Shown here one piece after another: positions 1-40,126 of a stretch of DNA of 40,126 bases. Made by a program: the position numbers and the translations under genes. The DNA lies in assembly GCA_003024985.2 (NCBI GenBank), contig PXIH01S0002695.1. The stretch is one strand, 5' to 3'. The stretch is from Euperipatoides rowelli (lineage: Eukaryota > Onychophora > Udeonychophora > Euonychophora > Peripatopsidae). Each line of letters opens with the position of its first letter. The stretch's first letter is position 1. Under the pieces are notes generated by a model, which was not told the DNA's origin, searched no databases, and was given only the letters and a program-made list of their open reading frames with translations.

Positions 1-1048
1 TTTATTCTTTAAAGGGTTTTTAAAAGTTGATTTGGTAGAAAAACAAAGTACTTGTATTTTTGCTTATGATAATTTTCTGATATTTGAAGGTGCTATTTAT
101 AATTTCATATATTCCAACTTTTATAGTATTTCACTTAATTTTTCTATGGAACCTTTGGAATATTTGATTACTCAAATTAAAAGTGATTATTACATTTTTT
201 TAAAATTATTTAAAAGGTTAGACTCTAAAAATTGTCTTATGAAAAAATCAAGCTCTAGAAATCTCAAAAAAGATAATATGATTTTCGATTTTTTATATAA
301 AGGTACTGGTTTTTCGTTTATTAACAGCATTGTAGAAAACTCTCTTAAAAATCAATTTGTCACTTTTAGTTATTATAAAAATAAGTTAGAGGTTTTATTG
401 CCTTACAGAATAATTGATAATAGCTTAGCAAATTATTTGAAAAACAACCTTGCTCAGGAATTTAATTTAGCTTATGAAGATATAGATTTTATATTAAATG
501 AAGAAGAACGTAGTGATAGAAATAAACTTAAATTTGAACTAGTTAAGGAAACTTACTTCATTGAAAAGGCTGTTTGTAACTTGAGAGATAAAATTAAAAT
601 TAATTTGGATAATGGTTTAAATGCTTATCCTTTAGTGATGACAGAAATGTTAGATAAAAAAGGAAACAATGCTGTAGCATGTTTTGTTGACATTGAAATA
701 AATATTAATCCTGCTAAGATTATTTTAAAAAATGCAAGTTTTTTGTTAGAACAAGGAAAACTTACCAAACTTAAGATAAATAATAAAAGAATATATACAA
801 TCTTAAAGTCAGCTTTGGAATATATTTCTAATGATAATTTTTCTATTTTGCATGAAAATTTAAATTGCATTAATGTTGAATTTTTACAAGATGGTGATTT
901 TCTTTTTTCATATAGAGTTTTATTTATTGCAGCTGTAGCTGCAATAAAAGCTGCGTTAATTCAAGCTTTTCATTTTGATATTTATAGTACGCCAATTGAC
1001 TTTAAGCAACTTTTAATTGATTGGAGTGTTTCTATAGATGTTAATTAA
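1..1048 (+). CDS. Molybdopterin-subunit-like protein of the xanthine dehydrogenase family, 5' end outside window
   Basis: The reading frame is open to base 1, so the TTG at 32 is probably internal and the gene starts before the window. What remains (about 348 residues) matches the order of landmarks in the C-terminal half of xanthine dehydrogenase large subunits. Numbering from the TTG: a DPLEFR-like segment (SMEPLEYL, 38-45); a glycine-rich strand (YKGTGFSF, 89-96); the 'AEELGVPVEDV'-like segment (AQEFNLAYEDIDFIL, 141-155) followed by an acidic stretch; and, near the end, the 'AAPPAIANAI..ATG..I...P' pattern (VAAIKAALIQAFHFDIYSTPID). The glycines and acidic residues that bind the cofactor in active enzymes are largely gone, so catalysis is doubtful. 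It overlaps the next gene by 11 bases, and the two following genes resemble the other two subunits of the same enzyme. The family call is my pattern reading and was not checked by a search. It corresponds by position to BB0554. Confidence 0.6.
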   Translation, partial: LFFKGFLKVDLVEKQSTCIFAYDNFLIFEGAIYNFIYSNFYSISLNFSMEPLEYLITQIKSDYYIFLKLFKRLDSKNCLMKKSSSRNLKKDNMIFDFLYKGTGFSFINSIVENSLKNQFVTFSYYKNKLEVLLPYRIIDNSLANYLKNNLAQEFNLAYEDIDFILNEEERSDRNKLKFELVKETYFIEKAVCNLRDKIKINLDNGLNAYPLVMTEMLDKKGNNAVACFVDIEININPAKIILKNASFLLEQGKLTKLKINNKRIYTILKSALEYISNDNFSILHENLNCINVEFLQDGDFLFSYRVLFIAAVAAIKAALIQAFHFDIYSTPIDFKQLLIDWSVSIDVN

Positions 1049-1502
1049 TTTTGCCTTAAATGGAAAAAATGGTTCTAGTAATGTAACTTGTGAGTTAAAT
1101 GCTTCCAAATTTCTTAAGGATATTCTAGGTTTTAGTGTACAAGATTTAATGTTGAGAAATATTGGTAATTTCTCTTTAATATTACTTGATTTTAAGCCTG
1201 TATATTCTTTGCTTATTCCTGCTTTTATGCTCAATAATAGGCAAATAATAACTTTAGCTGGTGTTAAGCATACAAGTTTTTATAAGAATATGATTGATAT
1301 TTTGTTAAAAGAAGACTTTAATTTTTGTGAGCATTGCTTTGAAGCAAATATTCTAACTTTTTATTTTTTTTTAAAAAACAAAATGGTAATCAGAATGGAT
1401 ATGTTAAGTTATTATAATAGCTCTAAATGTAATTGCATAGATCTTAATACTTTTCTAGCAATATATTCTAAAATAGAAAGTGTAAATAATCAAGATGAAT
1501 AA
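1038..1502 (+). CDS. Small [2Fe-2S]-subunit-like protein of the xanthine dehydrogenase family, one cluster motif lost
   Basis: This 154-residue protein has the usual length of CoxS/XdhC-type iron-sulphur subunits (about 155-165). The N-terminus (INFALNGK) resembles the opening beta strand of the ferredoxin-like domain. Residues 42-62 (IGNFSLILLDFKPVYSLLIPA) follow the family pattern CGACTVLLDG-PVNSCLVPA, but all the cysteines of the plant-type cluster are replaced by I, F, L and others. The second, helical cluster motif is still visible: C97-x2-C100 (FCEHCFEA), then C131-x-C133 (KCNCIDLNTF), at about the expected spacing and matching 'QCGFCTPG' and 'CRCTGY'. I infer a protein that may still bind one [2Fe-2S] cluster. 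The ATG lies inside the end of the upstream gene, and the end overlaps the next ATG by 8 bases, so translation is probably coupled. It matches BB0555 by position. Confidence 0.65.
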   Translation: MLINFALNGKNGSSNVTCELNASKFLKDILGFSVQDLMLRNIGNFSLILLDFKPVYSLLIPAFMLNNRQIITLAGVKHTSFYKNMIDILLKEDFNFCEHCFEANILTFYFFLKNKMVIRMDMLSYYNSSKCNCIDLNTFLAIYSKIESVNNQDE

Positions 1503-2358
1503 TTTAAACGTATATTATCCTAAGAATACTAATTTAATTTCTAACTTTTACGTTAAGGAAAATGAGAATTATATAATTTATAACGAACTTGATTTTAGAG
1601 AAAATTATGATAACTTTACTAGTAATGATAATTCTAAGAATATTTTCATAATTTTTAACTTGACTAAGTTGAAATTAATATGCTTTAAAGGTAATTTTCT
1701 AGAAATAGGAGCTTGTGTGACTTACAATGAAATGCTAGAATTTGGTGAGAAAAATCTTCCAAAAATACTATATAAATTTATTGGATATTTTAATAATAAA
1801 ATATTGTTAAATATTATTAATGTAGCAAATGGGTTTTATCATAAAGATACTGCTTTTGATATTTATCCTATTTTGCATAGCCTTAATGTTTTTCTTGAGT
1901 TTAAGGATATTAAAACTAAAAAAACTACAGTTGTAAGTGTTTGTGATATTAATAGGAAAGAATACATAGCAAGTAAAAATAAAGAAATTTTAACTAAAAT
2001 AAAAGTACCAATTGCGAATTTTGGCAATAGAAGTTATTACGCTAGGATATTTTTTGATGATTGGGACTATGAATTTTTGGCAACAGAAAGATTAATGTTT
2101 ATTTGTATATTATCAAATATACATAAGGAAGTTATTAATGGATTTTTAATTAAAATATTTTATGCGGATAAGATTTTTATTATGAAGGATACCCAACTAC
2201 TGTTATTTAATAAGACTCTTCCTTTGTCTTACTCAGAAATTAAAAATTCTTTAAACCTTTTAGAACTTAGGCTTTTTGATTTTAAAAGTTTTCAAATTAA
2301 TGATAAGAATTTAAAATTAATAAAAAATTTTTATTTAAATGTTTTAGTTAACTTATGA
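1495..2358 (+). CDS. FAD-domain-like subunit of the xanthine dehydrogenase family, degenerate
   Basis: The 287 residues match the usual size of CoxM/XdhB-type FAD subunits. Residues 66-80 (GNFLEIGACVTYNEM) are a close fit to the 'L-IGA-VT--EL' strand and turn of this family. Residues 109-136 (NVANGFYHKDTAFDIYPILHSLNVFLEF) follow the 'R-GTIGGN--...SD--P-LLALDA-V' segment, but the glycine pair that holds the FAD diphosphate is altered (ANG for GGN). The N-terminal AGGTDL motif cannot be recognised. The C-terminal half is Phe/Asn/Lys-rich and shows no further motif. FAD binding is therefore uncertain. The gene starts inside the end of the upstream subunit gene and closes the operon; about 140 bases then separate it from ptsH. 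It matches BB0556 by position. The family call rests on motif order and on the two neighbours. Confidence 0.6.
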   Translation: MNNLNVYYPKNTNLISNFYVKENENYIIYNELDFRENYDNFTSNDNSKNIFIIFNLTKLKLICFKGNFLEIGACVTYNEMLEFGEKNLPKILYKFIGYFNNKILLNIINVANGFYHKDTAFDIYPILHSLNVFLEFKDIKTKKTTVVSVCDINRKEYIASKNKEILTKIKVPIANFGNRSYYARIFFDDWDYEFLATERLMFICILSNIHKEVINGFLIKIFYADKIFIMKDTQLLLFNKTLPLSYSEIKNSLNLLELRLFDFKSFQINDKNLKLIKNFYLNVLVNL

Positions 2359-2417
2359 GCTATAATTTAGACTTAACTAAAAATAATATTAATAAATTAT
2401 TGTTTTTTGTTTCTTTG

Positions 2418-2448
2418 TTGATATAATGATTTTGTTAAGTGTTATAAT
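2418..2448 (+). promoter_or_regulatory. Candidate sigma70-type promoter for ptsH-ptsI-crr
   Basis: A perfect TATAAT lies at 2443-2448. The nearest -35-like hexamer is TTGATA at 2418-2423, giving a long spacer of 19. A second TATAAT at 2422-2427 pairs with TTGTTT at 2400-2405 (spacer 16). Either would give a short 5' leader before the ptsH Shine-Dalgarno sequence (GGGAG, just upstream of 2497). Confidence 0.45.
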
Positions 2449-2496
2449 AGAAATCTATGATTATTTACTTTCAAAATAGGTAAAAAAGGGAGAATT

Positions 2497-2757
2497 ATGG
2501 TAACAAGAGATGCAATTATAAAATCAAAAAATGGCTTACATGTTAGGCCAGCATCGTTATTTATAAAAAAAGCTAAAGAATATGACAGTGAAATATCAAT
2601 AGAATCTAATGGCAAGTCTGTTAATGGGAAAAGTTTGTTTAAATTGCAAACTTTAGAGCTATCATTAGGTACAAAGCTAGTCATTAGCGCTGATGGATCT
2701 GATGAGGAGTTAGCAGTTGAAGAGCTTAAGACTTTAATAGAATCATTTGAAGAATAA
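2497..2757 (+). CDS. ptsH: Phosphocarrier protein HPr
   Basis: HPr carries the phosphoryl group from enzyme I to the sugar-specific IIA proteins of the phosphotransferase system in the cytosol. The 86 residues are full length for HPr. The active-site segment NGLHVRPAS places the phosphorylated histidine at residue 15. The regulatory serine found in many HPr proteins has an equivalent at Ser46 (NGKSLFKLQ), although nothing in this window shows that an HPr kinase exists. The start is fixed by a strong ribosome site (AAAAAGGGAG) ahead of the ATG. It is the first gene of a ptsH-ptsI-crr operon, 17 bases before ptsI, and matches BB0557 by position. Confidence 0.96.
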   Translation: MVTRDAIIKSKNGLHVRPASLFIKKAKEYDSEISIESNGKSVNGKSLFKLQTLELSLGTKLVISADGSDEELAVEELKTLIESFEE

Positions 2758-2774
2758 AAAGTAAAGGATTTGAC

Positions 2775-4511
2775 ATGAGATTGTCTGGTGTAAGAATATC
2801 AAAAGGGTTAGGGATAGGTTCAGCTCTTTTTATAAAAAAAGATTTTAATTCTATGTTAAGTGAATCTAAAATACCTATTTCTGAAATAGAAGGTGAAATA
2901 AAAAAATTTCATCAAGCCAAAGATAACGCTATTAACGTTTTAAATAACCTAATTAGGAAGACTATTGCAGATTTAGGTAAGGATAAAGAAGGAATTTTTG
3001 AAGGACAAGTCTTGATTATTGAAGATGAAGAACTTGATGCTTCTGTTAGAGATTTTATAGAAAATAAGCATTATAATGCTCCGTATGCTGTTCATAAGGC
3101 ATTTGAAGAGATGATTGAAATAATTGAGAGTCACAAAGATGTTTACTTACGGGAACGTGCAACAGACTTTAAAGATGTAAGAAATAGACTTGTTTCTATG
3201 CTCTTAGGGGCCATTACTGATTTTTCAGGGGTAGATAGAGATGTTATTCTTATTACGGATGAACTTGCTCCTTCAGATACTATGCAAGTGGATTTGTCTT
3301 ATGTAAAGGGTTTTTTAACAACATCTGGTGGTGAGACTTCTCATGCAGCAATTTTAGCAAGAACTATGGCTTTACCAGCAATAGTAATACCAACTTCTGA
3401 TCTTAGTAAGATTAAAAATGAAGACTTAATTATAGTAGATGGCATTAATTCTCTTGTAATTTTAAATCCTACAGAGAATGAATTATCTACTTATAGAGCT
3501 AAATTTAAAAAGGTAAAAGCTAACGAAAGTGAGCTTTTTAGTTTAAAAGATCAACCTACACTCACAAAAGATGGGGTACGTGTGGTATTAAAATCTAATA
3601 TTGGTACTTTAAGTGATATTGAGTATGTAAATAAATATGGTGGGGAAGGAGTTGGACTTTTTAGGACAGAATTTTTGTATATGGAAACTCAGCAACCACC
3701 TAGCGAAGATGAACAATTCAATGTTTATAAAAGTGTTTTAGAAAGTTTAGAAAAGAAAAATAGTGTTATAATTAGAACGCTTGATATTGGGGGTGATAAA
3801 AAGGTTCCTTATCTTAGACTGCCAAGAGAAGAAAATCCTTTCTTAGGGTATCGTGCTTTAAGAATTTATAAAGATTATGAGAAATTAATGCAAACTCAAT
3901 TTAATGCAATTTTTAGAGCTAGTCATTATGGTGCTGTTAAAATAATGATTCCTATGTTGACAAAATATGAGGAGCTTGAACTAGTTGAATATTTTGTAGA
4001 AGAAGCTAAAAAAAGTTTAAGGGCAAGAAATTTGCCTTTTGATGATAATTTGGAGCTTGGATGTATGATTGAAGTCCCTTCTTCGGCTTTATTAGTTAAG
4101 CAACTTGCTAAGAAGTTAAAATTTTTTAGTATAGGAACCAATGATTTAACGCAATATGTCTTGGCAGTTGATCGTGGAAATCAAAAAATAGCTGATCTTT
4201 ATGATAAATATAATCCTTCTGTTTTGAAAGTAATAAAATATGTATTGGATCAGGCAAATGAAGTGGGTGTCACTGTGTCTGTTTGTGGAGAACTTGGTGG
4301 TGATGAAGGAGGAGCCCTTATTCTTGTAGGATTGGGATGTAGGTCTCTAAGTATGGTTCCCAATGTATCTTTAAGAATTAAATATTTACTTAAAAAGTAT
4401 ACAATAAAAGAACTTAATGATTTAGCACTTCGTGTTTTGAATAGTGAAACAGAATTAGAAACGTTGAAATATATAGAAGAAATGATAGGAGATAGATATG
4501 GGATTATTTAG
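2775..4511 (+). CDS. ptsI: PTS enzyme I (phosphoenolpyruvate-protein phosphotransferase)
   Basis: Enzyme I takes phosphate from PEP and passes it to HPr. The 578 residues are typical length. The N-terminal HPr-binding region is followed by the phosphohistidine segment GGETSHAAILAR with His190. The C-terminal PEP-binding barrel shows FRTEFLYM, the magnesium/PEP-site segment SIGTNDLTQYVLAVDR and the catalytic cysteine in SVCGELGGDEGG. All key residues are present, so the enzyme should be active. The ribosome site AAAGGA precedes the ATG. The 3' end overlaps the start of crr by 14 bases, which suggests coupled translation. It matches BB0558 by position. Confidence 0.97.
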   Translation: MRLSGVRISKGLGIGSALFIKKDFNSMLSESKIPISEIEGEIKKFHQAKDNAINVLNNLIRKTIADLGKDKEGIFEGQVLIIEDEELDASVRDFIENKHYNAPYAVHKAFEEMIEIIESHKDVYLRERATDFKDVRNRLVSMLLGAITDFSGVDRDVILITDELAPSDTMQVDLSYVKGFLTTSGGETSHAAILARTMALPAIVIPTSDLSKIKNEDLIIVDGINSLVILNPTENELSTYRAKFKKVKANESELFSLKDQPTLTKDGVRVVLKSNIGTLSDIEYVNKYGGEGVGLFRTEFLYMETQQPPSEDEQFNVYKSVLESLEKKNSVIIRTLDIGGDKKVPYLRLPREENPFLGYRALRIYKDYEKLMQTQFNAIFRASHYGAVKIMIPMLTKYEELELVEYFVEEAKKSLRARNLPFDDNLELGCMIEVPSSALLVKQLAKKLKFFSIGTNDLTQYVLAVDRGNQKIADLYDKYNPSVLKVIKYVLDQANEVGVTVSVCGELGGDEGGALILVGLGCRSLSMVPNVSLRIKYLLKKYTIKELNDLALRVLNSETELETLKYIEEMIGDRYGII

Positions 4512-4983
4512 TTTTTTACATAAGAATAAAGTTTTGGAGCTGTTTGCACCTATTAGTGGAGAGGTTATTCCTATTGAGAAAACGCCTGATGAGGCATTTG
4601 CTGAAAAAATAGTTGGGGATGGTGTAGCAATTGATCCAACAGGTAATGAGTTGCTTGCTCCGTGTGATGGAACTATTGGTAAAATATTTAGGACAAATCA
4701 TGCTTTTAGTTTAACTAGCAAGGGCGGGCTTGAAATATTCGTTCATTTTGGGATTAATACTCTTAATCTTAATGGTCAAGGTTTTGAGAGAGTACTAAAT
4801 GAAGGTGATGAAGTAAAGCAAGGTGATGTTGTTATGAGAGTAGCTTTGGATTTTTTGAAACAAAATGCAGAATCTATTATTACTCCTGTAGTAATTGCTA
4901 ATTCTGATACAGTATCGAGTATTGAATATCACTATGGAAAGGTAGTGGCTGGTAAAGATGTAATATTAACAGTAAAGATATAA
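4498..4983 (+). CDS. crr: PTS glucose-type IIA component
   Basis: This soluble 161-residue IIA-Glc protein accepts phosphate from HPr and donates it to membrane IIB/IIC permeases, none of which lies in this window. The biotinyl-like beta barrel is recognisable from LFAPISGEVIPIEKTPDEAFAEKIVGDG. The two active-site histidines are His68 (RTNHAF) and His83 (EIFVHFGINTLNLNG), matching the E. coli pair His75 and His90. The ATG sits within the end of ptsI behind GGAG. The gene ends in a 15-bp perfect hairpin that serves as terminator. It matches BB0559 by position. Confidence 0.95.
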   Translation: MGLFSFLHKNKVLELFAPISGEVIPIEKTPDEAFAEKIVGDGVAIDPTGNELLAPCDGTIGKIFRTNHAFSLTSKGGLEIFVHFGINTLNLNGQGFERVLNEGDEVKQGDVVMRVALDFLKQNAESIITPVVIANSDTVSSIEYHYGKVVAGKDVILTVKI

Positions 4984-5015
4984 AAAAAGAAGAATAATCT
5001 TATTCTTCTTTTTTT
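4982..5015. terminator. Bidirectional terminator between crr and htpG
   Basis: The stem is 15 bp and perfect: 4982-4996 pairs with 5001-5015 around the loop ATCT. An A-run on one side and a T-run on the other give a U-tract in both transcription directions, so it can stop crr from the left and htpG from the right. The htpG stop codon (5000-5002 on the minus strand) lies inside the hairpin. Confidence 0.88.
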
Positions 5016-6862
5016 ATTGTTTTTTCTATAATTTCATTTAGAATTTTAATAAATCTTGTAGGATTTTTGCTTGGAATTCCAGAAGTTATTATAGCTTCTT
5101 CGAAAAGTATTAGGCTAATTTTCTCTAAGTTTTCACTATCTAAGTTTTTTAAGTTTTGAACTATTTTATTGTTTGGATTTAGCTCAAGGATAGGTTTTAT
5201 TTCTTTTACTTCTTGTCCCATTGACATCATGATCTTTTGCATTTGATAAGTTGGGTCTTTATCATCTATAATGATAGTTGAAGGTTCTAGTATTAAGGTA
5301 GGAGATAATTTTACTTCTTTTACATAATTTTTTAAATTTTCTTGAACTTTTGCAAGTATTTTTTCAAATTCCTTTTCTTTTGCTTTGAAAGTGTCATCTT
5401 TTAATTCATTACTAGTTTCACTTTTATGAATAGCCTTTAGTTTTATTTCTTTAAACTGTTATATAAAACTTAAAATAGCTTCATCAAGTTCATCGTCCAT
5501 AATTAAGACTTCATAATTCTGAGCTTCATAAGCAGCTACTAAAGGATTGGCTTTTAGTATATGATCTTTACCACCTGTTATGTAATATATACTTTTTTGG
5601 TTTTCTGTCATCCTGTCTTTATATTCACTAAGTCCCACAAAACCTTCTTTTCTTGAAGATTTAAACCGTATAAGAGAAATTAGTTTTTCACGATTATCAA
5701 AATCAGAATAAATCCCTTCTTTTAGACATCTTCCAAATTCTTTTGAAAATTCATCAAATTTAATGGAATCTTTTGTACTTAACGTTTCAAGTTCATTTAA
5801 TATTTTTTTAACAGAGGCTAACTTTATTTTTGCTAGGGTTTTATTATGTTGCAAAATCTCTCTGCTTACATTTAAAGGTAAATCTGTACAGTCAATGATT
5901 CCTTTAATGAATCTTAGATAACTTGGTAAAATATCTTTATCATCATCTGTTATGAAGACTTTATTAATGTAAAGCTTAACACCTAATTTTGAGTTTGGAT
6001 GATACAAGTCATAGGAAGCTTTTTTAGGAATATAAAATAGTGTTGTATATTCAAGACTGCCCTCTGCTTTTGTGTGGATATGTATTAGGGGATTTTCAAA
6101 GTCGTAGGATATGCTTTTATAGAAGTTAGTATATTCTTCTTCTGTTATATCTTTTTTAGATTTAGTCCAAGTAGCTTGAGATTCATTTACTTGCTCTACT
6201 TTTTTTTCTGTTCCTTCTTCTTTGCCTTGACTGTCTATTTTAGGTTGTGTGTAAGTAATGAAAATAGGATATGTAATATGATTAGAGTATTTTTTTATAA
6301 CCTCTTCGATTTTCCATTTACTTGTATATTCAAGACCTTCATTGTTTAAGTGAAGTTTTATTTCTGTTCCAAAATCTTCTTTTTTTGTCTCTTCAATCTC
6401 ATAACCACTCTTTCCATCACTTGTCCATACATATGCAATGTCTTCTCCTATTTTTTTTGTTTTTACTTCAATTTTTGAGGCTACTATGAATGCACTGTAG
6501 AATCCTACACCAAATTGTCCAATTAAATTCATAGTACTTTTATTTTCAGATTTTAAGTTTTTTAAGAATTCTTTAGTGCCAGATTTTGCTATTACTCCAA
6601 GGTTGTTAATAAGATCATCTTGATTCATTCCAATGCCGTTGTCTTTTATTGTAATGCTTTCTTTATCAAAACTTATGTCAATCTTTGGTTCTAAGCTAAA
6701 GTTTTTAAATTTTTCTTCTGTTAGTGTTAAAAACTTTAACTTATCAATAGCATCAGAAGAATTTGAAGTTAATTCTCTTAAGAATATTTCTTTATGTGAA
6801 TACAGCGAATGGATGATTAAATAAAGTAGCTCACTAATTTCTGTATCAAATTGTTTTGTCAT
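5000..6862 (-). pseudogene. htpG: htpG (Hsp90 chaperone) interrupted by an in-frame TAA
   Basis: HtpG is the bacterial Hsp90, a cytosolic ATP-dependent dimeric chaperone. From the ATG at 6862 (Shine-Dalgarno AAGGAG) 467 codons are open. They include the ATPase domain with KDNGIGMN and the lid/Walker-like segment LIGQFGVGFYSAFIV, and most of the middle domain. A TAA then occurs at 5459-5461, directly after the residues DEAILSFI. The same frame continues without any shift for another 152 codons to a normal stop at 5000, and that part is clearly the HtpG C-terminal dimerisation domain (for example LELNPNNKIVQ). The uninterrupted length would be 620 residues, normal for the family. As written, the product lacks the end of the middle domain and the whole dimerisation domain, so it should not work as Hsp90. 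A sequencing error or a strain-specific nonsense mutation are the two explanations. It matches BB0560 by position. Confidence 0.9.
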
Positions 6863-6892
6863 TAAATTTCTCCTTATATTAAATTATTAATT

Positions 6893-6920
6893 TTGTTTTG
6901 ATTAGCACTTTATTTATAAT
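6893..6920 (+). promoter_or_regulatory. Candidate promoter for gnd
   Basis: TTGTTT at 6893-6898 and a perfect TATAAT at 6915-6920 are separated by 16 bases, about 40 bases before the gnd start. The region is shared with the divergent htpG gene. A lone TTAGCACT half-site lies at 6902-6909. Confidence 0.5.
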
Positions 6921-6965
6921 AATAACATAATTAAGGAATAAAATATACAAATTAGGAGTATTAGT

Positions 6966-8363
6966 ATGGATGTTGGTGTTTATGGTCTTGGAGTTATGGG
7001 TAGTAATCTAGCTTTAAATATTGCAGACAATGGGTTTAATGTTTCTGTTTGCAACAGAGAACTAAATAAGCTAAATAAGTTCCTTAGTAGTTGTACAAAT
7101 AAAAAAATAAGCGGATTCAGTCAACTTGAAGAATTTGTAAAAAATTTAACAACTCCAAGAAAAATTATCTTAATGGTTTTAAGTTCTTCTATGGATGAAG
7201 TTATTACTAACTTTTTGCCTTATCTGGAAGAAAGGGATATTTTAATTGATGGAGGAAATTCTTACTATAAAGATACATTAAGAAGAACAATTGAGCTTGC
7301 AAATAGAAATGTATATTTTATTGGTTTGGGTATTTCAGGAGGAGCAGAAGGTGCTAGGAAAGGACCATCTTTAATGCCAGGAGGGAGTTTTGAAGCTTAT
7401 AAACAGATTGAACCTATCTTAAATGCAATTGCTGCTAAAACTAGAGATAAAGCTATTTGTTCTTCTTACATAGGTCCAGGTGGAGCAGGACATTATGTTA
7501 AAATGATTCATAACGGTATTGAATATATAGATATGCAACTTATTAGTGAAGCTTATTTTTTCATGAAACAAGTTTTTAATCTAGATAATTTAAAAATTAG
7601 TGAAGTATTTGAAAAGTGGAACAAAAGAGAGCTTTCAAGTTATTTAGTTGAAATTACAATTAAAATTTTAAGGCATAAAGAGAATAATGAATACTTGCTT
7701 GATAGAATTTTAGATGTTGCCTCTCAAAAAGGAACAGGCAAATGGATGGCCTTTGAAGCTTTAGAAGCAAATTTGCCAGCAAGTTTAGTTTTAGAATCTG
7801 TTTTTGCAAGATTTATGTCTAATTTAAAAGATGAAAGAGTAATTGCCAATGAGATATTCAAATTGAACTTTCCAAAGGAGGAGCTTTTACTTAGTGATTG
7901 GATTTTAGATCTTTATTATGCGCTTTTAGTTGCGAAAATAATAGCTTATGCTCAAAGTTTTATGTTTTTACAAAATGCATCCTTAACAAATAATTGGGAT
8001 TTAAAATTAGGAAATCTTGCTTTAATTTGGCGAGAAGGTTGTATTATCAAAAGTTCATTCTTGGAAAAAATAAAATTTGCTTATGATAAAAATGCTCACC
8101 TTATTAATTTGCTTTTCGATGATTATTTTTTGGAAATCATAAGAAAATATCATCATTCTTTAAGAAAAATAGTTTCAAAATCTTGTGAGCTTGGTATTCC
8201 TGTTCCTTGTTTTTCAGCTAGCCTAATATTTTTAGACTCTTACTCTCATAATCTATTGCCGGCCAATTTAATTCAGGCACAAAGAGACTTTTTTGGTTCT
8301 CATATGTTTGAAAGAATTGACTCCAAGAGAGGTGAGCTGTTCCATAATAATTGGCAAAATTAA
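6966..8363 (+). CDS. gnd: 6-phosphogluconate dehydrogenase, decarboxylating
   Basis: The enzyme oxidises 6-phosphogluconate to ribulose 5-phosphate and CO2 while making NADPH, in the oxidative pentose phosphate pathway. The 465 residues are close to the usual 468-480. The Rossmann motif GLGVMGSNLALN is at the N-terminus. The substrate segments are GISGGAEGARKGPSLMPGG, with its serine-glycine-glycine loop, and GGAGHYVKMIHNGIEY, with the catalytic lysine and the HNGIEY signature. The C-terminal tail ends in RGELFHNNWQN, like the family's 'H-NW' ending. The ribosome site TTAGGAG lies seven bases before the ATG. It is transcribed divergently from htpG and convergently with the next gene. It matches BB0561 by position. 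Confidence 0.95.
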   Translation: MDVGVYGLGVMGSNLALNIADNGFNVSVCNRELNKLNKFLSSCTNKKISGFSQLEEFVKNLTTPRKIILMVLSSSMDEVITNFLPYLEERDILIDGGNSYYKDTLRRTIELANRNVYFIGLGISGGAEGARKGPSLMPGGSFEAYKQIEPILNAIAAKTRDKAICSSYIGPGGAGHYVKMIHNGIEYIDMQLISEAYFFMKQVFNLDNLKISEVFEKWNKRELSSYLVEITIKILRHKENNEYLLDRILDVASQKGTGKWMAFEALEANLPASLVLESVFARFMSNLKDERVIANEIFKLNFPKEELLLSDWILDLYYALLVAKIIAYAQSFMFLQNASLTNNWDLKLGNLALIWREGCIIKSSFLEKIKFAYDKNAHLINLLFDDYFLEIIRKYHHSLRKIVSKSCELGIPVPCFSASLIFLDSYSHNLLPANLIQAQRDFFGSHMFERIDSKRGELFHNNWQN

Positions 8364-8386
8364 AAAATTAAGGTAAAGTTTTTAGT

Positions 8387-8926
8387 TCAAATATAGTACT
8401 TAATGAAAATCCCTCCTAAGATGTTTATCTTAAATCCTTGATATAGTTGATTGTTAATTAAAGATGATGGAATTGAAATGAATAAAAATGAAGGAGCTAA
8501 CTTGCATCCAAATTCAATATTACTTGTAAGATCATAAAAAATTGCAATAGGAACTCTTAGTCCAGTGCCTAATTCCACATTTTCCATTTTTGAATCCATT
8601 GACGAAATACTAGCTTCGATTCCAAAACCAAATCCAAGGTCTAGTTTTTCAATTAAGGATATGGTGCAAATTAAATCTATTGCAAAATTTACAAATAAAT
8701 TCAAATCATAAATTTTATTTACTAATTTGTTGCCTGACAAGTTAATACCATTTGTGCCCCCATAACCAAGTTCTACATCAACATAAGGAAAAGACATTGC
8801 ATAATATATGATTGGATTACCAATTCCTATACCAAATCCTATATTCCTGTCTATATAAGAATTTCTTGAAAATGACAATGAATAAGTAAGTAACATTAAT
8901 ATTATTTTAACTAACGTTTTTTGCAT
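8387..8926 (-). CDS. Small exported protein, probable outer-membrane beta barrel
   Basis: The protein has 179 residues. A signal peptide is visible (MQKTLVKIILMLLTYSLSFS, then RNSY). The mature part is rich in glycine and alternating hydrophobic strands (IGFGIGIGNPIIYYAMSFPY, LDLGFGFGIEASI, INILGGIFIKYYI), as in small beta barrels. It is similar in layout to the next upstream gene product (9188-9697): both have FGIG near the mature start, a 'LG.G...G.RVPIAI/PMAI' strand and a glycine-rich end, so I take them as paralogues. From memory they recall the Borrelia BB0405/BB0406-type outer-membrane family, but I cannot confirm this. A ribosome site AAAGGAT precedes the ATG. No enzymatic motif is seen. 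It matches BB0562 by position. Confidence 0.8.
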   Translation of the reverse strand: MQKTLVKIILMLLTYSLSFSRNSYIDRNIGFGIGIGNPIIYYAMSFPYVDVELGYGGTNGINLSGNKLVNKIYDLNLFVNFAIDLICTISLIEKLDLGFGFGIEASISSMDSKMENVELGTGLRVPIAIFYDLTSNIEFGCKLAPSFLFISIPSSLINNQLYQGFKINILGGIFIKYYI

Positions 8927-9108
8927 AATTTTATCCTTTCTTTAGAATTGACTGATTTAAGCTCATAAATTTTCAAAGAGTATGTTGCAGTTTTTTTTGA
9001 ATTTGAATGCAGGTTTATGTAGCTTATTGGATTAATAAAACCTTGTTCATGTTCTTTGTTTAAAGTTTTTAAGATTTCAAAATTATTACTATAATGGAAT
9101 TTGTTCAT
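8911..9108 (-). CDS. Uncertain 65-residue ORF upstream of the exported protein gene
   Basis: This basic, Lys/Asn-rich peptide has no signal peptide, membrane segment or known motif. It overlaps the start of the following gene by 16 bases. It has no Shine-Dalgarno sequence. A promoter-like TTTACA-19-TATAAT lies so close (TATAAT at 9115-9120) that transcription would begin at or next to the ATG, making the message leaderless. The alternative is that this stretch is only a leader of about 180 bases for the gene at 8387-8926, and the ORF is chance. I lean slightly toward a non-coding leader. Confidence 0.25.
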   Translation of the reverse strand: MNKFHYSNNFEILKTLNKEHEQGFINPISYINLHSNSKKTATYSLKIYELKSVNSKERIKLCKKR

Positions 9109-9114
9109 TAGGCT

Positions 9115-9145
9115 ATTATACAGAAATTACCAGAAGACTTGTAAA
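9115..9145 (-). promoter_or_regulatory. Candidate promoter for the 8387-8926 gene
   Basis: On the minus strand TTTACA (9140-9145) is followed after 19 bases by TATAAT (9115-9120). The predicted transcript start falls at about 9108, which gives either a leaderless small ORF or a leader of about 180 bases. Confidence 0.4.
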
Positions 9146-9187
9146 AAGTTAGAGGAAATTAAATTTCAATCTTTGTTTTTATTATAT

Positions 9188-9697
9188 TTAAGAGATCCAT
9201 GCTCTAAACCCAAGTCCTGTAAATACATCCCAACTAAAGTAAACCTGGTTACCGCAGTTTAATCCGATTCCAGGTGCAATTTTTAAGAAAACATCGAATT
9301 TCCCTCTTACTAAAGCAAAATTAATTGCCATAGGTACTCTAATTCCTAATGTTACAGCTCCTCCTAGTACTGAACCTTTAAATCTTGAGAACCAAACATA
9401 GGAATATATTCCTGTTCCTACAGACAAGTCTAGAAAATTTATATTACCAGAAAGTGTATATGTATATATTATAAAGTCAACTGCTATGAACAATGTTGTC
9501 CAGTCTTGAAATAAATTTGCTTGTCCTGCATATAGTCCTATGTCTATGTCAAGCATCTTAAAACTCAGTCCTAGTACCATTGGAAATGGTAGTGAGACTC
9601 CTATTCCAAAATTTTCTCTAGCTTGCACTATTGATTCTTTAGAAAAGACTGAATTGACAACTAACATAAATAATATTAAAATTAATTTTTTCCTCAT
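9188..9697 (-). CDS. Small exported protein, probable outer-membrane beta barrel (paralogue)
   Basis: The protein has 169 residues. The signal peptide is MRKKLILILFMLVVNSVFSK, with likely cleavage after VFS. The mature chain contains repeated amphipathic glycine-rich strands (NFGIGVSLPFPMVLGLSF, LDLSVGTGIYSYVWF, GAVTLGIRVPMAINFAL, PGIGLNCG) that fit a small beta barrel. The overall pattern parallels the gene at 8387-8926 and suggests an old tandem duplication. The ATG is preceded by AAGAGGG on the minus strand. The promoter appears to be TTAACG-17-TATAAT at 9716-9744. It lies divergently from the chemotaxis operon. Function is unknown. It matches BB0563 by position. Confidence 0.8.
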   Translation of the reverse strand: MRKKLILILFMLVVNSVFSKESIVQARENFGIGVSLPFPMVLGLSFKMLDIDIGLYAGQANLFQDWTTLFIAVDFIIYTYTLSGNINFLDLSVGTGIYSYVWFSRFKGSVLGGAVTLGIRVPMAINFALVRGKFDVFLKIAPGIGLNCGNQVYFSWDVFTGLGFRAWIS

Positions 9698-9715
9698 TAT
9701 ACCCTCTTAGTAAAT

Positions 9716-9744
9716 ATTATATATTAATATTTAATTCTCGTTAA
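9716..9744 (-). promoter_or_regulatory. Promoter for the 9188-9697 gene
   Basis: On the minus strand TTAACG (9739-9744) and a perfect TATAAT (9716-9721) are separated by 17 bases. The leader to the ATG at 9697 would be short and contains AAGAGGG. Confidence 0.55.
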
Positions 9745-9822
9745 GATTTTAAAATTTCATAAAAATTCTTTATATCCTATATTTATTTGGGTTTTTTGAC
9801 TTATAATTAAAATTTTGATAGT

Positions 9823-9835
9823 ATTTAAATTAAAT
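9823..9835 (+). promoter_or_regulatory. BosR-box-like palindrome upstream of the cheW2 operon
   Basis: The 13 bases ATTTAAATTAAAT match ATTTAANTTAAAT, the BosR box as I remember it from work on the Borrelia rpoS promoter. The site sits next to TTGACT (9796-9801) -17- TAGTAT (9819-9824), a possible promoter, 56 bases before the cheW2 start. All specified bases are A or T, so a chance match in this genome is possible. Confidence 0.35.
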
Positions 9836-9890
9836 AAATCTAAAATTATATTGTGATTTTATATTATTTATTGTACTTAAAGGGGTATTT

Positions 9891-10430
9891 ATGGAAATAA
9901 TAGAGAATGTACAAAATGTTCTAAATCAGTATTTAATATTTAGCCTTGATGAAGTTTATGCAATTGAGATCAAATATGTGGTAGAAGTTTTGGAATATAC
10001 GAAAATATCAAAAATTCCTAGAACTCCTGAGTATATGGCTGGAATAATAAATAACAGAGGAAAGATAGTTCCAATAATAGACATTAGAAAGCAATTTGGT
10101 ATGCCAGAAAGAGTAGAGAAAGAAGAAGAAAATAAGAAAACTAAAGAAGCAGATCGCTCTAATATTATAATATTAAGTTTATTATATCAAGATGAAGAAT
10201 TTAATCTGGGCATTCTAGTAGATTACGTGAATGAGGTTGTCGATCTGAATAAAATGGACATTGATGATACTCCTCGTATTGGTGTTGCTTTTAATGCTAA
10301 GTTTATATCTGGTATTGGTAAGAAAAATGGAAAATTCATAATTATTTTATCTACTGAGAACTTGTTTAATATAAAAGAACTGTCTCGTTTTAAAAACACA
10401 ACATTATATGATACAGAATTTGAGGGTTAA
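9891..10430 (+). CDS. cheW: CheW-type chemotaxis coupling protein (CheW2 position)
   Basis: CheW links chemoreceptors to the CheA kinase in the cytoplasmic array. The 179 residues form one CheW domain: LIFSLDEVYAIEIKYVVEVLE at the N-terminus, the conserved strand-turn IPRTPEYMAGIINNRGKIVPIIDIR, then GILVDYVNEVVDLNKMDIDD and ISGIGKKNGKFIIILSTENLF. An extra, highly charged loop (about residues 78-96, Glu/Lys-rich) is inserted after the GMPERVE segment, so it is somewhat longer than an average CheW. The ribosome site AAAGGGG precedes the ATG. It is the first gene of a tight operon ending with cheY2, and matches BB0565 by position. Confidence 0.92.
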   Translation: MEIIENVQNVLNQYLIFSLDEVYAIEIKYVVEVLEYTKISKIPRTPEYMAGIINNRGKIVPIIDIRKQFGMPERVEKEEENKKTKEADRSNIIILSLLYQDEEFNLGILVDYVNEVVDLNKMDIDDTPRIGVAFNAKFISGIGKKNGKFIIILSTENLFNIKELSRFKNTTLYDTEFEG

Positions 10431-10443
10431 GAGGTGAGCTACA

Positions 10444-10755
10444 ATGATCTATGAACCAAAAGGGGAACTTGTAATAAACATTATTTCTAAAATTAAAGAA
10501 GATATAGTTGGGCTTGTGGATAACATGAGTGAAAATGATGCTTTAGTAATTGACTTATCTTCTGTTGATAATGTTGATATTACCTTTATACAATTGTTAT
10601 ATGCTGTAAATAAATATATGAAAGAAAAAAATTTGACCTTAAAGATTCAAAATCCATCTGACGAAGTGTTGAGTTCATTAATATATGGTGGATTTCTAAC
10701 TAACCTTGAAGGTGTAGATCAGTTGGATCTGGGTCAAAGTTTGGTTGATTTTTAA
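10444..10755 (+). CDS. STAS-domain protein in the chemotaxis operon
   Basis: The 103-residue protein has the STAS (anti-sigma-factor antagonist) fold pattern: a beta strand ALVIDLSSVDNVDITFIQLLYAVNKYM followed by LTLKIQNPSDEVLSSLIYGGF. In SpoIIAA-type proteins the loop is DSSG, with the first serine phosphorylated by a kinase. Here the corresponding residues read D-I-T-F, so the usual phosphorylation site is absent, although a threonine is next to it. I infer a structural or partner-binding role within the CheA1 system. Ribosome site GAGGTGAG; spacing is 13 bases from cheW2 and 27 to cheA. It matches BB0566 by position. Confidence 0.8.
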   Translation: MIYEPKGELVINIISKIKEDIVGLVDNMSENDALVIDLSSVDNVDITFIQLLYAVNKYMKEKNLTLKIQNPSDEVLSSLIYGGFLTNLEGVDQLDLGQSLVDF

Positions 10756-10782
10756 AACTGAGATTTTAAAAGGATTTATTAT

Positions 10783-12996
10783 ATGATGGATGATAATATT
10801 ATTGATAAGTTTAAAGATTCATTTAAAGAGGAATCAGGTGAGAATATTACAGATATTGAAAATGGCCTTTTAAACATTGGTGATGATAGTGATATGGAAG
10901 TTAAAAATTCTATTTTTAGGAACTTTCATACGATCAAAGGTAGTGCTGGCATGTTTGGTTTTAGCTTTACAGCTTCTGTTGTTCACGAGCTTGAAACAGC
11001 ATTAGAAGATGTTAAGCAAGGAAAATTAAATTTTAATCAAAGAATTATTGATTCAACCTTGATGACAGTTGATTTTATAAGGGAGTTAATAGAGGGTGAT
11101 GAATCAATTGAAAAGGCAGACTTTGAGGAACGTGAAAAAAGTTTAGTTGATGAAGTTAATAAAGCTGTATTAGGAGAAGGTTCTATTACTAATACAGTTG
11201 ATGCTTTGGAAGGAAGTCCTCCAATTGCTGAGGTTACTGCTCAGCTAGATAATTTTGGAGATCCGGATGTGCAAGAAATTGCAAATGTGAATTTAAGTGA
11301 TTATGAGGAAGATAATTTACAAGCGAATTTAAATACCTATAGAATAATTTTCAATCCATCAAGAGGTATGCTTTTTCATGGACACAAGCCAATAAATTTG
11401 CTAACTAAACTTTTAAGTTTAGGCAGAGGTGAAATAAAAATTAGGATAGATGGAATACCAAATTTAAAAAATATTGATGCAGATCATTTATATATAAAAT
11501 GGGAGATAAAACTTGTAACAGAAGAGCCTAGGCTTTCAATAGAAGATATTTTTTTATTTCTAGATGATCAGTCAAAGGTTCTTATAGAAGAAGTTGTTAG
11601 TGATTATGAACTTTCTACTGTGGATTATAGTATAGGAATGGACGATTCACTATTAGTTGATGATATGGAACAAAGTGATTTGAAGGATTATAACGGAGAT
11701 CCTAATGACTTGAAAACTCAACAAGTTGGTGAATTAGAACGAAGTGTTAAACTAGTTAGTAGTAAAGTTGAAGATCAAGATAAACTTTTAGTTAGAGTAA
11801 ATGTACATGAAGACATTGCAGCTAAAAGTAAGGTCAACATAGCTAGCATAAAAGTAGATGCAAGAAAGTTGGATCATCTTGTTAATTTAGTAGGAGAACT
11901 TGTAACTATTCAATCTAAACTTTCTAAAGAAGCGGAAAGAGAGAATAGTAATATATTAAGTTCTATATCAGCTGAATTTTCTCTTTTAATAAATGAGTTG
12001 CGGGATTATACAACGGGACTTAGAACAATACCTCTTGAAATTTTGTTTATTAAATTTCAAAGGGTTATTAAAGATCTTTCAAGTCAACTAGGCAAAAGTA
12101 TAGCTTATGAAACACACGGTGGAGATACTGTTTTGGATAAAAGTATTATTGAAAGACTTAATGAACCTTTAGTGCATTTAATAAGAAATTCAATTGATCA
12201 TGGTATAGAAACTATTGAGGATAGGAAGTTAAAAGGAAAAAATCCTCAAGGAGTTATAAAGCTTTCTGCTCAGCAGTCAGGTGATAGAGTAATAGTTACA
12301 ATTGAAGATGATGGAAATGGTCTTGATAGGGATAAAATATTGCAAAAAGCCATAGAAAAAGGTTTAGTCTCTGACATGGTATCTAGTAATTTCTCGGATA
12401 AAGAAGTCTATGACTTAATATTTGAATCAGGTTTTTCAACAGCAGAAAAAGTAACAAATATTTCAGGACGTGGGGTTGGTATGGATGTTGTAAGGAAGCA
12501 AGTGGAATCTTTAAGAGGAAGTGTTTTAATAGAGAGTCAATTAGGTAAATATACAAGAACAAAATTAATTTTCCCATTAACTTTAGCAATTATAGAAGGA
12601 TGGCTTGTAAAAGTTAAAGATGAGCATTTTATAGTTCCTTTATCATTAGTAGAATCTTGCCTTGAAGCTGATTCAGTTAATTCTCAATTGGATGGAATGT
12701 CAAATAAGAAAAATGTAATGAATTACAGAGGCAGTCTAATTAGTTACATAAGACTTAGACAATTTTTTGGTATAGATAGTGAGCTAGGAGCCCAAGAACA
12801 TGTTGTTGTATTAAATACAAGCGCTGGTAAACTTGGAGTCATAGTAGATGAAATAATAGGTCAGCATCAAACAGTAGTTAAAACTCTAGGAAAAATATAT
12901 ACTAAAGTCGAAGGTATTTCTGGAGCGACTATACTTGGAGATGGTAGCTTGGCTTTAGTAATAGATGTAGATTCAATAATAAAATTCATAAGATAA
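10783..12996 (+). CDS. cheA: Chemotaxis histidine kinase CheA (CheA1 position)
   Basis: CheA phosphorylates CheY and CheB in response to receptors. The 737 residues contain the P1 phosphotransfer domain with His49 (FRNFHTIKGSAGMFGF). A long acidic linker and a beta-rich module (about 185-300, with FNPSRGMLFHGHKPINLL) occupy the P2 place. P3 dimerisation follows (IKVDARKLDHLVNLVGELV), then the P4 kinase with N box HLIRNSIDHGIE, G1 box DDGNGLD and G2 box GRGVGMDVV. The P5 CheW-like domain is at the C-terminus (IIEGWLVKVKDEHFIVPLSLVESC). All catalytic motifs are intact. Two adjacent ATGs (10783 and 10786) lie behind AAAAGGA. It matches BB0567 by position. Confidence 0.95.
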   Translation: MMDDNIIDKFKDSFKEESGENITDIENGLLNIGDDSDMEVKNSIFRNFHTIKGSAGMFGFSFTASVVHELETALEDVKQGKLNFNQRIIDSTLMTVDFIRELIEGDESIEKADFEEREKSLVDEVNKAVLGEGSITNTVDALEGSPPIAEVTAQLDNFGDPDVQEIANVNLSDYEEDNLQANLNTYRIIFNPSRGMLFHGHKPINLLTKLLSLGRGEIKIRIDGIPNLKNIDADHLYIKWEIKLVTEEPRLSIEDIFLFLDDQSKVLIEEVVSDYELSTVDYSIGMDDSLLVDDMEQSDLKDYNGDPNDLKTQQVGELERSVKLVSSKVEDQDKLLVRVNVHEDIAAKSKVNIASIKVDARKLDHLVNLVGELVTIQSKLSKEAERENSNILSSISAEFSLLINELRDYTTGLRTIPLEILFIKFQRVIKDLSSQLGKSIAYETHGGDTVLDKSIIERLNEPLVHLIRNSIDHGIETIEDRKLKGKNPQGVIKLSAQQSGDRVIVTIEDDGNGLDRDKILQKAIEKGLVSDMVSSNFSDKEVYDLIFESGFSTAEKVTNISGRGVGMDVVRKQVESLRGSVLIESQLGKYTRTKLIFPLTLAIIEGWLVKVKDEHFIVPLSLVESCLEADSVNSQLDGMSNKKNVMNYRGSLISYIRLRQFFGIDSELGAQEHVVVLNTSAGKLGVIVDEIIGQHQTVVKTLGKIYTKVEGISGATILGDGSLALVIDVDSIIKFIR

Positions 12997-13051
12997 TAAT
13001 TTAAGTTTTTTTGTATTAAAATTAATATTGTAAAGGTTAGTTGTATATATA

Positions 13052-14230
13052 ATGAAGGTCTTAATATTAGATAATCAAGGATTATTAAAACAAATTTTTA
13101 TAAAAGCCTTTGCTAAGGATAATGAGGTTGAGTTTCTTAATCTTGTTATTAATCCTATAACCCTTATTAATATTTTCATGCAAAAGTTCCCAGATGTAGT
13201 AATACTTAATGAAGCAACAGCGAAGTCAGCTTTTGGTAATTCTTTAAATAATGTTTTAAATACTGTCCATGTTCCTGTTGTTTTCATTGTGGAAGACGAA
13301 GATAATCCTAGGTATGGTTTTCTGTACAGAAATACAAAAAAAGTTAAGTTAATAATAAATAAGTTAAATTTTAAATTAACTTTAGATTTATTTAGAAGTG
13401 AAGCCTTAAAAGAGATAAAGAAAGAAATAAAAAAATTAGGTGAGAACAAGTTAAATACGTATTTTGAATTAAAAAAAATAAAAGCACCTGAGATTTCTTC
13501 TCTTAGAACAGGATTAAATGTAGCGACAATAAACAAGGATCAAGAGATCCAAACGCCTAGTTTTTCTAAGAGTTACAAAAGTTCAGATATAAACATTGCA
13601 CCAAAGAATAATCCTGATATAGTTTTACAGTATCAAGGATTAATGAACAGGCATAAAACAAATAGAGTAATATTTGTAGGAGCTTCAACAGGAGGTACAG
13701 AGGCTTTGAGAGTCTTTCTAAGGCCTTTTAAAAAAGATAGTCCTCCAATTGTAATAGTTCAGCATATGCCTGGTGGTTTTACAGCAGCATTTGCTAAAAG
13801 TTTAAATAATGAATGTGAAATTGATGTAAAAGAAGCCACAGATGGAGACATTCTTAGATCAGGTTTGGCTTTAGTTGCTAATGGAGATTATCATTTAGTT
13901 GTAAAATATGGAAATGGCAATTATTTTGTTAAACTGCTATCGGGACCTACAGTTAGTCGTCATAAACCGTCTGTTGATATTTTATTTCGTTCAGCAGCTA
14001 TGTACGCAGGAAAAAATGCAATAGGAATAATGCTTACTGGTATGGGAGATGATGGATCTAGATGTATGCTTGAGATGAAACAGAATGGTTCATATAATGT
14101 AGCACAAGATGAAAAGACATGTGTTGTTTTTGGTATGCCTATGGAAGCTATAAAAGTTGGAGCTATTGATAAGGTTTTGCCTTTATCTCAAATTCCAGAA
14201 TACCTGTTGACTAAGGTGCTGAAAGGTTAA
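13052..14230 (+). CDS. cheB: CheB-type methylesterase with a degenerate receiver (CheB2 position)
   Basis: CheB removes methyl groups from receptor glutamates. The 392 residues have a receiver-like N-terminus, a linker and a full C-terminal esterase domain. The catalytic triad is visible: Ser212 (GASTGGTEAL), His238 (VQHMPGGFTAAF) and Asp334 (LTGMGDDGSR). The receiver looks inactive. The phosphoacceptor position after PDVVIL is Asn53 rather than Asp, the IEMP-like segment is missing, and the acidic pair near the N-terminus is reduced to one Asp (ILDNQG). I infer regulation that does not depend on phosphorylation of CheB itself. The Shine-Dalgarno is weak (AAAGG some 15 bases away). The end is 3 bases before the next gene. 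It matches BB0568 by position. Confidence 0.92.
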   Translation: MKVLILDNQGLLKQIFIKAFAKDNEVEFLNLVINPITLINIFMQKFPDVVILNEATAKSAFGNSLNNVLNTVHVPVVFIVEDEDNPRYGFLYRNTKKVKLIINKLNFKLTLDLFRSEALKEIKKEIKKLGENKLNTYFELKKIKAPEISSLRTGLNVATINKDQEIQTPSFSKSYKSSDINIAPKNNPDIVLQYQGLMNRHKTNRVIFVGASTGGTEALRVFLRPFKKDSPPIVIVQHMPGGFTAAFAKSLNNECEIDVKEATDGDILRSGLALVANGDYHLVVKYGNGNYFVKLLSGPTVSRHKPSVDILFRSAAMYAGKNAIGIMLTGMGDDGSRCMLEMKQNGSYNVAQDEKTCVVFGMPMEAIKVGAIDKVLPLSQIPEYLLTKVLKG

Positions 14231-14233
14231 TTT

Positions 14234-16021
14234 ATGGAAAAAAATGATGAAAGCTTATATGAGGATGTATTTGATATAGGTTTAGAAATTAAGAAACTTT
14301 TAGAGTCAATTAACAATTTTAATGATTATTCAAGATATATTTATGCTAATCTAAGTAAGTTAATACCAAAGTCTATACAAAGGATTAATCGTAGCATAAG
14401 AGATTTAGATTATAATGTAGATTTAATTTCAAATTTAGATATTGATAATCCTTATTCTTTAAATAATTTTATAGATAAAACAGTAGGAACAATAGATGAT
14501 TTTGTTAATTTTTTTCATAATTCAACTAAAGTTCTTGAAGAGCAATTTTATGTTATTAGCAGTAGAGTAAAAGATATAGAAATACTTGAAAGTGTAATAG
14601 ACAAAATGAAAAGTAGTTCTATTGATATGGAAATAATGTCTATCAATACTCTTACAGTTGCAATGAGAGCAGGAAAGGCAGGAGGAGCATTTTCTTATAT
14701 TACGGGAGAAATAAAATTTTTAACTCAGTCAATGATAAGTCAAGCAGAACATTTAAATAGTAAGGGGAAGGAAGTTAAGTTAGGTTTAGATAAAACAAAG
14801 GACCAAATATACAATAGTACAAATGTTTACAAAGAGATGCTTAATGATTTCAAGGAGAATTTAATAACTACAGTAGATGAATTTTCTGATAATATAGGTG
14901 ACACTATAGCTTTATTTGATGATATCTTAAAGGCTTTGAATGTTTTTAAAGCTCAATTTGTAAATTCAATCTCATGTCTTCAAATTCAAGACAGATTGAC
15001 TCAGTCTTTGCAACACTTAAATATGATGTTTATTAGCATAGAAGCGTTTAAAGTAAAGAATGTGAGTGAGTTGCAAAAACTTAAAACATTAGCTATATTT
15101 ATAAAATGTTCAAAAATGATAATAAAAGATTGTCAAGATAAATTAGGTGAAAATATAAAGACTTTTGAACAATTTATAAAAACTATTACTGAAGCGGTAG
15201 AAAATATTAATGATTTGAAATCCAATAATTCTTTGTATATTGACATACCTAAACATATAGATAGTTTTACTGTATCTTTAAATAGGCTGCTTAAAACAAT
15301 AGGTGATGTTGAGAAGAGCAATGTAACTTTTATAGACTTGTATTATGAACAAATTAAGCTTGTTAAGTCATTGGAATTTATGTTTTCTAACATATCTTCA
15401 ATTTCTAGTAGATTCCAGAATATTAACATTGCTTCGAAAATTGAAGTTATTAAAAGAATAGAACTGGAGGATATGGAAAGTAACATCTCTGAAATGTCTA
15501 AGATAATAGTAGCAATAGATGAAAGCCTTGTTAAGGGCATTGAATTTTTAGAGCAAATAATATTTTTTATAGAAAAGGTAGTGAAGGATTATGATAATAA
15601 ATTTTATCTTGAAAAAAATTATTTTAATAAATTTAAGAATTCACTTGTAGAAATTAGAGATAATGCTTTTGAGATAAAAGAGGTGGCTATGGGAGGTATG
15701 CTAGCATATGATATATTTCCGATAGACTTTTCTGAGAGCATTAATAATATGAAATTAGAAATAACAAATCTTAGTGTATTAAAAAATATGCTTTCTGATC
15801 TTGAGGTTATTTTGAATAAAATAGATCTTGCTACTTTTGATGAGTTAGCTTTACAGATGGTTAAATCAGGTGTTCAAGATGTTGAGATTGAAGATAAAGA
15901 GTTTTTGAATAAAATAGCAAATAGATTTACGTTATATGCGCATAAGAAATATTTACTTTCATTAATGCATAACACCGAAGAACGAAAAAGTTTTGATGAG
16001 GGTAGTATAATTTTATTTTAA
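14234..16021 (+). CDS. Soluble coiled-coil, MCP-signalling-domain-like protein
   Basis: The 595 residues lack a signal peptide or membrane segment and are mostly heptad-type helix (Ile, Leu, Glu, Lys, Asn). Residues 134-170 read IMSINTLTVAMRAGKAGGAFSYITGEIKFL..., which follows the hairpin tip of methyl-accepting proteins (LNAAIEAARAGE-GRGFAVVA-EIR-LA). Several tip residues are changed but the ARAG/MRAG turn, glycine, Phe and EIK/EIR are kept. Residues about 248-262 (CLQIQDRLTQSLQHL) resemble the 'LQFQD--RQ---H' helix seen in some receptor- and CheZ-like proteins. I infer a cytosolic receptor-like or adaptor component of the CheA1 array. It starts 3 bases after cheB2 and lies 51 bases before cheY2. 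It matches BB0569 by position. Confidence 0.8.
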   Translation: MEKNDESLYEDVFDIGLEIKKLLESINNFNDYSRYIYANLSKLIPKSIQRINRSIRDLDYNVDLISNLDIDNPYSLNNFIDKTVGTIDDFVNFFHNSTKVLEEQFYVISSRVKDIEILESVIDKMKSSSIDMEIMSINTLTVAMRAGKAGGAFSYITGEIKFLTQSMISQAEHLNSKGKEVKLGLDKTKDQIYNSTNVYKEMLNDFKENLITTVDEFSDNIGDTIALFDDILKALNVFKAQFVNSISCLQIQDRLTQSLQHLNMMFISIEAFKVKNVSELQKLKTLAIFIKCSKMIIKDCQDKLGENIKTFEQFIKTITEAVENINDLKSNNSLYIDIPKHIDSFTVSLNRLLKTIGDVEKSNVTFIDLYYEQIKLVKSLEFMFSNISSISSRFQNINIASKIEVIKRIELEDMESNISEMSKIIVAIDESLVKGIEFLEQIIFFIEKVVKDYDNKFYLEKNYFNKFKNSLVEIRDNAFEIKEVAMGGMLAYDIFPIDFSESINNMKLEITNLSVLKNMLSDLEVILNKIDLATFDELALQMVKSGVQDVEIEDKEFLNKIANRFTLYAHKKYLLSLMHNTEERKSFDEGSIILF

Positions 16022-16072
16022 TTTTTTATATCTTTATGAATTACATGAAGATAGTGATTTAGAGGTGGCTAA

Positions 16073-16447
16073 ATGCAAAAAAAAATATTAGTTGTTGATG
16101 ATAATAGATCTATTAGGCAAAGTGTAGCTTATATTTTGCAACAAAATGGTTATGATATTTCTGAAGCTCAAGATGGTGTTGAAGGTGTTGAGAAATTTAA
16201 AGAGGCTATTGAACAAAATAATGGAGATTTTGATCTTATTATTACGGATATCAATATGCCAAATTTGGATGGTATAGGTGTTATAAAACAAATAAGAGGC
16301 TTTGGGAGTTTTGTTCCAATATTGGTATTAACAACAGAATCAGAGCAATCTAAAGTTGAAGAAGGACGTAAAGCAGGTGCTACAGGTTGGCTTGTAAAGC
16401 CATTTAATCCTGATAAATTGATGGAAGCTATAGCTAGAATATTTTAG
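16073..16447 (+). CDS. cheY: CheY-type response regulator (CheY2 position)
   Basis: This single-domain receiver has 124 residues. All active-site residues are present: acidic pair Asp9/Asp10 (LVVDDNRS), phosphoacceptor Asp59 (LIITDINMPNLDG), switch Thr87 (LVLTTES) and Lys109 (WLVKPFNP). It should be phosphorylated by CheA. Borrelia has several CheY proteins, and from memory CheY3 is the main motility regulator while CheY2 has a different role, so the target of this one cannot be read from sequence. The ribosome site AGAGGTGG precedes the ATG. It is the last gene of the operon and is followed by a hairpin terminator. It matches BB0570 by position. Confidence 0.94.
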   Translation: MQKKILVVDDNRSIRQSVAYILQQNGYDISEAQDGVEGVEKFKEAIEQNNGDFDLIITDINMPNLDGIGVIKQIRGFGSFVPILVLTTESEQSKVEEGRKAGATGWLVKPFNPDKLMEAIARIF

Positions 16448-16485
16448 TTTTATTTTGAATAATAATTTCATATTTATTTTTGGTC

Positions 16486-16506
16486 AAGAATAGGTTATTC
16501 TTTTTT
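16486..16506 (+). terminator. Intrinsic terminator of the chemotaxis operon
   Basis: A 7-bp perfect stem (AAGAATA 16486-16492, TATTCTT 16496-16502) with a 3-base loop GGT runs straight into a T-tract. It lies about 40 bases after the cheY2 stop. Confidence 0.75.
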
Positions 16507-16561
16507 ATAAAGGAAATAAGGATTTGTTTTTATAATTAATATTTTGATGTATATATTCGGG

Positions 16562-16588
16562 TTATACATTTTCATTGATAATGTATAA
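16562..16588 (+). repeat. Perfect 9-bp inverted repeat upstream of arcB
   Basis: TTATACATT (16562-16570) and AATGTATAA (16580-16588) are exact reverse complements separated by nine bases, so the arm centres are 18 bases apart. The right arm covers most of a TATAAT (16584-16589), and the arcB Shine-Dalgarno AAGGAG starts six bases further on. It may be an operator for a dimeric regulator or a hairpin in the arcB leader. It does not look like the ARG box (TGAAT-N4-ATTCA). Confidence 0.55.
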
Positions 16589-16607
16589 TTATTAAGGAGT
16601 GTTTATT

Positions 16608-17630
16608 ATGTTAAATTTAAAGGGAAGAGATTTTCTTACATTAAAAGATTATTCTCCAGAGGAAATTTTGTATCTTATTGACTTATCAAAAAAGTTGAAA
16701 AATAAAAAGAAATCAGGAAAAAAAGATAACTTACTTAATGGTAAGAATATAGTAATAATTTTTGAAAAGACATCTACAAGAACAAGATGTGCTTTTGAAG
16801 TAGGTGCTTACGATGAGGGTGCTTGTGTTACTTACATAGGACCTAATGATTCTCAGTTTGGTAAGAAAGAATCTGTTGAGGATAGTGCTGAAGTTTTTGC
16901 AAGATATTATGATGGAATAGAATACAGAGGAGCAGCACATACAATAGTAGAGGATTTAGCAAAGTACTCCAGTGTTCCTGTATGGAATGGGTTAACAGAT
17001 AGTTATCATCCAACTCAAATACTCTGTGATTTTTTAACAGTATCAGAGCATGTTAAGAAGCCTTTTCATAAAATTAAATTTGTTTATGCTGGTGATGCCA
17101 GAAGTAATATGGGAAATTCACTACTAATTGGGGCAACTAAGGTTGGTATGCATTTTGTCTCTTATGCTCCAAAAGAATTATTCCCAGCTGAGGACTTAGT
17201 TGCTGAAATGAAGGAACTTGCAAAAAAAACAGGAGCTGTTATTGAACTTACTAGTGATATAAATAAGCTTGAGGGTGCTGATGTTGTTTATACAGATGTG
17301 TGGGTGTCAATGGGAGAAACTAACTGGGGGGAAAGAATTAAACTTTTAAGATCTTACCAAGTAAGCATGGATTTAATGAAAAAAACAAAAAATGATAATG
17401 TTATTTTCTTACATTGTTTGCCTGCTTTTCATGATTTGAAGACTAAAGTGGGAAAAGAGATGGAAGAAAAATTTAATGTTAAAGAGATGGAAGTTACAGA
17501 TGAAGTATTTAGAAGTAAAGCTTCAAAGGTGTTTGATCAAGCAGAAAATAGAATGCATACTATTAAGGCTGTTATGTTGGCTACCTTAATTGATAGTTCT
17601 GAACTTGAAAAGTCTGTAAAGGGTTATTAA
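16608..17630 (+). CDS. arcB: Ornithine carbamoyltransferase (catabolic type, arginine deiminase pathway)
   Basis: ArcB interconverts citrulline + phosphate and ornithine + carbamoyl phosphate. The 340 residues from the ATG at 16608 are full length. The carbamoyl-phosphate loop STRTR is at 56-60, HPTQ at 134-137 and the ornithine-site HCLP at 269-272 (FLHCLPAFHDLKTK). VWVSMGE also fits the family. A GTG nine bases upstream is in frame but lies inside the Shine-Dalgarno AAGGAG, so I chose the ATG. Borrelia makes no arginine, so the catabolic role is likelier; ornithine is also a peptidoglycan component in this genus. arcA and arcD are not in the window. An inverted repeat sits just upstream, and an M20 peptidase follows after 35 bases. 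In B. burgdorferi arcB lies elsewhere (BB0842, from memory), so this location is notable. Confidence 0.93.
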   Translation: MLNLKGRDFLTLKDYSPEEILYLIDLSKKLKNKKKSGKKDNLLNGKNIVIIFEKTSTRTRCAFEVGAYDEGACVTYIGPNDSQFGKKESVEDSAEVFARYYDGIEYRGAAHTIVEDLAKYSSVPVWNGLTDSYHPTQILCDFLTVSEHVKKPFHKIKFVYAGDARSNMGNSLLIGATKVGMHFVSYAPKELFPAEDLVAEMKELAKKTGAVIELTSDINKLEGADVVYTDVWVSMGETNWGERIKLLRSYQVSMDLMKKTKNDNVIFLHCLPAFHDLKTKVGKEMEEKFNVKEMEVTDEVFRSKASKVFDQAENRMHTIKAVMLATLIDSSELEKSVKGY

Positions 17631-17665
17631 AAGATAATAATTTGGATTTATAAGTAATTAAGTAT

Positions 17666-19024
17666 ATGATCATAGAACAAAAATTAAGGAAAAATTTTTA
17701 TAATGATCTAGAAAAATTAGTTAGTATAGAGAGTGTATTAAGTTCTCCAAGGTTAAACAAGCCATTTGGAGAACAAATTGATAAAGTATTAGACGAAACA
17801 TTAAATATTTGTGAAGAAATAGGATTTAAAGTTCATAAAGATGTAGATGGTTTTTATGGTTTTGCTGAAATTGGAACTGGGCCAGAACTTATTGGTATAT
17901 TATGTCACTTAGATGTAGTTGGAGTAGGTGATCCTACAAAATGGGATGGCAATCCTTGTAGTTTAAATTTTAAGGAAGGCAAAGTAATAGGGCGAGGTGT
18001 TTTAGATAATAAAGGTCCTACTGTTGCTTGTATACATGCTATTAAACTTCTTATAGAAGAAAAAATTCGTTTTAAGAGAAGATATAGGATCATTTTTGGT
18101 TTATCTGAAGAGACTACCTGGAAATGTATTAAAAGATATAAGCTCCAAGAAGAGCTTCCTATTTTTGCATTTGTTCCAGATTCTAAGTTTCCTGTCACAA
18201 CTGTAGAAAAAGGTCTTGTGAGATTTGATGTTATCTCTAGAACTGACTTAAACCTTGATCTTGAAGTAGGAACTGCATATAACGTAATTCCAGACGAGAG
18301 CTGTTTGCATTTAGAGGGTATTAGGAAAGATGATCTTAGATTGCTTTTAGATGATATACATAAGTATAGGATTAAATATGAGTTTTTAGGAGACAAGATA
18401 TTTTTATATGGATTGTCTGCTCATGCATCAAGACCAGAATTAGCCATAAATGTAGCTAGTTATACTTTAAATCTTTTAAGCAAATTGGGATATAAGGGAG
18501 CAATAATCGACTTTTTTAATGAGAAAATTGGCTTTGACTTGCATGGAGAGAGTTTATTTGGAAAGGTCTTAGGAAATAAAAAAACAGGACCTTTAACAGT
18601 TACCTTAACAAAAATTAAATTTACAAAGAATAAAGTACAAATCTTGTCTTTTGATATGAGAATTCCTGTAGGTTTTGTAAAGGAAGAGTTAGTTTCAAGG
18701 TTAAAAACAGTTTTAAAAGCTTATTGTTTAGATTATTATGAGATATTAGCTTCTAATCCTCTTGAGTTGAGTTCTAAAAGTAAATTTATAACATTGTTGG
18801 TGGATGCTTATAGAGAGATTTCAAAAGATATAAGCAGCATGCCTCAATCTTCCGCTGCTTTAACTTATGCAAGGGCATTAAAAAACTGTGTTGCATTTGG
18901 CCCATGTATTCCTTCAACAAATAGAAGTAGTGTACATCAAGTTAATGAGTATATGTTCGAAAAGGAATTGCTTAATCTTATTTTAATATATAAACATGCG
19001 TTAAAAAAAATAAATTACCAGTAG
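17666..19024 (+). CDS. M20-family dipeptidase (PepV/ArcT-like)
   Basis: This is a zinc-dependent cytosolic dipeptidase of 452 residues, the usual size for PepV-type enzymes. Metal and catalytic residues can be read in order: His81 (CHLDVVGVGDPTKWDGNP), Asp114 (IGRGVLDNKGPT), the Glu pair at 148-149 (GLSEETTWKC), Asp172 (VPDSKFPVTTVEKG) and a C-terminal His (SSVHQVNEYM). A central lid domain is present (about 180-330). Peptidases of this family are found next to arginine deiminase genes in streptococci (arcT), so arcB plus this gene may be a fragment of such an operon, feeding amino acids from imported peptides. No clear Shine-Dalgarno precedes the ATG. The last codons and TAG stop overlap the 3' end of tRNA-Leu on the opposite strand by 9 bases. 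Confidence 0.88.
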   Translation: MIIEQKLRKNFYNDLEKLVSIESVLSSPRLNKPFGEQIDKVLDETLNICEEIGFKVHKDVDGFYGFAEIGTGPELIGILCHLDVVGVGDPTKWDGNPCSLNFKEGKVIGRGVLDNKGPTVACIHAIKLLIEEKIRFKRRYRIIFGLSEETTWKCIKRYKLQEELPIFAFVPDSKFPVTTVEKGLVRFDVISRTDLNLDLEVGTAYNVIPDESCLHLEGIRKDDLRLLLDDIHKYRIKYEFLGDKIFLYGLSAHASRPELAINVASYTLNLLSKLGYKGAIIDFFNEKIGFDLHGESLFGKVLGNKKTGPLTVTLTKIKFTKNKVQILSFDMRIPVGFVKEELVSRLKTVLKAYCLDYYEILASNPLELSSKSKFITLLVDAYREISKDISSMPQSSAALTYARALKNCVAFGPCIPSTNRSSVHQVNEYMFEKELLNLILIYKHALKKINYQ

Positions 19025-19097
19025 TCGGACTTGAACCGACATAAGAAAATCTTATCAGATTTTGAGTCTGACGCGTCTACCATTCCGCCATACTGGT
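19016..19097 (-). tRNA. tRNA-Leu (anticodon CAA)
   Basis: An 82-base cloverleaf lies on the minus strand. Acceptor ACCAGTA pairs with TACTGGT and the discriminator is A. The anticodon stem TCAGA/TCTGA encloses CTCAAAA, giving anticodon CAA. There is a long variable arm (TAAGA/TCTTA), typical of class II leucine tRNAs. The T stem is GTCGG/CCGAC with loop TTCAAGT. CCA is not encoded. The gene begins 13 bases after the pyrH stop on the same strand, so it is probably cut from a pyrH-tRNA transcript. Confidence 0.95.
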
Positions 19098-19110
19098 ATT
19101 GTTTTATTTA

Positions 19111-19800
19111 CTATAGCACAATAGAACCCAAGAAGTCATCTTGCTTGTTTAAGATTTTTTCAAAATTTGCAAGATCATGTCCATTTGCAACATATAAAGT
19201 TAATTTTAGAGTTTTTGCAAGTTTTGTAGCTATTGGGTCAAAGGGTAAGTTTAAACCCGGTTCCCATTTATTCCCTACAATATTTTCAAATTCATCCCAC
19301 TTTAATTTGCTTAAAGGCTTAGCTTGTTTGGACTTGTTTGGATTTTTGTCATAAATTTGTTTTATGTTAGTTAGATTAATTATTTCATGTATATTGTATC
19401 TTTCTGCAAATTTTGTTGCAACGTAATCGGTTGAGAATCCTGGTTTCCAACCTGAAGATATTAAAATATTACCTGTAAAACTAAGATTTTGGGTAGGATC
19501 TGTAGCGACTTCATCTAAACATAAAGGTTTCATTATTATTTGTATAAGTGCTGCATTAAGCTTTGTAGCCATAATTCCTAGCATGTCAAGATCAAAGCTA
19601 TTGTAATCTTTGTTGTTCATTTTTTTATATGATTTTTGGTATTCTCTTGCAATCTTACCTCCTCCTATTATTAGGATTATTTTCCTTGTGTTGTCTTTTT
19701 TAATCCAATTGAATATTATGTTTTTCAAATTTTTTAAATAGTCAACATCAATTTTTCCTGGATTGATAATTGAACCACCAAGACTAATTATTTTAAACAT
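19111..19800 (-). CDS. pyrH: UMP kinase, archaeal-like short type
   Basis: The enzyme phosphorylates UMP to UDP with ATP. The 229 residues belong to the amino-acid-kinase fold: SLGGSIINPG at the N-terminus (phosphate loop), LIIGGGKIAREYQ, then DMLGIMATKLNAALIQ and, toward the C-terminus, NLTNIKQIYDKNPNKSKQAKPL with the nucleotide-binding lysine region, followed by PFDPIATKLAKT. The short N-terminus and the spacing look closer to the archaeal-type UMP kinases, as in other spirochaetes. A strong ribosome site AAGGAG precedes the ATG. tRNA-Leu follows at 13 bases. It matches BB0571 by position. Confidence 0.9.
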   Translation of the reverse strand: MFKIISLGGSIINPGKIDVDYLKNLKNIIFNWIKKDNTRKIILIIGGGKIAREYQKSYKKMNNKDYNSFDLDMLGIMATKLNAALIQIIMKPLCLDEVATDPTQNLSFTGNILISSGWKPGFSTDYVATKFAERYNIHEIINLTNIKQIYDKNPNKSKQAKPLSKLKWDEFENIVGNKWEPGLNLPFDPIATKLAKTLKLTLYVANGHDLANFEKILNKQDDFLGSIVL

Positions 19801-19939
19801 ACTTACTCCTTAGATCTTAGCTTGAAATTAATTACAGTCTACATGCCTTATAATTGTAAATTATTTTTTTATAAATTATAATTAAGCTTATTAGTTTTTT
19901 TATTAATTTAGTATCTTTAATAGTTAAAGAGGAAGTATT

Positions 19940-21004
19940 GTGTATAAGTATAAGGTATCCATAATTATATGTTTTTTCAATTCTGCAAAAACATTAGAAA
20001 TTATAATTAAAGATGCTCTAAATCAGACATTAAAAGATAAAGAAATCATTTTAGTAAATGATGGCTCTTATGATTCAAGTTTAGAAATAGCACAAAAGTA
20101 TGAAAAAAACTATGAGTATATTAAAGTTATTAGTCAAAAGAATAGTTCTGTAAGTTATGCTAAAAATGTAGGCCTAGAACATGCTCAAGGAGAATATGTA
20201 ATTTTTTGGGATAGTGATGATACTGTTGAGAGTACTATGCTTGAAGTTCTTTATAATAGAGCAAAAGCAGATAAGTCCGATATAATATGTTCTCAATATT
20301 ATATGTGTTTTGAAACTATCAATGTCATAAGGAAATCAGCATTGCCTTTCCCTACTTATCCGATTTCTGGTGTAGAAGCCTTTGAGAACTTAATTTCTAC
20401 TCTTTTTGCAAGTTTTTCCAAGAGGTCTTATGTTACTGGATCTAACTGGGATAAACTCATAAGAAAAGATTTGTTGGTTAAAAATGGTATTGTATATGAA
20501 AGTTCACTATTAGAAGATATTATATTGTTGATAAGCTTATTATTAAAGGCTAGAAAGGTTTCTTTTGTAAATAGTTATTTTTATACATATTATCTAAGAG
20601 GATGTTCTTTAAGTTCTACAATTAGTGCCATTAAGAAAATTTCTCAAACTTTAAGCAGTATTGAGAATACTCTTAGACGAGAAGGACTTTTTGATAGATA
20701 TAAAAAATTATATGAGAAATTCTATTTACAATTTTATTTTTTTGTATCTTTTAAGCAAATATATGTAATAGCTTTTCATATTTCTGATAGGATTTTATAT
20801 AAGGCTTATAAAAAAAAGCTTATTTCAGTATTAGATGAGATTAAGTATTCTGAGACTTTTCAAATTTACTATAGAAATATAAAATCGTGTGGTTTTAAAG
20901 GAATTCCATTCTTTTCTAGGTTAATGTTAAAAATTTGGAAAATAAATTCTAGGTTATATGTTAATTTTTCAATTTTTATATATCAATATTTTTTAAAAAA
21001 CTAA
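19940..21004 (+). CDS. Family 2 glycosyltransferase
   Basis: The protein transfers a sugar from a nucleotide donor, with GT-A fold and probable retention near the membrane. The N-terminus KVSIIICFFNSAKTLEIIIKDALNQTLKDKEIILVNDGSYDSS is the classical GT2 start, with the donor-binding VNDGS. The metal-binding DXD lies in VIFWDSDDTVES. The 354 residues include a C-terminal part of unknown specificity. The start is GTG at 19940 behind AGAGGAAG. Acceptor and sugar cannot be deduced; Borrelia surface glycolipids are one option. It matches BB0572 (annotated lgtD in some genomes, from memory). Confidence 0.88.
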   Translation: MYKYKVSIIICFFNSAKTLEIIIKDALNQTLKDKEIILVNDGSYDSSLEIAQKYEKNYEYIKVISQKNSSVSYAKNVGLEHAQGEYVIFWDSDDTVESTMLEVLYNRAKADKSDIICSQYYMCFETINVIRKSALPFPTYPISGVEAFENLISTLFASFSKRSYVTGSNWDKLIRKDLLVKNGIVYESSLLEDIILLISLLLKARKVSFVNSYFYTYYLRGCSLSSTISAIKKISQTLSSIENTLRREGLFDRYKKLYEKFYLQFYFFVSFKQIYVIAFHISDRILYKAYKKKLISVLDEIKYSETFQIYYRNIKSCGFKGIPFFSRLMLKIWKINSRLYVNFSIFIYQYFLKN

Positions 21005-21146
21005 CAAGTAATTTTATGTATTTTTTAGTAATTAATAAAGGTTATAAAAAAATTCTAGTGAGAGCATTTGTTTGTAGGTCATAATATGTATAAATCAATG
21101 TATTATATTTGTTGTCCTGTTATTAAACTTTAGGGGGGAAAGTGGT

Positions 21147-21959
21147 GTGATGGATATTAAAGTTTCTAATATGTCATTTTCTTATGGTGAAAACAAACTT
21201 TACGACAATATTAATATGAGTATTTTTGATCCTGAAGTACATTTACTTTTGGGCAAGAATGGGATGGGAAAAACAACGCTTTTAAAGCTTATTAGTGGAC
21301 TATTAAATCCTCAAAAAGGTGAGATTACTATTAATAAAAAAACATCTTTTCCCAGAAAGGTTTTAAATCTTGTGGATTTGTTTTTTGTTCCAGAAGAATT
21401 TAAGATGCCAAATATTTCTTTGAATGATTATTACAAGTCATTATCAAGATTTTATCCTAATTTTAATAAAGATAAATTTTTTGTATATTTAGAAAATTTT
21501 GAATTGCCTAGAAACTTTCATTTTGAAAAATCTTCTTTTGGTCAGAAGAAAAAAGCATTAATTGCTTTTGCTTTAGCTGCGCATGTTTCTTTTTTAGTGC
21601 TAGATGAGCCTACTAATGGACTTGATATTGTGGCAAAGAATGTATTTAGATCTCTATTGAGAAATATTGAAGAAGTAACGGTATTTGTTACAGGCCATAA
21701 TATTAGGGATCTAAAAGATATAGTAGATAATTTAATTATTATAGAAAATGGTAATATTATTTTTAAAGATAGTTTGGATAACATTAATAGAAATTATATA
21801 ATAAAAAATGTCCAACAATTAATAGGTTCAGAGCTTTACTATGAACCTTATGAGATTGGATTTAAAGCTCTTTACAAGGAAAGTAATGCTGTTAGTAAAG
21901 AATTCGATCTCGAATTCTTTTTTCTATATGTAGTTAATAAAATAAAAGGGGGGTTGTGA
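21147..21959 (+). CDS. ABC transporter ATP-binding protein
   Basis: The 270 residues show Walker A (LLGKNGMGKTTLLKLI), a divergent signature (SSFGQKKKALIAFALA in place of LSGGQ), Walker B (FLVLDEPTNGLD) and the H loop (VFVTGHNI). It powers the permease encoded next. GTG at 21147 and ATG at 21150 are adjacent behind GGGGGGA; either may be used, and ATG gives 269 residues. The type resembles ABC-2 exporters with a separate membrane protein. The stop overlaps the permease start by 4 bases (GTGA). Substrate unknown. It matches BB0573 by position. Confidence 0.9.
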   Translation: MMDIKVSNMSFSYGENKLYDNINMSIFDPEVHLLLGKNGMGKTTLLKLISGLLNPQKGEITINKKTSFPRKVLNLVDLFFVPEEFKMPNISLNDYYKSLSRFYPNFNKDKFFVYLENFELPRNFHFEKSSFGQKKKALIAFALAAHVSFLVLDEPTNGLDIVAKNVFRSLLRNIEEVTVFVTGHNIRDLKDIVDNLIIIENGNIIFKDSLDNINRNYIIKNVQQLIGSELYYEPYEIGFKALYKESNAVSKEFDLEFFFLYVVNKIKGGL

Positions 21960-22717
21960 TTTTTAACATAGAAAGATTCTTTAATTTATTTTATTTTGAC
22001 TGGGTTAATAATAAAAGAACTTATTTTTTATTTACTTTTTCTATTATGATATTCTTTTTGGTTTTATGTTTATTACTCAATGCTCTAGCTTTTCAGTATT
22101 ATGATTTTCATAATTTATTATATTTATCTGTTCTTTACTCTATTCTTGTGCTATTGGGTATGATATCTCTAATTGATAATTTAAAACCTGTACATAATCC
22201 ATTGAAGAGTATTTTTTATTTAACTATTCCAGTTTCTTCCTTGGAAAGATATATTTTTTTGTTAGTAAAGTTTTTAGTAGTATATCCTATTGTGCTACTA
22301 ACAATATGTTTTATTTGTTTAAATCTTGCTATATTAATATGTAATATTTTATTTCCAATTTTTAGTAGTCCATATTTTCATTTAATTAATATTTACGACT
22401 ATAATAATTTATTATTATATGCAAGATATATAGAAATAATTTCAATTTACTTTTTAGGAACTTTAATTTTTAAAAAACTGGTATGGTTAAAAACCGTGAC
22501 TTTACTTTTTTTTTCATCATTTTTGTATTCGTTAGTGTTTCAAATTGTTTTTTTTATTATCAATAATGTTGTATTAGTAAATGCTATTGATAGTAAATAT
22601 TTATATGAGTATATCTTAGCTAGGATGTGGGATTTTAATTTTGCAAGATGTGTTCTGATATTATTTTTATGTATAGCTTCGTATTTTAAGTTAGAAGAGT
22701 TGGAGATTATGGGATAA
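21956..22717 (+). CDS. ABC transporter membrane protein
   Basis: The 253 residues contain about six hydrophobic helices (for example FTFSIMIFFLVLCLLLNALA, YSILVLLGMISLI and YPIVLLTICFICLNLAILIC), consistent with an ABC-2-type permease. It is translationally coupled to the ATPase gene: the GTG start overlaps its TGA stop. There is no substrate motif. A tiny ORF for a membrane peptide follows after 3 bases. It matches BB0574 by position. Confidence 0.8.
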   Translation: MIFNIERFFNLFYFDWVNNKRTYFLFTFSIMIFFLVLCLLLNALAFQYYDFHNLLYLSVLYSILVLLGMISLIDNLKPVHNPLKSIFYLTIPVSSLERYIFLLVKFLVVYPIVLLTICFICLNLAILICNILFPIFSSPYFHLINIYDYNNLLLYARYIEIISIYFLGTLIFKKLVWLKTVTLLFFSSFLYSLVFQIVFFIINNVVLVNAIDSKYLYEYILARMWDFNFARCVLILFLCIASYFKLEELEIMG

Positions 22718-22720
22718 ACT

Positions 22721-22810
22721 ATGAAACAAAGCAATAGAATAATTTTAATAGGTATAGCATTATTTTTTATATTAAGTTTTATAGACTTTTACTTGTTATA
22801 TAGAAATTAA
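22721..22810 (+). CDS. Possible 29-residue single-span membrane peptide
   Basis: The ORF begins MKQSNRIILIGIALFFILSF and ends in IDFYLLYRN. A charged N-terminus is followed by about 20 hydrophobic residues and a short polar tail, the usual look of bacterial membrane micropeptides. The ATG is 3 bases after the permease stop, with GGGA six bases upstream. It could be a subunit or regulator of the ABC transporter. Chance cannot be excluded because short hydrophobic ORFs are common in AT-rich DNA. Confidence 0.45.
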   Translation: MKQSNRIILIGIALFFILSFIDFYLLYRN

Positions 22811-22866
22811 CTATAATGATAATCTTAAAGAATTTGTGTACATAATTCGAAAGCTAGGTAAGTTTT

Positions 22867-24480
22867 ATGAAAAGTAAATTGAAGTTTTTAGTGATTACAG
22901 GTGGTGTCATTTCTGGACTGGGTAAAGGTATTGCTAGTGCTAGTATTGCAAGACTTTTTAGAGATGATTTTAATATAACTCCAATTAAGTGTGATGGGTA
23001 TCTTAATACAGATCCAGGCACAATAAACCCAATTGAGCATGGTGAGGTATTTGTTCTTGCTGATGGTGGTGAGGTGGATATGGATTTTGGACATTATGAG
23101 AGATTTTTGAATCTTAATGCTAAGTCCAGTTGGAATATTACCATGGGTAAGATATATAAACGTATTATTGACAATGAGAGAGAAGGTAAATATTTAGGCC
23201 GAACAGTTCAATTAATTCCTCATGTTACAGATGAGATTAAAAGAACGATATTTGAAATAGCTCATAATGAGGGTAGTGAGATAATTTTTATTGAAATTGG
23301 TGGCACTGTAGGAGATATGGAAAATATTTTATTTATAGAGACTGTTCGTCAAATAAAGCGTGAAGTTAAAAAAGAAAATATTGCATTTATACATTTAACA
23401 TATGTGCCAATTCTAAATGGAATTGGTGAACAAAAATCAAAACCAACTCAACAAAGTGTTAAGACCTTAAATGAAGCTGGAATTTTTCCCGACTTAATAG
23501 TCGTTAGAAGTCAAAGATATTTGACGGATCACTTAAGGCACAAAATAGCAATGTTTTGTAATGTTGATCCAGCTTGCATAATTAATAATATTAATGCAAA
23601 AACAATATACGAAGTCCCAATATCTTTTTATGAGCAGAATGTACATAATATACTTGCAGAACAATTACAAATTAAAGTTGATCCTAAAGTCAATGAGCTT
23701 GGTGATTTAGTAAAGTGTATAAAGAATAATTTGGAAAGTCCTACTAAAGTTGTAAAAATTGCCCTTTGTGGAAAATATGTAGACCTGGAAGATTCTTATG
23801 CTAGCATATATGAAGCATTGTTGCATGTATCTGCTAATTTGAATGTATTAGTAACTGTTTCAATTTTTGATAGTATAAATTTAAATGATGATAATGTATA
23901 TGATAATTTAAAAGATTTTGTCGGTGTGATAGTGCCTGGTGGTTTTGGTTCAAAGGGTTTTGAAGGGAAAATTAGTGTAATTAAATATGTAAGAGAAAAT
24001 AACATTCCTTTCTTAGGAATATGCCTTGGTATGCAGCTAGCTGTTATTGAATTTGCAAGAAATGTTTGTGGTATTGTAGATGCAAATACAGAAGAAGTAG
24101 AAACTATAGATCTAGAGAATAAAAATTTGGTAATTCATCTTTTGCCAGAACAAAGAGACATTACTACTAAGGGTGCAACAATGAGACTTGGAGATTATGA
24201 ACTTAATATTCAAAGGGATACCAAAACTTTTGAGCTTTATGGACAAACACAAGTCACTGAGAGATTTAGACATCGATTAGAAGTGAATAATGAGTATTTA
24301 GGAACTTTTCAAGAACATGGCTTAGTAGTTTCTGGTCGTTCTAAGGATAATAAAATAGTAAAAATGATTGAACTCCCAAAAAATAAGTTTTTCATAGGTT
24401 GTCAGTTTCATCCTGAGTTAACTTCAAGAATAGAAAACCCTTCAAAGCTTTTTATGGGCTTGATTAAAGCTTGTCTTTGA
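22867..24480 (+). CDS. pyrG: CTP synthase
   Basis: The enzyme makes CTP from UTP with glutamine or ammonia. The 537 residues are full length. The N-terminal synthase domain has the P loop [19 protein letters not shown], then [23 protein letters not shown] and [11 protein letters not shown]. The C-terminal class I glutaminase domain carries the oxyanion segment [13 protein letters not shown], the nucleophile Cys386 (FLGICLGMQ) and the His/Glu pair in [10 protein letters not shown]. All key residues are intact. It follows the ABC genes by about 56 bases. It matches BB0575 by position. Confidence 0.97.
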
Positions 24481-24494
24481 ATATAACAAATTAC

Positions 24495-24510
24495 TGTTAT
24501 TGCAATAACA
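24495..24510. repeat. Perfect 16-bp palindrome after pyrG
   Basis: TGTTATTGCAATAACA reads the same on both strands. It lies 15 bases after the pyrG stop and has no T-run behind it, so it makes a poor terminator. It could be a protein site for the next gene, 174 bases away. The rest of the 24481-24683 gap is AT-rich and holds only the promoter below. Confidence 0.45.
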
Positions 24511-24627
24511 AAGTATATTTATATAAAAAATATATTTTAAAACTCATTAATATCTTTAAAATGTTAAATTTTTATTAGGATAAGTATTGTATTTATAGTT
24601 TATTAATTAAAAAATTCATGCTGTTTG

Positions 24628-24655
24628 TTGTGAACTATAATGTTATGTTTATAAT
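24628..24655 (+). promoter_or_regulatory. Promoter for the 24684 gene
   Basis: TTGTGA (24628-24633) and a perfect TATAAT (24650-24655) are 16 bases apart. A second TATAAT lies at 24636-24641. A strong Shine-Dalgarno (AGGAGG) precedes the ATG at 24684. Confidence 0.55.
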
Positions 24656-24683
24656 GGTAATGTGTGTCGTTAGGAGGTAAGGT

Positions 24684-25265
24684 ATGGAAAGTAAAGACTT
24701 AAGAAGAATAGTTATAATGAGGCGACTTGTTAAATATTTTTTTGATGAAATTAAGTATAGATTAAAATTACCTTGTTTAAGGGCTGGAAACAGAGAAATG
24801 AGTACTAAGTACATAGTACTTAATCTTTTTAGAAAAATAGTTAATCTTCCTTTTTATAAACAGTACGAGATAGAGGAACAATTAGCTCTTGAAACAATGA
24901 AAAGGACTATTACTCCAGATGCAGCGGTTGTGAGACTAGATTACGATCTAACTTGTGTTGTTATTGGTTCAATTGAAGCAACTTCAAATAATGTGAATTT
25001 ATATTATGAGCTAGAAAGAGAAAATTTAAAATATAAAAGAAGTAATACTTTCTTTTGGCAACCAGGTAGAGTGATTCTTTATCAAGATGATAATATATAT
25101 GAAATGTTGTTTGAGGATATTTTTTTATTTGACAATAATTTTAATTTACCAAAGGTAAAAGCTAAAATAGAAGAGTTTATAGAAATTATAATTAGATTTT
25201 TTGCTTACAAAAAGCCTCTTTTTCAGTACGATGAATATCGTGAAAAATATTTTTTAATTAAGTAA
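24684..25265 (+). CDS. Conserved-position protein of unknown function
   Basis: The 193 residues form a basic N-terminus (RRIVIMRRLVKYFFDEIKYRLKL), a middle with alternating strands (AAVVRLDYDLTCVVIGSIEATSNNVNLYYEL, FFWQPGRVILYQDDNIYEMLFEDIFLF) and a helical C-terminus. There is no signal peptide or membrane segment and no motif I can name. The strong ribosome site AGGAGG and its own promoter support it as a real gene. It stands alone between pyrG and the Cu ATPase and probably corresponds to BB0576 or BB0577. No function is proposed. Confidence 0.8.
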   Translation: MESKDLRRIVIMRRLVKYFFDEIKYRLKLPCLRAGNREMSTKYIVLNLFRKIVNLPFYKQYEIEEQLALETMKRTITPDAAVVRLDYDLTCVVIGSIEATSNNVNLYYELERENLKYKRSNTFFWQPGRVILYQDDNIYEMLFEDIFLFDNNFNLPKVKAKIEEFIEIIIRFFAYKKPLFQYDEYREKYFLIK

Positions 25266-25285
25266 CATTCTAACTAGCTATTGAT

Positions 25286-25346
25286 GTTAGATTATACAAC
25301 GAAGTCAATGCATAATTTGTACCTTAGGATTGTGTTATAATCTAAC
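25286..25346 (+). promoter_or_regulatory. Extended -10 promoter with an 11-bp inverted repeat, upstream of the Cu(I) ATPase
   Basis: GTTAGATTATA (25286-25296) and TATAATCTAAC (25336-25346) are exact reverse complements 39 bases apart. The right arm contains the -10 TATAAT (25336-25341), preceded by TGT to give an extended -10 element; no good -35 is seen at the right distance. The arrangement suggests repression by a protein that touches both arms. It does not match the CopY box TACANNTGTA. Confidence 0.5.
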
Positions 25347-25401
25347 GTAAAGAGGGATTAGTAAATTTTTATTAAGATTTAAGCAATTTTAGGAAGTTCT
25401 T

Positions 25402-27579
25402 ATGCAGATAAAATATAAGATAAAGGGAATGCATTGTATAAGTTGTGCAAGTAAGATTAAAGATAAAATATCTTCTATTAACGGTGTTAAAATAGTAGGA
25501 GTTAGTTTTATTAGTGAGTTTATTAGACTAGATTATGATCCTGTTAAGGTATCCTTAAGAGAAATTAAAAGTGAAGTTGACAAATTGGGGTATAAACTCA
25601 TTGAACATGAAGACTTAGAAAAATTTAATAGTATTATCATTCTTGTTCTAATGCAAGTATGTATGGTATTTTCCATTTTATTACATTTTGCATATATGCT
25701 TGAATTTCATTTTCTTGAAGAACATTCAAAGATATATGCAACATTAGTTTTAGTCGTTTCTGTATTTGTTATTGTTTTGGGACTTGAATTTTTTACAAGA
25801 GGTTTGAAGCGTATAGTAAATTTTAAACCTGATCAAGACAGTCTTGTTGCTCTTGGGGTGGGAGCTGCTTTCTTGACTTCTTTATATTCAATCTATCAGG
25901 TTATCATTAATAGTGATTTAATCTATTTTCGTAAAATTTACTTTGAAGAAATAACTACTATTATTTCTTTAATGTATCTTGGTAGGTTTATTGAAAAAAA
26001 GGCTAATAAATCTGCAAGTGACAGTATTCGTAAAATAGTAAATTTGACATCAAATAAAGCTGTTCGCTTAAATGCTTTTGAGAACACAGAAGAAAATATT
26101 CAAATAAATGATATCAAAAAAGGTGACATATTGGTTGTTAAGGCTGGTCAAGCAATTCCATTTGATGGAAAAATAATAAAAGGTCAAGCTGAAATTAATG
26201 AGGCCATTGTAACTGGTGAATCCAATTCTGTCTTTAAGAACTTGAATGAACAAGTAATAGGGGGAACTAGCTTACAAAACGGTTATATTAATATTTTGGT
26301 TGAAAAGGATCAGGATGAGACATTTCTTGCAAAAATTGTTAATTTTATTGATGATGTTGAGGGTAATAAATCTCCAATTGAGTGTTTGGCTGATTCTGTT
26401 GCTAGTGTTTTTGTTGTAGCTGTAAATATTATTTCAATTTTTACATTTTTCTTTTGGTTTATTGGATTTAATGATCTTAAAATGGGAATTGAAGCAGCTA
26501 TATTGATTTTAATTGTTGCTTGTCCTTGTGCCTTGGGGCTTGCAACTCCTCTTTCTATGATGATGGCTGTTAATAGAGCAGCTAGTATGGGTATTTTAAT
26601 TAAAAAGTCCCATATTTTACAAACTATAAATAAAGTTCACTATGTACTTTTAGATAAGACAGGAACTCTAACAAAAGGCATGCCTATTTTTATTTCTTTA
26701 CATGTTATTGATAGGCGTTATAATGAAGAGCAAATACTTGCTTTTACTGCTTCAATTGAAAATACTTCAAAACATCCAATTGCTAGTGCAATAATTAGTG
26801 AGGCCCAAAAGAGAGATATTGTTTTAAAATCAGTTAGTGAGGTAGAAGTTATTCTTGGTAAGGGGGTGAAAGGTAACATAGGCAAAGAGCTCATTTATAT
26901 TGGAAATCTAAATTATATGCATGATTTGTTACTAAACGTAGACTTTCCTTTAGCAGATGATGAGAAACATTGTACTCAAATTTATGTTGCTACTTCTAGA
27001 AATATAATTGGAATAATTAATGTATTTGATTGTGAGAAAGATAATGCAAAGAGTTTTGTAAGTTTTCTACATTCAAAAAATCTTAAAGTCGGAATTATTT
27101 CAGGAGACAATAAAAATTCAACTTCTTATATTGCCTCAAAACTGAAAATTAAAAGTTATTTTGCAAATATACTACCTGGTAATAAGGAAAAAATTATAAG
27201 AGAACTTCAAAAAAAGGATAATAAAGTAATGATGATTGGGGATGGCATTAATGATGCTCCGGCTTTAGCCAGAGCAGATATTGGAGTTTCTCTTGGAAGT
27301 GCAACTGATATTGCTATTGAAAATGCTGAGGTTATTTTGGTTAATGATGATCTTATGAATATAAAAAACTTAATATCATTAGCTTCTTGTACTATTCGAA
27401 ATATTAAACAGAATTTATTTTGGGCATTTTTTTATAATATAATTTCAATACCTTTAGCAGGAGGGTATTTATCATTTTGGGGAATTTCTGTTAATCCATT
27501 GGTTGCTGCTTTCATGATGATTTTTAGTTCTCTTTTAGTTGTGTTCAACTCACTTAGACTAAGAAAATTAAAATTATAA
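25402..27579 (+). CDS. copA: Cu(I)-transporting P1B-type ATPase
   Basis: This 725-residue heavy-metal pump has one N-terminal metal-binding domain (GMHCISC, Cys12 and Cys15) and about eight membrane helices. The membrane CPC motif is at 374-376 (VACPCALGLATP), the phosphorylated Asp418 in DKTGTLTKG, the actuator TGES, the SKHP motif and GDGINDAPA (613-621). The P1B-1 (Cu+) signature is met by the YN in NLFWAFFYNIISIP and by the last helix MMIFSSLLVVFNSLRL, so copper(I) export is the best call; silver is also possible. It is a single gene with its own promoter, with no chaperone or regulator next to it. Lyme Borrelia have mcp1 in this interval, as I recall, so the gene marks a different lineage or a replacement. 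Confidence 0.92.
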   Translation: MQIKYKIKGMHCISCASKIKDKISSINGVKIVGVSFISEFIRLDYDPVKVSLREIKSEVDKLGYKLIEHEDLEKFNSIIILVLMQVCMVFSILLHFAYMLEFHFLEEHSKIYATLVLVVSVFVIVLGLEFFTRGLKRIVNFKPDQDSLVALGVGAAFLTSLYSIYQVIINSDLIYFRKIYFEEITTIISLMYLGRFIEKKANKSASDSIRKIVNLTSNKAVRLNAFENTEENIQINDIKKGDILVVKAGQAIPFDGKIIKGQAEINEAIVTGESNSVFKNLNEQVIGGTSLQNGYINILVEKDQDETFLAKIVNFIDDVEGNKSPIECLADSVASVFVVAVNIISIFTFFFWFIGFNDLKMGIEAAILILIVACPCALGLATPLSMMMAVNRAASMGILIKKSHILQTINKVHYVLLDKTGTLTKGMPIFISLHVIDRRYNEEQILAFTASIENTSKHPIASAIISEAQKRDIVLKSVSEVEVILGKGVKGNIGKELIYIGNLNYMHDLLLNVDFPLADDEKHCTQIYVATSRNIIGIINVFDCEKDNAKSFVSFLHSKNLKVGIISGDNKNSTSYIASKLKIKSYFANILPGNKEKIIRELQKKDNKVMMIGDGINDAPALARADIGVSLGSATDIAIENAEVILVNDDLMNIKNLISLASCTIRNIKQNLFWAFFYNIISIPLAGGYLSFWGISVNPLVAAFMMIFSSLLVVFNSLRLRKLKL

Positions 27580-27810
27580 ATTATGAGAAATAAGCTTATT
27601 TTAAGATTTTAATAGGGTATCATTGAAACTTTTGGCAATCAATTTTATAATATAAGTGAGTTTATTATTTAATTAAGAAAAGTTAGTGATTTTTTAAATA
27701 TTAATACTAAGGTTAGTAATGTGTAACAAGTAATAGAAATCATCTTCTGAATTTTCATTGGAAAGACTTAGTTCTTTTATTAAATTAGGTATTATTGTAG
27801 GTAAGATTGA
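27580..27810 (+). other. Intergenic region before dnaE, possible chemoreceptor-gene remnant
   Basis: The gap of 231 bases holds a good promoter (27623-27651). At 27737-27790 there is a short frame reading KSSSEFSLERLSSFIKLG, which resembles the C-terminal tail of methyl-accepting chemotaxis proteins. It is bounded upstream by stop codons. This could be debris of the mcp1 gene found here in Lyme species, or chance. Confidence 0.25.
27623..27651 (+). promoter_or_regulatory. Promoter for dnaE
   Basis: TTGAAA (27623-27628) and TATAAT (27646-27651) are separated by exactly 17 bases, one of the best sigma70-type matches in the window. The leader to the dnaE ATG would be about 150 bases. Confidence 0.65.
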
Positions 27811-30800
27811 ATGTCTAAGTTTATTCATTTACATTTACATTCTGATTTTTCACTCTTAGATGGCGTTTCTAAGATTCCAGAAATAGTAAACAAAGCTAAA
27901 GAGCATAATATGACTCATATAGCTTTAACAGATCATGGGAATTTATTTGGTGCTGTTAAGTTTTTCAAGGCAGCTAAAAAGGCAGGTATAATTCCTATAA
28001 TTGGTATGGAAGCTTATTTTTCTTCTACTAAAAAAACAGATAAAACTACTGATGCTCTTGGTAAGATTTCCTATCATTTGCTTTTACTTGTAAAAAATGA
28101 AATAGGTTATAAAAATTTACTAAAGCTTAGTAGTGTTTCTTATCTTGAAGGGTTTTACTATAAGCCAAGAATAGACAAAGATGAATTGAAAAAGTACCAT
28201 GAAGGATTAATTTGTACTTCTGCATGTATTGGTGGCTTGATTCCAAAGTTAATTTTATCCTCAAAATTTGAAGCAGCTAGAAATGAGATATTGTGGTTTA
28301 AAGGTATTTTTAAGGGAGATTTTTATCTTGAGTTGCAAAGACATGGTATACCTGAGCAAGATATTGTAAATAATAAACTAATGGAGTTTTCAAGGGAATT
28401 AGAAGTTCCCCTAGTAGTTACAAACGATTCACATTATGTGAATAAAAATGATGCAAATGCCCAAGATATTGTGATTTGTATTGGTACTGGAGCTAGGAAA
28501 AATGATACAAATAGAATGAAAATGTACTCTAATGAGTTTTATATAAAGTCTCAAGATGAGATGTGTGAACTTTTCAGTGATATTCCTGAAGCCTTAGAAA
28601 ATACTGTTAAGATAGCTAATAAGTGCAATGATTTTGAAATGTATTTTCCAGGTCCAATTCTACCAGACTATGAAGTTCCAAACGAATTTAAAAATCGTAG
28701 TGACTATTTGACTTATCTTACTTTTGAGGGACTTAAAGAAAGATATCCAGAACTTACAAAAGCAATTGAAGAAAGAGTGACTTATGAACTTGATGTAATA
28801 GTTAATATGGGTTTTGAGGGTTATTTTCTAATTGTTTGGGATTTTATTAAATTTGCAAGAGATAGTGGCATTCCTGTTGGACCAGGTCGAGGTTCTGGAT
28901 CAGGTTCCATTGTTGCTTATTCTTTAAAAATTACAGATATTGATCCATTAAAATATAATCTTCTTTTTGAGAGATTTTTGAATCCTGAGCGTATTTCAAT
29001 GCCTGATTTTGATATTGATTTTTGCTTTGTTCGACGTGAAGAAATTATCCAATATGTTATTAGAAAATATGGTGAAGATAAGGTTGCTCAAATAATAACA
29101 TTTGGAACTTTAAAACCAAAGGCTGTTGTCAAAGATGTTGCTAGAGTTTTAGATATCTCATTTGCTCAGTCTAATGAACTTACAAAGATGATTCCTGAAG
29201 GACCTAAGGTAAGTTTGAAGGAAGCTCTAAAAGATGCCTCTTTTAGGGAACATTTTAATAAGAATGAACTTTATAAAGAATTAATTGATACTGCTTTAGT
29301 TTTAGAGGGAATGAATAGACATGCTTCAACTCATGCAGCTGGAATTGTAATATCAAAAACTCCTTTAACAGATTATGTTCCTTTATACAAGGATTTAAAG
29401 CAGAATTCTATATCTACTCAATATACAATGGATTTACTTGAGGATTGTGGACTTGTAAAAATGGATTTTTTAGGTCTTAAAACCTTAACGTTAATTAAGA
29501 ATACAGAAGATTTAATAAGAATAAAAGACTTTTCTTTTAGAATATCTGACATTCCTGATTATGATTTTAAAACATTTGAGCTACTTTGTGAAGGCAAAAG
29601 TAACTTTATTTTTCAGTTTGAATCGAGCGGTATGCAACAGGTTTTAAAAGAAGCAAAACCTAATAGTATAGAAGATTTAATAGCTTTAAATGCGCTTTAT
29701 AGACCTGGTCCTATGCAATTTATACCTCAGTTTATTGAAGCTAAGTCAGGTAAAAAAGAAATTAAGTACCCGCATAAGGATTTAATTTCTGTTTTAAAGC
29801 CCACTTATGGTGTTATTGTGTATCAAGAGCAAGTAATGCAAGTAGCCCAAATTATTGGTAATTTTTCACTAGCTAAGGCTGACATTTTAAGAAGGGCGAT
29901 GGGTAAGAAAAAAGAAGAAGAAATGAATAAGATGAAGGATGAATTTCTAAAAGGTGCCTTAGTAAAAGGTTATTCTGAGAAACTTGCTGATGATATTTTC
30001 GAATTACTTAAACCTTTTGCCGGTTATGGATTTAATAAGTCTCATGCAGCTTCATATTCTATCTTAGCTTATCAAACAGCTTATTTGAAGGCAAATTATC
30101 CTGAATATTTTATGGCAGCTAACCTTACTAATGAGGTTAATAACCCTGAGAGACTTACTTTGTGTATTAGTGAAGCAAATGAAATGAGTATGAAAATTCT
30201 GAAACCAGATATTAATGATTCTTATATGGAGTTTAGAGTTAAAGGTCATGATATTTCTTATGGGCTTGGGGCTATTAAAAATTTAGGAGAAACAGCTGTT
30301 AAGTTTATTATTGAAGAACGAGAGCAAAATGGAATATACAAGTCTTTTGAGAATTTTCTTCAAAGAGTGGATGCTAAATTAATGAATAAAAAAATCTTAG
30401 AATCTGCAATTAAAGCAGGACTTTTTGATAATATTTCTGAAAACAGAAGAACTTTGTTTGAGAATTTTGAGACTGTAGTTAGTTTTATTAATGATGAGAG
30501 GAATAATAAGAAGTTTGGACAGAATGATTTATTTTACTCTATTCAAAATTCAAAAGAATCTACAAAAAGAGGTTTTATTTATGAAAGAAAAGCGGAATAC
30601 AAGCACAAGGAGCTTTTAAGTTTTGAGAAAGAACTACTAGGATTTTATGTTTCTGGACATCCTCTAGATCCTTATAAAGTGGCTATTAACAATTTTACAG
30701 ATCTTGATCTTGAGGGTGAGTTAGCAAATAAAGTTGGTAAAATAGTTAATATTGTAGGAATTCTAAGTTCAATAAAGGTTATTCAAACAAAAAAAAATAA

Positions 30801-31248
30801 CTTAAAAATGGCATTTGGAGTCATTGAGGACTTAAGAGGACAAATAGAAATAGTAGTATTTAGCGATGTCTATGAAAAATATAAGGATTATCTTATTGAA
30901 GGTGAAATATTAGGCTTTGTTGGTAAATTAACTTTCATAAGAGATAAATTTTCAGTTGCAATTGAAAAGATTATTAACGTTGAAGAACTAAATAAAAACA
31001 AGAAATATAGTCTTCATATTAAACTTTTAAGTGAGAAAATTAATAATACTAGTTTGTTATTTAGCCTTAAAAAGCAAATATATAGTCTTGAAGACAATAC
31101 TGGATATTCTAATGTTTATTTGTATTTTAAAGAAAATAGAAGAGAAATAAAGTTAAAATCTAACATGTCTGTTGGATTTAAGCCTGATAAGATTAAATTA
31201 GATAATTTAAAAGGACATGAAATCATTGAAGATATTTGGTTTGATTAG
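27811..31248 (+). CDS. dnaE: DNA polymerase III alpha subunit
   Basis: This is the replicative polymerase. At 1145 residues it is near the E. coli length (1160). It has the N-terminal PHP domain (FIHLHLHSDFSLLDGVSKI), the palm with GPGRGSGSGSIVAYSL and the catalytic Asp401 and Asp403 region in PDFDIDF (Asp399, 401, 403), then GMNRHASTHAAGIVIS, YQEQVMQVAQIIGNFSLAKAD and GYGFNKSHAASYSILAYQTAYLKANYP. A helix-hairpin-helix region and an OB fold (VNIVGILSSIKVIQTKKN...) occupy the C-terminus. Shine-Dalgarno GTAGGT. It is followed 21 bases later by the yggT-like gene. It matches BB0579 by position. Confidence 0.97.
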   Translation: MSKFIHLHLHSDFSLLDGVSKIPEIVNKAKEHNMTHIALTDHGNLFGAVKFFKAAKKAGIIPIIGMEAYFSSTKKTDKTTDALGKISYHLLLLVKNEIGYKNLLKLSSVSYLEGFYYKPRIDKDELKKYHEGLICTSACIGGLIPKLILSSKFEAARNEILWFKGIFKGDFYLELQRHGIPEQDIVNNKLMEFSRELEVPLVVTNDSHYVNKNDANAQDIVICIGTGARKNDTNRMKMYSNEFYIKSQDEMCELFSDIPEALENTVKIANKCNDFEMYFPGPILPDYEVPNEFKNRSDYLTYLTFEGLKERYPELTKAIEERVTYELDVIVNMGFEGYFLIVWDFIKFARDSGIPVGPGRGSGSGSIVAYSLKITDIDPLKYNLLFERFLNPERISMPDFDIDFCFVRREEIIQYVIRKYGEDKVAQIITFGTLKPKAVVKDVARVLDISFAQSNELTKMIPEGPKVSLKEALKDASFREHFNKNELYKELIDTALVLEGMNRHASTHAAGIVISKTPLTDYVPLYKDLKQNSISTQYTMDLLEDCGLVKMDFLGLKTLTLIKNTEDLIRIKDFSFRISDIPDYDFKTFELLCEGKSNFIFQFESSGMQQVLKEAKPNSIEDLIALNALYRPGPMQFIPQFIEAKSGKKEIKYPHKDLISVLKPTYGVIVYQEQVMQVAQIIGNFSLAKADILRRAMGKKKEEEMNKMKDEFLKGALVKGYSEKLADDIFELLKPFAGYGFNKSHAASYSILAYQTAYLKANYPEYFMAANLTNEVNNPERLTLCISEANEMSMKILKPDINDSYMEFRVKGHDISYGLGAIKNLGETAVKFIIEEREQNGIYKSFENFLQRVDAKLMNKKILESAIKAGLFDNISENRRTLFENFETVVSFINDERNNKKFGQNDLFYSIQNSKESTKRGFIYERKAEYKHKELLSFEKELLGFYVSGHPLDPYKVAINNFTDLDLEGELANKVGKIVNIVGILSSIKVIQTKKNNLKMAFGVIEDLRGQIEIVVFSDVYEKYKDYLIEGEILGFVGKLTFIRDKFSVAIEKIINVEELNKNKKYSLHIKLLSEKINNTSLLFSLKKQIYSLEDNTGYSNVYLYFKENRREIKLKSNMSVGFKPDKIKLDNLKGHEIIEDIWFD

Positions 31249-31269
31249 GAGAGGGGGAAGGGGGGGAGT

Positions 31270-31842
31270 ATGTTGACTGAATTACTTGTGTTTTTATTGC
31301 AAATTTATGAGATTCTAATTTTAATTAGAATAATGTTGAGTTGGATAAATATAATGGGGATTTATACTAATGTCTTTTTTCGTTTTATTCACAATATTAC
31401 TGAACCATATATGGCCTTTTTTAGGCGATTTTCATTCTTATCAGTAGGTATGTTTGATTTTTCACCAATTGTGGCAATTGTTATTTTGACAGTTATGAAG
31501 CGAATGCTTGTTTATGGGGATTATAGACTTTCTGTTTTTATTTTATCTTTAATCATTAATATTTGGGGGATTTTTAGAAGTATTATATATGCTTTAGTAT
31601 TATTTTTTATGGTAAGACTAATTTTTTTACTTTTAGATTTATTTGGAAATACGGAGTTTATTAAAAAAGTTGATTCTGTTTTACTTCCTCTTAGCATCAA
31701 GATAAATAATGTACTCATAAATAAGTTTATGCCTTATAGTACTAATTTACTTGTGTCAATATTGATACTTTTTGCATTGACGCTTATAATAGGTCAAATA
31801 GTATATGCTGTAAGCCTTTTAGCAGTGCATTTACCAATTTAG
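31270..31842 (+). CDS. YggT-family membrane protein
   Basis: The 190 residues have about six hydrophobic segments in two similar halves, the usual YggT layout. The first half shows the family marks IRIMLSWINIMG, FIHNITEPYMAFFRRFSFLSVGMFDFSPIVAIVIL (RxxLSW, iTeP, fRr, DfSPiva). YggT proteins are integral membrane proteins linked in other bacteria to cell division or osmotic response, without a defined mechanism. A purine-rich run of about 20 bases (31249-31268) containing several GGAG/GGGGA elements precedes the ATG. recG begins 10 bases after the stop. It matches BB0580 by position. Confidence 0.85.
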   Translation: MLTELLVFLLQIYEILILIRIMLSWINIMGIYTNVFFRFIHNITEPYMAFFRRFSFLSVGMFDFSPIVAIVILTVMKRMLVYGDYRLSVFILSLIINIWGIFRSIIYALVLFFMVRLIFLLLDLFGNTEFIKKVDSVLLPLSIKINNVLINKFMPYSTNLLVSILILFALTLIIGQIVYAVSLLAVHLPI

Positions 31843-31852
31843 ATTTAAGACA

Positions 31853-33904
31853 ATGTTCTTACATGAGTTTAAATATGGACTTAATGATATAAAAGGAATA
31901 GGTAAGAAAAATTTAGAAAAACTAAATGGGTTGAATGTTAGTAGCATGGGTGATCTTATTGAGTATTTTCCTAGAAAGTATGAAGATAGACAAACTCTAC
32001 AAAACTTTCCCTCAGAACATTTTGAATTAGAATGTGAGTTTATGACCATATGTACTATTTTGCAGCATGTATATTTTGGTCATGGACTAAAGAAAAACTT
32101 AAAACTTATAGCAGAAACTGAGAGTAAGGAAAAATTTGAGATTTTACTTTTTAACAGGAGTTTTTTATCAAATTTATTTACTGTCGGTTCAAAGTTTTAT
32201 ATTCATGCCAAGTTTATATATAATAAATTTAACAATATTTGGACTTGTTCCAATTTTGATTGTGAACCTTTTACTGAGCATCCTAATAGGTTTAAAAAAA
32301 TAATTTCTATTTATTATTCTTCTAGTGTATTAAACTCAAAGCAAATTTCAAAATATATAGTTGAGGCACTTGAACTTTTTTTCAAGTTTGGTAAAGATGA
32401 TATTCCTGAATTTTTAAAATCTAAATACAATGTTTTAAGCTTATTTGAAGCTTTAAATGAAATACATTTTCCAACATCGCTTGTTAAGCTGGAACTTGCT
32501 AGAAAAACTTTAGTTTACAGAGAATTGTTTTTACTACAAATTTTCTCAAGAAGGAAGAATGCTGTTATTTTAGATAGAAAGAAAAAAGAACTTCCTTTAA
32601 CTTTAAGAAGAAAAACAATAAACGACTTACCATTCAAGCTTACAGATGATCAAATTAAAGTTATCGATGAGATTTATGGGGATTTAGCAAGTACAAAACC
32701 CATGAATCGACTATTACAAGGAGATGTTGGAAGTGGTAAAACTCTTGTTGCCTTGCTATCTGCTTTGCCTTTGATTGAAATCGGTTATCAAATTGCTTTT
32801 ATGGCACCAACGGATCTTTTAGCTCGTCAACATTATAACAATATTAGAAAGTTGTGTACTAGTATTAGTATTTCTTTACTAATAGGAAATTTGAAGAAAT
32901 CAGAAAAAATTGAAGTTTTAGATAGAATAAAAAAAGGTCAAACTTACTTAGTCATTGGAACTCATGCTATTTTTGCTTACAATGTGGAATTTAAAAACTT
33001 AGCTTATATAATAATTGATGAGCAACATAAGTTTGGAGTAGAACAAAGAGATAATTTAAAGAACAAGGGTACTTTAGTTGATATTCTTTTAATGTCATCA
33101 ACACCAATTCCTAGGAGTTTGGCCTTGACTTTATTTGATGATCTGGAAGTTTCTGTTTTAAAGACAATGCCACAAGGACGTTTGCCTGTAGTTACTTATC
33201 TTTCAAAGCATGGGAATGAACAAAAAGTTTATGATTTTTTAAATAAAGAACTTGTCAAAAAACATCAAATTTATTTTGTTTATCCTTTAATTAATAAGTC
33301 AAATAAGTTAGATCTTAAAGATGTAACAAGTATGTACAATAAGCTTCAAACAATATTTATTAAATATAATGTTAAAATGATTCACTCTAAACTACAAGAT
33401 TCTTTAAAAGAAGAAATAATGAATGATTTTTATTTAAGAAAAATTGATATTTTGGTTGCAACAAGTGTAATTGAAGTTGGAATTGACTGTAAGAATGCAA
33501 CATGTATTGTCATTGAACATGCAGAAAGGTTTGGTCTTTCAACCCTTCATCAAATTCGAGGTAGAGTTGGAAGAAGTAACTTACAATCATATCTATTTTT
33601 GCTTTACAAGGAACCATTAACAGAAACTGCAAAATTTAGATTAAAAACAATGAAAGAATTTACGGATGGTTTTAGAATAGCAGAAGAGGATTTGAAACTT
33701 AGAGGACCTGGTAATTTGTTTGGAGTAGAACAGACGGGCTATTTAAAGTTAAAAATAGCAGATTTTATTAAGGATAAAGAAATATTAATTTTAATGAGAA
33801 GAGAAGTAGATAGTCTTATAAAGAATAAACTTCTTTATACTGTATCTGATGTTGAACTAGTGAATAAACTTTTGAATTCATATTTGAGTTATGGAAGAAA
33901 CTAA
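31853..33904 (+). CDS. recG: ATP-dependent DNA helicase RecG
   Basis: RecG remodels stalled forks and Holliday junctions. The 683 residues cover the N-terminal wedge domain (about 1-230) and the two helicase domains: Walker A LLQGDVGSGKTLVALL, Ia MAPTDLLARQHY, the DExH-type box IIDEQHKFGVEQR, III LLMSSTPIPRSLALT, then VATSVIEVGIDCKNA and HQIRGRVGRS, and the C-terminal TRG-type region (DGFRIAEEDLKLRGPGNLFG). There is no clear Shine-Dalgarno, and translation may follow from the upstream gene. The stop overlaps the stop of the opposite-strand peptidase gene. It matches BB0581 by position. Confidence 0.95.
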   Translation: MFLHEFKYGLNDIKGIGKKNLEKLNGLNVSSMGDLIEYFPRKYEDRQTLQNFPSEHFELECEFMTICTILQHVYFGHGLKKNLKLIAETESKEKFEILLFNRSFLSNLFTVGSKFYIHAKFIYNKFNNIWTCSNFDCEPFTEHPNRFKKIISIYYSSSVLNSKQISKYIVEALELFFKFGKDDIPEFLKSKYNVLSLFEALNEIHFPTSLVKLELARKTLVYRELFLLQIFSRRKNAVILDRKKKELPLTLRRKTINDLPFKLTDDQIKVIDEIYGDLASTKPMNRLLQGDVGSGKTLVALLSALPLIEIGYQIAFMAPTDLLARQHYNNIRKLCTSISISLLIGNLKKSEKIEVLDRIKKGQTYLVIGTHAIFAYNVEFKNLAYIIIDEQHKFGVEQRDNLKNKGTLVDILLMSSTPIPRSLALTLFDDLEVSVLKTMPQGRLPVVTYLSKHGNEQKVYDFLNKELVKKHQIYFVYPLINKSNKLDLKDVTSMYNKLQTIFIKYNVKMIHSKLQDSLKEEIMNDFYLRKIDILVATSVIEVGIDCKNATCIVIEHAERFGLSTLHQIRGRVGRSNLQSYLFLLYKEPLTETAKFRLKTMKEFTDGFRIAEEDLKLRGPGNLFGVEQTGYLKLKIADFIKDKEILILMRREVDSLIKNKLLYTVSDVELVNKLLNSYLSYGRN

Positions 33905-34689
33905 AGATAAAGTTTAATTAAATAAATTAACTCTTTCTTATTGTAATGCCAAAACTCTAAAAATTTGTATTGTAAGTTATTAAAATATTTTTTTTGTAGC
34001 AAACAAGCAACTTTTCCTATGTAACGATAATGCCATGGTTCAGCTTTGTAGCCAGTTTCTATTTCATGATCTTTTGGATAAGACAGTGAAAAACCATAGT
34101 TATCTGCATTATCGTAAAGCCACTTGCCTTCTTTTTTACTAAAGAGTTCATCGTCAATATTAATAAAATCTATTGCTGTTCCTAGTTGATGTTGTGAATG
34201 TTTTGGCTTAGCTACTTGAGTTTCTGCTATTTTTTGTCCATAAATTTTTATATTGCTATTAAATAACGATTTTTGATAAGTGTCTGTTCTGTATGCTGAG
34301 ATAATTTCTATTTTAAATCCTTTTTTGTTTGCAGTTTGTTTAAGTTGTATTAAATCTTGAATTAAAATTTTTCTAATTTTTTTATGTTTTTCTAGATTTT
34401 TAAACTCATTATAGTTCTCCAGATTTACAAGGTCTTCTGGAAAATAATTTTTTGGAATAGGAGTTTTTTTGTCAACTAATATTAAAAGTTTATTTTCATA
34501 GTCTTTAAGTAAGCTTTGAAATTCTTTTAAAAAAGCAATAGGTTTTTTAAAAATTTGTTTTTTATGTGTAATATTGCTTGTTTTTATTATATTTAGAAAT
34601 ATCTTTTTATCTTTATTTGTTAATGCATCTTGATGAAGATTAATAAAAAAGACAGATAAAATTAAAGAAAATATGTTTATAAATTGCAT
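33901..34689 (-). CDS. VanY-type D-alanyl-D-alanine carboxypeptidase
   Basis: The 262-residue zinc peptidase trims the terminal D-Ala of peptidoglycan stem peptides. The N-terminus (MQFINIFSLILSVFFINLHQ) is a signal peptide or anchor, so the protein acts in the periplasm. The catalytic fold shows SAYRT (Arg134), the zinc motif SQHQLGTAIDF (His167, Asp174), and EPWHYRY (catalytic Glu217, third zinc ligand His220). All residues needed for activity are there. The ATG is transcribed away from a region holding a 21-bp hairpin. The gene ends in a tail-to-tail overlap with recG. It matches BB0582 by position. Confidence 0.92.
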   Translation of the reverse strand: MQFINIFSLILSVFFINLHQDALTNKDKKIFLNIIKTSNITHKKQIFKKPIAFLKEFQSLLKDYENKLLILVDKKTPIPKNYFPEDLVNLENYNEFKNLEKHKKIRKILIQDLIQLKQTANKKGFKIEIISAYRTDTYQKSLFNSNIKIYGQKIAETQVAKPKHSQHQLGTAIDFINIDDELFSKKEGKWLYDNADNYGFSLSYPKDHEIETGYKAEPWHYRYIGKVACLLQKKYFNNLQYKFLEFWHYNKKELIYLIKLYL

Positions 34690-34740
34690 AATAAATATTA
34701 TATTAGATTTTTTCAGCTTAGTAATATAATCTTAAATTGG

Positions 34741-34791
34741 TAATAAGCTAAGTTGTTATTAGTTTGACATTAATAACAACTTAGCTTATTA
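34741..34791. repeat. 21-bp perfect inverted repeat between divergent genes
   Basis: 34741-34761 and 34771-34791 are exact reverse complements with a 9-base loop (GTTTGACAT). It is the longest perfect hairpin I found in the window. Because the two flanking genes are both transcribed away from it, it cannot be a terminator for either. The loop contains the TTGACA -35 element of the forward promoter. The remainder of the gap (34690-34893) is AT-rich without genes. Confidence 0.85.
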
Positions 34792-34795
34792 TAAT
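34764..34795 (+). promoter_or_regulatory. Promoter for the MATE-murD operon, embedded in the hairpin
   Basis: Consensus TTGACA (34764-34769) lies in the loop. TATTAT at 34787-34792 is at spacing 17, and TATAAT at 34790-34795 at spacing 20. The right arm of the inverted repeat forms the spacer. The leader to the presumed start at 34894 is about 95 bases. Confidence 0.6.
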
Positions 34796-34893
34796 TAATA
34801 TTTTTAATTAAAATTATTCTTTAGTTTTTTGCATTTTTATTAATTAATGTTATTTTGTTTGTAGACTAGTAGGTTTTTGTTTTGAGGTAAGAA

Positions 34894-36240
34894 ATTCTGA
34901 ATTCACTTAGTAATCCAGAAAGAAGGAAAGTATTTAAGGATGTTTTAGGAATTACTATTCCAACTGTAATAGAGTTTTTTTTGTTTAATGTAATTGCTCT
35001 TACAGATAATGCAATGATCTCTTTTTTTGGAGAAAATCCACTTGTGGGCGTTGCTCTTGCAAACAAACTTCTAGAATTTTTAACCATAATTTCATTCTCA
35101 ATTATGGGAGCTTCAGGAATTATGTTTACAAGACTTTATAATAAAGGAGATTTTAAGGCTTTTAAAAATACTTTTTTGATTAGTATTTTGTTAATGTTAT
35201 TTTTTTCCTTAATATCTTTATACATTGCACTTTTTGGATCAAGTTGGTTTTTAAGTTTTTTAACAAATGATAAGCAAGTTATTGGATTTGGAATCAAATA
35301 TTTAAAAATAGCAGGTTATTCTTTTCTATTTGCTGTTATTAAAAGTATAATAGCTAATGCTTTAAAGTCGATTAAGTTAGCCAATGTTCAAGTTTTTACA
35401 GCAGGAATTGCTGTAATTGCTAATATTGTCTTAAATTATATATTTATATTTGTGCTTAAGATGGGGGTTGAAGGAGCTGCTATTGCTACTACTTTAGTTA
35501 GGTTTTTAGAACTTATTTTTTACTTATTTTATACAGTGCTTAATAAGAAGTCTCTTTTTAGTTTACAAATTACTGAACTTAAAATCGATAAGAAAATATT
35601 TTCTCAGGTGTTTAGACTTTTTATACCAATATTTTTGAATGAGTTTATTTGGTCAATTGGACACTTACTTCTTACAGTCATTCTTGCTAGAATTAATACG
35701 GCTCAGTATGCTGCATATGCTGTAACGTTTAATGTTTATTATATGTCACTTAATATTATTAGTGCTTTTTGTATGGCTAATAATGTTGTTATGGGTCATG
35801 AGATGCATAAAGATAAGATAGAAATTATGAAAGTCGCTAAGTATTTAAACATACTAGGAGTCAAACTTGCTTTTTTAACTGCTTTTATGATGTTTACTTT
35901 ATCTTTTATAACGCCTTATTTTTTTTATAAACTTGAATATGCAAGCCTTACAGGAACGTTGCTTAGACTTTTTGCAATTACAGCATTTTTTACTTCTATT
36001 GCATTTCAGTATTTATTTGGATTTTTCCGTTCAGGTGCTTCATCAAATTTTGGGGCTATATTAGAAATAACTGTAACATTTGTCTATACAGTTCCTATAG
36101 CTTATTATCTTGCAAATTATACTACTTTGCCTTTTGAACTCGTTGCATTTATTCCAACTCTTGAAGATATAATCAAAACAGGTGTTTCTGTGCCATATTT
36201 TCTTAGTGCTAAGTGGATAAAAAAACTTAAATTAATATGA
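34894..36240 (+). CDS. MATE-family multidrug/sodium antiporter with a non-standard start codon
   Basis: Twelve hydrophobic segments and the MATE pattern in helix 1 (LGITIPTVIEFFLFNVIALTDNAMIS) and its repeat in the second half (FRLFIPIFLNEFIWSIGHLLLT) identify a MATE exporter, which moves drugs or organic cations out against Na+ or H+. The first in-frame ATG/GTG/TTG is the TTG at 34981, but that is inside helix 1. The frame is open back to the TAA at 34888, with conserved-looking codons, and a Shine-Dalgarno GAGG (34884-34887) lies six bases before ATT (34894) and nine before CTG (34897). I take ATT as the start, giving 448 residues. The stop overlaps murD by 4 bases. It matches BB0584 by position. 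Confidence 0.85.
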   Translation: MLNSLSNPERRKVFKDVLGITIPTVIEFFLFNVIALTDNAMISFFGENPLVGVALANKLLEFLTIISFSIMGASGIMFTRLYNKGDFKAFKNTFLISILLMLFFSLISLYIALFGSSWFLSFLTNDKQVIGFGIKYLKIAGYSFLFAVIKSIIANALKSIKLANVQVFTAGIAVIANIVLNYIFIFVLKMGVEGAAIATTLVRFLELIFYLFYTVLNKKSLFSLQITELKIDKKIFSQVFRLFIPIFLNEFIWSIGHLLLTVILARINTAQYAAYAVTFNVYYMSLNIISAFCMANNVVMGHEMHKDKIEIMKVAKYLNILGVKLAFLTAFMMFTLSFITPYFFYKLEYASLTGTLLRLFAITAFFTSIAFQYLFGFFRSGASSNFGAILEITVTFVYTVPIAYYLANYTTLPFELVAFIPTLEDIIKTGVSVPYFLSAKWIKKLKLI

Positions 36241-37589
36241 GTATTGATATATATGATAAGAAATTTTTAATTATGGGCTTAGGTCTTCATGGAGGAGGAC
36301 TTGCAATTTCAAAATTTTTACTTGCTAATGGTGCTAATTTAACTATTACAGATTTAAGAACTGAGAGAACCTTAAGTGCAAGTATTTGTCAGTTAAAGGA
36401 ATATAAGAGTAAGATTAGATATGTTTTAGGATACCATGATGAGCTTGATTTTATTGAGGCAGACATTGTTGTTAAGAATCCAGGAGTTCGCAGTGATAAT
36501 AAATATTTAAAACTTGCAAAAAGGATTGAAACAGATATTAGTTTATTTTTAATGTTTAATAAAAATCCAATTATTGCGGTTACAGGATCTAAGGGTAAGT
36601 CAACTTTGTCTAACCTAGTTTACCAAGTTCTAAAAGTGAAGTATAAAAGTACTCAGCTTGGTGGAAATATTGGGAAATCACCTTTTGAATTTTTAGCTTC
36701 TCTTGATGGCTTTAGTCCTGTTGTTTTAGAACTCTCGTCCTGGCAGCTACATAGTTTGAAGGATTTCAGTCCTTTGATTGGAATAATTACTAATATTTAC
36801 AAAGATCATATGAATAGTTATTCTAATTTTACTGATTATGTTGAGGATAAAGCAAATATTTTTCTAAATAATGCAAATGGTATTCTAATTTGTCAAGATA
36901 TTGCTTTTAATTGTTATTTTTCAAATTTTAAAGTAGCTAATAAGTTATTTTTATTTTCACAACATGTACCCAAAGATTTTACTAACGATATTTTTTATAT
37001 AAAAGAAAATTTTCTTTATTTAAATAGCAAAAAAATATTTAAATTGTGTGAAACTAATTTAGTTTTAAGAATAGCAAAAATGCTAAGTTTTTTTGTTGCT
37101 TATTATTTAAAACTTGATTTGAATTTAGTTAGCAAAGTATTAAAAGTTTTTAAAGGAATTGAGCATCGCTTGGAACTTGTAAGGACAATAAATGGTATAC
37201 AGTTCTTTAATGATACTGCATCAACTATTCCAGATTCCACCATAATCTCTGTAGAAAGTTTAAAGTTTAGTAATAAGAATATTATTCTTATTACAGGTGG
37301 CACAGATAAACTACTTGATTTTTCAGGATTTAAAAAAATTTTTCCATTAGTAAAAACTTGGATTTTGTTAAAGGGTAGTGCCACAAATAAAATTATGTAT
37401 ATTTTAAACAAAAATATCATACCATTTATTTTGTTTAATAACTTAAATGATTGTGTTTTTTATGCTAAGGAATGTGCACACGTTAATGATATAGTTCTGT
37501 TTTCGCCTGCTAGTGCTTCATTTGAACTTTTTGACAATGAGTTTGACAGGGGGTTAAAGTTTAAGGCTCTGGTAAAAGCTTTAGATTAA
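36237..37589 (+). CDS. murD: UDP-N-acetylmuramoylalanine-D-glutamate ligase
   Basis: MurD adds D-glutamate to UDP-MurNAc-L-Ala in the cytosolic phase of peptidoglycan synthesis. The 450 residues have the N-terminal UDP-binding fold (LIMGLGLHGGGLAISKFLL), the ATP loop GSKGKST (117-123), the middle-domain segments LGGNIGKSPFE and VLELSSWQL, ITNIYKDHMNSY, and the C-terminal domain with FKGIEHRLELV and FNDTASTIPDSTI, then LITGGTDK and FSPASASFELFDNEFDRG. All key motifs are present. The ATG overlaps the MATE stop (ATGA). It ends tail to tail with the FemA-like gene, the stops overlapping by 4 bases. It matches BB0585 by position. Confidence 0.95.
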   Translation: MSIDIYDKKFLIMGLGLHGGGLAISKFLLANGANLTITDLRTERTLSASICQLKEYKSKIRYVLGYHDELDFIEADIVVKNPGVRSDNKYLKLAKRIETDISLFLMFNKNPIIAVTGSKGKSTLSNLVYQVLKVKYKSTQLGGNIGKSPFEFLASLDGFSPVVLELSSWQLHSLKDFSPLIGIITNIYKDHMNSYSNFTDYVEDKANIFLNNANGILICQDIAFNCYFSNFKVANKLFLFSQHVPKDFTNDIFYIKENFLYLNSKKIFKLCETNLVLRIAKMLSFFVAYYLKLDLNLVSKVLKVFKGIEHRLELVRTINGIQFFNDTASTIPDSTIISVESLKFSNKNIILITGGTDKLLDFSGFKKIFPLVKTWILLKGSATNKIMYILNKNIIPFILFNNLNDCVFYAKECAHVNDIVLFSPASASFELFDNEFDRGLKFKALVKALD

Positions 37590-38635
37590 ACTCTTTTTTT
37601 TAGGACTTTGTAGTAGAAATACCTTAGTTGTTCAAGTTTTTTGTATACGAAATAGTAAAAATTTTTATAAACAAAGTCATAACAACCAGTTCGGTGTATA
37701 ATGCTGGGATTGAATCCTGTTTTAAACTGATAAAGACCAAGCATTGGATGTTTTATATTTTCACAAGGAGGAATTCCTAGCAGGTCATATTCTTTTACAT
37801 TCATGTTTTTTAAGATTTTGATTGTCTCAAATTGTAGTATGTAATTTGGCATTAGCTGTCTGTTTGTGTTACTTGAAGCTCCATAAAGATAAGTAGCTTT
37901 ATTTTTGTAAATACCAACAATAATTCCTGCAATTACTTTCTCTTCAAAAATTGCGACTAATAATTTTATTGTGGCATTTTTATCATTTTGAAACTCATAT
38001 ATTACGTTTCTAATGTAGTCTTTTGAGTGTATGGTGAATTTATCTCTTTGTGCTGTTTCTTTATATAAAGAATAAAAATCATTTAAATATTTATATTTTG
38101 TATCTACTAGTATTTTTATATTTTTTTTTATTCCTAATCTGATGTTATATCTAGTTTTTTTTTTCATTCCCTCCATTATTTTTTCTATTGGTAATTTTAA
38201 ATTTAAAATAGCTGTGTTTTTTGGTTGTATATCATCAGCTGCTTTTTTTAAGTATTTAAAGGTTATGCTCAATTCTTTGTAAGGTTCTTGAACTGTTCTT
38301 TTTGTGTGGTACATAAGATCAAATCTTACAAACACTGTTTTTTTAGGTAAATAATTTTTTAACTCTTTTGCTATTTGTAGAATTTTTTTATTTTCATATT
38401 CTATATCTACTTCTTTGATTTCTTTATCTGAAAATTTTGGATGTGCAATGTATGCTAGATAAAAATTGTAAATTAGGGTCCTGTACAATACTAATATTTT
38501 ATTATTATTTGTTGTTTTAAACGCAAGAGCTTGCCATGAGCTTTTACTATTACTAGTTTTTTTAATTTTTGTCCAAAGTAAACTTTGCAAATAACTTTCA
38601 TTAATCTGTTCAAGTTCTATTTTTGTAATTTTCAC
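37586..38635 (-). CDS. FemA/FemX-like peptidoglycan amino-acid ligase
   Basis: FemABX proteins add amino acids from aminoacyl-tRNA to the stem peptide of lipid II, next to the cytoplasmic membrane. The 349 residues fit two GNAT-like halves: the start with NESYLQSLLWTKIKK..SSWQALAF (typical 'LQ...W...K'), the middle MKKKTRYNIRLGIKKNIKILVD (family mark K-R-NIR-A-K-G), and the end with ATYLYGASSNTNRQLMPNYILQFETIKILK and YDLLGIPPCENI. The Borrelia stem peptide carries one glycine on ornithine, so addition of that glycine is the likely reaction (inference). The start is GTG at 38635, and its G is shared with the metG stop (TAGTG). It matches BB0586 by position. Confidence 0.88.
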   Translation of the reverse strand: MKITKIELEQINESYLQSLLWTKIKKTSNSKSSWQALAFKTTNNNKILVLYRTLIYNFYLAYIAHPKFSDKEIKEVDIEYENKKILQIAKELKNYLPKKTVFVRFDLMYHTKRTVQEPYKELSITFKYLKKAADDIQPKNTAILNLKLPIEKIMEGMKKKTRYNIRLGIKKNIKILVDTKYKYLNDFYSLYKETAQRDKFTIHSKDYIRNVIYEFQNDKNATIKLLVAIFEEKVIAGIIVGIYKNKATYLYGASSNTNRQLMPNYILQFETIKILKNMNVKEYDLLGIPPCENIKHPMLGLYQFKTGFNPSIIHRTGCYDFVYKNFYYFVYKKLEQLRYFYYKVLKKRV

Positions 38636-40126
38636 TAATTTACCATACCGTTTAATATTTTCTTAACTATTATAGGGCTTCTAGACTGTTCAAATACTAA
38701 GTTAATTGAATCTATGCATATTTTCCCATTTTGTGATAAAATCTTGATTTTATCAAATTGATCAATATTAATCATAGTAGGATAGTCTGGTTTTTCACTA
38801 CAATCTGTTTCTAAAACGACTCTTTCTCCTGGTATTGGATGATCCTTTGAATTTTCTAAGAAAATGATTTCAAAATCATATTCTCTGTTTTGTTCCTCTG
38901 TAGCAGTTAATTGTTTATCTTGTTTTGATATTAGCTTTTCATGAGACTCTTTTGTGTCTACTCCTAATAACATTCCTTTTGACATTACTCCTCTAAGTTT
39001 TATTGGTTTTAAGTTGTCTACAAGTATTATGTGTTTGTTTAAAAGCTCTTCTATGCTATAAAAGTCTACAAGACTACTTACAATTTGACGATTTTCTTGA
39101 CTGCCATCATCTAATTTTAATATATATAATTTTTGTGCATTAGGATGCCTTTCTACTTTAAGAATCTTAGCTGTTTTTAAACAAATTGTCTTGCTAAATA
39201 ACTTGCATGTTTCTGTTTGCATGTTATCTCCTAAGTATTTTAATTTTAGTTTTTCAATAGTTTCTTTTTCAAGCTTAGTAAATAATATTTGTATTTCGTC
39301 TATTGTGTCTATGCCTTTATTAGTAGCAAGGTATGCATAACTAAGTTCATATGAATTGCCTAAGAATTTTCTTATTGTCATAGAAGTTTGTGGGATAAAT
39401 GGACTAATTAAAATGGAGAGATCTCGAATTAAATATATTAAATTTACAAGTAGTTGCTTTGTTTTTTCTTGCTCTTTTGTTATTGATTTCCATGGTTCAC
39501 TGTCTTGAAATATTTTATTTCCAAATGCTGCAATTTTAAGAATTTCTTTAAGAACAGTTTTAAGTTCTATGTTTTTAAATAGATTTTCAATATTAACATA
39601 ACTTTCTTTTATTGAACGCCAAAATTCATATTTAAGTTCCATTTTTCCAATTTTATTACCAAACGATTTTTTATAAAACGTAAGTACACGATTTATTAGG
39701 TTTGAAAAATTTCCAATAAGTTCGTTGTTCACTCTTTCCATAAAATCGTTCCATAAAAATTGTGTATCAGCTTTTTCAGGTCTGTTGTAGTATATGTAAA
39801 ATCTCCATACATCACTTGGAATTCCCGTATCTCTTGCATCAGTTCCAAATATTCCTATTCCTGCTGACTTTGAGAACTTTAAATTCTCATAATTTAGATA
39901 TTCACTAGAAGAGAGTTGTGTTAACATTGTCCATTTTTCTTGACTTGCAAGTTGTATCGCTGGGAATAATACTGTGTGAAAAGGAATGTTATCTTTGCCT
40001 ATGAACTGTATAAGGTTTGTCTCTTGAGGGTTGTTCCACCATTGTGTCCAGTCATTTGTTAACTCTTTTGTGATTGAAATATATCCTATTGGTGCATCAA
40101 ACCATATATAAAATACTTTATTTTCA
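38635..40126 (-). CDS. metG: Methionyl-tRNA synthetase, 5' part outside window
   Basis: MetG charges tRNA-Met. The frame is open to the right edge, so the gene continues beyond 40126; about 496 residues are visible. They start inside the catalytic domain (KVFYIWFDAPIGYIS, FIGKDNIPFHTVLFPA), pass the KMSKS-type loop (KFSKSAGIGIFG) and the anticodon-binding helical domain (DVWRFYIYYNRPEKADTQF, ILISPFIPQTSMTIRKFLG), and reach the C-terminal tRNA-binding OB fold (AKILKVERHPNAQKLYILKL, LRGVMSKGMLLG). A Glu/Lys/Gln-rich insert follows the OB core, and about 60 further residues extend the C-terminus. An internal ATG at 39927 is not the true start. It shares a base with the FemA-like start. It matches BB0587 by position. 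Confidence 0.95.
   Translation of the reverse strand, partial: ENKVFYIWFDAPIGYISITKELTNDWTQWWNNPQETNLIQFIGKDNIPFHTVLFPAIQLASQEKWTMLTQLSSSEYLNYENLKFSKSAGIGIFGTDARDTGIPSDVWRFYIYYNRPEKADTQFLWNDFMERVNNELIGNFSNLINRVLTFYKKSFGNKIGKMELKYEFWRSIKESYVNIENLFKNIELKTVLKEILKIAAFGNKIFQDSEPWKSITKEQEKTKQLLVNLIYLIRDLSILISPFIPQTSMTIRKFLGNSYELSYAYLATNKGIDTIDEIQILFTKLEKETIEKLKLKYLGDNMQTETCKLFSKTICLKTAKILKVERHPNAQKLYILKLDDGSQENRQIVSSLVDFYSIEELLNKHIILVDNLKPIKLRGVMSKGMLLGVDTKESHEKLISKQDKQLTATEEQNREYDFEIIFLENSKDHPIPGERVVLETDCSEKPDYPTMINIDQFDKIKILSQNGKICIDSINLVFEQSRSPIIVKKILNGMVN

Follow-up and report, generated by a model that had tools for sequence, protein, structure and literature searches.

A conserved Borrelia operon of apparent xanthine oxidase family descent in which parts of the cofactor-binding sites are replaced

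Three-subunit enzymes of the xanthine oxidase family carry two [2Fe-2S] clusters, FAD and the molybdenum cofactor (Moco), and glycine-rich loops of the AGGT and RNxATxGGN types contact the FAD diphosphate. The FAD, iron-sulfur and molybdenum subunits are separate proteins in enzymes such as glyceraldehyde oxidoreductase (PDB 4zoh) and CO dehydrogenase (1n60, CoxMSL), as they would be in the operon described here. The closest described genes are bb_0554-bb_0556 of Borrelia burgdorferi, which a 2023 review (PMC10566445), as excerpted, names 'xdhACB' and describes as coding for a xanthine dehydrogenase that contributes to reactive oxygen resistance, with Phelan 2023 (Microbiology 169:001286) and Ramsey 2017 as its sources. 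In the published extracts, bb0554 and bb0555 appear in a table of a larval tick Tn-seq screen (Phelan 2019, PMC6516651), bb0554, bb0555 and bb0556 are among the genes common to both peroxide screens, and bb0554 is credited with limited homology to a CO dehydrogenase subunit. A 2018 survey (PMC6147048), as excerpted, reports that several hundred organisms have the molybdenum trait in part only, most notably as orphan molybdoproteins from the DMSOR and XO families; it counted highly similar homologues and found nothing at the sequence level that marks the orphans.

The window analyzed here, a stretch of 40,126 nucleotides, begins with three adjacent plus-strand frames that contain no internal stops (Table 1), confirming a preliminary description of three adjacent, overlapping genes. 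ORF1 and ORF2 overlap by 11 bases, and ORF2 and ORF3 by 8 bases. Like BB0554-BB0556 (xdhACB), the trio keeps a three-gene order upstream of ptsH-ptsI-crr, here directly so, followed by htpG on the minus strand and gnd. We take these neighbors to be BB0557-0561 of B. burgdorferi and the whole region to be BB0554-BB0561. ORF3 is 52% identical to a Borreliella protein (P0001). The identity of the operon is thus already known, since the literature already describes BB0554-0556 as a cluster for xanthine dehydrogenase, and the earlier view of these genes as unexplored hypotheticals is outdated. NCBI-source names exist as well: of nine ORF3 relatives, four are labeled 'xanthine dehydrogenase family protein subunit M' and three 'FAD binding domain-containing protein'.

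Table 1. Positions of the three reading frames and of their cofactor-site regions in the window
Feature	Coordinates	Strand	Description
ORF1	2..1048	+	348 aa; no start, open at first base of contig; presumed ortholog of BB0554, by position the molybdenum-subunit counterpart
ORF2	1038..1502	+	154 aa; homologue of the [2Fe-2S] subunit; presumed ortholog of BB0555
Region of the family's ferredoxin-type [2Fe-2S] cysteines	1149..1211	+	in ORF2: M38, G43, S46, L58
Retained four-cysteine site of ORF2	1326..1436	+	C97-x2-C100-x30-C131-x-C133 (CxxC-x30-CxC)
ORF3	1495..2358	+	287 aa; homologue of the FAD subunit (subunit M) and ortholog of BB0556
First FAD-loop position of ORF3	1579..1587	+	Y29-N30-E31 where the family has A-G-G
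Second FAD-loop position of ORF3	1807..1833	+	L105-N106..N109..N112 where the family has R-N..T..G (N kept; R, T and G replaced)

The trio opens a contig (C759) of a 100.9 Mb assembly of 4324 contigs, several stretches of which contain runs of N. Because the nine relatives returned for ORF3 were all Borrelia or Borreliella proteins, eight of them full-length (286-289 aa) and 47-52% identical, the carrier of the operon is a divergent Borrelia within this eukaryote-sized assembly. The ninth relative (P0009, 206 aa) covers 65% of the query. Borrelia-like rpoB, flaB and flgKL genes were detected on other contigs of the same assembly (C154, C76 and C3729, respectively), which probably come from the same Borrelia. 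No relative of ORF3 or PtsI turned up in scans of other genome contigs, and both a tblastn search of plasmids and phages with P0001 and a scan of viral contigs came back empty. In the surroundings, Pfam was run on 23 more ORFs of the window, namely 8390-8926 and 22 from a list of 25, with matches to chemotaxis genes, ornithine or aspartate carbamoyltransferase, CTP synthase, a heavy-metal ATPase, DNA polymerase III alpha, RecG and others. The remaining three of that list are two short minus-strand ORFs (13075-13536 and 17905-18396), both overlying plus-strand genes that were covered, and an extended version of an ORF already in the scan.

Reference profiles were built from operons of E. coli K-12 and of plasmids (20 molybdenum, 17 FAD and 16 FeS subunits) and used to rank 153 ORFs, the trio included, drawn from the window and from three further contigs. 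With HMMER, the FAD profile placed ORF3 first (E 0.033; a first, smaller FAD profile gave E 0.11 only) and the FeS profile placed ORF2 first (E 4.9e-4). When single ORFs were aligned with hhalign, ORF2 and ORF3 each ranked first of 42 by their own profiles, and a profile-profile hhalign of ORF3 gave a probability of 3% with colinear columns. ORF3 matched Pfam FAD_binding_5 (E=5.3e-4) with a score of 20.3 bits, short of the curated threshold of 27, and a match to this family was found in each of nine ORF3 proteins scanned singly (the window protein and eight relatives). Its NCBIfam matches were glyceraldehyde dehydrogenase beta (0.0019), xanthine dehydrogenase small subunit (0.013) and an unrelated name (0.053). 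ORF2 had no Pfam match and no protein match at E <= 0.01, and its NCBIfam matches, glyceraldehyde dehydrogenase gamma (E=2.2e-4) and pucE (0.012), lay far under the curated cut-offs. Against sequences of solved structures, matches to ORF2 and to ORF3 had E values of 0.26 or worse, none of them from the xanthine oxidase family. Alignment to PSSMs with shuffles, a test of little power, gave z values (overlap, local, second run) of -0.11, 2.72 and 1.80 for ORF2, -1.25, 1.43 and 2.40 for ORF3, and -0.17, 1.02 and -0.07 for ORF1. Other window ORFs outscored all three in the second run.

ORF3 aligned with the FAD subunits along its full length in a combined alignment. An AlphaFold2 model of ORF3 was of low confidence (mean pLDDT 43.5); the best 43 of its 384 Foldseek matches in the PDB (E <= 10) were xanthine oxidase family chains, among them xanthine dehydrogenase, aldehyde oxidase, CO dehydrogenase and related proteins, and the remaining seven of the best 50 were MurB. 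The predicted fold resembles the FAD subunit of three-subunit enzymes of this family. We rejected chance resemblance for ORF2 and ORF3. Collectively, these findings identify ORF2 as a distant homologue of the [2Fe-2S] subunit and ORF3 as one of the FAD subunit, and place the trio in the xanthine oxidase family by apparent descent.

The cofactor sites of ORF2 and ORF3 depart from those of the family. None of the four ferredoxin-type cysteines, each present in 16/16 reference FeS subunits of the combined alignment, occurs in ORF2. This loss is independent of the alignment, because the only cysteine outside the second-cluster four is C18, which is also the sole cysteine before C97. The four second-cluster cysteines are all retained, as they are in 16/16 reference proteins at each column, in a pattern like that of CoxS in one reference operon (L017). 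Their spacing is 30 in ORF2 and 31, 33 or 46 in 11, 1 and 4 of the 16 reference proteins. Of 176 ORFs scanned, 23 being mostly X, none other than ORF2 had the pattern C..C-(28 to 45)-C.C, which arose 48 times among 100,000 shuffles of ORF2. The ORF2 losses come from one Borrelia sequence, that of the window, whose source is divergent from the carrier of BB0554-BB0556.

Changes in the FAD loops of ORF3 could be followed in nine aligned proteins, comprising the window protein and the eight full-length relatives, with P0009 left out. At the first loop, Y-N-E occupies all nine, compared with A in 15/17, G in 17/17 and G in 16/17 reference subunits. At the second loop, the N is kept, while R, T and G are replaced by L, N and N in all nine; the reference counts are R 15/17, N 15/17, T 17/17 and G 17/17. 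Since the same replacements occur in every Borrelia protein of the alignment, the changes in ORF3 are old and fixed. Replacement of the glycine loops does not prove that FAD has been lost. With the ferredoxin-type cysteines and the FAD loops both failing the comparison, we do not file the trio, as judged from sequence, as a functional molybdenum hydroxylase. Instead, we consider it probable on balance that the trio is a conserved Borrelia descendant of a three-subunit molybdenum hydroxylase, without the molybdenum cofactor or a full electron path.

Because the new loop residues are kept in 9/9 proteins, as expected for a functional pocket, and because ORF3 aligns with FAD subunits over its full length and its model matches their fold, we also considered an oxidoreductase dependent on flavin or another cofactor. 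Such an enzyme would work without molybdenum: ORF3 would bind flavin via its changed loops and feed electrons into the [2Fe-2S] site that remains. However, the glycines that contact the FAD diphosphate are gone, and so is the intermediate cluster of the electron path, which makes this reading unlikely.

The preliminary description stated that the window holds no molybdenum-cofactor genes, and this is borne out for the ORFs scanned, with no such gene among the 23 further ORFs in Pfam or among five neighbors in NCBIfam. Across the 100.9 Mb assembly, MoeA_N, Mob_synth_C and XdhC_CoxI gave no match at E <= 0.001; these families matched 11/14, 11/14 and 4/14 control genomes, respectively. MoCoBD_1 (E <= 0.001), MoCoBD_2 (E <= 1) and Ald_Xan_dh_C (E <= 10) were likewise without a match in the assembly, having matched 5, 6 and 5 of the 14 controls. 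Because MoCoBD_2 is silent even though ORF1 is present, the silence of the molybdenum-subunit families is a sign of divergence, not of absence. For MoeA and MoaA, which are conserved families, the lack of a match does support an absence of both from this Borrelia, whose part of the assembly may be incomplete and in some stretches consists of N.

We also weighed a true molybdenum hydroxylase that obtains its cofactor by scavenging from the host or medium, as suggested by the family operon structure, by the published name and screens of BB0554-0556 in the extracts available, and by the orphan molybdoproteins in the excerpted 2018 survey (PMC6147048). Against it stand the lost ferredoxin-type cluster, the loss of both FAD loops in nine proteins, and the lack of any XdhC_CoxI, MoaA or MoeA match in the assembly, XdhC-family genes flanking several of the reference operons. 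We regard such scavenging as quite unlikely.

The preliminary description had offered two alternatives, a slowly dying operon or one kept for a new role that does not involve molybdenum. An operon decaying without function would account for the high divergence (ORF3 being 47-52% identical to other Borrelia proteins), the lost cofactor motifs, and a GC content at codon positions 1 and 2 that is lower in the operon than in ptsI, gnd and crr. However, all frames are open, ORF3 relatives keep a length of 286-289 aa, 104 of 289 columns are invariant across the nine ORF3 proteins, and the B. burgdorferi genes turn up in screens, according to the published extracts. The intact frames and the invariant columns disfavor a dying operon, and we reject a pure pseudogene; we judge decay without function very improbable. 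The operon proteins look AT-driven and fast-evolving yet not evidently dead, and the operon appears to be kept across the genus Borrelia. A role without molybdenum is the better supported of the two alternatives, short of a demonstration.

ORF1 is the least recognizable of the three proteins. It had no Pfam match, weak NCBIfam matches to unrelated names only, no match among sequences of solved structures, and no protein match at E <= 0.01, possibly owing to the length limit of that search; against the assembly it found only itself, and E. coli XdhA found nothing at E <= 10. The 20-protein molybdenum-subunit profile placed ORF1 third of 153 ORFs with a non-significant E=1.1. An earlier first place among 42 (E 0.91 and 0.31, with decoys from the window only) was discarded, as the larger decoy set moved ORF1 to this rank. 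With hhalign of single ORFs it came sixth of 42 by score. In an 11-protein profile, the best ORF1 stretch (309-338) aligned to columns 733-762, the last of the profile, at -1.8 bits. The single-sequence model of ORF1 was very poor (pLDDT 35.4), giving the fold search little power, and the xanthine oxidase family was absent from the best 50 of its 767 structural matches.

The proposed order of molybdenum, [2Fe-2S] and FAD subunits thus stands for ORF2 and ORF3, through their profile matches, but not for ORF1. Profile searches gave a family match for ORF3 (FAD_binding_5) and for ORF2 (NCBIfam), so it is not the case that at least two genes lack one; the structure search matched the ORF3 model to the family but not that of ORF1. 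The truncated and unrecognized ORF1 counts against our preferred reading of the trio. From the operon position and the published description of BB0554-0556, ORF1 is probably a remnant of the molybdenum subunit. That ORF1 is instead unrelated, with only ORF2 and ORF3 from the xanthine oxidase family joined to it, would fit the lack of a significant profile or fold match, but the low power of the fold search, the operon position and overlap with ORF2, the weak C-terminal alignment to the end of the molybdenum profile, and the limited homology that a published passage notes between bb0554 and a CO dehydrogenase subunit make this highly doubtful.

Replacement of parts of the usual cofactor-binding sites suggests that the trio is no longer a classical molybdenum enzyme. 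We propose that the trio derives from a xanthine oxidase family enzyme, a molybdenum hydroxylase with three subunits, and that the three proteins may still assemble into a complex kept in the genus Borrelia. This descendant would probably no longer carry the molybdenum cofactor, and the full electron path (Mo, two [2Fe-2S] clusters and FAD) would be lost, leaving at most one metal cluster and a remodeled flavin pocket. The remaining four-cysteine site could bind [2Fe-2S] or another metal such as zinc and have a local redox or structural function. Borrelia has very low iron use. The complex may protect against oxidative stress in the tick and the mammal. More tentatively, and as a plausible rather than a probable extension, a genus-wide molybdenum-free descendant with a single four-cysteine metal site and a remodeled flavin pocket may have been turned into a stress-protection complex, which would then illustrate how an enzyme complex can outlive its cofactor.

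These changes matter because the operon has been published, with a molybdenum enzyme's name, as important to B. burgdorferi in its hosts and during oxidative stress. Should the cofactor sites be gone, the name is misleading: attempts to detect molybdenum or xanthine oxidation would come up empty, and the operon's actual function must be sought elsewhere. By its title, the work of Phelan in 2023 reportedly concerns B. burgdorferi with a putative xanthine dehydrogenase, a point against the reading proposed here, and a 2024 paper by George is said to address bb0556. Among the other papers listed in our literature search, as excerpted, none states losses at the cofactor sites. The residue-level changes add to the published picture of the operon. 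If confirmed, they would also provide a sequence-level mark for one orphan relative of molybdoproteins, of a kind that the 2018 survey, as excerpted, said it could not find (PMC6147048).

Like the orphans in that excerpt, the trio consists of family genes in an assembly without a detected MoaA or MoeA. The two differ in that the homologues of the survey are highly similar, whereas homology of the trio is remote and its cofactor motifs are visibly replaced. The 4zoh and 1n60 enzymes resemble the trio in their separate subunits, their FAD-subunit fold and the cysteine pattern of the second cluster; unlike those enzymes, the trio has the ligands of one cluster and both FAD-loop motifs replaced.

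The protein encoded by ORF3, the FAD-subunit homologue of the xanthine oxidase family, shares 47-52% identity with the relatives found, and its source is a divergent Borrelia inside an assembly of 100.9 Mb and 4324 contigs. Another contig of the same assembly, C776, carries RNA polymerase fragments that are split and eukaryote-like. The assembly thus looks like that of a host containing a Borrelia lineage that is undescribed or unsampled. In our whole-assembly search with the Mob_synth_C and MoeA_N profiles (E <= 0.001), the presumed host part was also without a match to the MoaA and MoeA families, although intron-containing genes could escape such a search exon by exon.

The htpG gene is broken by an in-frame stop into two stop-to-stop stretches of the same reading frame, one of 474 aa (5459-6883) and one of 152 aa (5000-5458), reflecting either a pseudogene or a sequencing error. 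The two DUF3996 genes are neighbours and probably paralogues.

Coordinates of the additional features
Feature	Location	Strand	Remarks
htpG	window 5000-6883	-	broken by in-frame stop
DUF3996 gene	window 8390-8926	-	
DUF3996 gene	window 9191-9697	-	
thyX-like gene	L022 2227-3084 (contig C76)		TIGR02170, E 3e-16, below cut-off

On contig C76, flaB was observed close to the thyX-like gene; in Borrelia, thyX is usually located on plasmids.
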